The notes below the pieces were generated by a model that saw only the letters and a program-made list of their open reading frames with translations, ran no database searches and was not told the DNA's origin. A DNA stretch of 64,000 bases. Source: Paracyclopina nana. Lineage: Eukaryota > Arthropoda > Copepoda > Cyclopoida > Cyclopettidae. This document shows positions 1-64,000 of this stretch, piece by piece (the first letter of the stretch is position 1; each line of letters begins with the position of its first letter). The position numbers and the translations under genes are program-made. The stretch covers positions 2,936,501-3,000,500 of the forward strand of contig JAGUCH010000007.1 in the NCBI GenBank assembly GCA_019096065.1, in the 5' to 3' direction.

Positions 1-11
1 ATATGATATTA

Positions 12-407
12 TACAGACTGTCCGTTCAAAATTGGACGGTATAGGAATCTAAACTTTGTGTCACACATTCAAGAAATACAGGACTTAAAAAATGATATCG
101 TTGGAAAGATTGAGTCTTTTCCCATCTTTTTTTTGTGAAAATAGAAAAATCAATTTTAATGGGAAAAAACCGAGAAAATTCAATTTTCCCAAGGCAACCC
201 AAAAAATTGTCGCGAAAAGAACTGATGCATCAATTATTTTTTGCTGTCACGCGGAATTCATACTAATGTTTTTCATTTTGTCAGAAAACAAAAAAGATGT
301 CCAAAGGTTCAAGCTTTCCAACGATACCCATTACGCCCCGAAATTCACGAATTTATAACACAAACTTTTGATTCCCGCACCGTCCAATTTTAAACGGACA
401 GACTGTA
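12..407. mobile_element. MITE, mariner-type, with TA target duplication
   Basis: The two ends are inverted copies of each other over about 55-60 bp: CAGACTGTCCG at 14 reads inward, and its near-copy CAGTCTGTCCG reads inward from 405 on the other strand. Both ends are followed by the same blocks (AAAATTGGACGGT, GGAATC, TTTGTGT). A TA dinucleotide flanks both sides (12-13 and 406-407), as expected for Tc1/mariner-class elements. The 392-bp interior has no transposase, so it is a non-autonomous copy. An 88-codon open frame inside it looks like chance. Confidence 0.85.
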
Positions 408-789
408 TAGTCAAATACTACGAGGAATATGATTTTAATAAAATTTTTCGAAAAATCCTAAAAAAAATTTTGAAATGGATAAACGACCGAGAAAATACAG
501 GCCGTTTGTCTGGTTGGGTGGGTGCATCTGGATACGTAGTATAAGATTTGCATAACTGATACAATTACAGTTTGAATTTTGGTATGACACCCTGCATGTT
601 TATGTGCTCTGCATGTTTGCATATGCTCAATTACTGGTATTTTTGAAACTCTGACATATCATGGGTAATTGTGGTATTTTGTCAATAGCACAGGCTTCAT
701 TGATCATGGGCAGAGACCGCTCGCTTTCTCCTCTGCAGCGGCGAAAGAAGGCCGCGAAGGACGGCGGCCTTCGCCGTTCGGTGTGGTAT
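408..789. other. Intergenic DNA upstream of the neuropeptide gene
   Basis: AT-rich sequence with no supported gene. The last part, about 710-785, is GC-rich and palindromic (GCGGCGAAAGAAGGCCGCGAAGGACGGC) and lies just upstream of the TATA box, so it may be promoter-proximal control DNA. Confidence 0.5.
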
Positions 790-796
790 TATAAAT
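790..796 (+). promoter_or_regulatory. TATA box of the neuropeptide gene
   Basis: TATAAAT at 790-796 is followed about 30 bp later by a TCAGAC stretch (about 822-827), which fits an arthropod initiator (TCAGT-like). A likely untranslated first exon then ends at a consensus donor (CAC|gtaagc, gt at 858) and an acceptor at 924-925 lies directly before the C-ATG start. The intron would be 68 bp. Confidence 0.65.
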
Positions 797-926
797 CGAG
801 GGCAGCCTCAGCCTCGAGTCTTCAGACAGACAAAGGCCCAAAGTGGCAACACATCACGTAAGCAATGATCCCCCCCAAAAAATGTTGTGTAACCTCTTTA
901 TTTTTGAAGGCCTTTGCCACCTGAGC

Positions 927-1988
927 ATGAATTCGACTTCAACTAGCAGCAGACTGTGGGCATTGACATTGGTCAAGATCTGGCTTTTTTCCCTGGTTCT
1001 CGTGGTTTGTGAGGCCACGCCGCTCTACGACAACGCCGAGTATGAGGTATATAAATACTTTGATGCAGCATTTGCATGGGCATTGGATTAATTACGGTGA
1101 TCATAGGATGCTCCGGTAGATGAGGAGGCCAGGTACTTCAGCCTCGAGGACTACCTCGCGAGGCTGATGGCGGCCAGGAACGGCCTCTACGGGCCGTACC
1201 ACGAGGGCAACTACGGCGAGCTGATGGTGCCGGACTTGGCGAACGACAAGCGATCCTCGTCGCGGGCCGAGAACAATTTCCAATTGAGGGTTCGCCGAGG
1301 CCAGGGCTTCTCCAAGCCCATGGCCGAGTCCAACTTTCAGTTGCGCGTGCGGAAAGACCTGTTGGACAGGTTTCGCCAGGTGCCTCAAATTAGGTCGTCC
1401 GCTGCCGAGAGCAACTTCCAGTTGAGGGTTCGCAAGTCACACCCGAGCATGGCTGAGAACAACTTCCAGTTGCGAGTGCGAAAAAGTGACGAGCGCCCAT
1501 CGGCAGAAGAGGAAGAAGACTTTTTCGGGGAAAATCGGTGAGATGACGCAGCCAACTTTTATTGGGGCTGTACACTCATGCATTATTCTCAGGTATCGAC
1601 AGGTGCCTCAAATTAGGTCGTCCGCGGCCGAGAACAATTTCCAGTTGAGGGTTCGAAAGGGGTTCCCGAGCAGTGCTGAGAACAATTTCCAGCTGAGAGT
1701 GCGCAAAGCTGACCCGTACATGCTGAGCGAGGAGGAAGACGGCGACGACAACAGGTTAATAGCTTTTGCTGCCGCGATCAAATCACCAAAGCCTAATTAC
1801 ACTTGTAAACGCGTTGCAGGCTGCAGAGATCGGTGAGGAGGACGCTGCTTGAACAGATCCGGGACAGGCGATTGTCTGGACAGCGGTCAGCTGCTGAGGA
1901 CAATTTCCAGCTGAGAATCAGGCGAGGCAACAGCGCTCACGACAATTTCCAGCTGAGAGTGCGAAGGTCAGCTGAGTTAGCTGCCTAA
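927..1988 (+). CDS. Multicopy neuropeptide precursor (NFQLRV repeats)
   Basis: Exons 927-1046, 1107-1537, 1593-1754 and 1820-1988 join in frame to 293 residues. Residues about 10-29 form a hydrophobic signal peptide. The body carries eight copies of a short motif ending NFQLRVR or NFQLRIR followed by K or R, usually preceded by AEN, AES or AED. Each copy ends in dibasic residues (RVRR, RVRK), the usual convertase signals; spacers are acidic or Ser-rich. The trimmed products would be peptides such as SAENNFQLRV. There is no Gly before the basic site, so the C-terminus should not be amidated. The first large exon also carries an acidic spacer with a YFSLEDY segment. The architecture (signal peptide, repeated core, dibasic sites) is that of a secreted neuropeptide precursor; I cannot assign the peptide to a named family. 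Confidence 0.85.
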
Positions 1989-3119
1989 TCTAGAATATTG
2001 GACAAGACCAAAAACACACATTTAATCCTCCTTGCTATACAATACTGTAATTCTATTTTTTTGCCCAAAAACTGAACATCGTCATTGTTAGCCCCGATAA
2101 TTTGAATGCCAAAAAATACATTTGAGCCCTGCTGATTATTATTACATACTATATACGACATTACTGTAGTCCAAGCCAGCCTTAGTTCAATCTCAATACA
2201 TAAAAAAGTGAATTGCTCGCTTCCTACAACTCTCTTGATCATGTGGTGATGGTGTTTTGCGACCTACTACATATAAAAATAAATTATAATAATGAATGAC
2301 TGGTAAGGTGGATTTGGCAGCCCCCAACGTTATTTGTGGTAGCTTTTTCCATACATGAACTATAGAAAAAGTAAGTAAAACTTCTTCCACGCATCGTTTA
2401 CCATGAGCATCTCTCTATTTTCTCCTTTGTCCACGTTTGTTGCTCCTCACACTCCATCATATGTACATAAACAACAAAAGCGTGTTGAAACAATTGAATA
2501 AAATGCAAATCTAAGCTGAAGAAGCTCAGCAAGCATCTTTGCTTTTTTCCGTTGTTCTTGGCAAAATCCAATTTTCACCAGAGCAAGAAATGAAATGTAC
2601 ATTCAGAAATGGAATAATACACAATTTTGGGAAACAATTGTATCGCTGCAATAAATAATCTGTATTGTGCACAGCGTGTACCAATGCAATAGCGCTGTCC
2701 ATATTGTAGTATTAATTTGGCTTGATTCAGGAAATTCATCTTACTGCATCCGCGACTGGATGAAAAGGTGATATTTGAGAAAATACTACATCGATTGTTG
2801 CCATAAGCAGCACTTAATCAGCTCATCAAACAGACTTTTTGCCTGATCTCTTCCATTTATCATGGCACAAAATAGACATTTCTCAACAGAAGCTATGCTT
2901 TTATGAAAGTGTGATTTTTTGTGCTCACGTGTCATTAAATGAAGTGTTCTAGGTGAAACGCAGCAAATTACGCTGTCAAGCAAAGACTAGCTCACTTACT
3001 TTTTGGAGTGAAAATGTGTGAACGAAATCCCCTCATTTCTTTCTCTTTTTTTTGGCTTCAGGAAATGAAATGCATTTTTCGCTATTTTTAGGCTTTATTC
3101 CAAAGCAAAGTGCAGCTTC
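1989..3119. other. Intergenic, 3' side of two convergent genes
   Basis: The stretch lies between the neuropeptide gene (+) and the HGSNAT gene (-). AATAAA-type signals occur (for example 2499-2504). No coding, RNA or repeat feature is supported. Confidence 0.5.
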
Positions 3120-6100
3120 TTAGACAGAAATAAAGGCCCTGTTCCTGTGCATGACGTATGCCACTATTAACCAGGCTGAAGTGCCCCAAAGCGACTCAAC
3201 CAGTTTGTCCCAGTGGGTATTCATGGGGCCAGAGATGTAGTTGAAGGGAGCCATTTGCCAGGCTATGCTGTGTCCCAAATACAAAACAATCGAGTTCATG
3301 CCTGAAAGTGATAAATTCCTCACGTTACAAGCGTGGTACGAAAAAAAGAGCTTCTTGCACTTGCCAAGAGAAAGACGAGCCAACCGCATATATTATCGAA
3401 TACTTCATATACTACTATGGTACGTCATAGGGAAAGCACTGCTTCACTGCCATTTACTTTAGTTTTATGTCACAAAAAACAATTGTCACAAGTTTCTAAC
3501 GATTATTTTTACGAATGCTGCACGTGTGGCTTTCATCTATAGAGCATTTTTGAGCTCGTGTTCTCGGGCAATTTCACTATACAGTTAATGGCGCAAATTA
3601 AACCAAATCACGTGAATTCTCCAGAGAAATGGCGCGCAATTTGGTGCCTCTTCTGCGATGTAATGAATGATATAGGAAATTGACGTCACACCAAAGTGTG
3701 GCTTTAGAAAAAAAGGGAAAGCCTTCAAAGTGGAACCAAAAGAAGGAATTTTTAAGCACATGAAGTACGACATAAAAGAGCACTATTTAGAAATTATGTA
3801 ATATGTGTGTTCTGCCCGCAGATGGCGCTCTTTTGTTTCAATTTCATCCATTTTTACCCAAAATTTGAACTAAGGCGCGGTTCACCTGGTAGAATGACGC
3901 GTCATTATGGCGCGATATTACAAAATATCGGAGCGAAATAAAAGGAAATATCGAGACTTTATTATTTTAGGCAAAGGGTTTCGATCCCAAAAGAGCAAAT
4001 TCAAAGAAAAAATTCGTAAAATGATTTTGCAAATACCCGATATTTCCAAATATCCTCATAATATCGCGCCATAATGACGCGTCATTATACCAGGTGAACC
4101 AGGCCTAAGAAGCTTAATGAAGATGTTTAGGCTATTTTTAGATGGACAAAAACTGTTGTAGGATTTAGAGTCAAGGTGAACATTTTGTTTGATAGAAGTA
4201 TTACAATTTTTTGAAATTAAAATGCATGATTTGAGTAACTTGTTACCTGCATAAATGAATGGCTCGCCTTGCCAAACATGGTAAGCATCAACGAGGGCGT
4301 ACACGGCGGCCATTAATAAGAAAGCCGCTCCCGTCGTCACAAAAACGAATGACAGCGACCTGAGTTATGAGCAAGTTACCAAAAAATGTACCACAATTAA
4401 TAGTGGCAAGTATACCATAGATTCTTGTTAATTGGAATTAGGCCTTCATCCCTGGTAGCCCCATTAAGTGCAAAACCAATTGCTCCATTTAGCAGGGCCC
4501 AAATCACAAACCGAATCAGCCGGCCTTTATGGCCTTGGTAAGACATAATGATCTGGCCTGCTTGATAGCCCAGAAAAACCTGAAGCACCGATGTGAAAGA
4601 GCCTAGAATGGAAGGTTGGAAGCTGGATGGTTCCAATGGAAAAATGAAAACTACCCAGGATTCCTTCAGGGTCAAAAGGCCCAGAGCCATAAACGAATTT
4701 GGCCGTAGGATTGCCATAAATGTGATTGGAGCCAAAAAACACTCGATCAATGTATCCAGCAGCTCCTCCAACGCAATCAACTCCATCATACGAACTATCA
4801 TCAAAAAGTCCTCCAGGTCCCAAATATCCTGAAATATTCATAATAGCATTTTTTGAGGGAAATGATCAGTTATTATCCAGGACTGATAAAAATTGTAAAA
4901 AACCCTGAAGCTTCAGTTTTTGCCCCCCAAAAAAGAAGCAATCACAAAAAGTGATAGAGTTACTGACGTTGCCATTGACGATAACTTCAATCAGAAAGAA
5001 AGGCCCAAATAGAGCCGCAGAGAAGCATCAATGTTTAAAAAAACTTTCTTTTTGCTCTTAGCTCAACTTGATTAGCATATTTCTCATGAAAAGTTCTTCC
5101 TTCACTGTTATTGTTTAGGTCCAATTTATCTAAGAAGTCACTTTGATGTGCCATGCTTTTTTAGCAAACAATATGCTGGGAAAATATGAATGCTCCCCTA
5201 TTTGCATTACAGTTGCTTTCACCAGCCGCCAGAGGAAAACTCAATTTCAACTCTTTAGCTACTACAATGGTATACGCTACTCTTTGCTCCTCCTTTCGTT
5301 TTGGCTGTTTTCGTTCTATGCTACAGATTTATTGCTTCTACCTGTTGGGCAATTTGGCACAGGCATCGCAAATGTAATCAGGCAATGAGCCGCAACAAAT
5401 ATGGCGGCCACAATCCAACGTTGCCACAGGCACAAAGCATCTGTAAAATGTGACAGGATTTTGCTCTGGTTTCCATTTTCCTGCAAATGAAAAGAAACAG
5501 TGATCTAAACATTGGACAAGTCCGAGCGTACGTTACAATCTGGTAACTCATCCCAAACGTAAACAAAAACAAACACGTGTTTTAACACGTTGTTTGCTTC
5601 CTGGTGAAAAAGCGAGTATATCTAGATATTTTGGCGGTTGTTTGGTGCCGAGGTAAGTCCTTCTTTTCATTTTTCAACATTATAAAGAGCTCAGCGTGAA
5701 ACTTGAGCCTTGGGCGGGCGCGTTAAAGTGCACATGGAAAGGAATATTTACATCTTTTTTGTCATCCTCTTCACTTGGCATAAATACCAATCCGGTCGTT
5801 GCAACGACAAAGTAGGTGATTGAAAATCGCTGAAGAACTCCAGGCACTCTCAGCAATTCCAAATTTATCCAGCCTTCAAAAAAATTGTTGAAAGTGTTGA
5901 AAGGCATTCCTGAATAGAAATGTTGATACCGATGGTATTCCAAAAGAATCCCAGCATGAAGAGCTTGACTGATCGCTTGCAAATGCCGATGAAAACGACA
6001 CCCTTGGGCTCCTTTCTTCTCAAGACACTTGATCTCAATGACATTGGAATGGCCACTCCCATGATCCACAAAAACCTGCAAAATTGAGATCAAAAGCCTT

Positions 6101-7223
6101 TGGTGGAAGCGAGCACAAGAGAAAGTAATCAAACAAATAACAAGGCTCTCTTTGCTCCAACTTTCACACAAGCAGCTTTTTGGTATTCTTGAACAAAGTT
6201 GGTGTCATTTGCAGCAACTTTTGGAATGAAGCTGTCAGCCAACAATTAGATTTCTAGCTGTGAAAAAATCACCATGGGAACACCAAGTCTGCCACTTGCA
6301 ACCCATTCCATGTGGCATGCTCCAGAAACCAGTAACCACCTGCTCCATCATTGACAAAGATCATCAGTGCAATGGTGATTCCTCTGAATGTATCCAAAGA
6401 ACGTATCCTGGCTTTCCCTGCATTATTTAGAGCACTTGTTGCTGCCCTTTCGTCCAGCTCAACCTAAAGCGAAGACTTTTTAGCTGTGTTTCTAATTTGC
6501 TGTCGCGTTCAGCTCAAACCTCATATCCTATTTGACGTTGAGCACTTTTGAACAGCCTTTCAATTTGGCGAGTGTATCCTTTTCGCACCACCAGCCATTT
6601 GACCAAATTATGAAGGAGGCCAAGAGCTGCCAATATCAGAAAGCAAACCAAAAGAGCCAGTTTGTCATTGACTGGGTCAACCAGGGTTTTCACTGGGCCA
6701 CACTGGTCAGCAGCAACCTTGATGTTGTACACTCCAAATTCACCCAGAACCACATCGTTCACTCCACAAATCGTTGAGCTGTGCAAATACCATTGAGTGA
6801 GCTGAACTGTATTTTCAATGAAGCTAAGTACTTATCTGGCCTGAATTGCGATACGTATTCGCCTGTGCCGCTGTTCCTCACCAGGAAATGCCAGGGGTAA
6901 TGAGTGGAAAGCTTGAAAATGTGATTTCCGTCGATGCTGACCTTGAGGATAGTGCAAAAATTCAGCTTGAATTAGCGCCCTGTTTGGAAAAATAATCTTA
7001 CGTCTGGCTCTTTTCGCTGAAATGGACATTTGTAGCAATTGTCTGATCTTATGTAGTAAAACACGTTAGAGATGGTTGACTGGAATCTAACGTACGCCTG
7101 AAATGTCAGAAAAAGAGCAGTTGAGAAAACAGTCGTGAAGGTCATGAATTTATTCAATACCTGATCAATTTGAAGGTGTGACAAGTCGAGGCCTTCGAAA
7201 ATATCGACATTGGGCTTCTCCAT
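3120..7223 (-). CDS. HGSNAT: Heparan-alpha-glucosaminide N-acetyltransferase
   Basis: Twelve exons read in order: 7161-7223, 7002-7097, 6855-6965, 6520-6801, 6273-6463, 5930-6075, 5752-5873, 5342-5480, 4655-4828, 4602-4416, 4247-4359, 3120-3301. They sum to 601 residues. HGSNAT is a lysosomal multi-spanning enzyme that acetylates the terminal glucosamine of heparan sulfate using cytosolic acetyl-CoA. Family signatures visible include [24 protein letters not shown] with the His matching the acetylated active-site His (about residue 233), ADLVFPW, RIPGVLQR-like [31 protein letters not shown] and a C-terminal [12 protein letters not shown] helix. Most introns are 50-60 bp; intron 11 (3302-4246) is 945 bp and holds a MITE. 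Length and order of helices match the animal family. Confidence 0.95.
3872..4109. mobile_element. MITE in intron 11 of HGSNAT
   Basis: The ends are inverted copies over about 45 bp: GGTTCACCTGGTAGAATGAC near 3880 and its complement at 4080-4100, with the palindrome ATGACGCGTCAT and the block GGCGCGATATT in both arms. About 238 bp, no coding capacity. A decayed relative of the right half lies at 33244-33332. The outermost bases (TAAGGC / GCCTAA) also pair, so the exact target duplication is unclear. Confidence 0.8.
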
Positions 7224-8365
7224 TTATAAGAAGCTGCTTCTGGTTGATATCTTATCAAAAGATATTAAGTTTACTGTAAGGATTAAGCCCACAGCTTGTT
7301 TTTCCCTCTATGTTTTGATGCAGCGCGCGCGCGTATCAGCCCTATAATATACTCTCGTACGCATTTCCACATGTGCGCAATGTGGCGGTCATCTACTTTG
7401 GACGAGGTAAAAGTTTCATTTTTCTATGTAGCAATGTGGCTAAATGAGCCACGTGGTCCTTGACGAGTTTGCATTTTCTCTTTTATAACGGCGTTGAGTT
7501 ATGAGTGTGGATTACTTTTATATTTTTAGCTTCTTTCAGATAAGTGTTTCAAAGTGCCATTTTTACGGATTAGCTTGCATTCTAAATTCGCGTCAGAGGA
7601 CCTAAGAAACCACGTTCATCTGCAGCCAAATGAGGAATGTGTGATGAATTTTGGCTTTTCCTGCCCGCAAAATTAATTGGGTGTTGTTAAGTTACGTTCA
7701 TCCAACGAGTTCCACTAAACGCTTGAGGAGCTCTTCTATTTTTTGAACAGTCTGGCTGCCATACGTAAGCAAGTGAGTCATTACCTAAATATCACGCTAA
7801 GATATACAGTGAGACTTGCCATTCTTTTTGTACAAATACCTTACTTTTGAATGAACTTTTCAGGGGTTTAATCTTTTGAAGCGCACTTTGAAGTTGGTAG
7901 TTCATCATTTGAAAAAGGAATGCTTCGTTTTTGCAGTGCATAGCTTGAATTCCTCAAGTGCATTCGCATATTTGGGCAAATTAAACCAATTCATGATATT
8001 TTTATAAGCTATGCAGTGGAATGTAATTCAAGAACGGAAGCACTTTTGGTGGTTTTTTTTCGCCTCGGTTAAGTGTGTACAAGCTGCAGATTGGGGTTTT
8101 ATTTCACGCTCTTACATCAGTAAATATACTATGAAAACTCCCCGCTGAGTCTCAGATCTGAAAGCATCTAAAAATGAAAACTTGGAAAAATGGCTTTCTT
8201 TTGTAACAAAAGCGATCTCTCAGTTGGCGGTCAGCTTTTAGCTTCAATAAACAGTTATTCATGAAGGCCTTTTTTTCTTGAATGGTTCTTGCATGAATTA
8301 ATAACGAGCAGTAGAAATGTTTTTAGATCTGAAGCACATGGGGATGTTAAAAGAAAATCAAGTAA
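7224..8365. other. Intergenic, upstream of HGSNAT
   Basis: This DNA separates the start of HGSNAT (-) from the 3' end of bursicon alpha (-). A short GC alternation (GCGCGCGCGC) lies near 7323. No coding or repeat feature is supported; the promoter of HGSNAT should lie at its left end. Confidence 0.5.
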
Positions 8366-9112
8366 CTAATTTTGTCCCTTGAGGAAGTTCTTCCTCAAAT
8401 CGTGGGCATTTGAATAGCCCACGAATTCAGAGGGCATAATTGACTCTTCATCGATGGCAGTACAAGGTCTACACATGCATCCCGCTGGAGCTCTGGTCAC
8501 CATCTAAAAATAGGAAGCATTTTTTTAAAAAAAGCTAATAATGGCTTCGCATTGGTACGGTGTAATGCTTTGTGTACACATGGAGTTAATTAGCCCAGCG
8601 CTAGGTGCAGTGACGTCAAGTCATCCACTTGATGAATGCTTTGGTACACATACATTAGAATGGAAGTATCTTTTGACGCACTCTTCCAATTATTACCTTT
8701 CTAACCTTCGGCTGGCTGCTGGCAGAGTTGGGGCATTCCAGGGACACAACGGCTAATTTCTCGCCGCTTTCTTGGCAGCACATGCAGGACCGTTCAGTTT
8801 GCCATATTTTCGAGCCAGACACCTTTAAAAATGTTGTAGGACAGAGGTAATTGGCACCTTTTGATTTCTACCTTGACGTAGCTGGTGCATCGCCCTACGC
8901 AGGCGTACGAGCCAATGATTTTGTCTTCGCAGCCAGGATATTGGACTTTATGAATGACTTGAGTGAGCTCGCATTCGTCTGCCTGGGTGATGGCAAATAA
9001 GGCCTGAACGAGGATAAAAAGGGCCGCAAAATTGGCTGCAGAGATGGTGGGCCTAGATGGGAAATTAATAATGAAATGAGGCGGCTTTCTTTTGCGATTT
9101 GCCAACTCACAT
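8366..9112 (-). CDS. burs: Bursicon alpha subunit
   Basis: Coding exons: 9111-9112, 8872-9052, 8697-8822, 8366-8503, giving 148 residues. A signal peptide (about residues 5-22) precedes a cystine-knot domain with the family landmarks VIHKVQYPGC, SYACVGRCTSYVKVSGSKIW, ERSCMCCQESGE and CMCRPCT. Bursicon alpha pairs with bursicon beta; the secreted heterodimer activates the receptor rickets/LGR2 to drive cuticle tanning and wing expansion. The next gene upstream on the same strand is bursicon beta. The C-terminal tail beyond CMCRPCT is about 30 residues longer than in most insects. The start codon is divided by the first intron (AT at 9112-9111, G at 9052): no other in-frame ATG precedes the signal peptide before a TAA. 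The second coding intron is only 49 bp. Confidence 0.95.
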
Positions 9113-9678
9113 GATGTATCTTGCGGGAGTCGACTGCAGCAGCTCACTGAATTCGGCCTTTTTGCCTTAATGCCATTATAGCTGGTGTGTGGTGGCATAA
9201 AAGCAACATGAGGCTAATGCCACGAGCCACGTGGGGTAAGTTGTTTTCCATGCTGAAAGTGTGACCTAAAAAGGCTGTGTTTACCGCCTAAAAATACGCT
9301 GCTAGGCCTTTTCTTTATGACTTGCTATGCATGATGAGCCTTTTGATGTGCCATTGCCTCTGGGCTGCTAGATATGTGTATCTAAATTAGGTTTCTTAGG
9401 TGTAATTTGTGGTGAAATTATTTTCCTTTCACTTTGCCAAGCTGCTGTTGACACTTTAATTAATTCGTCTTGAGCTCGCTTTTCTTTTGAACGACGCGTG
9501 GAAATGAAAGAGAAGTGTTGAAATGCTGTTTTTATTAGCATATAATTCATGTGGTAAATCCTATAGAGAAGCAGCAGCAATACATCGAGAAATGGTATTC
9601 TTGTCTCATGGGAACTTGGAGAGGCGCATCAAATAATTGTAGTCATGATTGTTTTTCGGGGAAAATGTTTGTTAGCTT
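9113..9678 (-). other. Spacer between the two bursicon genes
   Basis: Only 566 bp separate the stop of bursicon beta from the split start of bursicon alpha. The left part must hold the 5' untranslated region of alpha, including a short upstream open frame that starts with ATGGCATTAAGG (on the minus strand near 9174) and stops before the intron. No other feature is seen. Confidence 0.55.
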
Positions 9679-10699
9679 CTATTTGCCACACTCAAGGCAT
9701 TGACAATCCATAGGCTCGCTGATGTCCACTTGCATCGAGCCCTGAGCTCCGAAAAGTCGATTTCCATCCGAGTCGTAGCACGAGCCCAGCGTGATGGTTC
9801 TCTCCCTGTATCTGCTCTCACGACAGCAATGGCACTCCTGAAGTCAATTTATTTTTTACCAATCCAAAATACTACGAAAAATTGTCACCTTTTGGAAGCC
9901 GTAGGTGTTTAAGGCACTGGGTGAGGTGCTCGAGGCGCATTCCCCCTCGCATTTATTCACGGCCACATTTTCTTCGCAAGTTCTCACGAGAATTCCCGTG
10001 CTTTGGTCGTACTCATCTGACAATTGGAGAATGCGATGATTACTTGGGACACAAACGACGAGCACAATTAGCTCTGTGGCATTTATTTGCCCAACATAAG
10101 CCAGATCATAAAAAGGGGGCTTTGCTTGCTGCTGCTGACCCCATCTCAAAAATGGTTACATCAGGCTCAAATACGAAAAAACAGGCTCATTAAGAAATTG
10201 TAAAAGTCAGGCCTGCATAATGCATATTTACTCACATGACGTAAGAATTTTTTTCTCTAACCTTAGAGGAAGGCGCAATGAAACGTCCAAATTTGAAAGC
10301 TTTTCTGTGTCTCGTCCCATGTAAAAAGATGATAACAACAACAAAGGTGGCATTATTATATTTACAACTTGCTGTCTCGCGCACAAAATATCCAACTTGT
10401 GCAAGAAGCAGAAAGGGGCCTTCATGTTTTTTTCTTGCTCCCCTCATAATTGCTTAATTTGCCAATTTGTGTTTTTATGGCACTCCAGGGTCAATTAATT
10501 TAAGCTCAATCTCTAATAGCGCACGCACGATTTATTGCGCGCGAGCTCTGTGTGTACCTTTGGTAAGATGTATTTCCGATGGATTCGTTTCACAGGTGCT
10601 GCTGTAGCGTTTGGCAGCCAAACTCCCCAGTGTGCCCTGCGTGGCATGGGCGAGCAGCAGAAATAGCCAAAAATAGCCAGAGTTGGCCCCCATTGCCAT
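9679..10699 (-). CDS. pburs: Bursicon beta subunit (partner of bursicon)
   Basis: Three coding exons, 10558-10699, 9889-10016 and 9679-9837, join to 142 residues. A signal peptide covers residues 1-22. The cystine-knot domain shows the beta-subunit landmarks TCETNPSEIHLTKDEYD, VAVNKCEGEC, GFQKECHCCRESRYRER, ITLGSCYD and the end CQCLECGK. Beta dimerises with bursicon alpha to give the tanning hormone; beta homodimers act in immune signalling in insects. The start was chosen at the second-most upstream hydrophobic Met (MAMGANSGY). Both introns are phase-consistent: the first splits the Asp of DEYD, the second is phase 0. Gene order beta then alpha on one strand suggests co-regulation. Confidence 0.95.
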
Positions 10700-10950
10700 T
10701 GTCACGACCCGAAAACTGCTCGCTCGATTTGACAATTTACTTTTATGTATTGAACTATTATCTACTCCATTCCGGATGGAGGGCCAGACTCGAATGGCCA
10801 AGTAAATATAGAGACAATTATGAGCCATAATGGCTGGTGGCACTTAAATGCCTGCTGTGTGCTTTCAGATGGGATTTATTCATTAATACAGCTCTAAGTT
10901 TGTATTGTGTGGCTGATACAGCCAGTAATACAGTGCTCAATAATGTATTT

Positions 10951-13900
10951 TCACGCCATTATGCTGCTGGCTGCCGTTGAGTGGTGGAGTTTGCCACCAA
11001 AAAGCATGGCGAGTTGTGACATGGAGAGGCCACGTGTTTCCGGAATGAAGATGGAGGCGAAAATGATGCCAATGACGAGGGCCAGTGCATGCAAAGAGAA
11101 TAAATGGGCCAGTCCCAACGAGTGGAGCATCCACGGGTAAATCTTGAGGATGCCGGCCACCACAATATGGCGGACGCTGAAGCTGATGGAGCAGCCCACC
11201 GTGCGACCCCTTGAATGAAAAACTTTTTCAGATACACTCATTTTCAGCCACAAAAGACTACTACTATAGGGTTGGTGATGGAAAAATCATTTTATAGGGC
11301 TGTTGATGGAAAAATTATTGGCTCATCCATCAAAAAGAGCACTAAGCCTGATTGGAAAGCATTGACAACAAAAGCAATGCATATATTGCAGAAAATGCAT
11401 TCAATGACGGGGTCAAAATGTTGATCACCATGAAATTGTATAGAAGTTTTCCCATTTGTTTGCATGCACACACTACATTTGTACCTGGGTGGAAGCAATT
11501 CGGAGGACCACGTGTATATGGCAGGACCAAATCCAGATCCATAGAAGAGGGAGAACATGATGACAGCCAAGGGTAGGATGACCTGCACGTGCAGTGGCAG
11601 CAAGGATGGGTCAGTGTCTTCTTGCTGCCCAGAGTTTGGCATGAAAGTGGCCAAAAGGGACAGGGCCAGCACCATCAAGGCTGACGCAGTGATGAAAAGA
11701 TGCTTTCTGTTGATTTTCTCCATGAATGGAGAAATGAGGAGATAGCCAGAGGTGTAGCCCATCTGAAAATTGTGTCACTTGCTTCAAAGAAATGTACCTC
11801 ATTATCATATAGTGCTGACTGCATAACTAACTGTGAGACAAAAGAGGTTTTTCCAAATTTGTGCTCTAAGGCAACATTTTTGTCAACGCGCATCTTTCAC
11901 TGATTAGGTGGAAATTGAGGCAGAAAGCTGAGCCGAGATGCATAGCATTATTTTCTCCATTAAGGTTAGCAGTACAATGCGTGAAACCAGACACTCATCA
12001 TTTGGACTGGTGGTAATTACCCTAATTGATTTCATTTCATACGAAACTGGTACTGCGACGTTTCGGCAATTACTCTGGCTCAGAAAAAGAAGCAGCGACA
12101 CATAAGCTGATTATTATTATCTCTTACCTGCAGAAAAATTGCCATCAAATATTCATCAATGGGGAGCTTTGCCATTCGGAAGATTTTCAAAGAATAGTAG
12201 GAAATGGTATCACATCCGCAGCAACCTTGCACCACAGACATGAATAGCAAGATTCCCAGTGGTTGCAGGAATTCCCTGGTTCGGCTGTAATACTGTATCT
12301 GCCTCCTCACACCTTTCAAACCAGATGTTTGTTCACTGCTATTATGCCTTGCTGATTCCACGCAAGCCAAAAGCTCCTTTGCTTCCACCTTCAACAAGAA
12401 CTTATTATTAGCTGAATTCAACAAGATGCATAGCATCCAATTTGAGGACGATGTAATGAAAAAGAAAAATTTCATTTTCGTACTTGAGTTGGGTACTCAG
12501 GGCCTCTCACAGCCTCGAGAGCCTTTTTGGCATTTTCATCTTGGCCTTGTTTGGTCAGCCACAAAGGACTCTCTGGCAACATTGGACTAATGAGAAGAAA
12601 TATGGCTGCAGGGATTGAATAGGTCAGAATGAGGAGTTTGAGGGGCAGAAATTTGCCCAGGATCAGGCCAACCAGCCAGCCCATGTTGTTGGCAGAGCTG
12701 TTGAGGACAGCCACAATGCCCCTGAACCTGATGAGGCTGAGGTCAGTCAAAATCATGTAGTCAGCTGGGGTGTTGAGGCCAGCTCCGAAGCCAGTCAACA
12801 CCCTGCCCAGGATCAACTGAGGGAAGCTTTGAGCCCAGAAAACCAGGATCCACCCTGCCATCTGGAGAGACAAGCTAGTCCTCAGCCCCCAAACACATCC
12901 AAACTTCTCAGTGATACAACCTCCACAGAGGATACCTGTCATCATGCAGATTGAGGTCACACTCACTGGAAAAAGAAATGAATATCCACATTATGCAGCA
13001 AGATTTATCATCGCTTCTTAGAGAAGGAAACAGCTTGTATTCAGGAAGTGGAATTTGAATTTGAAAAAAAAAATCCTCTTTCACACATCAGCTGTTTCCC
13101 TCATCATGCTATAGCTTTCACAAATTTTAAAGATGGTAGTAGTATCTTAAAATGTCAAGAGCAGTAAAAAAAGTCTTTTGATATGAGGTTGAATCATTGC
13201 ATTTGGGAGAACAAGTGCTGGTTCTGCCTGAAAAGGCTACCTGGATATTCATTAAAATGCCCCAAAGCTGCAAAAAAGGCTTTCATTAGAGAAAACGAGA
13301 CAAGAAGTTGGTAGTACCTCATACCCCCATCCTCCATGAATGATGGCTCGGAGTGACCTCAAAACCAAAAGAAAGCCTCATTAAAACTAATGTAGCAAAG
13401 GCCATTTGGTATATATACAAGGCCCCATTAATGATTTAAAATATGACCTTTGCCACTTTGAGTGGTGAGGAAAGTAACCATAACTTGATCTAGCATTTAT
13501 GCCTTGTTCATGTATAAAGAATGCCTTAAGGTATGGAAAAAATTGCCTTCAGGAAAAGTGAATCTGTTGCTGACTGCTACTCTACCAGTTCAGCTTGGGG
13601 CCGAGCAGCGTTTTTGATGGCAATTTTTGCTACTTTGTCTCATGGTTTTCAGCATATTTCAAAACAAACTATCTTTCATCATGTTTCTTTGATAAAAGAT
13701 GAAATTTTACTTTTGATTTTGTTCAAAAGGATTAAAATGTGGAGCACTTAACAGCCAAAATTAGATTTGTTTACTTTCAAGTTGGCTTAAAGTCGATCTG
13801 ATTTTATTAGTATCAGCTGGCGCTTGTCATAAGACAATTTTTCTCCTTTCATTGAGGTGTTTTTCGTGCATTTTCCTAAGGAGTTTGGGGCGTACATGAA

Positions 13901-14904
13901 CAGGACATTAATGCATGCAGCCAAAAGCCAAATAATCTCGCCCAGTTTGCTCTAAAGTAAAAAATTTGGCCATTTGCTGCAAGCGTATATTCTGGTAGCT
14001 CTGTTATGAGTTAAGCCATCCAGCTGAATTTCATTATTATGAAGGAAAGGTTGCGCGAGTGAGCAAATTGTCGTACAGAGAAATAGGAGACTGTGGTTCA
14101 CTTTTCTTCCATAATGAGGCTAACCTTGGCGTCAAGCATCAGTCCTTTGCCCAAGGGTATAAAGTTTCACTTACCGTGTGGTCCAAATTGGGTCTGAAAG
14201 AGGTTTATTAAAACGTCCTCAACGAAAACCGTTAATTAATGATGTCCTGGGCAGCAGTAATGATTTTTTTGCAGAAGCTGTGACGATCATCCTCTTTGAG
14301 CCCAGATCAGCTTAAACATACCAAACCAGGAGCCTTGGTCTTCATCCAGATGGACTTTGGAGGTCTCCACAAGCTCTGGCACCTGGAAGTGGGGCAAACC
14401 AGTCACGCTGAAGGTCATGGCAAGACCACATGAGAAATTGGGAAGCAAAAACGATCCACAAATCAGCCACTGAAAATAGATTGATTCATGAGCTTTCTGT
14501 GAGAAAAGGAGGGCCCTTGAAATGAGTCATGTGACCTAGATTTCCCATATTGTGGGGGAAACAAAACTAGAAAGCTCCAGTTTAAACCTGGTTTGTCCTG
14601 CGTTTTAACCATATACGTTGAATTAATTTCTCCTATTTTAGCATTGATTTTAATATCTAATGCTTTAATTCAAATTGCTGCATTGTCATTTTTATGCCTT
14701 TGTATCTCAATATCATTTAAAAAAAATTACTCTATCAAATTCATAAATCATACTTACCATTCGCCATAGTGATGCTGACGTTTCTTGAGCCGTTTTGATG
14801 CAATATGATGCACTAGCTACCTCAGACTTTGTGACTTGAGGGATGAGAATGGCATTTGCCTCCTCATCTTTGTCTTCAGATTTCGGCTTTGAGTCCTCAA
14901 GCAT
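10951..14904 (-). CDS. MFS sugar transporter, trehalose-transporter-like
   Basis: Exons 14758-14904, 14322-14469, 12484-12965, 12128-12388, 11485-11762 and 10951-11209 give 524 residues. The product is a 12-helix major facilitator of the sugar-porter family, which in arthropods includes Tret1-type facilitated trehalose/glucose carriers. Landmarks are the DEDQGSWF stretch at the end of the first loop, GRVLTGFGAGLNTPADY, PESPLWLTKQGQ, the QPLGILLFMSVVQGCCGCDTISYYS segment of helix 7, GFGPAIYTWSSELLPPR, and PETRGLSMSQL near the C-terminus. The N-terminus is acidic and cytosolic. Intron 2 is unusually long (12966-14321, 1,356 bp) with no feature I recognise. The exact substrate is not readable from sequence. 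Confidence 0.9.
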
Positions 14905-16126
14905 TGTGCCAAAAATACTACAAATAAAAAACTAGGGCCTCCTGCTTCTTTTGGTGAGTTTTCAGCTGCTGCCTGAGAGGCCAAGTGAAAGCAGCAGGAT
15001 CAGCTGAGGCTCTCCTTATAGAAGTAGGCATGGATACAACCTGCTTTCTAGGCCCCTTTTCTACTAAAAATCTTGCTGATGCAATACTTTTAGGTCTTCA
15101 AGCGAGCCTTTGATACTTAATTGGGCACATTTTGCCAAGTAGGCAAAATTAAGATTTAGGATCTCGAATTTAGCCAAATAGAAAGCTTAATTGGCCTACA
15201 TTGATTTTGAGTGGACTTATTTATAGCTGACTAATTGAGGAGAAAATCATTATCATCATTGTCATGCCTTAACAAGCATTCATGACTGACAAAAAAAGCA
15301 ATTCTCTTTCTTAATAGTTTGCACCTTTCTTCAGCTTTCAAGGAAAGAAGCAGGAGCTCATAATTTGAGGCTTGCTCAAGGTAACGCCTAGTAGTTACAT
15401 ATCAGTCACTTTTGTGTCAAGAGACAAAACTTTTCGAAAAAGGCAGACACTTCAGGCATCTTTTTAGTTCAGCTATCAACTTCTGACATTGTAATAGATA
15501 CCTTTGTTAGTGAGTTTGAGATTAACTTTAGTCATTCAAAGGAAGTGGAAGGTCAAACTAGCGAGATAGAACTAAGATACAATTATTATTTCATGATTTT
15601 GAGGCCTAAGAAAAAAGCCATTTTGGTTCAGAGTAACAAATGAATCAGGTTGCTCTGCCTGCATGTCATTATTATTCAGGTAGAGTCTAAAATGATTCTT
15701 TAATACGAGTCATTATTAGGTGGCCTCATGAGGCATTACACTACATCTGACCTTTGCCCATGCCAAAGCCTTCACAGAGAAGTGCGTGAAAGCTCCGAAG
15801 AAAAGGCCAAGAATCTCAGAATGCATACTAATGGTGCTTCTGAGTTGGTGAAAATCCCAATGATGCCCACCCAAACAAGAAAAGTGCTTGTTAAGAAAAG
15901 TAAACCAAAATGCCTGGAGGAAGTAAGCAAGAATCATAAAACTAAATTGTTGAGTCACGTGGCTTCCTTTTAGGCTCATCTTGACGTCAAACAATTTTTA
16001 ATTGCCCTGCTACTGATTTGCTTGATTTTTGTGCTATCCAATTATTTCAACAAGGTGTTCCAAAAGCTTTTAATGATCCACGCATTGTGCTCCAATCCCA
16101 ACTCAGCCATTGAAGTGAGCATTAAT
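14905..16126. other. Intergenic, left flank of the transposon
   Basis: AT-rich sequence without a supported gene. On the minus strand about 15,720-15,990 carries two overlapping frames that encode hydrophobic stretches; I could not join them into an exon of a known protein. The region ends at the AAT target duplicate (16124-16126). Confidence 0.45.
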
Positions 16127-16162
16127 CCCAGCGAACCCTTTTTCAAGTCAGGTAGTTGAAAA

Positions 16163-16409
16163 GGAGTCAACGCAAAGCCAGTGAGCTTCGGAACTTCCAA
16201 AGCCATTTGGTATTATTATTTTGGTAACGCCATAGTCATACTAAAGTCAAGAGAAAAAATGCGTTCTTTTTGACTATTCAAAGCTATAAAGGAGTCACTT
16301 TTTTAAAGACCAATAGCACTGTTATTTTTTCAGCCAAATGCATTTAGAAGTCATGTTTTTGAAAAAGCAAATTGCTTTTCCGATGAGGTGTAAAGCCAAA
16401 AAGGAGTCA
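16163..16409. repeat. Subterminal GGAGTCA repeats (left end)
   Basis: GGAGTCA occurs in the same orientation at 16163-16169, 16291-16297 and 16403-16409, each preceded by A-rich sequence. The complement TGACTCC is at 23985-23991 near the right end, with ACTCCTTTTTGACTA at about 23910. Blocks around CCAAATGCATTT are also shared by both ends. In CACTA elements such subterminal repeats are the binding sites of the TNPA-type accessory protein; that role here is inference. Confidence 0.55.
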
Positions 16410-16648
16410 TTTATTAAGGCCAAACCATGGCCTTTGAAGGAGCCTTTTTTAATTTGATTACTAAACGAATACTAAAGTTGTTCAGCACAGAATTGGTCAT
16501 GTAATTTTTTTATTTGCATAAATGGCCGCTCATAAACATGCACAGAAATGTTACGCGTCGTAATGACTATTTTTTAAAAAATACACATGACTTAGTAAGT
16601 TATAAAGTAGTAGCAAAATTTTTTTCATGCATGCTTGTTGGCAAGGCT

Positions 16649-19600
16649 TTATTTCTTCTTAGCAATTCGTTTCTCAGCCAACTCCTTGATGCTTCTTTCA
16701 ATTGCCAATTGATGGGCAATCTCAGAGGGATGGACAGAGCTGCCAGTTGGGATTCCAAGAAGCTCTTCAGTGGGATCATGAGCCTGAAAAGGTTAAGGAT
16801 GTATGAATTCGTTTGAAAGGCGATAAGATTTTTAATTGAGTACGAATTTTGAGTATGTCTTTTTTTAAATTATGCAAAGGATTTTGGAAAGCAATGTTAT
16901 TCATGATTGAAAAGGAAGAATAGGGGCTTACTGGCGGAGTTGGAGACTCATTTGAAGCTCTTTTGGAGTCACTGTTGTCTTCAAGCTCAGGAGGGGATTC
17001 AATGACTTCTTGAACCTCATCGCTATCCTCATCTTCTTCCTCCTCTTTGATTTCCTCTATTTCCTCTTCTTCCACTTCTTCTTCCAATCCTTCGCTATCA
17101 TCTTCAACTGAGGTTTCACTGCTGTCCTTTTTCTTGCCTTTGGCAGGCCTTTCGTCATCATCTTCATCGGACTCATCGGGAGAAGATTTGATGCGCTCCA
17201 TGAAATTGGGATCATGTGGATACTCGCGGAGCAATTCATCCAATGAGTTGATGTAGTCAGCTTGGACCTTCTTGTAGATCTCTTTCACCTATAAAGAAGA
17301 GCATAAATAACTTCGAAATGCATTTGAAATTTAGTTAACTCACATCAGGAACGCTGTCAATGGGGTCCCATGTCAGCTTAGTGATGTCCATTTTCCTTGC
17401 AGCAGCTGAAGCAACAATGCATTTGATGGCCTCATATTTGCTCCAAACTTTCCTAGTGTGAGCTGCGCCACTGAAGCCATTGAAGACTTTGTCAGGGGTC
17501 TCAAAAACTCTGCCATCCTCCCACTTAGACTCCTCGTCATTGGCTTTCAAAGCCTTTTTGGCTTCAGCGCGCTTCATAAGCCTTTCCTCATAGGCATCAC
17601 GCTGGTCAGGCTCAATGGGAGGAATTGCGTGCTGTAATAGAAAGTCGTTTGTAAACCAACTGGGAGTTTGCGTTAGCATTAGCACTTACAGTATTGTTGA
17701 TGTAAAACTCATTGTCAACCGCAAAAAGCGCATCAATGCCTTCTTTTGCCGTCCAGGTCTTCTCAAAAGCCCACTCAATTTGCTTGGTGCGACAGTTAGT
17801 GTACCTCTGGCTAATTTTCTTTCGAATGACTTGGTAATTTTCCAGGTAGGTTTCTCCACGAAGTTCCAATTCCTTTCGCACATAGGGGATGATGTGATTC
17901 TTAATCACTCGCTCAATTGACTCTGGGGCAGTTCTTTTGAAATACTGAACACGATCCAAACTAAAAAACATTAAAGTAGTTTCGAAGCTGCAAAGAAGGC
18001 AATTTAAAAATGATACTCACGATCTGGGCTGCTTCCAGATAAGGTGAGCCATTCCCATTTTGGTGAAAAATGCATTTGTGAATGCAAAGGCAATTTTCTT
18101 GTTCACCTTTGACCTGATGCCAGTAAGGCCATCCTTCATGAAGTGGACAATGTTGTCCTGAACGTAATGAGACGCAAAGAAGATGTCACAAGCTGGACCC
18201 ATGATTTCAAAGGGAATCAATCTTGAAAGAATGCCATTTGAGCGAGAAATGATGTCTGCCTCAGATTCCCGCATCTTAGACATCTCAACCCTAATATTGG
18301 CACTCTCAATGCTAAAGTCAGAAATGGCTTGTTTGATGATGGCCATATCCTCCATGAGTTTCTAAAAGAGACATCGAAAGTCATTTGGGATTCATTAGAG
18401 CAAAACATTTAGTTACCGTCAATGCAGCTCGTTTGGCTGTAGCATCATGGGCCCTTCTTACTTCAGCAGTGACATGCTCTCTCAAGTTCTCTTGCAGTAG
18501 TTGAAAGAATGGGACAATTTCCTCATGCAAAACTTCTTTAAACATCTCTCGCATGGCAGCTTTCATCACATCAGAGTTGGCCTGGGCATTCATATGATCA
18601 GCAAGAAACTTTGTCATCCGCACATCCATCATTTCGTCCGTGAAAATGGTTGCAGTTGTACATGTGACCATGTCATCATTAGGCTAAAAAACAATAGTTT
18701 TAATTCGTTTAAAAGTTGATTAAAAGTCACTTACATCTCCTTGGATTGGGACATAGTACTCAGCATGAGTTCCACTGCCAGCTGGTTGACTAGGCAGATC
18801 TTGCTCCATTTCCTCCTCTTGTCTTGGCCTTTGAACCTCAATTGGCTCCAAAGTTGGCCTTTTGGCTGGGCTTGCTCCAACCTCTTCCGTGATAGTGACA
18901 CTGTCAGATGATGAGTCACTGCTTGCAAGCAACTTGCGCTTACGAATGGCTTTCGAAGGTGCTTCTTTAGCAGCAGTTTTTTTGGCTGCTCCTCTTGTCA
19001 TAGGTGCTGATGACTGAGACCGCCTAATTGCCTCAGCAATTTTCCTTCCAGGTGGTGGCTTTTCGGCAGAGGCTTTAGGAGAAGATGCAGCCTCCTTACC
19101 CTTGACAATTGAGACAATGGGTGGGTACTTCACTCCCTTTGTTGCAGCTTTTAAAGGCGTTTTTCCCTTCTTAGGAGTGATTCCAGTGCTTTGGGTCCCA
19201 GATGCCGGTGTGCCAACTGTCTTGGTGCTGCTTTGGGAAGAGGGAGTAAAGAACGGATTCTTCAAAAGATCGGCTGGAGGATTCTGAAATACGAAATCTA
19301 AAAATAAACTTTCAAAGGAATTTATATTGTGTTCTTACTTTCGTAGGAGTTGGAGCCAGACTTGATGTGGCAGATGAGGACTTCCTTGCTCCTTTCTTTG
19401 AGGTTCTGACAAAGTCTGGGTCAGAATCGCTGTCATCCTCATTGCCTGTGGTTTGTGGCAACTGCTGAACGGCCGTTTTGCGAGTTGCAACTCCCTTCCA
19501 TGAGTGAAAGGTCATAATTCCGGTAATAGGGTTCCTTTCTGGATAGTCCCAGTCCTTCATTAGCTTCTCGCTGAAGTTTTTGATCAGCGTGACCTTCATA

Positions 19601-20023
19601 AGGCTCCTTTGCTGAACGTTCAAATTCCTAAAACGCTTGTTGAGCATTTCAACCAAATCTGTGATGCGGCGCTCATCCGTACCTGAAAGTGACTTTTTGT
19701 TAGTTTTCGAACGCCTTTGAAAATATTAACAGCTTACCAGCTTGAACCCGGCAAAACACCGATAGCTCCAAAGGCCCGTCACACTTGTCGAGCACAAATT
19801 TACCAATCCTCATTCTCTTGGCATCACTTAACTGCGACGTCGGGTCGAATTGCATAATGGACTTAATTGAGTCGCCATTAAACAATTGCTCAGCAGGAAT
19901 AGTGGAGACAGGATCGTCTTGCTTCAAATTGATGACAACTAGAAGGTCGTAGATGGTGCCCTCCTTCTCCGGAGGAGTTGTAACTCCTTTCTCCTTTGCC
20001 TTTACGGCCGTTTTGGGTGGCAT
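16649..20023 (-). CDS. Transposon accessory protein (TNPA-like position)
   Basis: Nine exons: 19738-20023, 19339-19682, 18735-19283, 18417-18683, 18021-18361, 17690-17960, 17344-17631, 16932-17288, 16649-16783; 945 residues, every junction in phase. I recognise no named domain. Residues about 95-160 form a helical block with NVQQRSLMKVTLIKNF and TGIMTFHSWKG. Then come a Ser/Thr/Pro/Lys-rich low-complexity linker (about 180-390) that looks nuclear, a helical block that may form a coiled coil (about 400-600, NLREHVTAEVRRAHDATAKR), a basic segment (KKISQRYTNCRTKQIEWAF) and a Glu/Asp-rich tract (about 830-880). The gene lies inside the transposon, divergent from the transposase, 770 bp apart, so it is probably the second mobility protein that binds element ends. 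An unrelated host gene carried as cargo is the alternative. Confidence 0.75.
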
Positions 20024-20795
20024 TTTCTTTTCAAAATGGCTAACGCACAATTTTTTTTTTGGCTACGAAAGTACGTCCGCTCGCGTTGAGAGCTACGCAG
20101 CGACTGGCAGCTGTTGTCTGGGCAGGCTGCCTAAATTCCGCCAAATTGTTGGGCCGTTAAGGCTGGTGCGGCCGGCGCTGGCTGCTTGCATTGGCTGCCA
20201 ACGCTGCCAATTTTTTTTACGCCAAATCAGCGGGGGTCACATCGACTTCTAAGTGACTCTAAAATAGTCACTTTTTGAAATCATGAAAATGGATGATATT
20301 ATGAATACAAAACGAGTTAAATTTTTTTTTTGGAATAATTAGACTTAAAAAAAAGTACAGCATTCAACATAATGAAATTAAATTGATCAAATTTCAAAAA
20401 TTACATAACGCATATTTTTAGTGCCGCCATTTTAATGACTTTCAGTTTAATTTTTGAGGCATTTGCTGCGTTTATCTGGCCAATGTTTTAAGTCTGAATT
20501 ATCAATGCCACATCAGGGGTTCATTTAAAGCAATAACATTGCCCACTTGACGATACAAAACGCGGAAAATTGAATTTTAATTTAGAAAATATGAAGAAAA
20601 ATGAAAGGGGCGACACGAAAAAATATATTCATTTTTGATAATTTCTTTTTGAAATCATATTTTTTAATTTAAAAAAAACCAATTTGAGCACAATATTTTT
20701 TTAAGTTTTTTATTCACATTTTTATTTTTTTGGATCGACTTTTTCTAGAAGATTTGTAGGTTACAAATTCAGCTGAACATCGGAAAAAATCCAAA
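20024..20795. promoter_or_regulatory. Shared divergent promoter region of the transposon
   Basis: These 772 bp lie between the start codons of the accessory gene (-) and the transposase gene (+). The left 200 bp are GC-rich (GCCGGCGCTGGCTGC) and the rest is extremely A/T-rich. TAGAGTCACTT and AGTCACTTT copies of the subterminal-like motif are at about 20,250-20,275. No TATA box is obvious. Confidence 0.45.
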
Positions 20796-23755
20796 ATGGC
20801 GAAAGGAAAAAAAGACTCATATTCTAAGCACTACAAAGCTGCTAAGCAAGCAAAATATCGTTTGAAACTGAAAGAGGCTCAAAGAGAACTTCGACTAGTG
20901 CAACTGCGATGCGCAAATAGGGTGCGAGCACTTCAAGAGATTCAAGGAGAAGTTAATAGTGAAACGTGAGAATTTTTTTTTTTTTCCTACGTTACATTTC
21001 AAATGAATTTATTGTTAGGCGGACAGATGAGATGTTTGGGGTGCACCTTGAATTGTGCCCATTCAATGAAAACGATCCAGAAATGATCGACAAATGTGTT
21101 GCCAATATTGATGCTGCTGTTGATGATTTCGATGACGATAACAACGATGACTACGAAAGTGCTTTGGAAGAGCAAAGTGAGGAGGATGGACAAGGCAATG
21201 AAAACGAAAAGGTGTACGACTCAGATGCTTTAAAAAATAATGAGAAAGTGATTCGGAAGTTGTTGAAACGTAAGTTGGCAGAAGTGAAGGACCTGAATCC
21301 CGATGATGACACTCCTGAATTTGACAATGATGAGATCTTGGAATACCACATGACTCATGATGGTCAAAGCCTTGATACACCAACATTTGAGAACTCTAAA
21401 CGTGCCAAATATTCTGAAACTGATGAAGAAGGGTATGACATAATTGAGCCAGTTGGAGCAAACCAAGAAGCAGTAATCATCAATGATGAAAGCGTTCTGA
21501 GTAACAGAAACCAAGAGCGAGCAAAGGACTTTGAAACTCAAAAAGAAGTCGATGAGCATGAGACACCAGACTTGAATGCCACAGAAGCAGTTTCGAATCA
21601 CAGTAAGGATGGAGATGGCATCGTGACTACAGGCATTGACTGCAGTAGCCAAGGCTCAAGTAACACATCACAAATATTCATCGAAAGAGCTCCAGTCATG
21701 CATGACACACGAACTTTGGATTTTGATGCAAATCTAAGTAACAATGATGAAGGAGATGACCAAGTGAATGCTGACACACTTTGGAGCTCATCCGAGGATG
21801 AAATTGAAAACGAAATTGAGGAAGTTTACTATGACTGCGAGGAGGAGCTAGAGGAAGAAAGGCAGCGATTGAATGATCCAAGGGAAGACAATGCTATTTT
21901 GGTGCATGGCACAACAAAACGTCACTTTCAAAATGCTTTAGAAGAGGAGGAAAATTTGCCAACCCAACAAGAGAAAGATTATGCTTTATACTCACGCTTC
22001 TTCTTCCTCATCTCAATTTTGGCATGCACTTTTCGCCAGGCTCGTGTTTTCTGGAATTTTGCCTGTGCATTTACAACTCGTAAATTATTGACTTTTAAAG
22101 CCATTCGAAAAAGATTTGAAAAACAGATTCCTAAAATAACGATGACGTATGAGTTCTATGATGTGATAACAAAGGAAGTGCGACATCATGTGGGAACAAC
22201 TTTTCCAAGGAAAAAGTATCCTCGACCCCGATACTTGCTTTTGTCAGAATGGTCCAATGTTTCAATGGAGGACTTATACAATTTCTTCCTTAGTGTGCAT
22301 CCAAATGACTTTAAAAGTGAGATAAATGGCAAAAAATACATTGACCTTTTTCTAGACGGAGTGCCTTTGTGCAAGAGTTCAGATGCCTTAATGAATGTGC
22401 TGTGTGTTCGCTTCAACCCTTGCCGAAAAGTATGGCCGCTATCCATTCATGTGTACAGAAAGGGAAAAAGCACTGACATTGTCGACCTCTGCTCCCAAGT
22501 GCTTCAAGAATGCCTTGATAAGAAGTTTATAGTTCGAAAATTTATAGGTGATAGCCCTATGCGGGCAAAAATGAAGTCATTAACGCAACACAATGGATAT
22601 TGTAGTTGTGAGATATGTAAATGCCAAGGAAGGTACCTGGAAGACTACCACAAAATGTCATTTCCTGCTGATACTTATGGGGCCCCAAAACGCACACATC
22701 AAGAATGGCTCCAAACGGCTTTGAATCTTTCAGAAAATCCACTCAGAGTACCAAAAAAGAAGCGATTCGGCATCAAGGGGTACAGCCCACTTTTGGATCT
22801 TCCCTACTTCGACATAATTCAAGATTTTCTACCAGATCCTATGCATAATATAGCTCTTGGTGTTTGTAGGCAACTAATGCAGTGCATTTTGGAGACAAAA
22901 GGAAGTGCAGTAACGTCTACAAAAGGCGTTTCGATTGCGAATGCATTTGACGAGAAGTGGGTGGAACTTCCAATCCCTAGAGAGTTCCCTCGCAGGCCCA
23001 GAGCAATCAAAGGGAATTTTGCTCACCTAAAAGCATCTGAGTTTATTGCTATTGCCTGCTGTGGATTCACATTATTTGCCGATGCCTTATTACCATGGCC
23101 CAAAGGCCTTCGAAAGGTGTGGCTTCGTTTTTCGTGGATTGTCCATGCGGCCCTAATGCCGGACATTGTGTATAAGAAAATCATGAATGATGAAAAGGCG
23201 TTCCAATTGCACAAAACATTCTATCTAAGTTTTGAGAAGGTTATTGGTGCCAGTCAGTGCAGCTTCAACATACACACATTCAGCCATCTCCTGGAAATAA
23301 GAAAACTTGGGCCGTTATCCGATTTTAGTGCAATGCCCTTTGAGAGTTTCTTTTCTTATCTCAAAAAAATTATAAAACCATATACACTAAGTTTTGCCAA
23401 ACAGTGCCTGCTAAAGTCATTTATATGTAATATGAATACCCACTCATGTGGCTACAAAGTCAGCATAACTCCAAACACAAAAAAGCGATGCATTGACAAC
23501 TTAATTGGAACGGTTGATGGAAAATTCTACTTTGTTCACAACTATGACGAGGAGTTTTTTGAGTGCAGTGAAATCAAAACGACTTCCTACATCACACCCG
23601 AGTGCCCAGAGTTGAATTGGGATGAAGTAATGGTTAAGGTTGTGGATCGTTATGACAGTGAACTTGTGGACATTCAAAGAAAAGATGCAATTTTCAAAGG
23701 TGTAATAGCAGATAACATCATCATTTCTGTACCAAACGATGTGTACTTTACTTGA
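20796..23755 (+). CDS. Tnp2/CACTA-type transposase
   Basis: Exon 1 (20796-20965) and exon 2 (21019-23755) join in phase to 968 residues. The N-terminus is basic and helical, followed by a long Asp/Glu-rich region (about 90-350). The catalytic region shows the DDE landmarks of the Tnp2/Plavaka group: LFLDGVPL (Asp about 503), FIGDSPMRAKM (Asp about 568), a Cys cluster HNGYCSCEICKCQG, LPDPMHNIALGVCR, and PFESFFSYLKKIIK (Glu about 832). These enzymes cut at the terminal repeats and move the element by cut-and-paste. The frame is fully open and the element ends are intact. Whether it belongs to EnSpm/CACTA, Plavaka or a separate animal branch needs a tree. Confidence 0.85.
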
Positions 23756-24185
23756 AATGCATTTGAAAGATAAAAAGTACTTATTAAAAAGATTTAAAAA
23801 AGCAAAAACTCTTATCAACTTATTTTTGACTAAAAAATGCATTTAATTGTTAAAATTAATATTTTAGTTAACTCGGAAAACAGTTAGCCAAAGAATCTGT
23901 TAAGTTCAAACTCCTTTTTGACTATCAAATAATGAGTTACCTCATAGTCACAAAAAAGCCATCCTTTTTTTCAATTTTATTTAGTGACTCCTATTTGGCT
24001 CCAAAAAATGCATTTGGAATTAAGTTTTCAAAAATTGAAAAAAACTAATTTGGATAAATGAGTTTGTAAGTAATTATTATCTACTTCGTAACAGCTTTTT
24101 CTGAATGACTACCCCAAAGTTATTTCGATGTCAAAAAAAAGTAATTTTGCATTTTACTTTTTCAAGAAAAGGGTTCGCTGGGAAT

Positions 24186-24439
24186 GAAGTTAGTCAAAGT
24201 TTGTGAGTGAAAGCTTTTTTCCTGTTACAGGTGACCCAATGTGTAAGAGCAATAAGATTATGACTTTTTTTCACGCCCAAGATGTCAAGCCAGAAAATTG
24301 CATTATAGAATGTCTATGTTGCTGGTCAAGTCTAATGACTAAGTTTTGATTTCATTACTGGCCCCTGGTAGAAATGAGATTAGGCTGAGAGTCATGTGCC
24401 AACCTAACTCAATATGGGTGACAGCAGCACAGGGTTGAC
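24186..24439. other. Right flank of the transposon, upstream of a peptide gene
   Basis: Unique sequence resumes at 24183 with the AAT duplicate. No gene seen; the TATA box of the next gene follows. Confidence 0.45.
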
Positions 24440-24446
24440 TATAAAG
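24440..24446 (+). promoter_or_regulatory. TATA box of the small secreted-peptide gene
   Basis: TATAAAG at 24440-24446, 66 bp before the ATG at 24512. Start of transcription would fall at about 24,470. The spacing fits a short 5' leader, as usual for strongly expressed peptide genes. Confidence 0.6.
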
Positions 24447-24511
24447 CTAGGTGTGAGCAGAAGACGGCCTTCATTCTGATCACAGCCTCTTGACCAGTAA
24501 CAACAACAACA

Positions 24512-24936
24512 ATGAAGACTTTCTTGCCCATCATTTTCGCTTCTTGCGTCATACTGTACACAGTAAGTTTGCTTAATTTTTAAAATTGGCACTTCCTACT
24601 CAAAATCATGAACTGGTTGTTTTGAATAATTCTTTGTTTACTTTGAAGGTTGAGTGTGCCAGCATGGGAGTTGCCAGACCTGCAGCGCTACCAGAGCTCA
24701 AATTGATGGCTGAGTTGGAAGAGACCAATGCCTTGATGGCTGACATCTTGAGTGATGTGGACCTTTTGCTGACTGACCTTGAATCTGGGCATGCTGGGCT
24801 CAAGAGCCAGAATGCCAACTGGCTCCACAGTGTCTTGAGTAAGCTACTCTTTTTTAAGCTCGGATTTCTTTTTATACTGTACAATGAAATCATTTGTCTC
24901 TTCCTAGAAAACATCAGGAACAGAAGAAGGCGGTAA
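24512..24936 (+). CDS. Small secreted peptide precursor, unknown
   Basis: Three exons, 24512-24562, 24649-24838 and 24908-24936, give 89 residues. Residues 1-20 are a clear signal peptide (MKTFLPIIFASCVILYTVECA). The mature part is Leu/Glu-rich and probably one long helix (LMAELEETNALMADILSDVDLLLTDLE, given here only in part) followed by NANWLHSVLKNIRN and a terminal RRRR. Apart from the signal region it has no cysteine, so no disulfide fold. The tetrabasic end could be a processing signal or a heparin/membrane-binding tail. Size, signal peptide and exon plan suggest a hormone or cationic secreted peptide; I do not recognise the family. Its stop lies only 16 bp from the stop of the opposing SDR gene. 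Confidence 0.7.
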
Positions 24937-24952
24937 ACAAACAGCGAGAAGG

Positions 24953-26089
24953 TCAATGATGAAGCCCACTTAATTTTTCACTAACTTGCCACAACCTGTC
25001 TTGGCTCTCTTGGCACATTGCTCTTGAACTTGGGGAAGCATTTTTGCAGTCATCGTAATACTCTCCAGACTCCATCTCTAAAAATGTTGATTTTAATTTT
25101 ATTCAAAAATGAAGAGGTGTACCTATAAAGTATCATCATTGGGCTACTACATGCCATTTACTTTTTTACCTATTGAGTCGTCCAGAATGCAATATAAAGT
25201 AGTCTGGGCTCCATGCCAAGCTGATTTCATGAACGGTTTTGCAAGGGGCATCAAAAACCTGATGATTGGCGAGGTCATCCAATGCCTGAATAGGCTGGTG
25301 ACAACCACTCCAGGATGCACTGCATAGACTGAAATATTCAAGTCCTAAACAAGAACAGATAAATGCTATGAGTTATGGGCCGCAGATAATTTTCATTATG
25401 GGCGGACCTTGACATTCCTGGCTAGCTTTTTAGCATGCAAAATGTTGGCCAACTTTGACTGAGCATAAGCAGTTCCTGGATTGTAATTTGTGGTTCCGTT
25501 GAGGTCATCCCAATTCATTTGGCCCACCAGAAAAGGGAGAACAGTGTTTTTCATAGCTATTAGCAAAAATTAATCTAAAGTCAAATACTTTGTGAGCCAC
25601 TGAGGAGGTGATGACAATTCTTGCTCTGGATGTTTTGGCTGCTTCAATGATCAAAGGGAGCAGCAAACTGGTGAGCAAGAAATGGCCCAAGTGATTAGAG
25701 GCAAATTGAAGCTCTATGTTATCTTCGGTTAGAGTATAAGGACACATCATAATGCCAGCATTATTGACCAAGTAGTCAATTTTGGTCTCTTGGCTCAAAA
25801 TGGTGCGACAACACTGTCTCACTGATTGCAGAGATGCAAGATCTAGTTGAAATGGGTGAACTTGTTCACTGCCAATCAAAGCATTGATGGCATGAGCTTC
25901 TCTCACTGCAGATTCCATATTTCGGCATAAAATGAGCACTTTGGCACCCCTCTGAGCCAAATCCTGAGCAACTTCTCTGCCAATGCCAGAAGTGGCTCCA
26001 GTTATTGCTACCACTTTACCGCAAAGTTTTTTGCCATTGTCAGATCCCTTTGTAGATCCATAGAGCAATCGTTGAACTAGTTTGCTCAT
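24953..26089 (-). CDS. Retinol-dehydrogenase-like SDR, frame problem after exon 1
   Basis: Exon 1 25589-26089, then blocks 25408-25556, 25162-25344 and 24953-25075. The protein is a short-chain dehydrogenase of the RDH11-14 group: TGATSGIG cofactor loop, NNAGIM, catalytic Ser in ITSSVAHK, YAQSK (Tyr and Lys), VHPGVV and the tail YYDDCKNA..LWQVSEKL. Such enzymes use NADPH to reduce retinal-type aldehydes. Blocks 2 to 4 join in frame. Between exon 1 and block 2 they do not: the only AG (25557-25558) and the GT (25587-25588) bound a 32-bp gap, too short for an intron, and joining there gives CTA TGA. A 31-bp gap with non-canonical ends would restore frame. Either a frameshift has broken the gene or splicing is unusual. 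Confidence 0.75.
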
Positions 26090-27111
26090 GCTAGATGAGT
26101 GCTACATTCAACTGTGGGGATTTAAAGTGACACTTGATCCCAATCCGCATTTGCTCTCAGAGAATTAGCTATTAAAAAGCATATCAACACCACTCAAAAT
26201 TGAGATTGATGCAGAAAAACTCTCTTACACTAGTACATAGGTACAGTTTGATGCGATTTGCGAAACATTCTCACAGCAATGCTAAATAAGAACTATATGC
26301 AAAGTTTGTCAATAGTCTGTTTTGGAAATGAAATAATCCTCTTAGCATATTCTGCATTCTAAGTCTTCACATGTTCAACTCCGAGGTTTTTTCTATCTGC
26401 TTGAAAAAAAGAGTGAATTGGAAACTTTCAGTGCATAATAAACGCTCGCTATTACTTAAAGAGAGAATATAAAAAGGCATTATCTTAAATAACGAGAGCC
26501 CCACTAAGTGTTGCCGGCTTAAGTGCATCTGCTGCAATTTCGCTGCTATTTCTATTACGTCCAAAAACCGATTAAGCAGTTGTTGCGCAGTACTGCATTA
26601 TTTATTCATGGGACGATTATAAAATTTTTCTGAAAAGTACGATACTGCCAAACACGTTATTGACAGTAATTCAAAAATGGAGCAATAACTGATTGATAAA
26701 TCCCTTTATCAGTAATTAATATATTATTAGTTTTTTTGCTCACTAAAACTAATTTTGCACATGTTTTTCAGTATTTCATTAAATCCATTTAGCAGTATGC
26801 AACTGAATTGCTGCTCATCAAATTAATTAATTCTTGAACTTAGTAAACTGTTCAGAGATGGCTCTGCTAGCAATTCAATAATTTGTGAAATTGTTCTTAT
26901 CAATAACTTTTAATGGTTTTAAGATTTCCAAAATCATTATTACTATTAGCTGAGACGGCTGAGCAGTACATAAGCTCCGACCATATAATTTCCATGATTT
27001 TTCATTGTTGTTTGATGTAGAGGAGGATAATGAACATTATGCATCTACAAGTGGATAATGATCATTATGCCTCACTTGATCCTTGCGCCATCTATCATAG
27101 AAAAAAAGGAA
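26090..27111. other. AT-rich intergenic DNA
   Basis: No coding or RNA feature is supported. Short runs such as ACTGATTGATAAATCCCTTTATCAGTAATTAAT form small inverted repeats near 26,690-26,725. Confidence 0.45.
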
Positions 27112-27400
27112 GGTGGCAGTAAGAATCGAACCACAGTCACTCGGGTAGCAGGCCGACGCTCTACCTCTGAGCCATCAATTTGATTATGAAGAATGCTTAT
27201 GAACAAGCGCTTAAAAAAGATGGCCAGACGGGCCGGCGCGGCATGGCCGCAAGACGCAACGGCAACAAGCGCTTGGTGAAGGCTAGACTGCTGGGTCAGC
27301 TTTGATGAGCTCATGCTCCCTCTGTGTGCAGCAGGCACTAGCTAGCGCGGCCGGTGCAAGCTAGACCGCTGGGTCAACTTTGATGAGCTGTCTGCAATAA
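27112..27400 (-). repeat. tRNA-derived sequence, SINE-like
   Basis: Reading the minus strand from about 27180 to 27112 gives an A-box-like stretch (TGGCTCAGAGGTAGAGC) and a B-box-like stretch (GGTTCGATTCTTAC). The acceptor and anticodon stems do not pair well, so it is not a working tRNA. Next to it, to the right, a GC-rich segment holds a near-identical 30-bp repeat, GCTAGACTGCTGGGTCAGCT at 27282 and GCTAGACCGCTGGGTCAACT at 27360. A tRNA-headed SINE or decayed tRNA gene fits best. Confidence 0.5.
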
Positions 27401-27505
27401 AGCGAACCCCAAAATTTAAGGCATATCTTGCAAAAAAATGAGCAAGAAGAGCACTTCTTAATTGACTTTCAGGCATTGCTTGAAATGTTGGGGTAGCTAA
27501 TAGTA

Positions 27506-27657
27506 ATAGGATTATACACCTCTAGGCTGGAGGATAACACTCATTATTTTTTAGTGTCGCGTGCCAATAACTCGTTCGCTCCGCTCACTCGTGATCGGTC
27601 ACTTGACACTAAAAAATAATTCGTGTTATCCTCCAGCCTAGAGGTGTATAATCCTAT
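27506..27657. mobile_element. Near-perfect hairpin MITE
   Basis: The left arm (ATAGGATTATACACCTCTAG, then GCTGGAGGATAACAC and ATTATTTTTTAGTGTC) returns as its complement at 27604-27657 with few mismatches. The 55-bp arms are parted by about 43 bp that contain a second small inverted pair (GAGTGAGCGGAGCGAAC). Total about 152 bp and non-coding. No clear target duplication: neighbours are TAATAG on both sides, which may be one. Confidence 0.75.
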
Positions 27658-28545
27658 ATTAATAGATATTGCTAAGAACAGCATGAAAACTGAGTTAGAA
27701 AGTATCATGCTTCTTATCTTTAAACAAAAACTGAGATTTTTAGAATATTTCAATATTTTATTCAATGCACCACAATCAATATGATCCACTCTATTTTTTC
27801 ATATCTACGTGAGCCTACAAAAATCAGGCTCAGTTGATATACTTAAAATATCAATCACATAATGTTTCAAAATTACTGAATCATGATTCATGAGCACTTA
27901 GCAGGGGAAATTAACAAGATTAATAAAAAGATGCCAAAAATGACACCAAAATGAAAATGACTATTTAATAATCAATACTGCCCAATTGCTGCGCATGTTA
28001 CGTTAACCATTTTTAGAAATACTGTCAAAAATGAGTAAAAAATACTGAAAAACATGTTTATCAGTCTTTTAAAAATATGGCTCAGTCGCTGAAAAAAAAA
28101 CTGCACAACAAATTATTGACAAACTGTAATGTACGTCACAACACATGTAGTAAATAATGTGGAAATAATACTGCCATTAATTTTTTCAACCACTAAAAAT
28201 AAAAATTATTTAGGACTGCTCAGCCGATTACAGCATGTCGAAAAACTTAGTGGGGAGGGTGATCAAAATTACGCTCTTCCTCATTACATTTGTTTTGTTC
28301 ATATTTTGGATCTTTTTCAGCGTTTACAGTACTCACCTTAGGTATTGATCTCGTTTGTATTTTAGCATCTTCCTGGCGGCGCGCAACCTCACATTATTCA
28401 ATTTTGAAATAACTTTTTTTGGTAGCTGATAGTTGCAAATTGAGAGATCATTACCTAATTGAATATTGACGGTTTGAATTTTAGTTCAGCTAGATCAGTG
28501 GAGAGATGAAGTTCACAGAGAGCTCATCAAAAATGAAAAGTTGAT
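27658..28545. other. AT-rich intergenic DNA before the receptor gene
   Basis: No supported feature. Any promoter of the receptor gene should lie in its last few hundred bases. Confidence 0.45.
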
Positions 28546-30014
28546 ATGTCTCCTAACCTGTCATTGGCAATTGAGCCAGTGCAGAGGGTGTGGATGCTCT
28601 TTGGCATATTTGATGGTACATGGGTCATGCTACCCTTGGCAGTCATTGGAACAGCTCTCAATGCACTCCTAGTACTCCTGGAGACACTACCATAAGAAAA
28701 CAAAAAATATTTCATCTTGCCTTTTTTCAGATCTGGATCTTGAGGAAGAAAGCCAATCTGCATACAGCCATAAATGCTTCTATCACTGCAGAATGCTTTG
28801 CTAGGTTGGTTTTCTGTGCATTCCTCTTTCCTTTCAAGGCTTGAGCCCGGTTCCAACATGGTAAATCAGCATAGTCAGGAGACGTAACTTGACTTTTTAG
28901 CATAGTCAGGTCACAGCTAGCTCGCGCGCTCAGCTCGACCTGACTTAACTGGTTTACCGCACTGCACTATGCTGATATCCCGTGTTGGAACCGGGCTTTG
29001 GATTGTCACAATTTCGCCCTTGCTGAAGCTCTCCGTTCTACCAACTCCAACAGTATGCTTCTCAACTGCAGTACTAACCTACCTAACCTCAGTCATCCAG
29101 AACGTCTTCAACTTGCTAACGAGCGTTTTAAGGTGAGACCAAAACAACACTTGAGTATATTTCTCTTGCCTTTAACTGCTGGTTTTTTTCACTTTTTTAG
29201 ATACTTGTGCATAAGAGCAGGAAATGGACAGAATCAAAGGGCTATCAAGATCAGCACTTTGCCTAGGCTGCAATATAAACTTCTGATCTTGGGAGGATTT
29301 CTGGTTGGAGTGCATGCAGTCTGTGGATTTTACTACGCTGAGAATGATCAATTGACCTTTGATCAAGGTTGGCAAACCATCATGAAGTTGCACTGCCTTA
29401 AAATTAGCTTCAATTTCAGCATGCCTGAGGCCTCATGGAGAAATGAAAATAATAAGTCAACCCTCCGAATACCTGTACCAATCTCTCCTCATCTACTTCA
29501 TTCCTTCATCAATGATGTGTCCACTAATCATGAGCTACGTTACAGCAGAGAAGAAGAGGCTGAGCCAAAGACTGAACATAATTGTACAATGAAACAAAAA
29601 AGTCAAGTATGCATTTTTTCCACCATAATCAGTTTTCTTTTTTTTCTTCTAGGTGCAGAAACCGAACAAAAACTTGTACACAGCAGGAACAGGAATAGCC
29701 CAAATTGCTGTATTTTTCCTTTTTGTTCTGCTCTACACTTTTCCATTGATGGCTGCCCATTTTCTTGAGATAGAATTGACCACCAGCCTCCAGGTGAGGC
29801 TAATTTCCTTGAATAATTTTTATTAGAAGCATAAAAATGATTTCTCTAGTCATTTATGGTTGAGTTTTCCATCATCATGATGAATGGCATCATCTCACCT
29901 TTCATCATAGTCTGGTCAAGCTCAGAAGCAAGAGAGCCAGCCAAGAGACTAATTGAACGGGTCTGGATGGCAACCCAAAGGAATCTAGGGCTATTGAGAT
30001 CAGCTGATTTTTAA
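28546..30014 (+). pseudogene. Seven-helix receptor gene interrupted by a MITE
   Basis: Exons 28546-28671, 28731-29132, 29201-29367, 29420-29583, 29653-29793 and 29850-30014. Without the insert at 28844-28997 and one TTG copy, the exons are an exact 335-codon frame with seven hydrophobic helices. GPCR features: ASN in helix 1 (GTALNALLIWILRKKANLHTAIN across the first junction), a Cys before helix 3 (PTVCFSTAVL), LRYLCIR at the end of helix 3 in place of DRY, a Cys in the second extracellular loop (DQACLRPHG), and MMNGIISPFIIVW in helix 7 in place of NPxxY. With the insert, codon TGA appears directly after FPFKA and the frame shifts. It resembles a divergent, perhaps chemosensory, rhodopsin-like receptor. 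Family not identified. Confidence 0.8.
28844..28997. mobile_element. 154-bp MITE inside a coding exon
   Basis: Inverted ends AGCCCGGTTCCAACATGG (28844) and the complement of AGCCCGGTTCCAACACGG (28997). Next to both, ATCAGCATAGT is also shared. TTG flanks both sides (28841-28843 and 28998-29000), a 3-bp target duplication. The short middle is GC-rich (AGCTAGCTCGCGCGCTCAGCT). Non-coding. Confidence 0.9.
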
Positions 30015-30984
30015 TTAGTTCACAGGTACTGTGATGCTGTATTAAAACTGAATTTTTTAACGGCATGATTGTAGCCAATTATGACAGAGTTCTGAATAAA
30101 GCCCAAATTCAAGCAGACACTCGACCATAATTGGACATCATTTCAGTCACTATTCAAGCAATTGCCATTCACAACGATTTTGATGTAAAATATTGATTTT
30201 CCTTAAAAGGATGAACATTTATCATACTCACTACATGCCATATCATGCAGGCTCTACAATGACAAAAACAATAAAAGATCTGGTTAAAAGCAGAGATTTC
30301 AAATTAAAAAAAGAAGCCTTGAATCATTAGCCCCACACTTAAACAGGTTTTGCTTCAAAGCTCCCCCATTCTGTTATGAACTTAATTTGTTCAACTTTAT
30401 TTTATAATATTATTGAAGTCTTCTTGCAAAGACCAGACATGTCCATTGATTTTGCACTGAGAACTAGATTTCCTTCATTTGAAAATGGAGCTGGTTTCAA
30501 AGGTCTAAATATTCAGGAGAGTTTGACCAATCACCATGCAGTTCTCTCAAAAAAATATTTCTTCTCAATTTGGCGCGAGGAAAATTGACCTAACAGAATG
30601 TGGGAAAACCCAAATGCTTTCGTGGGTTTTCAGCTCACAGGTCTACAGAACCTTCTTCCTTAGAGAGGACTTTGAAATAGCCACGCTGATCGCATGGAAA
30701 CCATTTTAACTTGACCTGTTTGGGGTCGAATCTCATCTCAGACAATGCTTAGACAACTTGGCATGACAATTACCTTTGTTTTTCTTTAGCTTAAACCAGT
30801 TTTGGTGTTGTGAACTGAGTGCAAGCAAACTCTTTGAGTATCAATTGGCGTTGAGACCAGCTCAATTTTGACGTTTCTTACTTAGGGCGCATCTTCCCTT
30901 TTGCCAAGATCTTTAGGGACTCCAATTGGCTATCTGACACAATGGTAGAAACAAAGTACGTCAGTCATCTCCAATGGTTCTACC
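30015..30984. other. Intergenic
   Basis: AT-rich; a 70-codon open frame at 30376-30588 has no recognisable similarity and no splice partner, so it is not called. Confidence 0.45.
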
Positions 30985-31336
30985 ATGAAGTTGGCAACAG
31001 TTATCATGCTTCTTTGCAGCTGTTTAATGGCAAGAACATTTTCAAAACCTTATGATTATTTGAGTGCTCAGGCCATTACAGGCCTTGGATCAACAGCTGG
31101 CTCAGACCTTGATTTAGTATTACACATTGCCAATGGAGGGAAGACCCAGAGTCTTCCAGCTGTGGTAAATTTGCTTTTTTTGCATGTCCATGAAGAGCTC
31201 CATCAGTTTTTCCCTTTTTCAGGCTGCTCTGGGCTCATCCAAGTGCACAACTTGCAGATTTCGCAGACGGAGGATCTGCATGGAGTGGACAGCAACCAAA
31301 TATGGAAGGTTTGTCTGCAAGAAAACCATGCCCTAA
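30985..31336 (+). CDS. Small secreted Cys-containing protein, unknown
   Basis: Exon 1 30985-31164 and exon 2 31223-31336 join in phase 0 to 97 residues. Residues 1-20 are a signal peptide (MKLATVIMLLCSCLMARTFS). The mid part is neutral and Gly/Ala/Leu-rich. The C-terminal part carries four cysteines around a basic patch: SSKCTTCRFRRRRICMEW, then a last Cys in GRFVCKKTMP. RRRR could be a cleavage site or a binding patch. An alternative frame in exon 2 stays open to 31428 but loses the cysteines and would need a different junction. Function unknown; a secreted peptide or small defence protein is possible. Confidence 0.55.
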
Positions 31337-31912
31337 AAATGGCCCTGAAAGCCTGGCTACAATTAAGAAACTTGGTTTCAACAGCAAGCCAACGAGGCAA
31401 ACCTGTTTATGAAACGCAATCAAAATGAGGAATGTCTGAAAAATACATGAACAAAAACCACTGCTATTTCTAATTGAGTGCAAAAAGAACATAAATGATT
31501 TTATTGACCTCAGAATATTTAATTTGGGGCAAAACTGACAAAAACTGGAGCATGGATTATAACAAACAAATTATGTTCTACTTTGGGCTGAAATCATGTT
31601 TGACAAATGTCCGAAAAGAACTGGCATTTGTAATGTTATACGGGAAGAATAGCGTTTTTTGCCAACGTGCTCACCTAAAAAGTGAATTATAGCAGCCTAA
31701 TAAAATGTCCCTCTTCATTTAAAATTCCTGGCAGAATTCGTAATTGGCTATATGAGTAAGTGACCGCTTGAACTACTGACCGTGAACATTAGGCCTTGGT
31801 TGATCACGCTCACACGTCCCGAAGAGCACACTAAAAATTCATATAGCTCGTTTTTCCCGAATGGGGACCACTTTTCTCGTTATAGCCAGAACTTAGTGAG
31901 GCCAGGGAAGTC
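31337..31912. other. Intergenic, upstream of the DEG/ENaC channel
   Basis: No supported feature. AATAAA-type signal at 31697 may belong to the preceding gene. Confidence 0.45.
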
Positions 31913-34900
31913 ATGGGTCTTGCAGGTCTCCTCTGGAGAACTACAGTCGAATACTTCAGGGACTACAGCTCCATACCAGGCTTGAGCAATGCTGCCAAGT
32001 ACCAAAGGATACCCAGGATTGCCTACTGGCTTATCATCACCATCGTGGGCTTTTACCTCACCATGGATCAAGTCATGTCCATCATGAATGTACGCTAAGT
32101 TAGCCATGCCAGTGAATACATAATTTTGCTCTTGTTCCAGGACTACAACTCATTTCCAGTGACTACGTCAACAGAGTTGGTGCCTTCAAAGTCAGTCTTT
32201 TTCCCAGCTGTGACAGTGTGCAATTTGAACCGCATCAATTGCCACAGCCTGTATTCCGCCATGGTGGAGCAATACAATGCTGAAGATTCATCTGAGTAAA
32301 TTAGGAGTATTACAAAAAATACATGAAATCCATAGAATTGCCCTCCCGTTAAATCTAGGAACAATACAGTGGTGAAGACTTTGGAGGCCCTCTTTGAAAT
32401 GACTGGATGCAATGACCAAATCTGCTCTTCTCTGAATTTGGCAATACATGATTTGAGAGTTGACACCAAAGAAGACAAAGCTGTGCTCAATCTTGCTTAC
32501 CTCAGCTGCATTAAACTGACAGGAGACCCTTTTGAAAACTATGTAAGAATGTCAAGCATAACCTTTTTAAAAAAGCCAAGGTTTTTAACATTCTAGCTTT
32601 CAGGTGCTTAAAAAGGCCTGCTATCACTTGGCAGGCATGAAAATTGATAGCAAAGTGGATGACCTCACCAAGGAAGATGCACAATGGGCCTATGATTCAT
32701 TTCAATGCTCAGAGGCCCTTGCTTGTGCCCATAAACCTACAGATCAAAAGCAGCTGGCAAATTTCTAGTAAAACACTTGCATTTCAGTAGCTTTTCAAGC
32801 AGCTGTATTGAGGATTGTATTCATTTTCAGTACCTATTATTACTTGCCATTCTGTGATTCTGTAGACTATGGATCTACTACTACTACTTCAGGTTTGCAT
32901 ATAGATTATTTTGCTAAAAATGATTTTACAACTTAACATATTGGTTTTGTAGGAACCCAACCGCCAGGAAACTCTGCTGGTGAGAAATCATAAAATATTA
33001 AACTTGCCTTTGCATATGAAAATAAATTATGCACATGCATGCCTTTTCCAGGAACCAATCCTGCTACTACACAAGCTGGTAAGACTAAAAACTGATATCA
33101 CATTCTTAGAGCTTGTTCATCTGCTTATTATGACTGATATTTTGGCAAAATATCGAAGAGAAATACTAAGAAACTGAAAATTATATTGGTGTAGGATGGC
33201 TTTTGGTACCAATAGACCGATTCCGAAGTCAAAATCTAAAAAAAACATTTTACAAATACCGGATATTTGCAAATATCAGCATAATATCGTGCGTTATTTT
33301 GTTGATATTATCGCAGGTGAACAGGGCCTTAGAGTAATTTAAAAAAATCATTTTAGCCTTTTGGCCTAATAAATACAAAATAATTTTATGCGTATGCATT
33401 GATTAGCAAAAATTAGATAATTAGAAAAAAGCAGTGCTTAAAAGAGCTGATTATGCAGTTGTTTCTCAATCATGTTTTTTGCTCTAGCTGCTGGAGGCGC
33501 AACAACGCAAGGTAATCATACGCCTAAAATAACATAACTTTCATAAATACTAATGGACATTTCAGCTAGCGCCACTGAAGCCCCTACAGCAACCACAGGT
33601 AAATGAGTAATAATCATTGCCCTGACCCAATTAAATGGTCAAAAAGTCCAATTTAGAACACTGATTGCATTTAGGTCACTAATTTAAGCTGCATGAATTG
33701 GCAAGGAATGCTTTCTATTTTTTAGCTAAAAAAAGGAGAAGGAGGAAGAGGCAAGTGACAACCACAACTGAATCCACATCAACCACAGCTGATTCAAGCA
33801 GCAGCTATGACACCTACAATAGCTATAGCAACTATGACAACTTTGACTATGAAGTGCAGTACTTTGATGTGAGCGAAGAGTTCACAAAAGATGATGAGTT
33901 CTTCAAAGACTTCATGAGCCTCAGCATTGACATGAGGATGAAAATAGGACACCTTTTCAGCCTAAAAGAGGACTGGGTATTGGGCAATTTGACTGGAATG
34001 ATTAGGGGCTGCACTTATGCAGGGGGGGATTGCAACAACGAAACATTGTGGGCCAAAAGCAACGTGCCAGGATTTGGCAACTGCTTCACTTTCAATTCTG
34101 GCATTGGCGATAGAAATGTGACCAGCACAACTCTGACTGGCAACAAAAATGGCCTGTCGGTGGAAATGTTTATAGATCAAGACAATTACATGCTCAAAAA
34201 GTTCTCAAAGAAAGCTGGCATTCGTTTGGTGGTTCACCATCCATTATCTATTCCCTTGGCAGATGAGTATGGCATGGATTTGCATCCAAACACAGCTAGT
34301 TCTGTTGCAGTCCAAATGGTACGGTTCACACTGACTAAATTAACCCTACCTAGTTCTAAGGAGGCTTTCACTTTGTAACTAGAATGACATTCAAAGGATG
34401 CCAGCTCCTTACACAACTAATTGCACCAATGTGTGGACAGATCAAGACTTTAACCAATCTTGGTATGTAGACAATCCACCTGATTACTCTGTTGCTGTAA
34501 GTTGCAATTCGAGCATTCCAGAGATATGCAGTGAACCATTTCTCAATTTAGACATGCCAGAGACATTGTATTCAAGTGGACATTATCAAGAGCTGTGGAT
34601 GCTTTCACATCAATATGGATTTGGATTTAATCAACATAACCAGAGCCGAATTCACCAATGGTTCCCGATCTTGTTCAATAATACCAAAAGCTGACAGTAG
34701 ATTACCTGCTTTAATCATGCTTATACACACATTTCCTGCAGTGACATTAATTTTCAGACAAAGACTACAAATGCTTCAAACCAATCATGGCTATGTATGC
34801 TGCAGGGCTGAAGAATTGCTTGTGCAACCTAGCATGCAGGTAAACACTTCCTAAAAGTGGCCAAAAAAAAAACTTACCTCCCGAGCACAAAGCTTGCGCA

Positions 34901-35512
34901 GAAAATTCTCGCGAGTTACAGTCAAGTTAATCACTATTGTTATTGTTTACGTTCCGTGCATCAGAAGCGTTACTAAATATGGTTAACAGAAAATCCCCCT
35001 ATATTACAGAGAAACGTCATATGCTACATCTTTATCTTCGTCAGTGTGGCCTTCTGATCAGTACTGGGTATAATCTAATAATTGCAATTCTCTTGGCTCT
35101 AAATCAAAAGAAGTGCCTTTTTTAGCAAGACTTGGCCATCGAGTTTGGTTTTACTGAAGATCTGAAAACTGACGAGGGAAAAGTGAGAACTCAGGCCAAA
35201 ATTCAAAAGGACAATCTGAAAGTGGACGTATATTTCCAATCACTTAACGTCAGAGTCATTAATCAAACAGCCACTTACACAGTAAGCATTTCGACCTTTT
35301 TATGAATGGCATAACCCATCTCATTTCTTGTCTTTTTTCAGTCCGACTCACTATTTTCTGCAATTGGAGGAGCTTTAGGATTCTACACTGGCATCGCTCT
35401 TATAATGATTTTTGAAGTTTTTGAACTACTTTGGGAGCTATTCGAGGTAGTTTGGCAACACCACGTCAAATCAAGAAGGCTAAAAAAGAGCACGGACGTG
35501 CAAAATGATTGA
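31913..35512 (+). CDS. DEG/ENaC (pickpocket-type) sodium channel subunit
   Basis: Sixteen exons: 31913-32089, 32141-32295, 32359-32542, 32604-32767, 32831-32892, 32953-32979, 33052-33078, 33488-33511, 33566-33598, 33726-34318, 34383-34496, 34552-34696, 34758-34839, 35010-35067, 35126-35281, 35342-35512; 723 residues, all in phase. These are trimeric amiloride-sensitive cation channels with two membrane helices and a large Cys-rich ectodomain. Helix 1 is about residues 36-57, then FFPAVTVCNLNRINC, the family signature. Later: FTFNSG, TCQRHC..CGCFH, YKCFKPIM, CLCNLACRETSYATSLSSSVWPSD, and helix 2 with SAIGGALGFYTGIALI, which holds the G-x-S-like pore region. Exons 6 to 9 are micro-exons coding Gly/Ala/Thr-rich spacers just before KKRRRRKR, a furin-type site. 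Vertebrate ENaC subunits are activated by furin in the same part of the ectodomain. Confidence 0.93.
33244..33332. repeat. Decayed relative of the HGSNAT-intron MITE
   Basis: TTTACAAATACCGGATATTTGCAAATATC..CATAATATCG..AGGTGAACAGGGCCTTAG closely follows the right half of the element at 3872-4109. The left half is missing. It lies in the intron between channel exons 7 and 8. Confidence 0.65.
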
Positions 35513-36167
35513 TCCCTATTTTACTAAATATAAAAATAAATACAGCAAAAGATTTAATGACCGGGCGTGAAAGGTATCAATCACGCAGAAAATGAGCACC
35601 GTAGGTTTTTACACATGCAATTTTTTTGTGCACAGTTAATCTATCATTAGCTTTCATTAAATCCTACAAAAATAACGATAATGGCGCAGTCTTTAATTGA
35701 GCTTAAGCCAGATATTACAAGTTTTTGGTCTTTATGAGCCAAGTAGAAATACTCTAAATTAGTAAAATGCTTTGACCAGTCAATGCTATGGCAAGGTCAG
35801 TTTATGCTTTTGAAAAATTAATGTCGTTTTCCTAGAAATACTGGCTCTGTCATTTTTGAGATTTATAATAGCTTTGTTATGAATTGCAATTATTGTGAAT
35901 ATATAACCGCCCATATTCAAAGCTGTCGTGTGTAGTTTTCCCCCAAAATTATCTTATCTTGTGGCAAAGATTGCCGATCAGGGCCCAGCAATAAAATACG
36001 CGACAAAACTACTCAAAATACAAGAAGATTTTTATTGCAATATATTGACATTCTTTCTTTTAAAAAACTGAACATTTGCCATTATTTAATTTAAGATCTT
36101 GACAGATCCTGCAAATGTCTGCCAAGAAATCACTGACACCGCGTTGAGCGAAAATAAAAAATATATC
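35513..36167. other. Intergenic before tRNA-Arg
   Basis: AT-rich; AATAAA signals at about 35535 and 35,990 (AATAAAA). No gene supported. Confidence 0.45.
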
Positions 36168-36239
36168 GATCGTGACAGGACTCGAACCTGCAATCCCCAG
36201 ATCCGAAGTCTGATGCCTTATCCATTAGGCTACACGACC
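36168..36239 (-). tRNA. tRNA-Arg (anticodon UCG)
   Basis: The minus strand folds to a full cloverleaf of 72 nt. The acceptor stem is GGTCGTG with CACGATC, the D-arm is GCCTAATGGATAAGGC, the anticodon stem is TCAGA/TCTGG with loop CTTCGGA (anticodon TCG), and the T-arm holds GGTTCGAGTCC. It matches the known metazoan tRNA-Arg-UCG pattern. No intron and no encoded CCA. Confidence 0.95.
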
Positions 36240-36390
36240 TGCCTTCCTAATCTCTGTCAAATTAAGTAATAAAGTAAATGAAAAGGCTCATGCCATAATT
36301 GTTGTTTGAATTTTCGCGCTTTTCTCACAGGCAGCTGACATTGAACGTCAGCTGTCCTTTGTTATTGTTTTCTACTACAAGACTTCCAAA

Positions 36391-37021
36391 ATGGCCTCCC
36401 TTCGGCCAATTTTTCGGTCCAGCTCTTCGCTGCTGAAGAATGCCATTTTCACTCGGCAAATGAAGCCTCAAACGTTGCTCTGTGTGAGAATGGCGAGCGA
36501 CGAGCCCGCTCCATGGAATTACATCTGGCGTCCCGAACGTGCGTTAACCTAATCATGTTTCGCGACTTTTTCCGAACGTCAAAATTTTCCTTTTTTTAGT
36601 TGAGCCCCCGACAACTCCAGAACAGCGCGCCAAAGCTGCACGCAAGTACGGCATGATTGAAGAGGACTACGAACCCTTCGTCCCAGATCAAGAGATGTAC
36701 GGAGTGGCCCACTATGGTGACTACCCCAACATCAAATCGGTTGGCGCCAATGAGCGAGATCCTTACCACAACTGGGATTTCCCCTGGTTGAAGCGTGATT
36801 TCGGCGAGCCCATGGACAAGGATTTCTACATATTCCAGGCGACCAGGTGCGACACTGGACGTCAAATTGTCACCCCGGAGCAAGCGTTGGGCTACTTCTT
36901 GTTCATCTACTTGACCTGTTGGCTTATCTTCTACATCTCGCCAGACATCGGATTTCCCATGATGAACCACCAGAGCCCCAACGATGGCAAGTCTCACTAC
37001 ACGTTCGAGCCTGCTGAATAA
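36391..37021 (+). CDS. NDUFB8: Complex I subunit NDUFB8 (ASHI)
   Basis: Exons 36391-36538 and 36600-37021 join in phase to 189 residues. The N-terminus is basic and Ser/Leu-rich, a mitochondrial targeting sequence (MASLRPIFRSSSSLLKN). The core has RKYGMIEEDYEPF, GDYPNIKSVGANERDPYHNWDFP and GEPMDKDF, which are NDUFB8 landmarks, and one membrane helix (ALGYFLFIYLTCWLIFYI). NDUFB8 is an accessory subunit of the distal membrane arm of NADH dehydrogenase. Another complex I subunit, NDUFA6, lies 2.2 kb away on the other strand. Confidence 0.95.
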
Positions 37022-37072
37022 TTTCATTCTGATCGTCAAATACAGTTATTATAGCCTCTTAAGTTTGTATTT

Positions 37073-39026
37073 TCATTTGGAGCGTCCCGTGAAAATGGAT
37101 TCTAACAGTGGCTTCATTTTTCCATAGTAGCTTCCTGATTTCGCTGATGACTCCCCTAAATCGTAAGGGGAGAAGCCCAAGGCCTTGAGAAGGCTGATTT
37201 TGCTGTCAGTCATTTTTGTGGGGCTGACCACGCACCACTCTCCCACCACCGGTGCTCTCTTCAACTTGTGATCATCTGTGAGCAATTCTTCAGGGAGTGA
37301 CAGCGGGATTCCTGCTATGTGACCAAAAACCAAATCGGCTTCCTGTAGAATAGACAGCGTTAGCAAGTCAGGTCTCGAGAAGATAAGATTAGCTTACCAA
37401 GAAATGTGGTATGATATGAATGAGGTTGGCGTAAGATTCACCCGGAAGATTTTCTATCACCTCGCTGTACATTTGGAGGAGCGTTTTGTGGCGAGGTGGC
37501 AAGGCGAAGTATTGCTTTTTGTCTCGAACCACACTCACATTTGGAGCAGGACTCTTGAAGACGTTGACCATTTTCTCAAGGAGAGGCTCTTGCAGGCTGC
37601 CAATGCGTGGCACCAAATCAGGTCTCATTATAGCAATCGTCTAAAAAGGGTGTTCGAAATGATTTACAGTGAAAGATAATGCATCATTTAAATATCGCAC
37701 CTGATCAAGGCTGGCAACAAATTTGGGAATAATCTGCCACCCAACAGAGAACATTTGAGTGAATTCCTCGTTTAGCTTCTCTTCATTGCTGGCTGAGTTG
37801 GGGAAAAATGTCCTGTGCACTGCCTTGATCACCTCACGAGCAAACTCTTTGCCAGGCTTGCCAACAACTTCAGAAGGCAACTCATTTATGGCATGGACGG
37901 CTTTCTTCAAATTCTCACTGTCAACTGAGTCGAAAGAGACCAGTAAGTAGACCCAAGATTGGAGAATGTCTCTTGTATCAGTCATTTTGCACTCGTGATC
38001 TGCAATCTTGGACAGCTCCTTGAGCAGCCGGTCGCTCACTGATTTGTCGAAATCCAAAAAGCTCAGTCTGCTCAAAAGTCTGACGAGCTTTTTGAGCTCA
38101 TTCACTGACAAGCTCTGTATGTCATCTGTGTGGATGATTCTGTCAACCAGCTTGTATGTCAACTCTGGGTGATGCACGTGGTCTCCTGCACGAATGCAAT
38201 GGTACATGACGTGCAGTAATGCCTGGAAGCTCGCAGCATTGTGCACGTGGTGGTAGGCATTCAACAGGTTGAAAAGCGGCTGATCTTGGTCCCTTTTCAC
38301 TAAGCTGTCTTGCTGCATGATTGGCAGCATTTGGGAAATCAGCAATTCACTCTCTTGATTCAAATGAGGAGCCATTGCAGCCAAATATTGATGCAATGTT
38401 GTTCGCAATACAGGCGAGTACAATGACAGCCCAGACACCTTTTTCATAGCGATGAAAACACAGCATAACTCAGTGTTTGACAATCGTCTGGAGCGAATCA
38501 TTTGTTCGAGCCTGGACTGAAACTCGTTCATGTCAAGAAATTCGAAGAGCTCTTCCGTGGTCCAAATTCTTCGAGTGAAATACAGACTGAGCCAAAGTGC
38601 CACCACTTCCTCTGCACCCAATTCGGACAGGTTGGTTGACAAGTGTTGCACAATCTTTGCCAAGAACTGAGCAGAGTGGAAATTGTCTCTGTTGGCGTGC
38701 AAAAAATAGACCAGACTCAGGCTGTTAGATTGACCCATCCAGGACTCGAATAGACTAGTGGACACCAAAGACTTGTCATCGTCACCCTTCGCCACCATTT
38801 GGTTGAGTAGGTTGCGCAATTCTTGGCTGTCACCAGCTTCTTTTCGCAGAAAAGCGTATTTTTGCGGCATTTCTTGACTTAGCTTCTGACACAACGACTC
38901 TACTAGACTGTCTTTGTTCTCGCGAATCGGATTGACGTGCCTGATGAACTGAACGCTAGATGACATGTGCACGCTCAGGATCCTACACGTAGGGACACGC
39001 TTGAATCTCCTTAATAATTGTGCCAT
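37073..39026 (-). CDS. Large mitochondrial-type helical protein, FASTKD-like?
   Basis: Exons 37701-39026, 37398-37640 and 37073-37342 give 612 residues. Met at 39026 opens a basic, hydroxylated leader (MAQLLRRFKRVPTCRILSVHMSS) typical of mitochondrial import. The body is nearly all alpha-helical with Leu-rich repeats of about 35 residues (LSNTELCCVFIAMKK, LFNLLNAYHHVHN, LSVNELKKLVRLLSRLSFLDF), the style of FAST-kinase-domain and related mitochondrial RNA-binding proteins. The C-terminus ends GEWCVVSP and ALGFSPYDL without a clear RAP domain. I am sure of the gene, much less of the family. Confidence 0.7.
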
Positions 39027-39248
39027 TTTGATCACATCTTCAACTTTGTTCTGCAAAAGTAAACAATTCCTAGTTCCTACAGCGCTGCCAGACTCGCGCA
39101 ACTATTTTGAAAACGTCACAACCTCTGCTTTAAAGTTTAAACCAGGAGATCGAGAAAAGCAATCATGCATAGAGTGACAAATACTGGATGAACAAGTTTA
39201 TTTCATTTGCTTCTATATGGTTTTTTCTTCACTGCATTTTCGGTTGCC

Positions 39249-39747
39249 TTAATCTTGGCCATTGAGGAATTTCGACATAAAGTCCTTCGGCCTTTCTTCG
39301 ATGGACTCTTTGAAATGTTTCGACATCACGTGGCCAGGTTGAGCCCATTTTTCGGCCACTTCACGCAAATCTTGTTGGCCCTGTGAATAAAGCCCAAAAT
39401 GAGGCTATTACCATTTGTTACAGCAGGAAATAAAACTCACCTTGACTACAAGCATGTCAATCACTCGAACATCCTTGACGGCTGAATTGGAAATGAATTT
39501 CTCCCTCAGAGTCGAGCGGGCTTTTTCTAGTGTGACGGGAATATTGAACTCTTCAATCATAAATGGTAGTTGTCGATGCCAGGCCTTGTACAGCGACAAC
39601 ACTCTGATGCGAGCTTCATTCTTGTCCACAGACAAAAGAGGTTTAACCTTAAAAGTTCCAAAGTGTGGTCACCAAAGCCAAAAGTCGGAGAAATTGAGAA
39701 AAAATGCTTACTTTTCGCACAACTTGAACACCTCTAGCGCTCGCCAT
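39249..39747 (-). CDS. NDUFA6: Complex I subunit NDUFA6 (LYR protein)
   Basis: Exons 39712-39747, 39441-39647 and 39249-39380 give 124 residues, close to the vertebrate length. The LYR-family start is seen as VLSLYKAWHRQLP, here with LYK in place of LYR, followed by EKFISNSAVKDVRVIDMLVVKG and RPKDFMSKFLNGQD, both typical of NDUFA6. It sits on the matrix arm of complex I and binds the acyl carrier protein. The first coding exon has only 12 codons. Confidence 0.95.
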
Positions 39748-40101
39748 CTTTATTTTCAGATTTGTTGACAAGTTTCTGACGCAGTAAAAACTGTTCGAAA
39801 AGTAGCCCTATCTTAAATTGTTATTTGATTGCGCACAAAAATGCATGAAATTCTTGGAAAAAAATTCAATAAGAATATACCAATTAAATACTTCAATGAT
39901 TTTATATATTTAAAACAAGGCTTCATTAAATTACATCCGACTATTTAGAAAAAAAGTCGTCGAATTAGGCCCTTCCAAATGTAACTCACTTACTCATTGT
40001 TTACGTTTTTAAAGTTGACCCGCTCAACCATTTTTCATGAAAAGATTTGCTACATTGAGTACATTTGCTCGTCAAATCGTTGTGGCACAACCGAATCAGG
40101 A

Positions 40102-41220
40102 ATGGACGAAGACATAGATTGGGAATCGGCTTTCGCCGATGACTTTGAGGCCGAAGACAGCTGTCACGTTGCTAAAAAGCCCAGATTGGAGGCAAGACAG
40201 TTTCCTGGACCTGCTGGCATTATCCCTCGGAATCACGGAGCCCTCCAGCAGCGATCCTTGATTCCAGCCTCCACCGTGGAAGAGGCTGAAAGTGACCAGC
40301 AGTCTCTGACGCGAAAAGAGCTGATTGAAGCCAATTCTGCTTGGCTTGAGCTGGACAACGAGGACAAGTTTGGAGCAGAGCGCAAGAAATACGACTCCGA
40401 ATTTGTGAAAAATGAAGTCAAGAAGAAGGGCTTTAGTTTCAAGATTCCCATCTTTTCCACTGTGCTCAAGTCAGTCGATTTGGCCTCGGGGCTCGACCCT
40501 AGTTGCGAGTTTATTGATTCCAGGGGGGAGATCTCTGGAATGATGCATAGAGATGTGATTGAAGAATATGGCGAGCAACTGCGACCAGGTATTTATTTTG
40601 AGCATTATTCGTATATAGCTCTGTTAATTGAGCGATCTGCAGGAACTGCGTTGATGCTCAAAAACGCCCTGATCATGGTGCCTCGCAAGAAAACCTCGTA
40701 TTACATCAATGTGACTCTCAACAACATTGTTGCCATTTACTGCAATGATCACTCTGACTTTGGAGTGACTGCGACTCGGGTATGCACGTTGACAAAGGAA
40801 GACTTGCAAAAGTTACAAGCAGAAATTGAAAAGGAGAACAGATTAGTGTCACTGACGACGAATGTGCAGCAGCAACAAGTTCCCCGTCCATTTTCACCTC
40901 ACAGCAATATAAGGCCACTTACTGTGGCGCAGCCATATCGGCCACCAGGCTATGCAGGTCAGCCGTATAGGCCACCAGGATCGTTCGCTCGATATCTACG
41001 ACCAAGGACTAGTTTTTCACCCCAAATGCAGCAGTCATCCAGCTTCCCAAGACCTCGGTTCCACTCTCCTTCTCCAGCTCGATTTGTCTACCCACGGGCC
41101 TCAGTGTCTCAGTCTGTGAGTGCAAATTATTTCATTCAGCATAACGAAGTTGACAAGGACTCTGTAGCTCAAGAGCTTCTCGGAGATTTGGACGAGGATT
41201 CTATATTTGGTGATTTCTAG
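40102..41220 (+). CDS. HROB: Homologous recombination OB-fold protein (HROB)
   Basis: Exon 1 40102-40588 and exon 2 40643-41220 give 354 residues. The acidic N-terminus (MDEDIDWESAFADDFEAED) is followed by QFPGPAGIIP, a hallmark, and an OB-fold core with LDPSCEFIDSRGEISGMMHRDVIEEYGEQLRPGTALMLKNALI and YYINVTLNNIVAIYC (given in parts). HROB (C17orf53/MCM8IP) loads the MCM8-MCM9 helicase in homologous recombination. A Pro/Arg/Tyr-rich disordered tail with YRPPGYAGQPYRPPG follows. The start at 40102 was chosen over an upstream ATG (39997) because the family begins at the acidic motif. The single intron is 54 bp without a stop codon, so retention would add 18 residues in frame. Confidence 0.9.
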   Translation: MDEDIDWESAFADDFEAEDSCHVAKKPRLEARQFPGPAGIIPRNHGALQQRSLIPASTVEEAESDQQSLTRKELIEANSAWLELDNEDKFGAERKKYDSEFVKNEVKKKGFSFKIPIFSTVLKSVDLASGLDPSCEFIDSRGEISGMMHRDVIEEYGEQLRPGIYFEHYSYIALLIERSAGTALMLKNALIMVPRKKTSYYINVTLNNIVAIYCNDHSDFGVTATRVCTLTKEDLQKLQAEIEKENRLVSLTTNVQQQQVPRPFSPHSNIRPLTVAQPYRPPGYAGQPYRPPGSFARYLRPRTSFSPQMQQSSSFPRPRFHSPSPARFVYPRASVSQSVSANYFIQHNEVDKDSVAQELLGDLDEDSIFGDF

Positions 41221-41364
41221 CGGAAAAAAGTATATGAACATTATTGCTTTATAAACGATTTCTTTACCGATTTGGCTGTTTTTGATCAGTTTTTTGGTGG
41301 CATCAACTTGTGCGGTGTCTGGCAGCGCTGATGAATTGAAGTAAATGAATTACAATTTGTAAAC

Positions 41365-44300
41365 ATGTCAGAGGCATCGGAAGAAATATCTATTGCTTCT
41401 GCATCAGTTCGGCCTTTAACGGGATCCACGAGGCCATTGAATAATGGCGGAATCAGACTGTTCGGCTGCAGACTGAGGCTGGCCTCAGACGACTTTGTCT
41501 TGCCAGCTTGGATCACGTTTCTAGTCAGAATGGGCTTTTTTGTGACGACAGCAGCAATCATGTCATATTCCATGCAAATTGTCAAAGTGGGCCAGTCTTG
41601 CATTCGCCTGCACAACCTGGACATTTACATGCCCCTCGAGCTTGCAATAATCGCCGTCAATGCGGCTCTTTGTTTACTGTTGGCGTTTCACAGTGCCAAA
41701 GGAGTCATTTGGGATGACAACCCAACATCAAGGAGGTAATGACTCTGCAAAACCACGCTTATTTACTTTTAAAAAGTTGTCACATTGAAAGTGGGTAAAA
41801 TTGTTGGATCTTGTATATACTGCAATACGGTTTCCCCGTTTTATAATTCAGTTTACCGATCCGACTCAGCTCTTTTATGTGACAATTCTTTCGAAGCATT
41901 TTATGGCCCAGGAATCAAATTTGAGGGATGTGCAGTAATTTTATTCCTCCGGAAAGAATTCAGAAAAAAGGGAAAGGACAATCTAGATTCAAACCTCAGA
42001 TAGTTGAATTAAGATACCAATGCTCAAACCACTGCACTGAGCTTTCGAACCTTCATGTAGGGTCTGGTCATCTTTGGCTTTTTGTCACTATGTAACAAAA
42101 ATTGACACATACTGCAATGAAGTTACCAAAATTTGTCACATCGCAACACAGCACAACTCAGACGGACACAAAGAACAAAGTTTGTTTTGCTTCATAAGTT
42201 ACCAGTGTAAACAGAAAGTTACACTTGGCAAAGTTGGGCTCTTTTTGCTAAGAAACTGGAACAATTAGTCGAGTCATCTGGTTAAGTTTGTTTTGTTTGC
42301 TAGTTACATGGTCATCTGCTTGTCACTCCTTGACACTATTCTTTGGGGCTTTCCATGTGGTGCTTTTTTGACACTAAGTTACCAAAACTCGACACTACAA
42401 TCAGTTCTAAATTTTCCAAGTTACCGAAATTTGTCACATCACAGCACAGCACAACACAACACAAGCCAGATGAACAAAAGCATAAAAGTTTGTTTATCAT
42501 GAAGAGTTACCAGACTAAGCAGAAATTCGTATAGCTGAAATTGGTGTTTTTTGTGAGAAAAAGGGGATAAATGAATTGAGGTATGAAATAAAGTGTGTTT
42601 TGGTTGCTTGTTACATGTCCATCTGCCAGTCACTCCTTGACACTGTCACTATTGTGCATTGCATAGCACACAGTTACCATTTTTTGACACGATCACTCAT
42701 TTACTATTTGTTGACACACCACATGGAAAGGCCCTTTGTGCCATGAAGGGCCTTTCCATGTGGTGTGTCAACACACAGTAAATTAGTGATAGTGTCAAAA
42801 AATGGTAACTGTGTGCTTTGTAATGCGCAATAGTGACAGTGTCAAGGAGTGACTGGCAGATGGACATCATGTAACAAGCAAATTTTCCAAGTTACCGAAA
42901 TTTGTCACATCACAGCACAGCACAGCACAACACATTGGGGACATTTGCCCTCGGGGACATTTGCCCTCGGGGACATTTGCCCTCGGGGACATTTGCCCTC
43001 GGGGACATTTGCCCTCGGGGACATTTGCCCTCGGGGACATTTGCCCTCGGGGACATTTGCCCTCGGGGACATTTGCCCTCGGGGACATTTGCCCTCGGGG
43101 ACATTTGCCCTCGGGGACATTTGCCCTCGGGGACATTTGCCCTCGGGGACATTTGCCCTCGGGGACATTTGCCCTCGGGGACATTTGCCCTCGGGGACAT
43201 TTGCCCTCGGGGACATTTGCCCTCGGGGACATTTGCCCTCGGGGACATTTGCCCTCGGGGACATTTGCCCTCGGGGACATTTGCCCTCGGGGACATTTGC
43301 CCTCGGGGACATTTGCCCTCGGGGACATTTGCCCTCGGGGACATTTGCCCTCGGGGACATTTGCCCTCGGGGACATTTGCCCTCGGGGACATTTGCCCTC
43401 TGGGACATTTGCCCTCGGGGACATTTGCCCTCGGGGACATTTGCCCTCGGGGACATTTGCCCTCGGGGACATTTGCCCTCGGGGACATTTGCCCTCGGGG
43501 ACATTTGCCCTCGGGGACATTTGCCCTCGGGGACATTTGCCCTCGGGGACATTTGCCCTCGGGGACATTTGCCCTCGGGGACATTTGCCCTCGGGGACAT
43601 TTGCCCTCGGGGACATTTGCCCTCGGGGACATTTGCCCTCGGGGACATTTGCCCTCGGGGACATTTGCCCTCGGGGACATTTGCCCTCGGGGACATTTGC
43701 CTTTGAAGACCTTTACCCTTTTCGGACTTTTTTGAAGTTCTGATAGCTTGCTTTCAGCCTTTTATTTATCTTAAATCTGAATTTTGTCTGGTGTGCGTGT
43801 ACAAGGCCTTTTGATATACTGGACATAGTAAAAGCAACCATTAGAAGAGTCCCCATGGGCAAAAGTCCCCACAGGCAATAGTCCCCACAGCCATTAGTCC
43901 CCAAAGTCATAAGTCCCAAAAGTCAAATCTCTCAAAGTTTGTGGGGGCAAAAGTTTCCAAGGGCAGAAGTCTAAAGGGCTATAGTCCCCAAGGGCAAAAG
44001 TTCCCAAGGGCAAAAGTCCCAGGAGCAAAAGTCCACAAGGGCAAAAGTCCCCAGGGGCAAAAGTCTCCAAGGGCAAAAGTCCCCAAAGGCAAAAGTCCCA
44101 AAGGGAAAAAGTCCCCATGGGCAAGAGTCTTCAGGGTAAAAGTCCCAAAGGGCAAAAGTCTCTAGGGCAAATATTCCACAGACAAAAGTTCCCAGGGGCA
44201 AAAGTCTCATGGTCAAATGACTCCATGTGCAAACAGCCAAGGGCAAAAAGACCAAGGGCAAAAAGACCAAGGGCAAAAAGACCAAGGGCAAAAAGACCAA

Positions 44301-46409
44301 AGGCAAATGGCCAAGGGCAAAAGTCCTGAGACCATATTCACATGGCAACTAAAAACTGAGCAGCATTGTATAGAGCACGGGGCAGCCTGGTAACTTCATC
44401 ATAACACTCAAAAATCGAATAACAGAATATGAAAATGTATACACTGAGCTGGGGAAGATAATATAGGGCTGTAAAAAAGCTGACCTTAGATTACAAAATA
44501 GAAAAACAGTCGTAAAATCACAGCCCTCGCAGACTCGGGCAATTAAAGCAGCATTCATGTTTTCCCATTTTAAAACCCTCCCCCAGCTCTTTAACCGACC
44601 TGCTTTATTATCCTCAGCTCGATTTAAAATATATGCATTTGTAGGTGGGTCAGTCCAATTTTGCATGTCAGCGTTTTACTTGGAGCCGGAGAAATGGCTG
44701 TCATCATTGTGGGCACGATTTTGGTCAGCAATGCCCTGAGCAGTGATTGCGCTCAGAGTCCCTCCGAGCAGACCTCGATCTATGTCATTCTTGGCCTTGT
44801 CATTGGCCAATGGATTGGCATTGTTCTCACTCTCATAATGCTGTTGCTATCGTTAAAGGATTTGTGGCCCATTTGTTGCTGCAGATCAAGGTCGAAGGGT
44901 AAACGTGGAGAAGTTGTCCATCCTTTGTCCCATGAAAACGCCACGAAATGGCTTATGGAGCATGTCACTGATCCTGGCGAGTGCTGCTTCCTTTTTTTCA
45001 AACGGTGCTGCGTTGCCACCAAGCAAGTGGACTACTTTAACGACGTGGCAGACCTCATCAATGACATCTTTGTTGATGATGCTTTTGTGCCAACTGACAT
45101 CGCTGCTGCTCTTATTCTGCTCTCCACTCAGTCCGAATGCACCACTTTTCAAGAGCCAATCAGAGGAATGAAAAACAAGGCCTTGCACGTGAAGCATTTG
45201 CCCGATTACATAGCCTATGGATTTGCCAGCTACGGCTGTGCCATGTACCTGTACGACAACGAGGACAAGTTCAAGCACTGCTCAGATCTCATGTCAATGG
45301 CCTCCATGTGTGCTTGCTGTTGCTGCTTACCCTGGTCCGCATTGAAGCACGAGTTCGTTGAGGGAGACAACTGCTGTCTCTGCAATTTGGCCACGGTTAA
45401 GCTGAAATTGCCTCACGTGTCTGAGGATGACATCATCCACATGTCATTGCTCAACAGTTTCCTCGAGACTCCTTTCCTGATGGTTGCTGACCAGAAGCTG
45501 AAGAAACTTGTCATTTCCATCAGAGGCACTTTGAGCCTTGCTGATCTGATGACTGACATGGTAGCCAAACCGGTCAGTTTGAAGGCTCTCCTTCTCCAGT
45601 CCAATCTGGAGCTTTCAGCATCCGAACTGGCCAATCTCGAATCGATGCCCGATGACATTGAGGTTCACTTGGGGATGGCCGAGGCTGCAATTTATGTGTA
45701 CAAACAGCTGAGAAGAAAGCATCTGCTGGAGCAGGCTCATGTCCACTATCCAGATTACCCCATTGTGGTGACCGGTCACAGCCTTGGTGCTGGCACCGCA
45801 GTGATTTTGGCTTTCATTCTTAGACTGAGATCTCCCAACATCAAGTGTTTTGCTTTTGGACCTCCCGGAGCTTTGTTGAACTCTTCTGCCTCAAAAATTA
45901 GTGAATCTTTCGTCACGTCTGTGGTGGTTGGCGATGACATCATTCCTCGGCTGAGTGTGAGCGCCTATGTCAAATTGAGGGCCAAGATGAAGAAAGCGTT
46001 GGTTTCTTGTCGGCTGCCAAAGCATACAGTTTTGGCTCTTGGGCTGTGCAATTGCTTGTCTCCAATTGCGTGGAAAGACATGCTGAAGCGTGATCCGGCC
46101 ATTTCGGAACCCAATGACTTGTCACCTTTGTCAGGATATGGGTCTGCCAATGATCTGGAGCAAGGCTTCGACACTTATGACTCATCTTGGCCAGTGATGC
46201 TTCCTCCGGGCAAAATAATTCATATCAAGGAATCGATGTCGAGTTGCGATGGGGAGCTCACCATGTGCTTCAAGGAACCTCATGAGTTTAACGAAATTAT
46301 CGTGTCCACAAAGATGATTAACGATCACACGCCTTCAACGTACCAAAGAATTTTAACCAAAATTGCTGACAGATATTCTTCCAATAGCAACGACGACTTC
46401 CGAGCTTAG
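41365..46409 (+). CDS. DAGL: Sn1-specific diacylglycerol lipase
   Basis: Exon 1 41365-41735 and exon 2 44645-46409 join in phase (AGG AG|G TGG) to 711 residues, near DAGL-beta in length. Exon 1 codes the start and the first two of four membrane helices (LRLASDDFVLPAWITFLVR matches the family opening). Exon 2 gives helices 3 and 4 and the lipase domain. The nucleophile Ser503 is in VTGHSLGAG, the Asp in VVVGDDIIPRLS and the His in NDHTPSTYQ; these form the catalytic triad. The enzyme releases 2-arachidonoylglycerol-type lipids from diacylglycerol at the plasma membrane. The only intron is 2.9 kb, about fifty times longer than its neighbours', and is packed with repeats. Confidence 0.93.
42125..42935. 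repeat. Dispersed 40-bp repeat in the DAGL intron
   Basis: A block like TTACCGAAATTTGTCACATC followed by AGCACAGCACAACACA occurs three times in direct orientation: about 42125-42160 (diverged), 42420-42462 and 42891-42935. Fragments CACTCCTTGACACT and TTACCA..TTGACAC recur between them, so the left half of the intron is one decayed repeat family. Confidence 0.75.
42604..42880. repeat. Long palindrome (arms about 133 bp)
   Basis: The left arm runs from GGTTGCTTGTTACATG (42603) to ACACCACATGGAAAGGCCCTT (ends 42736); the right arm (42746-42880) is its complement with roughly 10 mismatches. The spacer is 9 bp (TGTGCCATG). The arms include CAGTCACTCCTTGACACTGT and its partner. It could extrude as a cruciform or fold as a very long hairpin in the pre-mRNA. 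Confidence 0.9.
42937..43702. repeat. 16-bp minisatellite, about 48 copies
   Basis: GGGGACATTTGCCCTC repeats head to tail for 766 bp with one base change (T for G at 43401). Since 16 is not a multiple of 3 and the unit lacks stops in any phase, all six frames are open across the array; the predicted proteins are artefacts. It starts directly after the third copy of the 40-bp repeat. Confidence 0.97.
43836..44335. repeat. Diverged 16-bp minisatellite in opposite orientation
   Basis: About 30 imperfect units of GGGCAAAAGTCCCCAA, with variants ending GGGCAAAAAGACCAA (four near-identical copies at 44243-44303). The complement of the unit in the array at 42937 is GAGGGCAAATGTCCCC, which differs at only a few bases. 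The two arrays are therefore the same motif placed head-to-head, one homogeneous and one old. Confidence 0.85.
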
Positions 46410-46560
46410 ATTCAGCATGAAAAAAATAGATAAACAGTCGCAAATAAAAATTGCATATGGTATTATTATAAAACATGAGCTTGTTCCTTTTTTATTACAA
46501 AATCCCTCTTATAAATACAAAATCACAGTTCTTCATATACTATATCAGATACGACTCTTT

Positions 46561-48912
46561 CTAGAAATTCCCAGCAGCCATCAGGCCATTGACAAATTTG
46601 GCCTCGTCGTCTAGCTCGGATAGAACTTCGACGCTTGAGGAGTTGTTCAGTGATTCCCCACTATTGCCAGAGCTTTGATGGCGTCTTCGTCTAGGACTGG
46701 ATCCGTTTAGAATCGCAACTGGCTTCGATTTGTTCAAGCTTTGTTCGGTGATTAAAGGCAAATTGAGAACGCGGCGGGCTGCGTTACTGACATAGGGAGA
46801 CTTGGACAACTGCTGGTAAATGGCCTCCGCCCTGAGAAAAATGTTGATCGTTTTTTTGAAGACCATTTTGCAAAAACAAGATATTCATCCAATACTTACT
46901 TGGCCAGTACGTTGGGCAGGGAAATGTGTGAATGAGCCATGTCGTTGATATGCTTGAGGATTTCAGTGAACCCAAAGCCATTCTCCACGATCGTTCGCTT
47001 TTCCATGTCCAGCAGGGCTAGGCAGACTATAAGATGGAAATTGGGGCAGGGCTTGTCAGTCCACAGGACTTCCCAAATCCTCATGATATCACTGAAGGGG
47101 AATTCCCTCTTGAACCAGATGAGTAGCCAACGGAAGCAGAAGAACAAGTTTCCAGAGTCCTTGGCATCGAGATAGCAGTAGAACTCTGGGTCGTACGTTT
47201 TGAGCAGCTCTGTCAGCTGGCTCAATTGGTTCTTCATGCCTCCTTGATCAAAGTCAAAATTGGCCGAGACTCTGCGCATGAATCCAACGAAACACCAAAA
47301 TGCATCAACCTCATTCTGCATCACGAACAAAATTGGCGCCAGTAAATCAGACATGCCCTGCAGCAACAAAAGCATGTAATAAATTGGCACGAACAGCATT
47401 GACAAATGCAGATATTACTTGAACATAGCCCAAGTCGAAGTTGAACATGACATAGGTCATGAGAATGTCTTGCAACAGATCAATGTTCTTGTTCTCGTCT
47501 CCAGCAAAAAAGGGATGGGTTCGGTCCGTCCTAGAGACGTCCTTTTCAATTTGGGTCTTCCTCTCTCGGAAAGCAGCAAAACGATCCTCTTGGTCCATAC
47601 TGATCGATCTCCACTGAAGCTTCATGCGAAAGTAGTCATCGACCTTGGCCTTCCGGAGACTCTCACGCTCTTTCGTGGAGCTGTGAAAGCTGTAGTAGCC
47701 AAGCAGGAACTTCCACACGTCAGGACGAATATTGTGATCCACTCCACCCTTGAATATTTTGAAAACAAGAAGGTCGTGGTCGACCACGCGTCCTTCTGCG
47801 TCCCAATGCAGCTCCCAGTCCAATTGGCACAAAGGGTCTTCTCTTGTCACAGTGGGCAGTTTTTCACTCAATCTTGGCCTCGATGTAACAACCTCAAATG
47901 CGCCATCCTCCTGATGACCTTGAACAATAGTACAATTGTCACTAAATGAATTTGACTCAATTTTTTCACAGGCTCACCTGTCGTCACTTCAAGGTTAGGC
48001 GCAGGTTGCAACGATTTCTGGATCAAGTCCACCATTTCATCATCATTGCGAAGGTCATCTTCTGATTGGCTGAAAATGAGCTTGTCGGTGATCTTGGAGA
48101 AGGCTGACAAGGTCGTGGTGTACGGGTCACGTTGAATGTCTGACACGAACTTCCAAATGGCATCGGTGTTGCTTTTATCAAACAGGTTAAGTTGTGTCAG
48201 GGACCTGTCCAGGGCTTCCATACGGGCATCAGCGAGCAAAAACAGGCTCTCGTCCGTCACAGATTGCCTCACACAATAATGCCTTAAATGAAAATTAGCA
48301 TGCACAGCAATAACTTGAGATTCAGTGAAATAATTACCTTTTCATGACACATATGAGCTCTTCTGGGCCTTCATCCAGAAATATCAACGGAGGATGTCTG
48401 GTGCCATCGCGCAGTATCAAGACCATTCGGTTGCCGTCATCTGACAAGCGGAAACTTTTCAGCTCGCAAAGCTCGAATTCAATCGGTCTGACATTCCTCT
48501 TGGTCAATTGTTCATTGACCAGTGTCCACTCCCTGTCCGAGAAACTGGCTCCATACTGCTGCTCTGGCTCTTTTTGACACTGTTGCTCTTCGGGAGTCCA
48601 CTCAAATACGGGATGTTGAAAGGGAGTTTTGCGCATGATCGTAAGGACTCCGGGGCAAAGCAGATCCCCTTGGTTGCCTTCATGGTCACTTTTGGCGAGC
48701 AGAAGAACACCATTTCTGCGAAATTCTAGCAAATTCTCCGCTTGTGGCAGAGACGCTATCGAGTCCAATGTTTTCGAGTTGGATATTATCCTTCGGCGAT
48801 TCATGCTAACTTCTGCCTTGTCTTTGCTATAGCTTACGCCATTTTGGCCACCCGAAGCTCCATTCATATTTAAGCTTTCAGGTTCAATCTGCTGCCATGA
48901 TTCACTATTCAC
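46561..48912 (-). CDS. TBC1D15: RabGAP of the TBC1D15/17 type
   Basis: Exons 48338-48912, 47978-48282, 47419-47918, 46900-47357 and 46561-46831 give 702 residues. The N-terminal half has the DUF3548/PH-like Rab-binding region (EFELCELKSFRLSDDGNRMVLILRDG). The TBC domain follows: IRPDVWKFLLGYY, the arginine finger in SRTDRTHPFF (Arg about 426), and the glutamine finger in GYVQGMSDLLAP (Gln about 460). It speeds GTP hydrolysis on Rab7-type GTPases and controls endosome and mitochondrial dynamics. The C-terminus is Ser/Asn-rich and disordered. TBC1D17 is the close alternative name. Confidence 0.92.
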
Positions 48913-49383
48913 CTTTTACTGTTTGTTTTTATTCCGTCTTTTCGTAAAAAACTGGGGTTAGATCCTTGACTCACTGTCATACCGCTAGATTGTGTTCAAA
49001 TCAGCCAATTTTTCAGACCCAATGCACAAAAATTAGTCTAGTAACTTTAACAGTATGTGACGTTGCGGAATTCTCAGGGTTGCGCTGACAACGCTAACAT
49101 TGACGCTTTGCCTTTTGGCGATTTTTTCTATTCGTTGACGGAATAAGAATTGCCTGTGGAAAACTGTGCCGTTTTATTTTAGGCATTCTTTACGAGCTTA
49201 TCCTTTATCTATTTATTCTAAGAAAGTACAACTAACCTAAAAAAGGGTGCTCTAAAGAGCCATTCTTTTATTTCCTACAGGCTTTTGTGTTTAGTAAGTA
49301 CTACTTTCATTGTTTTATTGTGAATACTATTTTTTCATTAAGAGTTCCACTTTCATCTGATCAATTACTTCTTTAAGTCGATT
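48913..49383. other. Intergenic, 5' side of the RabGAP gene
   Basis: No gene supported. The TCGATT at 49378-49383 is one of the two target duplicates of the following MITE. Confidence 0.45.
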
Positions 49384-49819
49384 CCAGAGACTTATATAAC
49401 AAGAGAAGTGCTACTGGGCGCGGCTTAAGGGGGTGCGTTTGCAGATCTGCTGCACGCCCGAAAAGAGACTACAATGGAATTTTGGTCGCGGCTGCCTGAA
49501 TTTGGGCCGGGGCAGACTTTTGGTTGCTAATAACTCCTAAATGAGCCCACTTAGTCAAAATAGTCCTATTTTATGAGTTGCTCAATTTTGCTAGGGCTAT
49601 CTTTTGTATTTTATAAATATTTCCCCAACTATTAGGAATTAAAAGTTGTAAAACAGAGGTGCCAGTTGGCGTTTTCCTTTCTGGATCAGTGCAGCCAGCT
49701 GACAATTTTATTAGAACAGCTGACCCAAATGTTTTTAAAATCACTTGTAGCACTTGGCGCGCGCTCGCGTGCAGTGAGAATGCAAGAAGTAGCACTTCTC
49801 TTTCTATATAAGTCTCTGG
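49384..49819. mobile_element. MITE with 6-bp target duplication
   Basis: Inverted ends CCAGAGACTTATATAACAAG at 49384 and the complement of CCAGAGACTTATATAGAAAG at 49819; both arms continue with AGAAGTGCTACT. TCGATT flanks both sides (49378-49383 and 49820-49825). The 436-bp interior has no long open frame and holds GC-rich patches (GGGCGCGGC, GGCGCGCGCTCGCG). Confidence 0.85.
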
Positions 49820-49886
49820 TCGATTCAAGATTTCGCGGACAATTTTTGGTGCCATAAGTGCATTTTCAGAGGGGGCTCTCTAAAAC

Positions 49887-51724
49887 ATGGCCACTATCTA
49901 TCCCCTGAAGCCAAGGGAGCTGTTTGAAGTGCCAAAAGATGACACAGTGACAGTGTGCAAAATGTGTCTTGAGCCATCAGTCCCCAATGATGGAGTCGAC
50001 CTAGGTCCCTTGTACCAGTATGGCCACCCAATTGAAAATGAGTCTGACATTGAGGTTTACAGGTACCCTTCTTTCCCTTATAAAGTGGTGTCATGTTCCA
50101 ATGATATGAATTTCAGCGCTCATTATTTTTGCTTACTGTTCGCTCCTGGTTTGCATACCAACGGGGAAGATGAGGAGGGCATCAAAGGTTTTCTTCCACC
50201 TGACATCCTCAAAGAATGGCGGCGAGGAATGAAGCTGAAATGCTCGTACTGCACTAAAAGCTATGCCACTGTGGGTTGCTTCGAAAAGCACTGCAGGAGA
50301 ACATATCACCTATCTTGTGGTATAAGACATGGCAGTCATCAAGAATTTTGTGACCCATTCTCCTCTTATTGCCATGAGCACAGGCGAGAGCAAAAGATCT
50401 ACAAGGACAAGAGTCTTGCCAACTTACCTAGGGAGTGTGGCATGTGCTTCGAAATGATCAAATCCATTCGAAAAGTCAGCCTTGAGGAGAGAAAAAATCA
50501 CTTGTGGAGTCCATGTTGTGGCAAATGGTCAGAGTGGTGCATCAACTGCCGAGTGTACTTTTTATATCTTTATGCTTTTTTCAGGTTTCATCTGACATGC
50601 ATTCAAAAAATGGCACTAAGTGCTGGCTACTTTTTTAAATGCCCACTGTGTAACAACAAGGATGAATTTGAAAATGAAATGAAGCTGTTTGGCGTCTATG
50701 TACCAGAGCAGGATGCTGCCTGGGAGCGAGAGGGCAACATGTATGAGGACATTTATCAGAGGCATGGCTCATGTGATGCTGAAGACTGCTCGTGTCCTCA
50801 TGGAAGAGACTTCGATGAGGACTATACCATATGGGAAATAGTAAGGCGAAAATCCTCTATCCATGTCTCTTTTTACTAATTTGCTTCATGTTGTTGTAGA
50901 TCTTATGCAAGTACTGTGGATCTCAAGGTGTTCATGTGAGGTGTGGAAACCTACCACTCACAGATGATGTCAAGTGGAAATGTTCATTTTGCGCCGATGT
51001 GGTGAAAAATATGCCACCCAGAGCCAAGCACAATTTTGTGAGAGTCAAGCAAAAAAAGTCTTCCAGGAAGGTTGTCATGCAAAAATTGCTAGAGAGGACA
51101 ACTTTCAAAGTATCTGGTAACAGAATAGCCCTGTCTTCAAGCCAAGTTCATGCATCAGTGCAAATCTGCCCCAATTTTGAAGTACCCAAGCCTGTCAAGC
51201 TTTTCAAATGTGTCAAAGAATCAAGTAAGGAGCTTGCCGAGAAACTTGTTGATGGAAATGTGGAATTGAACCCAATACTTGGACTGACTCACGTCCAGGT
51301 CGAATCTCCTGCCAAATATGTTGACTCTCCAACCAAGCTGAATTTAACACCTTTCAAAGAGCCAGCAGCAGTTGTCAATACTCCCATCAAGGTGCCATCT
51401 CCCATCCTTACTTCATCACCCATAACATCTGTCAAAACGAATATTCACCACCAAAGGATGTCAAGTAAACAAAAGCAATCCGCTCAAAAGAAACCTTTTG
51501 CAGAGAAGCTGACCTCTGCTGAAAAGCAAAGTGAGCTTGAAACAAAGCCCTTATCTGAAAATCAACCTCTTGCTTCCATCCCTTTGAAAAGGAAGTTGAG
51601 CGGTAGTAACGCAGACAATGAGGACATTTGCGTGATCAAAGATAAATTCGCTTGCAGAGAAGATAACATGGCTAAGCTGAAGCAAAACTCGATCCTCAAC
51701 TACTTTTGTGCCAAAAATCAGTAA
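49887..51724 (+). CDS. PHD-finger protein, PHF7/G2E3/pineapple-eye type
   Basis: Exons 49887-50062, 50117-50527, 50585-50840 and 50900-51724 give 555 residues. A Cys-rich N-terminal half is arranged as in PHF7 and G2E3: a first zinc site (CKMCLEPS), AHYFCLLFAPGL, GCFEKHCRRTYHLSCG, then CGMCFEMI, SPCCGKWFHLTCIQKMALSAGYFFKCPLC, DCSCPHGRDF and a third PHD-like module (LCKYCGSQGVHVRCGNL). PHF7 and G2E3 recognise histone tails and act as ubiquitin ligases; no HECT domain follows here, which favours PHF7 or insect pineapple eye. The C-terminal 230 residues are Lys/Ser/Pro-rich and end QNSILNYFCAK, a PIP-box-like sequence (Q..I..YF) for PCNA binding. Introns 1 and 2 are 54 and 57 bp and free of stops. 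Confidence 0.85.
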
Positions 51725-51909
51725 AAAGTAGAACTTGCAATTAATAAAAATTCAGAAAAATTTAAATCATATTGTTCACGTCATCATAAAATTAAAATTT
51801 CAATAACTACTTATGATATTGATAAGCAAGTTACCCAAAGAAAGAAATGCAAACGTTTGGACGCAACCAAATAAATATGAATGTGCATAATGAATACTAT
51901 CGAATTCTC

Positions 51910-52665
51910 CTAGTCATCATTGGAGCCGGGCAGTGAATACTTTCGAGACTTGGATGGGTAGTAGACAAACAGCAATAGCTGAAATGATGCCAGACACCAT
52001 CCAAAAAAGTTGGGCACTTTGACAAAGTTGTCATCGAGGATGATGCCATATAGCCACCATTGTCCAGATACAAAAAAGCTCGACAAAATGATGGGGAAGG
52101 GTAATGCTTCGGTCGACCCGGTCCTGATCACATGGGCAAGAGAGGCTAATGGGGATGCAAAAAATCCCACTGATAAAGTGGACGCCACCAAGCCAAGAAC
52201 CTGACGAGCAGTCTCAGACTCCTCTTCCATCTGGAAAAAGCGAAACATTTTAATTGGTGGAATTCAAAGCCCTCAGCAGAAAATCAATATACTTACAGAG
52301 TTTACGTAAAAGTAGAGCGTGGCATAAAAGCCAAGAGCAAACACCAACTGCTTCTGTATTGCAAGTTTGCTGGATGTGTAAGAGTAGTAGCACAGAGCAT
52401 AAGAAGTGAGGAGAATGGTGCCAATGGCATTGACAGCAATCATGGGGAATTCATCGATGAAAATGCCATATTTGAGCCAGACTGCACAATTGAGAGCTCC
52501 AGCCACAAAAGGAAGGCCAGAGGTATCTCCTGTCGAGCCTTTCCTCACAAAGGCCCTGACAACTTGAAGTCCAGTCAGGAAACTGATCACTGTTGATATT
52601 GTTGCGGTGGTACTCACAAATCCTTTCCAATCCTCCAATGACATGGTATTCACAATGTCAGTCAT
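51910..52665 (-). CDS. SWEET-type sugar transporter
   Basis: Exons 52297-52665 and 51910-52230 give 229 residues, the usual size for animal SWEET1. Seven hydrophobic helices form two three-helix MtN3/saliva bundles with a linker helix. Landmarks are TGLQVVRAFVRKGSTGDTSGLPFVAGALNCAVWLKYG in the first bundle and FFASPLASLAHVIRTGSTEALPFPIILSSF with SGQWWLYGIILDDNFVKVPNFFG in the second (shown as parts). SWEETs let sugars cross membranes down their gradient. An acceptor-like TTTCAG lies just before the start, so a non-coding first exon upstream is likely. Confidence 0.93.
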
Positions 52666-53051
52666 GAACCTGAAATGTGAAAGGACTCAACTTTTGATGA
52701 GGGGTCTGCATAAATTATGCTACTTCATTCTAGTGGGTGAAAAATAAAGCTACAAGTGATTTTTTCAAAAGAAAAAGCTGTGCTATAGGCGAAAAACCAA
52801 ATGGTGACGTTTCATACCTTGAATTATTTTCAGCTGCTTTTTGACATTTGGCTTTTTTGTTGTTTTTGCAGCAGCAGCACTCAGCAGTGCTGAGAGGTTG
52901 GGAGAGTCATTTAGCGGAATTTTTCATTACTTTTGCTTTAAAAAACTAGGTTGCGTGCTGATTGGCGGATTTGGAAATTTCCGTTCAAAACGTAAACAAA
53001 GTTTGTTTATTTTCTAGCAGACGGCTAGCAGCACGCATTTTCGTCATAAAA

Positions 53052-53935
53052 ATGGCCGGACAGATTTTCAACCGCATTGGACAGCTTGGCATTGGCCTTG
53101 CTGTCGCCGGATCCGTGGTGAACTCGGCTCTTTACAACGTTGACGGCGGCCACCGTGCTGTCATGTTCGATCGATTCCGCGGAGTTCTTCCCAACGTGAC
53201 TGGCGAGGGCACTCACTTCATGGTCCCATGGGTGCAGAAGCCGATCATCTTTGATGTCCGCTCAAGGCCAAAGAATGTGCCCAGCATCACCGGCTCCAAG
53301 GATCTCCAAAACGTGAATATCACCTTGAGGATCTTATTCCGGCCAATGCCGGATGCGCTGCCTAATATTTACACAACGTTGGGCGTCGATTACGAGGACC
53401 GCGTGCTGCCCTCCATCACAAATGAAGTCTTGAAGGCTGTCGTGGCCCAATTCGATGCTGGAGAGCTCATTACGCAACGTGAGGTCGTGTCAGCCAGGTA
53501 ATCTAGTCCTTTACGTAATCATTTCCAGCCACGCCACATAACTCTCGTATTTTCTCATGTAGGATAAGCTCAGATTTAACCAAAAGGGCGGATCAATTCG
53601 GAATCATCCTCGATGACATCAGCATCACTCATCTCACTTTTGGCAGGGAATTCACCCTGGCCGTTGAGTTGAAGCAAGTCGCCCAGCAGGAGGCGGAAAA
53701 AGCTCGCTTTTTGGTCGAGAAGGCTGAGCAGATCAAAAAGGCTAACATTATTAGCGCAGAAGGAGACACTCAGGCTGCTGAGCTCTTGGCAACCGCTTTT
53801 GGAAAGGCAGGCGAGGGTCTGGTTGAGCTGAGGAGGATTGAAACTGCCGAAGAGATCGCAACTAAGCTGGCAGCCTCAAGAAATGTCGTATACTTACCCC
53901 AAGGACAGAGCACTTTACTAGCTTTGCCTCAGTAA
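53052..53935 (+). CDS. PHB1: Prohibitin (PHB1)
   Basis: Exons 53052-53497 and 53563-53935 give 272 residues, the same as mammalian prohibitin. The first hydrophobic segment ([18 protein letters not shown]) anchors it in the mitochondrial inner membrane; the SPFH domain has [15 protein letters not shown] and [21 protein letters not shown]; the C-terminus is a coiled coil ([19 protein letters not shown]). It forms a ring complex with prohibitin-2 that stabilises respiratory subunits. Sequence is highly conserved; no anomaly. The start was chosen at 53052 since the family begins MAxxxFNRIGQ; an in-frame ATG at 52962 extends upstream but is unlikely. Confidence 0.97.
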
Positions 53936-54333
53936 ATCATTTTTTGTGTGATTTCCCATCTTTATGCCGCGGATTGAATTCATATTCATCGCCTTTGAAT
54001 TTAACATCCAGAATATAAAAAAGATACCATTTACAATTGTGTATTTAGGCACTTGCTAACTGTTGCTTGGATTAGGACCTCGTTAACAAGCAAAAGCACT
54101 TTTTGTCATATTGTTACAGCCCTCTAACCTTTGCTTAACAATAGTGGCACATTTTCCTTCATCTGTTTTTTAGAGTTAACGATGTTGCGCAAAGACTTGA
54201 GCTGCCCATTTTTTTCTTCCCAAAATAGTAGCCAAGCTTGGCTGTCCACAAGGATCTCTTTTAAGAGAGAAATGTGTAGCCTGGATACAAATTAGGCTCA
54301 AACCTCTTAGTTTCCTATCTCAAGCTAGCAAGC
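53936..54333. other. Intergenic
   Basis: 3' side of prohibitin and 5' side of the next receptor gene. AATATAAAAAAG at 54012 resembles a polyadenylation-site region. Nothing else seen. Confidence 0.45.
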
Positions 54334-55197
54334 ATGGAGGTGGTATCACTGAATGTGGCCGAAAATGTCCTCACTTGCATCTTTGTGCCCTCCACAATTG
54401 TGACATCTATGCTGTTCTTCATGATCTGGAAGTACTTAATGAAGAAACCCTTAGGAATGCAGACAAGCTTCGATCAGACAATCAAAGATTTAGTAATAAT
54501 CACGCCTTTCATTTCTGTTCAATCTATGGTCGTAACTCTTGGTTGGGGTCCCTTTCGCCTTTTCCCTTGGATGGCTCTGCTGGTTATATATACCCAAATG
54601 CTGGCTGGAACAATGGCATTCACTCAATTAATGATGACTGTTCTTGTACGGTACGCTTGCATATTCCATTCCACGACCATAAACGCTGTGGACGATAGAC
54701 AGCTCATACGAATCTTAAGGCTTGTCAACTTGGCAGTGTCAGCAGGTTGCTCGACTTTCGAGTATTTCAGGCATGATTTAAGCCAAGGCAAGACCTATCA
54801 GTTCCTCACCCGAATTCCCAATGACAATATAAAAACGTTCTCCCTTGAAACCGTTAATGTTGTCATCGTTGTCAACATAATAGCCGTCATCATCATGCAT
54901 GCCAAAATTGAGTGGAATAAGCATACGGCATTAGTTCAAGACATTGAATACTCTTTCTGGACGCTAAGATCAGTTCTTTCATTATTGCTGATGGGAAGCA
55001 TTCTCTGCATCCTATGGATCTTTGATGTTTTCCTTGAGGAGAAAAGTACCTATGAGTACTCAAGATTAAAATTCAACACCATGTGGAACATGATTTTTTG
55101 TATTGCGCTACCATCTATTCTGATAGTAAGAAATCAAAAAATATATGACTTTGTGCTCTCATACCTGAAAATTGAAGGTTGTATTACAAAATTCTGA
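54334..55197 (+). CDS. Intronless seven-helix receptor-like protein
   Basis: One exon of 287 residues with seven hydrophobic segments (about 9-31, 48-70, 75-105, 128-145, 168-190, 210-235, 247-270). A LVRYACIF stretch ends helix 3, in the place of DRY, and matches the LRYLCIR of the interrupted receptor at 28.5 kb in this window. No N-terminal signal peptide, short termini. Such size and divergence suit a lineage-specific chemosensory or orphan GPCR. I cannot name a family. Lack of introns stands out since neighbours have several; retrocopy or single-exon receptor family are both possible. AATAAA follows at 55229. Confidence 0.65.
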   Translation: MEVVSLNVAENVLTCIFVPSTIVTSMLFFMIWKYLMKKPLGMQTSFDQTIKDLVIITPFISVQSMVVTLGWGPFRLFPWMALLVIYTQMLAGTMAFTQLMMTVLVRYACIFHSTTINAVDDRQLIRILRLVNLAVSAGCSTFEYFRHDLSQGKTYQFLTRIPNDNIKTFSLETVNVVIVVNIIAVIIMHAKIEWNKHTALVQDIEYSFWTLRSVLSLLLMGSILCILWIFDVFLEEKSTYEYSRLKFNTMWNMIFCIALPSILIVRNQKIYDFVLSYLKIEGCITKF

Positions 55198-55285
55198 AAA
55201 TTGTATCCTTAACATATGTTACCTAGCAAATAAAGAAGCCATACAATATATTGATGCTCCATGCTTTCTTTTTTTAAACATGTCT
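55198..55285. other. 3' flank of the receptor-like gene
   Basis: Contains CAAATAAAGAAG, a probable polyadenylation signal. Confidence 0.5.
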
Positions 55286-55960
55286 ACATGACAACAGATC
55301 GTCCGTGGATAGACTAAGACGAACCGGACTTGGATCGACAAAACGAATCGTCCTTAGATCGACAATGAGAACACACAGTCCTTAGATAGACTAGGACTGA
55401 CTGTATTTGGTTAGACAAGAAAAACGCACAATACTTGGATAGACAAGTCCTTGGATCGACATTGAGAACGAACAGTCCTTGGATCGACAACGGATCGTTC
55501 TTGGATCGACTGGTGAATTCCAGTCACCCAAGTTTAACACAAAAAGTCTTGCTTGTCAGCTGAGACTTGCTGAGCAATTTTGCTTGGAATCTTTTATTTT
55601 GCAATTCTCACTTAGTAATTTTTCTTAAAATTCTTACTTTGTAACCTAAGCAAGTCTTTGCTCAAGAAAAAATTCTCAGCTGGACTAGGTTAGCTCTAGT
55701 CTATCCAGGGACTGTTTGTTATTTCAGTCGATCCAAGGATGATCCGTTTTTCGATGCAGGTACAGTGCGTTCTGCTAGTCTATCCAAGTACAGTTCGTTC
55801 TAGTCGACCCTGGTCCTTCTCTGTCATGACTGTCGATCCAAGTCCCATCCCGTCTTGTCGATCCATGGACAGTGAGTTCTCATAGTCTATCCAGGGATGA
55901 TCTGTCGTAGTCTAACCAGGGACAGTATGTTCTAGTCGATCCAAGTACGGCCGCCCTCGC
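55286..55960. repeat. Fold-back minisatellite (GGATCGAC / GTCGATCC)
   Basis: From 55295 to 55515 TTGGATCGAC- or TGGATAGAC-type units of 20-35 bp recur about nine times on the + strand. From 55695 to 55945 the complements (GTCGATCCAAG, GTCTATCCA) recur about ten times. The central 180 bp also hold CTTGCTTGTCAGCTGAG and its partner CTCAGCTGGAC. The whole can fold into one long imperfect hairpin. Confidence 0.85.
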
Positions 55961-56389
55961 ACATTACATTGCAAAAAAATGCTTTAGTGAATAGAAAACA
56001 AGCAATATCTCTTACGCACACAGAATTTTAAAGACATGTGGCTTTCGCTTAGATTTGTTACTGCCAGTCTTTTTAACATATTTTAATAAGTTTTTACGCA
56101 TATGCCCCAATTCAACAGCAAAACTGCTAGATTGCTGTAAGGACAAACGCACGCTGTAGCAATTTTGAGCATGCACTGGTTTTGGGCTTCATTTGGTTCA
56201 CGCATATACTAAATACTGCCCACAATCGCGCACTATCGCGCACGAACGCGCACTATCACGCAAATACTAAATAATGCCCACATATGATAACTAACTCATA
56301 TTTTTGAATTTGAGGCATCTGAGTCAACCCCAACCTGTAGATTAAGCGAGGATCTACAAAACAACTACTAACTTTTTTGGCTGCCTTTA

Positions 56390-56710
56390 CTCAATGTTCA
56401 CACTGCACACAATGTACATGCTGTACACAATCTACACGGTGTACACAATCTACACAATAATATGCTGTACTCGATGTTCACACTGCAAACAAAACACAAT
56501 GTACATGCTGTACACAATGTGCATGCCATACACAATGTATACGCTGTACACAATGTAAACACAGTACATAATGTACATGCTGTATACAATGTACACTATG
56601 TACACACTGTAAATATGTACATGCTTTACATGCTCTACACAGCGTACACATTATGTACAGTGTTTACATTGTATACAGCATGTACATTGTGTACAGCATA
56701 TTCTTGAGAC
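56390..56710. repeat. TGTACA-rich minisatellite
   Basis: Units of CTGTACACAATGTACATG and variants (period 18-20 bp) run for about 315 bp. The core TGTACA is its own complement, and the last part reads in the inverted sense (GCATGTACATTGTGTACAGC), so it can pair with the start. Six frames give low-complexity HAVHNVH or TACTLC proteins, which are artefacts. Confidence 0.9.
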
Positions 56711-57399
56711 CCAAATTCTGTTGGGGTGTTATCACCTGGTGTTCACCAATTTCACATGCAATTGGGCTTTGCTCACGGAGGCTCTGGTAGTAATGATTTT
56801 TGCCGCTAGGAGGAGCTAATGATACCCCAGCTAATAGCAGTGGAAGCTAAGCGGGCTGAAAATTTAATTTCGATCTATTTCTGTTTCCACCCGCCCCGCT
56901 ACTAGCCCCGATCTAAAAATATTGAACCTCCGATCAATTTTAAAAGCATCCAGATTTGATATATTTCAACTACTTCACTTATATTTCTGTCTTCTAATTT
57001 TTGAAAAGCAAGTTTTAATCTTGTTTTGTAGTCATTTTAAGGGCAAATTCAGTAATAATTGCATGCTTTGTAGGACAATTTGCCCAAGAATATCAAGCTT
57101 GATACACGGTGGAGCTTTCTGGAAAAGGCAGAAAATCTTTCCTTTCTTGATAAAAACGCCAAATATTTCGTTTTTTAAAGTCAAAAAGCCAAATGATAAC
57201 GATTATGCGACGAACTAGTTTAAGCAACTTTGGAAAAGAATCGGAGGTTACTTCTAATGCCATCTTTTTTACATTATTCGGAAAAATATAACTACACCGT
57301 GAGCAAAGCCCAATTCACCCCTATTCCACTAACTTCACTTCGCTGGAGTGGCAGAAAATATCACACTGAAGCATAGCCTAGCTGTTGAACTCTCTTAAT
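56711..57399. other. Intergenic, 3' side of the SLC35A gene
   Basis: AT-rich sequence. The motifs GCTCACGG near 56770 and its complement CCGTGAGCAAAGCCCAATT near 57297, with TTGGGCTTTGCTCACGG at 56762, form inverted copies about 540 bp apart that bracket the segment 56755-57318; this may be another MITE-like element. Confidence 0.5.
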
Positions 57400-58749
57400 T
57401 TATTTGGACTCTTCTTCCCTATTTGACACTTTTGAAGATGCTGCAGTGGTTTCCCTTTTCTTGGTCTCATACAAAAGAATTCCTGTTAAAAGGCTTGCCA
57501 TGCTGAGTACAATGTATAGAGTAAACTTGAACTTGTCAGGAAACAAGAAGCTAGGAAAAAATGGATGTTACATTAAAAAAAAAAATCATAGGTTTTTTTA
57601 CCTTGATGCCAAAGCTGTGATAATGTTTGCCACAGATGCAGTGTACTCCTTGACAATGTTGTCCAAATACTTTAAAATAGAGGCCACAATGAGACCACCC
57701 AATGAGGCAAACAATACTGCCACCAAAAGGAGGAGTGAAGTCCATAAGTCCAAATCGAGCAAATCACTTATGAGGTTGGTTGGTAGATAGAAAGGATTGG
57801 ATGCCAAATGGACTAGAGAGGCCACCAATGCACCATATAAGTAGAGCCAGAATTGCTGTTCAAGGAAGCTTTCGCCCTTGACAGCTCCAGACTTGAATAG
57901 CTGTTCAGTATAGACAGCAGCTCCAACTGAATTGCAAGAAGCAACCAATGCCAACAAGATAGCTGACATTGGCACAGCATTGACCACAGCTTGAGGAGCA
58001 ACGGTGGTTGCTTCAGTGGCATTTGCATTGGCAAGGCCAGCAGGGCTGTCAAAGATCTGGAGCAAGTCTGGAGTCTTGGCCACTCCAATACTGATGACAA
58101 TCAGCATGACACCAATGAATTGCCAAGCACTGAGCTGCCTCTTGAGCACGAATTTGTAGATTGAGGCTGTCACTACTGTCCTGGAGGAGCAGAGGATCAT
58201 CCAAATGGGTGGGGGCACCAATGTCAGCCCAGCATAATAAATATTGTTATTGATTGCATACAACACGCTTGGTAACAGGAATCTTAGCGATGATTTGAAT
58301 GAAGACAAGCTCATTGAGGGGAGAGTACCTGAAATGTATAATTAAACGTGCCCAATAAGCTTATGATGAATCAGTTACATTTGGATCTGATGATTGTGCC
58401 CAGCAGTTTGATGATTTCACAAATGACCACAATAGCAGTTTGTGGAATGGGGTATTGTCCAAGAGTGTAGTATTGCAAAGAATAGTTGGACAAGATCTTG
58501 ATGACTTCACAGCAAACTTGAGCCAAAACTATGCCAAGGCCAACCAGAGTGAACAGACCCAATTTTTTAGGGCTGGCATCCAGCCGTTTAGGCTCATTCG
58601 CGTCCACCAAAGGTTCTCTTTCTTCCCTTCAACAAATTTGATGGTATGTTATAAAGTATTATTAGAAAATAAATTCTAATTAATCACATCATTTTGTCTT
58701 CCACATCTTGATTGGCAGCCACTTTGGTTGTTCTCTGTCGGAGCACCAT
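57400..58749 (-). CDS. Nucleotide-sugar transporter, SLC35A family
   Basis: Exons 58688-58749, 58379-58626, 57602-58328 and 57400-57550 give 395 residues. Ten membrane helices of the Golgi nucleotide-sugar antiporter type are seen: ILSNYSLQYY, ETAIVVICEIIKLL-like helix 2, LPSVLYAINNNIYYAGLTLVPP, SSRTVVTASIYKFVLKRQLS, LALVASCNSVGAAVYTEQLFK, FLEQQFWLYLYGALVAS, GGLIVASILKYLDNIVKEYTAS and SFLFPDKFKFTLYIVLSM. These match SLC35A carriers (UDP-galactose, UDP-GlcNAc or CMP-sialic acid); the substrate is not readable. A long loop rich in Ala/Asn/Thr sits in the middle. Tail EESK lacks a KDEL-like signal. Confidence 0.9.
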
Positions 58750-60063
58750 TTGGTGTTTTTCAATTTTACTCACTGTGAAACAAGTTAATGAATATCTAAG
58801 ATAAAAAATCAATGAAGTTCGCAAAAAGTCGTTGATAGAACACCAAATGTAATAAGAGCAAAGATTGCTTGACTAATGCTTTTAGCCAAGCTGGCCAAAA
58901 AATGGTTTTCATGAGGTGCACAAAGGAGTGTAGCACTGCATATGCTGACAGAAGCATTTTCAATCAAAAACCAGCAGAAAAAAGGCCAACATTTGCAAGC
59001 TGGTTTTCATTTCCGCACACTTGCAAACTATTTATGGCGCAACAGTGGCGACATCTAGCAGATTGACCAACTTTTCCACCTGATCATAAATGACAAGTAA
59101 TATACTGCTTTTGAAAGGCACAAATCAGACGTTGATGTCACATTTTTTGCTGTCACTAAAGTTTGAGTTTTTCATTCTGACAGATAAGCAAACAAAGCTG
59201 GATTTGTAGAAACTCACCAAAAACGCAAGACTGGTTAACTTGGACACACAAACAACTCAAAGGAAAAGCATTTTTTACATACTTGTGTTGCCATCAACAA
59301 GTAGCTGGAGCTGTTGTCAGTTGATTACCGGAGAAATTTCAGTATGTTCCTGCCTCCTGGCTCTGCTTAGCGCATAGACTCCTCATTCATAACAATAACA
59401 ATCAACTAGCGAGGCAGCTATCGGACGTTAGTCATCAAAATAGTAGGTGAAAATCTTGCCATTGAGGGATCGAGATACTACTACTTTTTAATTTCGCCTA
59501 AAAAAAGGTACATCGCCTTTATTCAATTTTCGCCTACATTACGACCCGAATTTTTCCGCTAGGCGTCGCTCAAATGTTTTGAATGAGGAGTCAATAGCCA
59601 CATACACAACAACCTCAAAATTAAGCCAAAATGTTCCGCGGAACAATTTGATCATTCACGCAACCTCTATTGAGCAAAAGTTTTATCCAAGGTATTTTCG
59701 TTTGTGGCATCAAAAATTTAAGAAAACATAAGTAGACTTTCAACATATTAACATAACAAGTAGATCGCATTATAACTTCAGTGAAAGATTAACAAGCTTT
59801 TTTTAATGATGGTGACTGTAATTTCAGTCATTTCAGATGAAATCATTTTCTTACACAAGAGCTGTAGTGATATTCAGAGAAAACACCTCTCCTCGTCTTT
59901 AATTATTTTGTTCATAAATTAATTGGAAGGTAAAAAGTTATTTTTATAAATTAAAATGTTCGGAAGTATGGATAATTTATTCGCGTACACTCCATCATCA
60001 TTCGAAAATGCACATACATCAGATGCAGTTGTGTATTAATAACATAGAACTTTGAGAGAGTTA
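58750..60063. other. Intergenic between SLC35A and Sec61 alpha
   Basis: About 1.3 kb between two minus-strand genes. No coding feature. The left part hol ds the SLC35A promoter; AT-rich DNA near 59,930-60,050 is the Sec61 alpha 3' side. Confidence 0.45.
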
Positions 60064-61726
<1,663 letters not shown>

Positions 61727-62413
61727 CTTGACACTATTTGCTTACTAAATATGTGTTAAAGTTCCACCACTCTCTTCTTTGCGTTCTTTCAGGAGTTTGT
61801 GAGCCTTCTCCACGTCACGCACTTCCGTATTTTACGGTTTCGTATGAAATGTCGGCTCGATTCCATGCCGGATTCCGGTACACATCATCAAGGATTTTCA
61901 AAATTGGGAGAAGTACGTTAGTAATCATATTTGATGTGAAGACAATTTAATTTTCATTTTTTAATTGTATCTTTGGTAACAATTGACGGTGGATTTTGAG
62001 ACAAAAGCTGAGTATGAAGATCGATTAGCGCCTTATTTTTACGAATTCGGTTAGCGCTAAAACGAAACGTCAGCTGAGGTTTGTCAACCCGGCGTCAACA
62101 AGGCGCTTTTTGAAAGGCGACTCTCGATTGGCGGACGCAAAGTGAGAGTAGCCAATAAGAGCTTAGCTGTCATGAATAAACGTCACTCTCTCGGGGGCGA
62201 CCCAAAAATGTAAACTGATCGATAACAACAAAATATATGAAAATCCGTCGCTTACGAATATCAATAATTTTCGCGACACTTGGCAAAAGTTCAACTTTAT
62301 AAAATTAGAAAAAAATCATGTTTTTACAGGTCGCCCCGTAAGCTTACGTAAAACAGCTGACTTTCAAAATGACAACAAAAAAGTAAACAGAGTAATTTGA
62401 CAGATTTCTGAGG
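61727..62413. promoter_or_regulatory. Shared upstream region of Sec61 alpha and UQCC1
   Basis: 687 bp between divergent starts. It would hold both promoters. No TATA box is clear; both genes are housekeeping. CAGCTGA motifs at about 62069 and 62350 are shared by both sides of the region. Confidence 0.45.
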
Positions 62414-63426
62414 ATGTCTTCTGCGTTGATAATGCGAGTTTGCTCGCGTGCGACTTGCGCTTCTTTGGCGAGAAATTGCACCCGTCTAGCCTCTAACAAG
62501 GCTGCTCCAACGGCAAAACTGTCTCAACCGGCCAAGAAAGACAGTTGGTTCACAAGGCAATATAAAAAGTGGATGGAAACCACATCTGAGCAACAGTTGA
62601 AGACTGCAGGATATTTGCTCAGCCCGCAATGCACACAAGCTGTGAGTGCAAGATCCTTTTTCGAATACTTTGACATGCCTGACACGTATTTTTCGTGGTT
62701 CCTCGTGTCTGAGTTGCACATTTGGCTCGTGTCTAATCGAATCATGGTCAACAAGACCACTGATGGGATTGCTTTAAGGAATTACCTCATTGAAGCCTTT
62801 TGGCTCGACTGCCATTCGAGGAGTAAATTGCTGGCTGACATGCCTGGCTCTGAACGTAAAGAGGCCATCAAGGACATAGCAGAAGAATTTCGTGTGAGTA
62901 CCTTCGATCGCTTTTCCATTTGATATAGAAAGTGTGATGGATGCCTATACCAGGAACTACAAACAGAACGCACGCAAAACTACAAATAACGAACGCGCAC
63001 ATGGACCTACAAAACTTTTTTTTATTAAACTCAATAATAATTATTAAACTCAAATTGGTTTTTCTAAAAAAGCTCCTGAATTTACCTTTATTCTGACACT
63101 GATGAATTATTCTAAAACTTTGACTGTGTTTTGTATATAATATTCATGTTTCAGCTGTGATTTTTAGGAATTTTTAATGTAAAAAAAAATTCTAGGCTTA
63201 TATTATGGTCTATGATTATGGTGCACTTGGAGATGACAAGGAGCTTGCCAACGCACTCTGGAGACGGTTTTTCATTCTGGGACAGCCAGACGGTCCAAGG
63301 CTTGAACTACTAGTCAAATATGTGAGACAAACTCTTGCCATGCTTGATGAAGTTCCCCTTTCAGACATATTGGCTGGTAAACCCATTAAGTGGATTCCCC
63401 TCGACGTTGTCAATTCATCCCGATAA
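62414..63426 (+). CDS. UQCC1: Complex III assembly factor UQCC1
   Basis: Exons 62414-62893 and 63196-63426 give 236 residues. A basic mitochondrial leader (MSSALIMRVCSRATCASLARN) is followed by the CBP3-like ubiquinol-cytochrome c chaperone domain: YFDMPDTYFSWFLVSELHIWLVSNRI, NYLIEAFWLDCHSRSKLL, MVYDYGALGDDKELANALWRRFF and LELLVKYVRQTLAMLDEVP (given in parts). With UQCC2 it binds newly made cytochrome b. The intron (62894-63195) is 302 bp, long for this window. Confidence 0.9.
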
Positions 63427-63605
63427 AGTTAAATCACCAATAAAACTGGAGTAGATATAATTAGGTTTTTCGATCTAATTGCGCGCTCCCTCCAAGAAGG
63501 GACGCCTTTTGCTGATGTGCTTTATTGCCATGTCAGGCTCTGAAGCATACAAAAAAAAACTAGTATCTCCACTTTTTCGCGATAACTCCTGATATAAAAA
63601 AGAAA

Positions 63606-64000
63606 ATGGAGGACGCAGTTATCTTTCTTGGAGGAATCTTTTGTGATCTTGTGGGTGTCTCTGATAGGTTTCCTCAAGTGGGTGAGACAATCATTGGCAC
63701 CAAGTCTTTGTTTGGATTTGGTGGCAAGGCTGCCAATGCTTGTGTGATGTGCTCCAGACTTGGAGCGAAGACTGCCATGATTGGCAAGCTTGGAGATGAT
63801 GCCAATGGCAAAAAGTATCTTGAAAACTTGGCTAAAGAGGGTGTGAACACCAAGTACCTGTACACTGATCCCAACGACCATTCTGGAGTGGCCCACATAA
63901 TGGTTGAAGAGTCCAGTGGCAACAACAAAATCATTGTGGTGCCAGGCTCTAATGCCACCTTGACACCAGAGGAAGTTGAGATGGCTGAGAAGATGGTTGC
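63606..64000 (+). CDS. RBKS: Ribokinase (5' part; runs off the window)
   Basis: The ATG at 63606 opens a frame that continues past the end of the window; 131 codons are visible. The PfkB sugar-kinase fold is clear: VIFLGGIFCDLVGVSDRFPQ, the substrate-binding GFGGKAANACVMCSRLGA (ribokinase has GGKGANQA here), MIGKLGDDANG, and NKIIVVPGSNATLTPEEVE. Ribokinase phosphorylates ribose at C5. Position 2 of the GGKxAN motif is Ala where Gly is usual. Only the first part of the ATP site lies outside the window. Confidence 0.88.
   Translation, partial: MEDAVIFLGGIFCDLVGVSDRFPQVGETIIGTKSLFGFGGKAANACVMCSRLGAKTAMIGKLGDDANGKKYLENLAKEGVNTKYLYTDPNDHSGVAHIMVEESSGNNKIIVVPGSNATLTPEEVEMAEKMV

Follow-up and report, generated by a model that had tools for sequence, protein, structure and literature searches.

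Within a 64,000-nucleotide stretch of the genome of the copepod Paracyclopina nana (the window), we identified an 8,056-bp element (16127-24182) that is very probably a CCC-ended, two-gene cut-and-paste transposon related to CACTA elements, in which a transposase would cut and join the DNA and a second, TNPA-like protein would serve the ends. The ends and the mechanism of this transposon are already described, and the partner gene that encodes the second protein is the part worth keeping.

The element and its family in the genome

The element is bounded by perfect 16-bp inverted repeats, as the first-pass annotation had noted, and its two genes, encoding a 968-residue transposase in two exons and a 945-residue protein in nine, proved to have intact frames as claimed (Table 1).

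Table 1. Features of the transposon and its flanking duplication, in window positions
Feature	Position	Strand	Support
Target-site duplication AAT, left copy	16124..16126	none	matches right copy
Terminal inverted repeat CCCAGCGAACCCTTTT, left	16127..16142	+	54 exact genome copies
Subterminal region, left, AGTCA/TGACT-rich	16143..16576	none	word count vs shuffles
Partner gene exon 9 including stop codon	16649..16783	-	
Partner gene exon 8, acidic	16932..17288	-	
Partner gene exon 7	17344..17631	-	both intron boundaries found in 15/15 copies
Partner gene exon 6, conserved core	17690..17960	-	
Partner gene exon 5, conserved core	18021..18361	-	
Partner gene exon 4	18417..18683	-	
Partner gene exon 3, Ser/Thr/Pro- and Lys/Arg-rich	18735..19283	-	
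Partner gene exon 2	19339..19682	-	
Partner gene exon 1 including start codon, conserved N-terminal region	19738..20023	-	
Gap between the divergent genes (772 bp), presumed two-way promoter	20024..20795	none	position only
Transposase gene exon 1	20796..20965	+	
Transposase gene exon 2 including stop codon	21019..23755	+	
Catalytic core D503, D568, C587-x2-C590, H809-x3-H813, E832	22355..23344	+	invariant in 14/14 aligned transposases
Subterminal region, right, AGTCA/TGACT-rich	23733..24166	none	word count vs shuffles
Terminal inverted repeat, right	24167..24182	-	
Target-site duplication AAT, right copy	24183..24185	none	

The 91.95-Mb genome contains 54 exact copies of the 16-mer of the ends and none of the reversed-pattern control, so that its abundance is not due to chance. 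Most copies form inverted pairs spaced by about 8 kb or by 1.1-1.6 kb. The first-pass annotation had proposed a search for inverted pairs about 8 kb apart elsewhere in the genome, and these were found. End pairing drew on 71 of 97 ends, comprising the full set of 64 that carry one mismatch or none and 7 of 33 that carry two, and gave about 25 full-length elements. Of these, 25 contain a match to the partner gene and 24 a match to the transposase, one match being counted per element; the pairing used 49 of 59 rows from the transposase genome search (50 candidates scored out of 285) and 32 of 93 from the partner search (48 scored out of 756). With two mismatches allowed, the 16-mer gave 97 matches against 85 in the control, which is mostly noise. 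A looser end pattern, CCCAGNNAACNNT, was discarded as unspecific (229/230 matches against 298/305 for its control). The ends begin with CCC in every element with ends read, both in the family and in two further clades; for the L032 copy the termini were searched and none located.

Of 22 insertions, 18 show a 2-bp target duplication, as do 8 of 8 further ones (a set that excludes a tandem trimer), compared to 39 of 462 in a cross-paired control; one nested element has no duplication. The AAT duplication reported earlier is exact at the window copy, but it is atypical of the family, in which 26 of 30 insertions carry 2 bp. Furthermore, a copy at C8 is nested inside a near-identical copy and reveals an exact empty site (120/120) with a 2-bp duplication, which indicates that the family moved recently. 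Two pairs of elements are near-identical (99.2% and 99.3% identity), and in a homology model of 15 copies, 11 transposase genes and only 6 partner genes lack both stops and frameshifts. The description of the element as young is borne out for its relatives but not for the window copy, which is a lone lineage: none of 14 other elements is close to it, and its joined flanks have no other match anywhere in the genome. As to the host, arrays of TTAGG, the usual telomere repeat of arthropods, were seen at four of the seven contig ends examined, which fits an arthropod.

Plant CACTA (En/Spm) elements carry short repeats near their ends. In the two subterminal regions of the window element together, AGTCA/TGACT, a motif picked after looking, occurs 14 times against a shuffle mean of 1.44 and a maximum of 6 in 1000 shuffles, and the whole element holds 42 occurrences, 28 of them outside these regions. 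An unbiased repeat scan of the window element returned a best 7-mer that was equalled in 34 of 200 shuffles and a low-complexity best 6-mer, AAAAAG. Element-specific repeats were found in several of the other elements, while L011, L017 and L020 are without a clear repeat. A family-wide subterminal word was rejected, with the best 8-mers in 10 of 12 elements and shuffles reaching 10-12.

Transposase motifs and relation to described elements

The seven catalytic-core residues (Table 1) are shared by aligned transposases from 11 of the 15 family copies (L009, L012, L015 and L022 being omitted) and from 3 copies of other clades, with spacings of 65 and 264. They form the CMCT signature, DD..E with C(2)C and H(3-4)H between the second D and the E, and a stricter CMCT regular expression matches 13 of the 14 transposases (L031 has D-T in place of D-S/A) and 0 of 14 reversed proteins. 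By motif, assignment to the CACTA-related transposases of the CMCT clade (CACTA/EnSpm-Mirage-Chapaev-Transib and kin) is supported. The duplications of 2-3 bp fall within the CMCT range of 2-5 bp, whereas the termini are CCC..GGG compared to CA..TG "in most cases" for CMCT.

Pfam, which holds a KDZ transposase profile, gave no transposase family match at E<=1, Transposase_21 (PF02992), Plavaka (PF18759) and KDZ included, for either the window protein or the 14 aligned cores. The designation as a Tnp2-type transposase is consequently upheld by motif but not by Pfam family at that threshold. Genome searches with the PF18759 and PF02992 profiles decide nothing, since they were as silent in all 14 control genomes as in this one, and no relative emerged when viral and prokaryote contigs were scanned with the transposase alignment.

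The CCC start had been taken to suggest a distinct branch; such ends are, however, known from the TRC elements, animal relatives of CACTA described in 2006, in which CCC termini go together with duplications of 2 bp in Schistosoma, Aedes (CCCAGTCAAC, 9.2 kb) and Tribolium (DeMarco et al. 2006, PMC1636069), and from a Hydra element with CCCAGCCAACATTGAC ends (Tang et al. 2015, PMC4298943). Our family resembles TRC elements in its CCC ends, 2-bp duplications (3 bp in the window copy), short internally deleted copies and a putative CACTA-related transposase with CxxC, and the Aedes ends differ from those of the family, CCCAGCGAAC, at two of ten positions (PMC1636069). The TRC box A, [LVI]-D-x-[LM]-H-x3-L-G, is literally present in 1 of 14 transposases (not that of the window) and its core, [DE]-x-[LM]-H-x3-L-G, in 14 of 14; motif I, said to be present in most TRC elements (PMC1636069), is found in the form printed in 2006 in 0 of 14 and in a looser ad hoc form in 11 of 14. 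SmTRC1 of Schistosoma is about 4.5 kb long and makes its proteins via alternative splicing, with one clone carrying two tandem ORFs, and relatives of its second protein were not detectable among the other TRC elements (PMC1636069). In contrast, the partner described here is a separate, divergent nine-exon gene present in three clades, and the transposase lacks the Transposase_21 (PF02992) match that characterizes TRC. The Hydra element, Spongebob / EnSpm-4N1_HM, shares the type of ends and a 2-bp duplication, but its transposase is unreadable owing to stops or frameshifts and a partner gene is absent from the available description (PMC4298943).

Structure, constraint and parallel divergence of the partner gene

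The partner gene is oriented divergently from the transposase gene and is interrupted by GT-AG introns of 51-148 bp. Across 15 full-length copies, five of its eight intron positions recur in 15/15, a sixth in 14 and a seventh in 13, while the last varies. These recurring introns, together with the catalytic residues invariant in 14/14 transposases, back the gene models.

We computed dN/dS for 14 pairs per gene, among which one pair, L010/L016, is informative, being free of frameshifts and not saturated at silent sites; its values are 0.057 for the partner and 0.058 for the transposase. The pair L015/L016 (0.057 and 0.055) repeats this result, L015 being nearly identical to L010. Stops or frameshifts in the model led us to set aside the transposase values involving L009, L012 or L022 and the partner values involving L017. 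The other unsaturated values are based on few changes (partner: 0.076 for L013/L022, 0.111 for L010/L015 and 0.358 for L009/L012; transposase: 0.103 for L010/L015), and silent sites are saturated in the remaining pairs. With a dN/dS of about 0.06 in the one informative pair, the partner gene is under purifying selection like that on the transposase.

The trees of the two proteins show no conflict among well-supported groups, and their pairwise identities are correlated (0.98 for 12 elements and 0.95 for 15, with 0 of 2000 permutations as high in each case). Homologues of the partner, 24-27% identical to it, are present in two further clades, with scores of 596, 355 and 286 (first 700 residues only) against -95 to -40 in 12 shuffled-protein runs. 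When the two proteins or part alignments were searched by sequence against Pfam and PDB, only weak matches were returned, taken as chance (best Pfam E 0.0018, for a protease model whose cut-off is not reached in the row shown; best PDB E 0.55), and NCBIfam returned nothing for the transposase core and four single partner exons; by sequence searches, neither a fold nor a DNA-binding domain was assignable to the partner. The first-pass annotation had held such a partner to be rare in CACTA elements, whereas a second gene is usual there according to the available text of PMC4158355. For CCC-ended animal elements, we recognised no report of a conserved divergent partner gene in the available parts of the open literature.

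Alternative readings and proposed mechanism

Could this simply be a CACTA/EnSpm element of the plant type, a Plavaka or a KDZ (Zisupton) element? EnSpm and Plavaka share the C(2)C and H(3-4)H motifs with it, and 2-3 bp duplications are likewise found in Plavaka and other CMCT lineages (Kojima 2025, PMC12730594); plant CACTA elements also have two genes, an 8-kb scale and a DDE transposase (PMC4158355, PMC1636069). This reading is nonetheless quite improbable. Plant elements have CACTA/TAGTG ends and 3-bp duplications, and maize Spm makes its second protein by alternative splicing of one transcription unit (PMC4158355, PMC1636069), whereas here the ends are CCCAGCG and the usual duplication is 2 bp (26 of 30 insertions; 3 bp in the window copy). 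Plavaka is described, in the available text, from fungi, with TGT..ACA or CATCA..TGATG ends and other extra genes (PMC12730594), and an 8-bp duplication as in Zisupton was seen in 0 of 22 insertions; the lack of any Pfam transposase match at E<=1 applies to all three classes. That the window copy is old, dead or domesticated is in turn unlikely: it has no close copy (mean DNA identity of 66-72% to other elements in aligned pieces) and its joined flanks occur nowhere else, but its frames, splice sites, ends and duplication are all intact, and domesticated transposon copies usually lose their ends.

Regarding the nine-exon gene, it is large and intron-rich for a transposon gene, as a host gene carried along would be. 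Two of the 7 partner matches located outside the paired elements, C2:13097608 and C1:8287142, lack a neighbouring transposase among the candidates scored. However, the match lies within 25 of 25 paired full-length elements, the gene diverges in step with the transposase, and the C1 match has an equal-score twin on C3 that adjoins a transposase, so that a host origin is hardly credible. A stronger contender, although still rather unlikely, is a partner acting outside the transposition complex, either by countering host silencing or by regulating transcription from the shared promoter. The 772-bp gap shared by the divergent genes and the lack of a detected DNA-binding domain are consistent with such a role, and TET/JBP genes, for which a role in reversing silencing has been proposed, occur in some fungal relatives (PMC12730594). 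Yet constraint on the partner equals that on the transposase in the informative pair and both genes occur in 24 of 25 paired elements; a core co-factor suits these results better, with which a regulator is still compatible.

As a core co-factor, the TNPA-like partner may bind short repeats just inside the ends, bring both ends together and load or regulate the transposase, which would cut at CCC..GGG and insert the element at a target cut staggered by 2 bp, or at times by 3. Less in keeping with this mechanism, only 5 of the 25 transposase matches located away from the paired elements have a partner match close by. The elements of 1.1-1.6 kb that share the ends are presumably mobilised in trans.

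Taken together, the same second gene matched in about 25 full-length relatives suggests that two proteins are needed for movement of the family. More tentatively, we raise the possibility that CCC-ended animal relatives of CACTA use an obligate two-protein machine, whose nine-exon partner of unclassified fold has been co-inherited, with no swapping detected, from a time preceding the split of three deep clades. If true, the conserved second protein that animal TRC elements had seemed to lack would exist and be this partner. About 25 full-length elements of graded divergence, each with a partner match, together with a proven recent insertion make it possible to test directly both the requirement for the partner in transposition and its binding targets, and an animal-derived two-part transposon tool could follow.

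Structure and class of the element

The perfect 16-bp ends and AAT duplication reported by the first-pass annotation for the transposon at 16127-24182 were both confirmed, and rebuilt gene models reproduced the residue counts that it had given for the transposase and for a second, divergent gene of the element, here called the partner, as well as the nine exons of the latter. The assembly containing it comprises 91.95 Mb in 10 contigs, and 4 of the 7 contig ends examined bear arrays of TTAGG, the usual telomere repeat of arthropods, which fits such a host. Ordinary-looking genes surround the element (7 of 9 scanned reading frames matched): a sugar transporter, a nucleotide-sugar transporter, an ENaC-type channel, a short-chain dehydrogenase, a class 3 lipase, a PHD-type zinc finger and a band-7 protein.

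Coordinates of the window features and of selected related elements
Feature	Position	Strand	Description
Window element	16127-24182		8,056 bp; inverted ends CCCAGCGAACCCTTTT; AAT on both sides
Transposase gene	20796-20965 + 21019-23755	plus	two exons, 968 codons
Partner gene	20023 to 16649	minus, divergent from transposase	nine exons, 945 codons
Surrounding genes	12472-58341
16-bp tandem repeat	42937-43701		~48 copies, 99% match; long open frames on both strands
Diverged array after it	43945-44326
Tandem trimer	C2:2562768-2587671 (ends in L042-L045)		three ~8.3-kb elements head to tail; ends CCCCACGAACCCTTTT
Full-length element within short element	L012 101-9567
Element of a further clade	L031 77-7824		ends CCCCACTAAGT

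We found that D503, D568, C587/C590, H809/H813 and E832 are invariant in all 14 aligned transposase cores (11 of the 15 full-length copies plus L031, L037 and L032, which sample two further clades in the genome at 35-46% identity to the window core), matching the DDE, C(2)C and H(3-4)H signature of the CMCT group (CACTA/EnSpm-Mirage-Chapaev-Transib and kin; Kojima 2025, PMC12730594). The box A core was likewise found in all 14, while no Pfam transposase model matched the transposase at E<=1 and the TRC motifs printed in 2006 were mostly absent from these cores in their literal form. TRC elements, the CCC-ended animal relatives of CACTA, are described from Schistosoma, Aedes and Tribolium with 2-bp duplications (2006, PMC1636069), as are CCC-ended elements of Hydra (2015, PMC4298943), and the Aedes and Hydra ends have CCCAG and AAC in common with the window family. 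The CCC start, previously taken to suggest a distinct branch, was thus already known; Daphnia pulex also has CACTA families (PMC2884549). The window element behaves like a TRC element and very probably is one; we label it TRC-like within the CMCT group, because neither the Pfam domain of TRC nor one of the printed TRC motifs was found in the transposases and the comparison with TRC draws on published descriptions.

Copies, target sites and age

Searching the genome for inverted pairs of ends, as the first-pass annotation had proposed, revealed further copies. Exact matches to the 16-mer number 29 forward and 25 reverse (backward control, 0). With two mismatches allowed, the 97 matches were close to the 85 of the control, and pairing was therefore restricted to 71 ends, 64 carrying no more than a single mismatch plus 7 selected two-mismatch ends. 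Of the 34 resulting pairs, 26 are long and 8 are short (1.1-1.6 kb). Because one of the long intervals consists of a full-length element inside a 1,331-bp short one, about 25 full-length elements remain, among them the three of a two-mismatch tandem trimer. Its members are separated by an identical 7-bp TTAATAT, and it may have arisen when two insertions landed within a few bases of each other and were then duplicated in tandem. Scored matches place the partner within 25 of 25 full-length elements and the transposase within 24. Outside these elements, a scored partner match lies no more than 5 kb from 5 of 25 transposase matches, and 2 of 7 partner matches (C2:13097608 and C1:8287142) have no scored transposase nearby; these two may be degraded elements, cases with unscored neighbours or something else. 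Absence of a match is weak evidence here, because the two protein searches scored just 50 of 285 candidates in one case and 48 of 756 in the other. Six short elements (L023-L028, 1.3-1.6 kb) with the same ends have no transposase match, and just two, L024 and L026, have weak partner matches.

A 2-bp duplication flanks 18 of the first 22 insertions, compared with a 2-bp match in 39 of 462 cross-paired flanks from different insertions. The window element and L020 have 3 bp (AAT in each), L014 matches at 1 bp, and the inner L012 insertion, a full-length element within a 1.33-kb short one, has no duplication and shows four extra bases, TT..AA, relative to two uninterrupted relatives (L028, L025). 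All of a further eight pairs, a set that excludes the trimer and the outer element on contig C8 (CT on both sides), have 2-bp duplications. On C8, an 8,235-bp element is nested within a near-identical element, whose flanks, joined minus one CT, agree with the inner copy in 120 of 120 bases. Between the two copies there are 2 mismatches and 7 gap positions over 6,609 aligned columns, and no difference over 1,628. This nest is a recent transposition with a 2-bp duplication.

Together with related pairs at 99.2% and 99.3% identity, the nest indicates that relatives of the window element moved recently. The youth suggested in the earlier description is thus borne out for these relatives. The window copy itself may be young or old; on sequence comparison it is a lone lineage in the genome examined, because alignments of its DNA with other elements are confined to pieces at a mean identity of 66-72% (pieces of higher identity span <700 bp) and the closest transposase core is 72% identical. 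Its flanks, when joined, matched no other site in the genome.

The partner gene and its possible role

A second ORF is normal in CACTA elements (PMC4158355). When the protein of the window partner was aligned splice-aware to 15 full-length elements, introns at positions 96, 482, 596, 686 and 782 were found in all 15 (with displaced phases in L017, where the model contains a frameshift), near 393 in 14 and near 210 in 13, the last intron being variable. For the pair L010/L016, on which the dN/dS estimate rests since remaining usable pairs were saturated or had few changes, values are 0.057 (partner) and 0.058 (transposase). Homology models free of stop or frameshift number 11 of 15 for the transposase and 6 of 15 for the partner, the latter count being uncertain because the partner C-terminus evolves fast. 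Well-supported groups in the transposase and partner trees never conflict, and the group of the window and seven others has support of 100/98 and 87/96, respectively; deep branches of the partner tree are long and uncertain. Pairwise identities of the two proteins correlate at 0.98 among 12 non-redundant CCCAGCG elements and at 0.95 with three other elements included (0 of 2000 permutations as high in both sets).

Both further clades have CCC ends. Around both copies read with CCCCACTAAGT ends lies AT, which could equally be part of the ends; the other clade has CCCCACCAGAATTTCT ends with duplications AA and TA (termini of L032 not found). In L031, CACTA comes straight after CCC, possibly a bridge between TRC and CACTA ends. 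The divergent gene of L031, L037 and L032 aligns to the window partner at 24-27% identity, with whole-protein scores of 596, 355 and 156 (286 for the first 700 residues of L032), compared with -95 to -40 in 12 runs on shuffled proteins and -132 to -79 in three further controls. Six of the eight intron positions recur with their phase in L031 and three in L032; none coincides exactly in phase in L037, where the model contains two frameshifts and a stop.

The ends, the duplication, the recent insertion of relatives, the catalytic signature and the conserved partner are established; the transposase would move the element by cut-and-paste, and the partner may help to recognise the ends in the manner of plant TNPA. 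Such recognition is favoured by 14 AGTCA/TGACT words in the two subterminal regions of the window element (shuffle maximum 6; the motif was picked after inspection, and 28 of 42 lie outside these regions), and by element-specific terminal repeats in L009, L010, L014 and some others. It is disfavoured by an unbiased scan, in which the best 7-mer of the window element was equalled in 34 of 200 shuffles and L011, L017 and L020 gave no clear repeat, and by the fact that no common word stands out among the elements' ends. The partner could possibly act instead in counter-silencing or regulation; its protein had no convincing match in Pfam and PDB sequences or, exon by exon, in NCBIfam.

Whichever its role, the partner looks old and appears to travel with the transposase, because of its conserved introns, the co-divergence and the homologues in two further clades. 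The 2006 report states that no relatives of its second protein could be detected in other TRC elements (PMC1636069). A conserved, separately placed partner gene is new relative to the TRC and CACTA descriptions cited here, as far as their available text goes.
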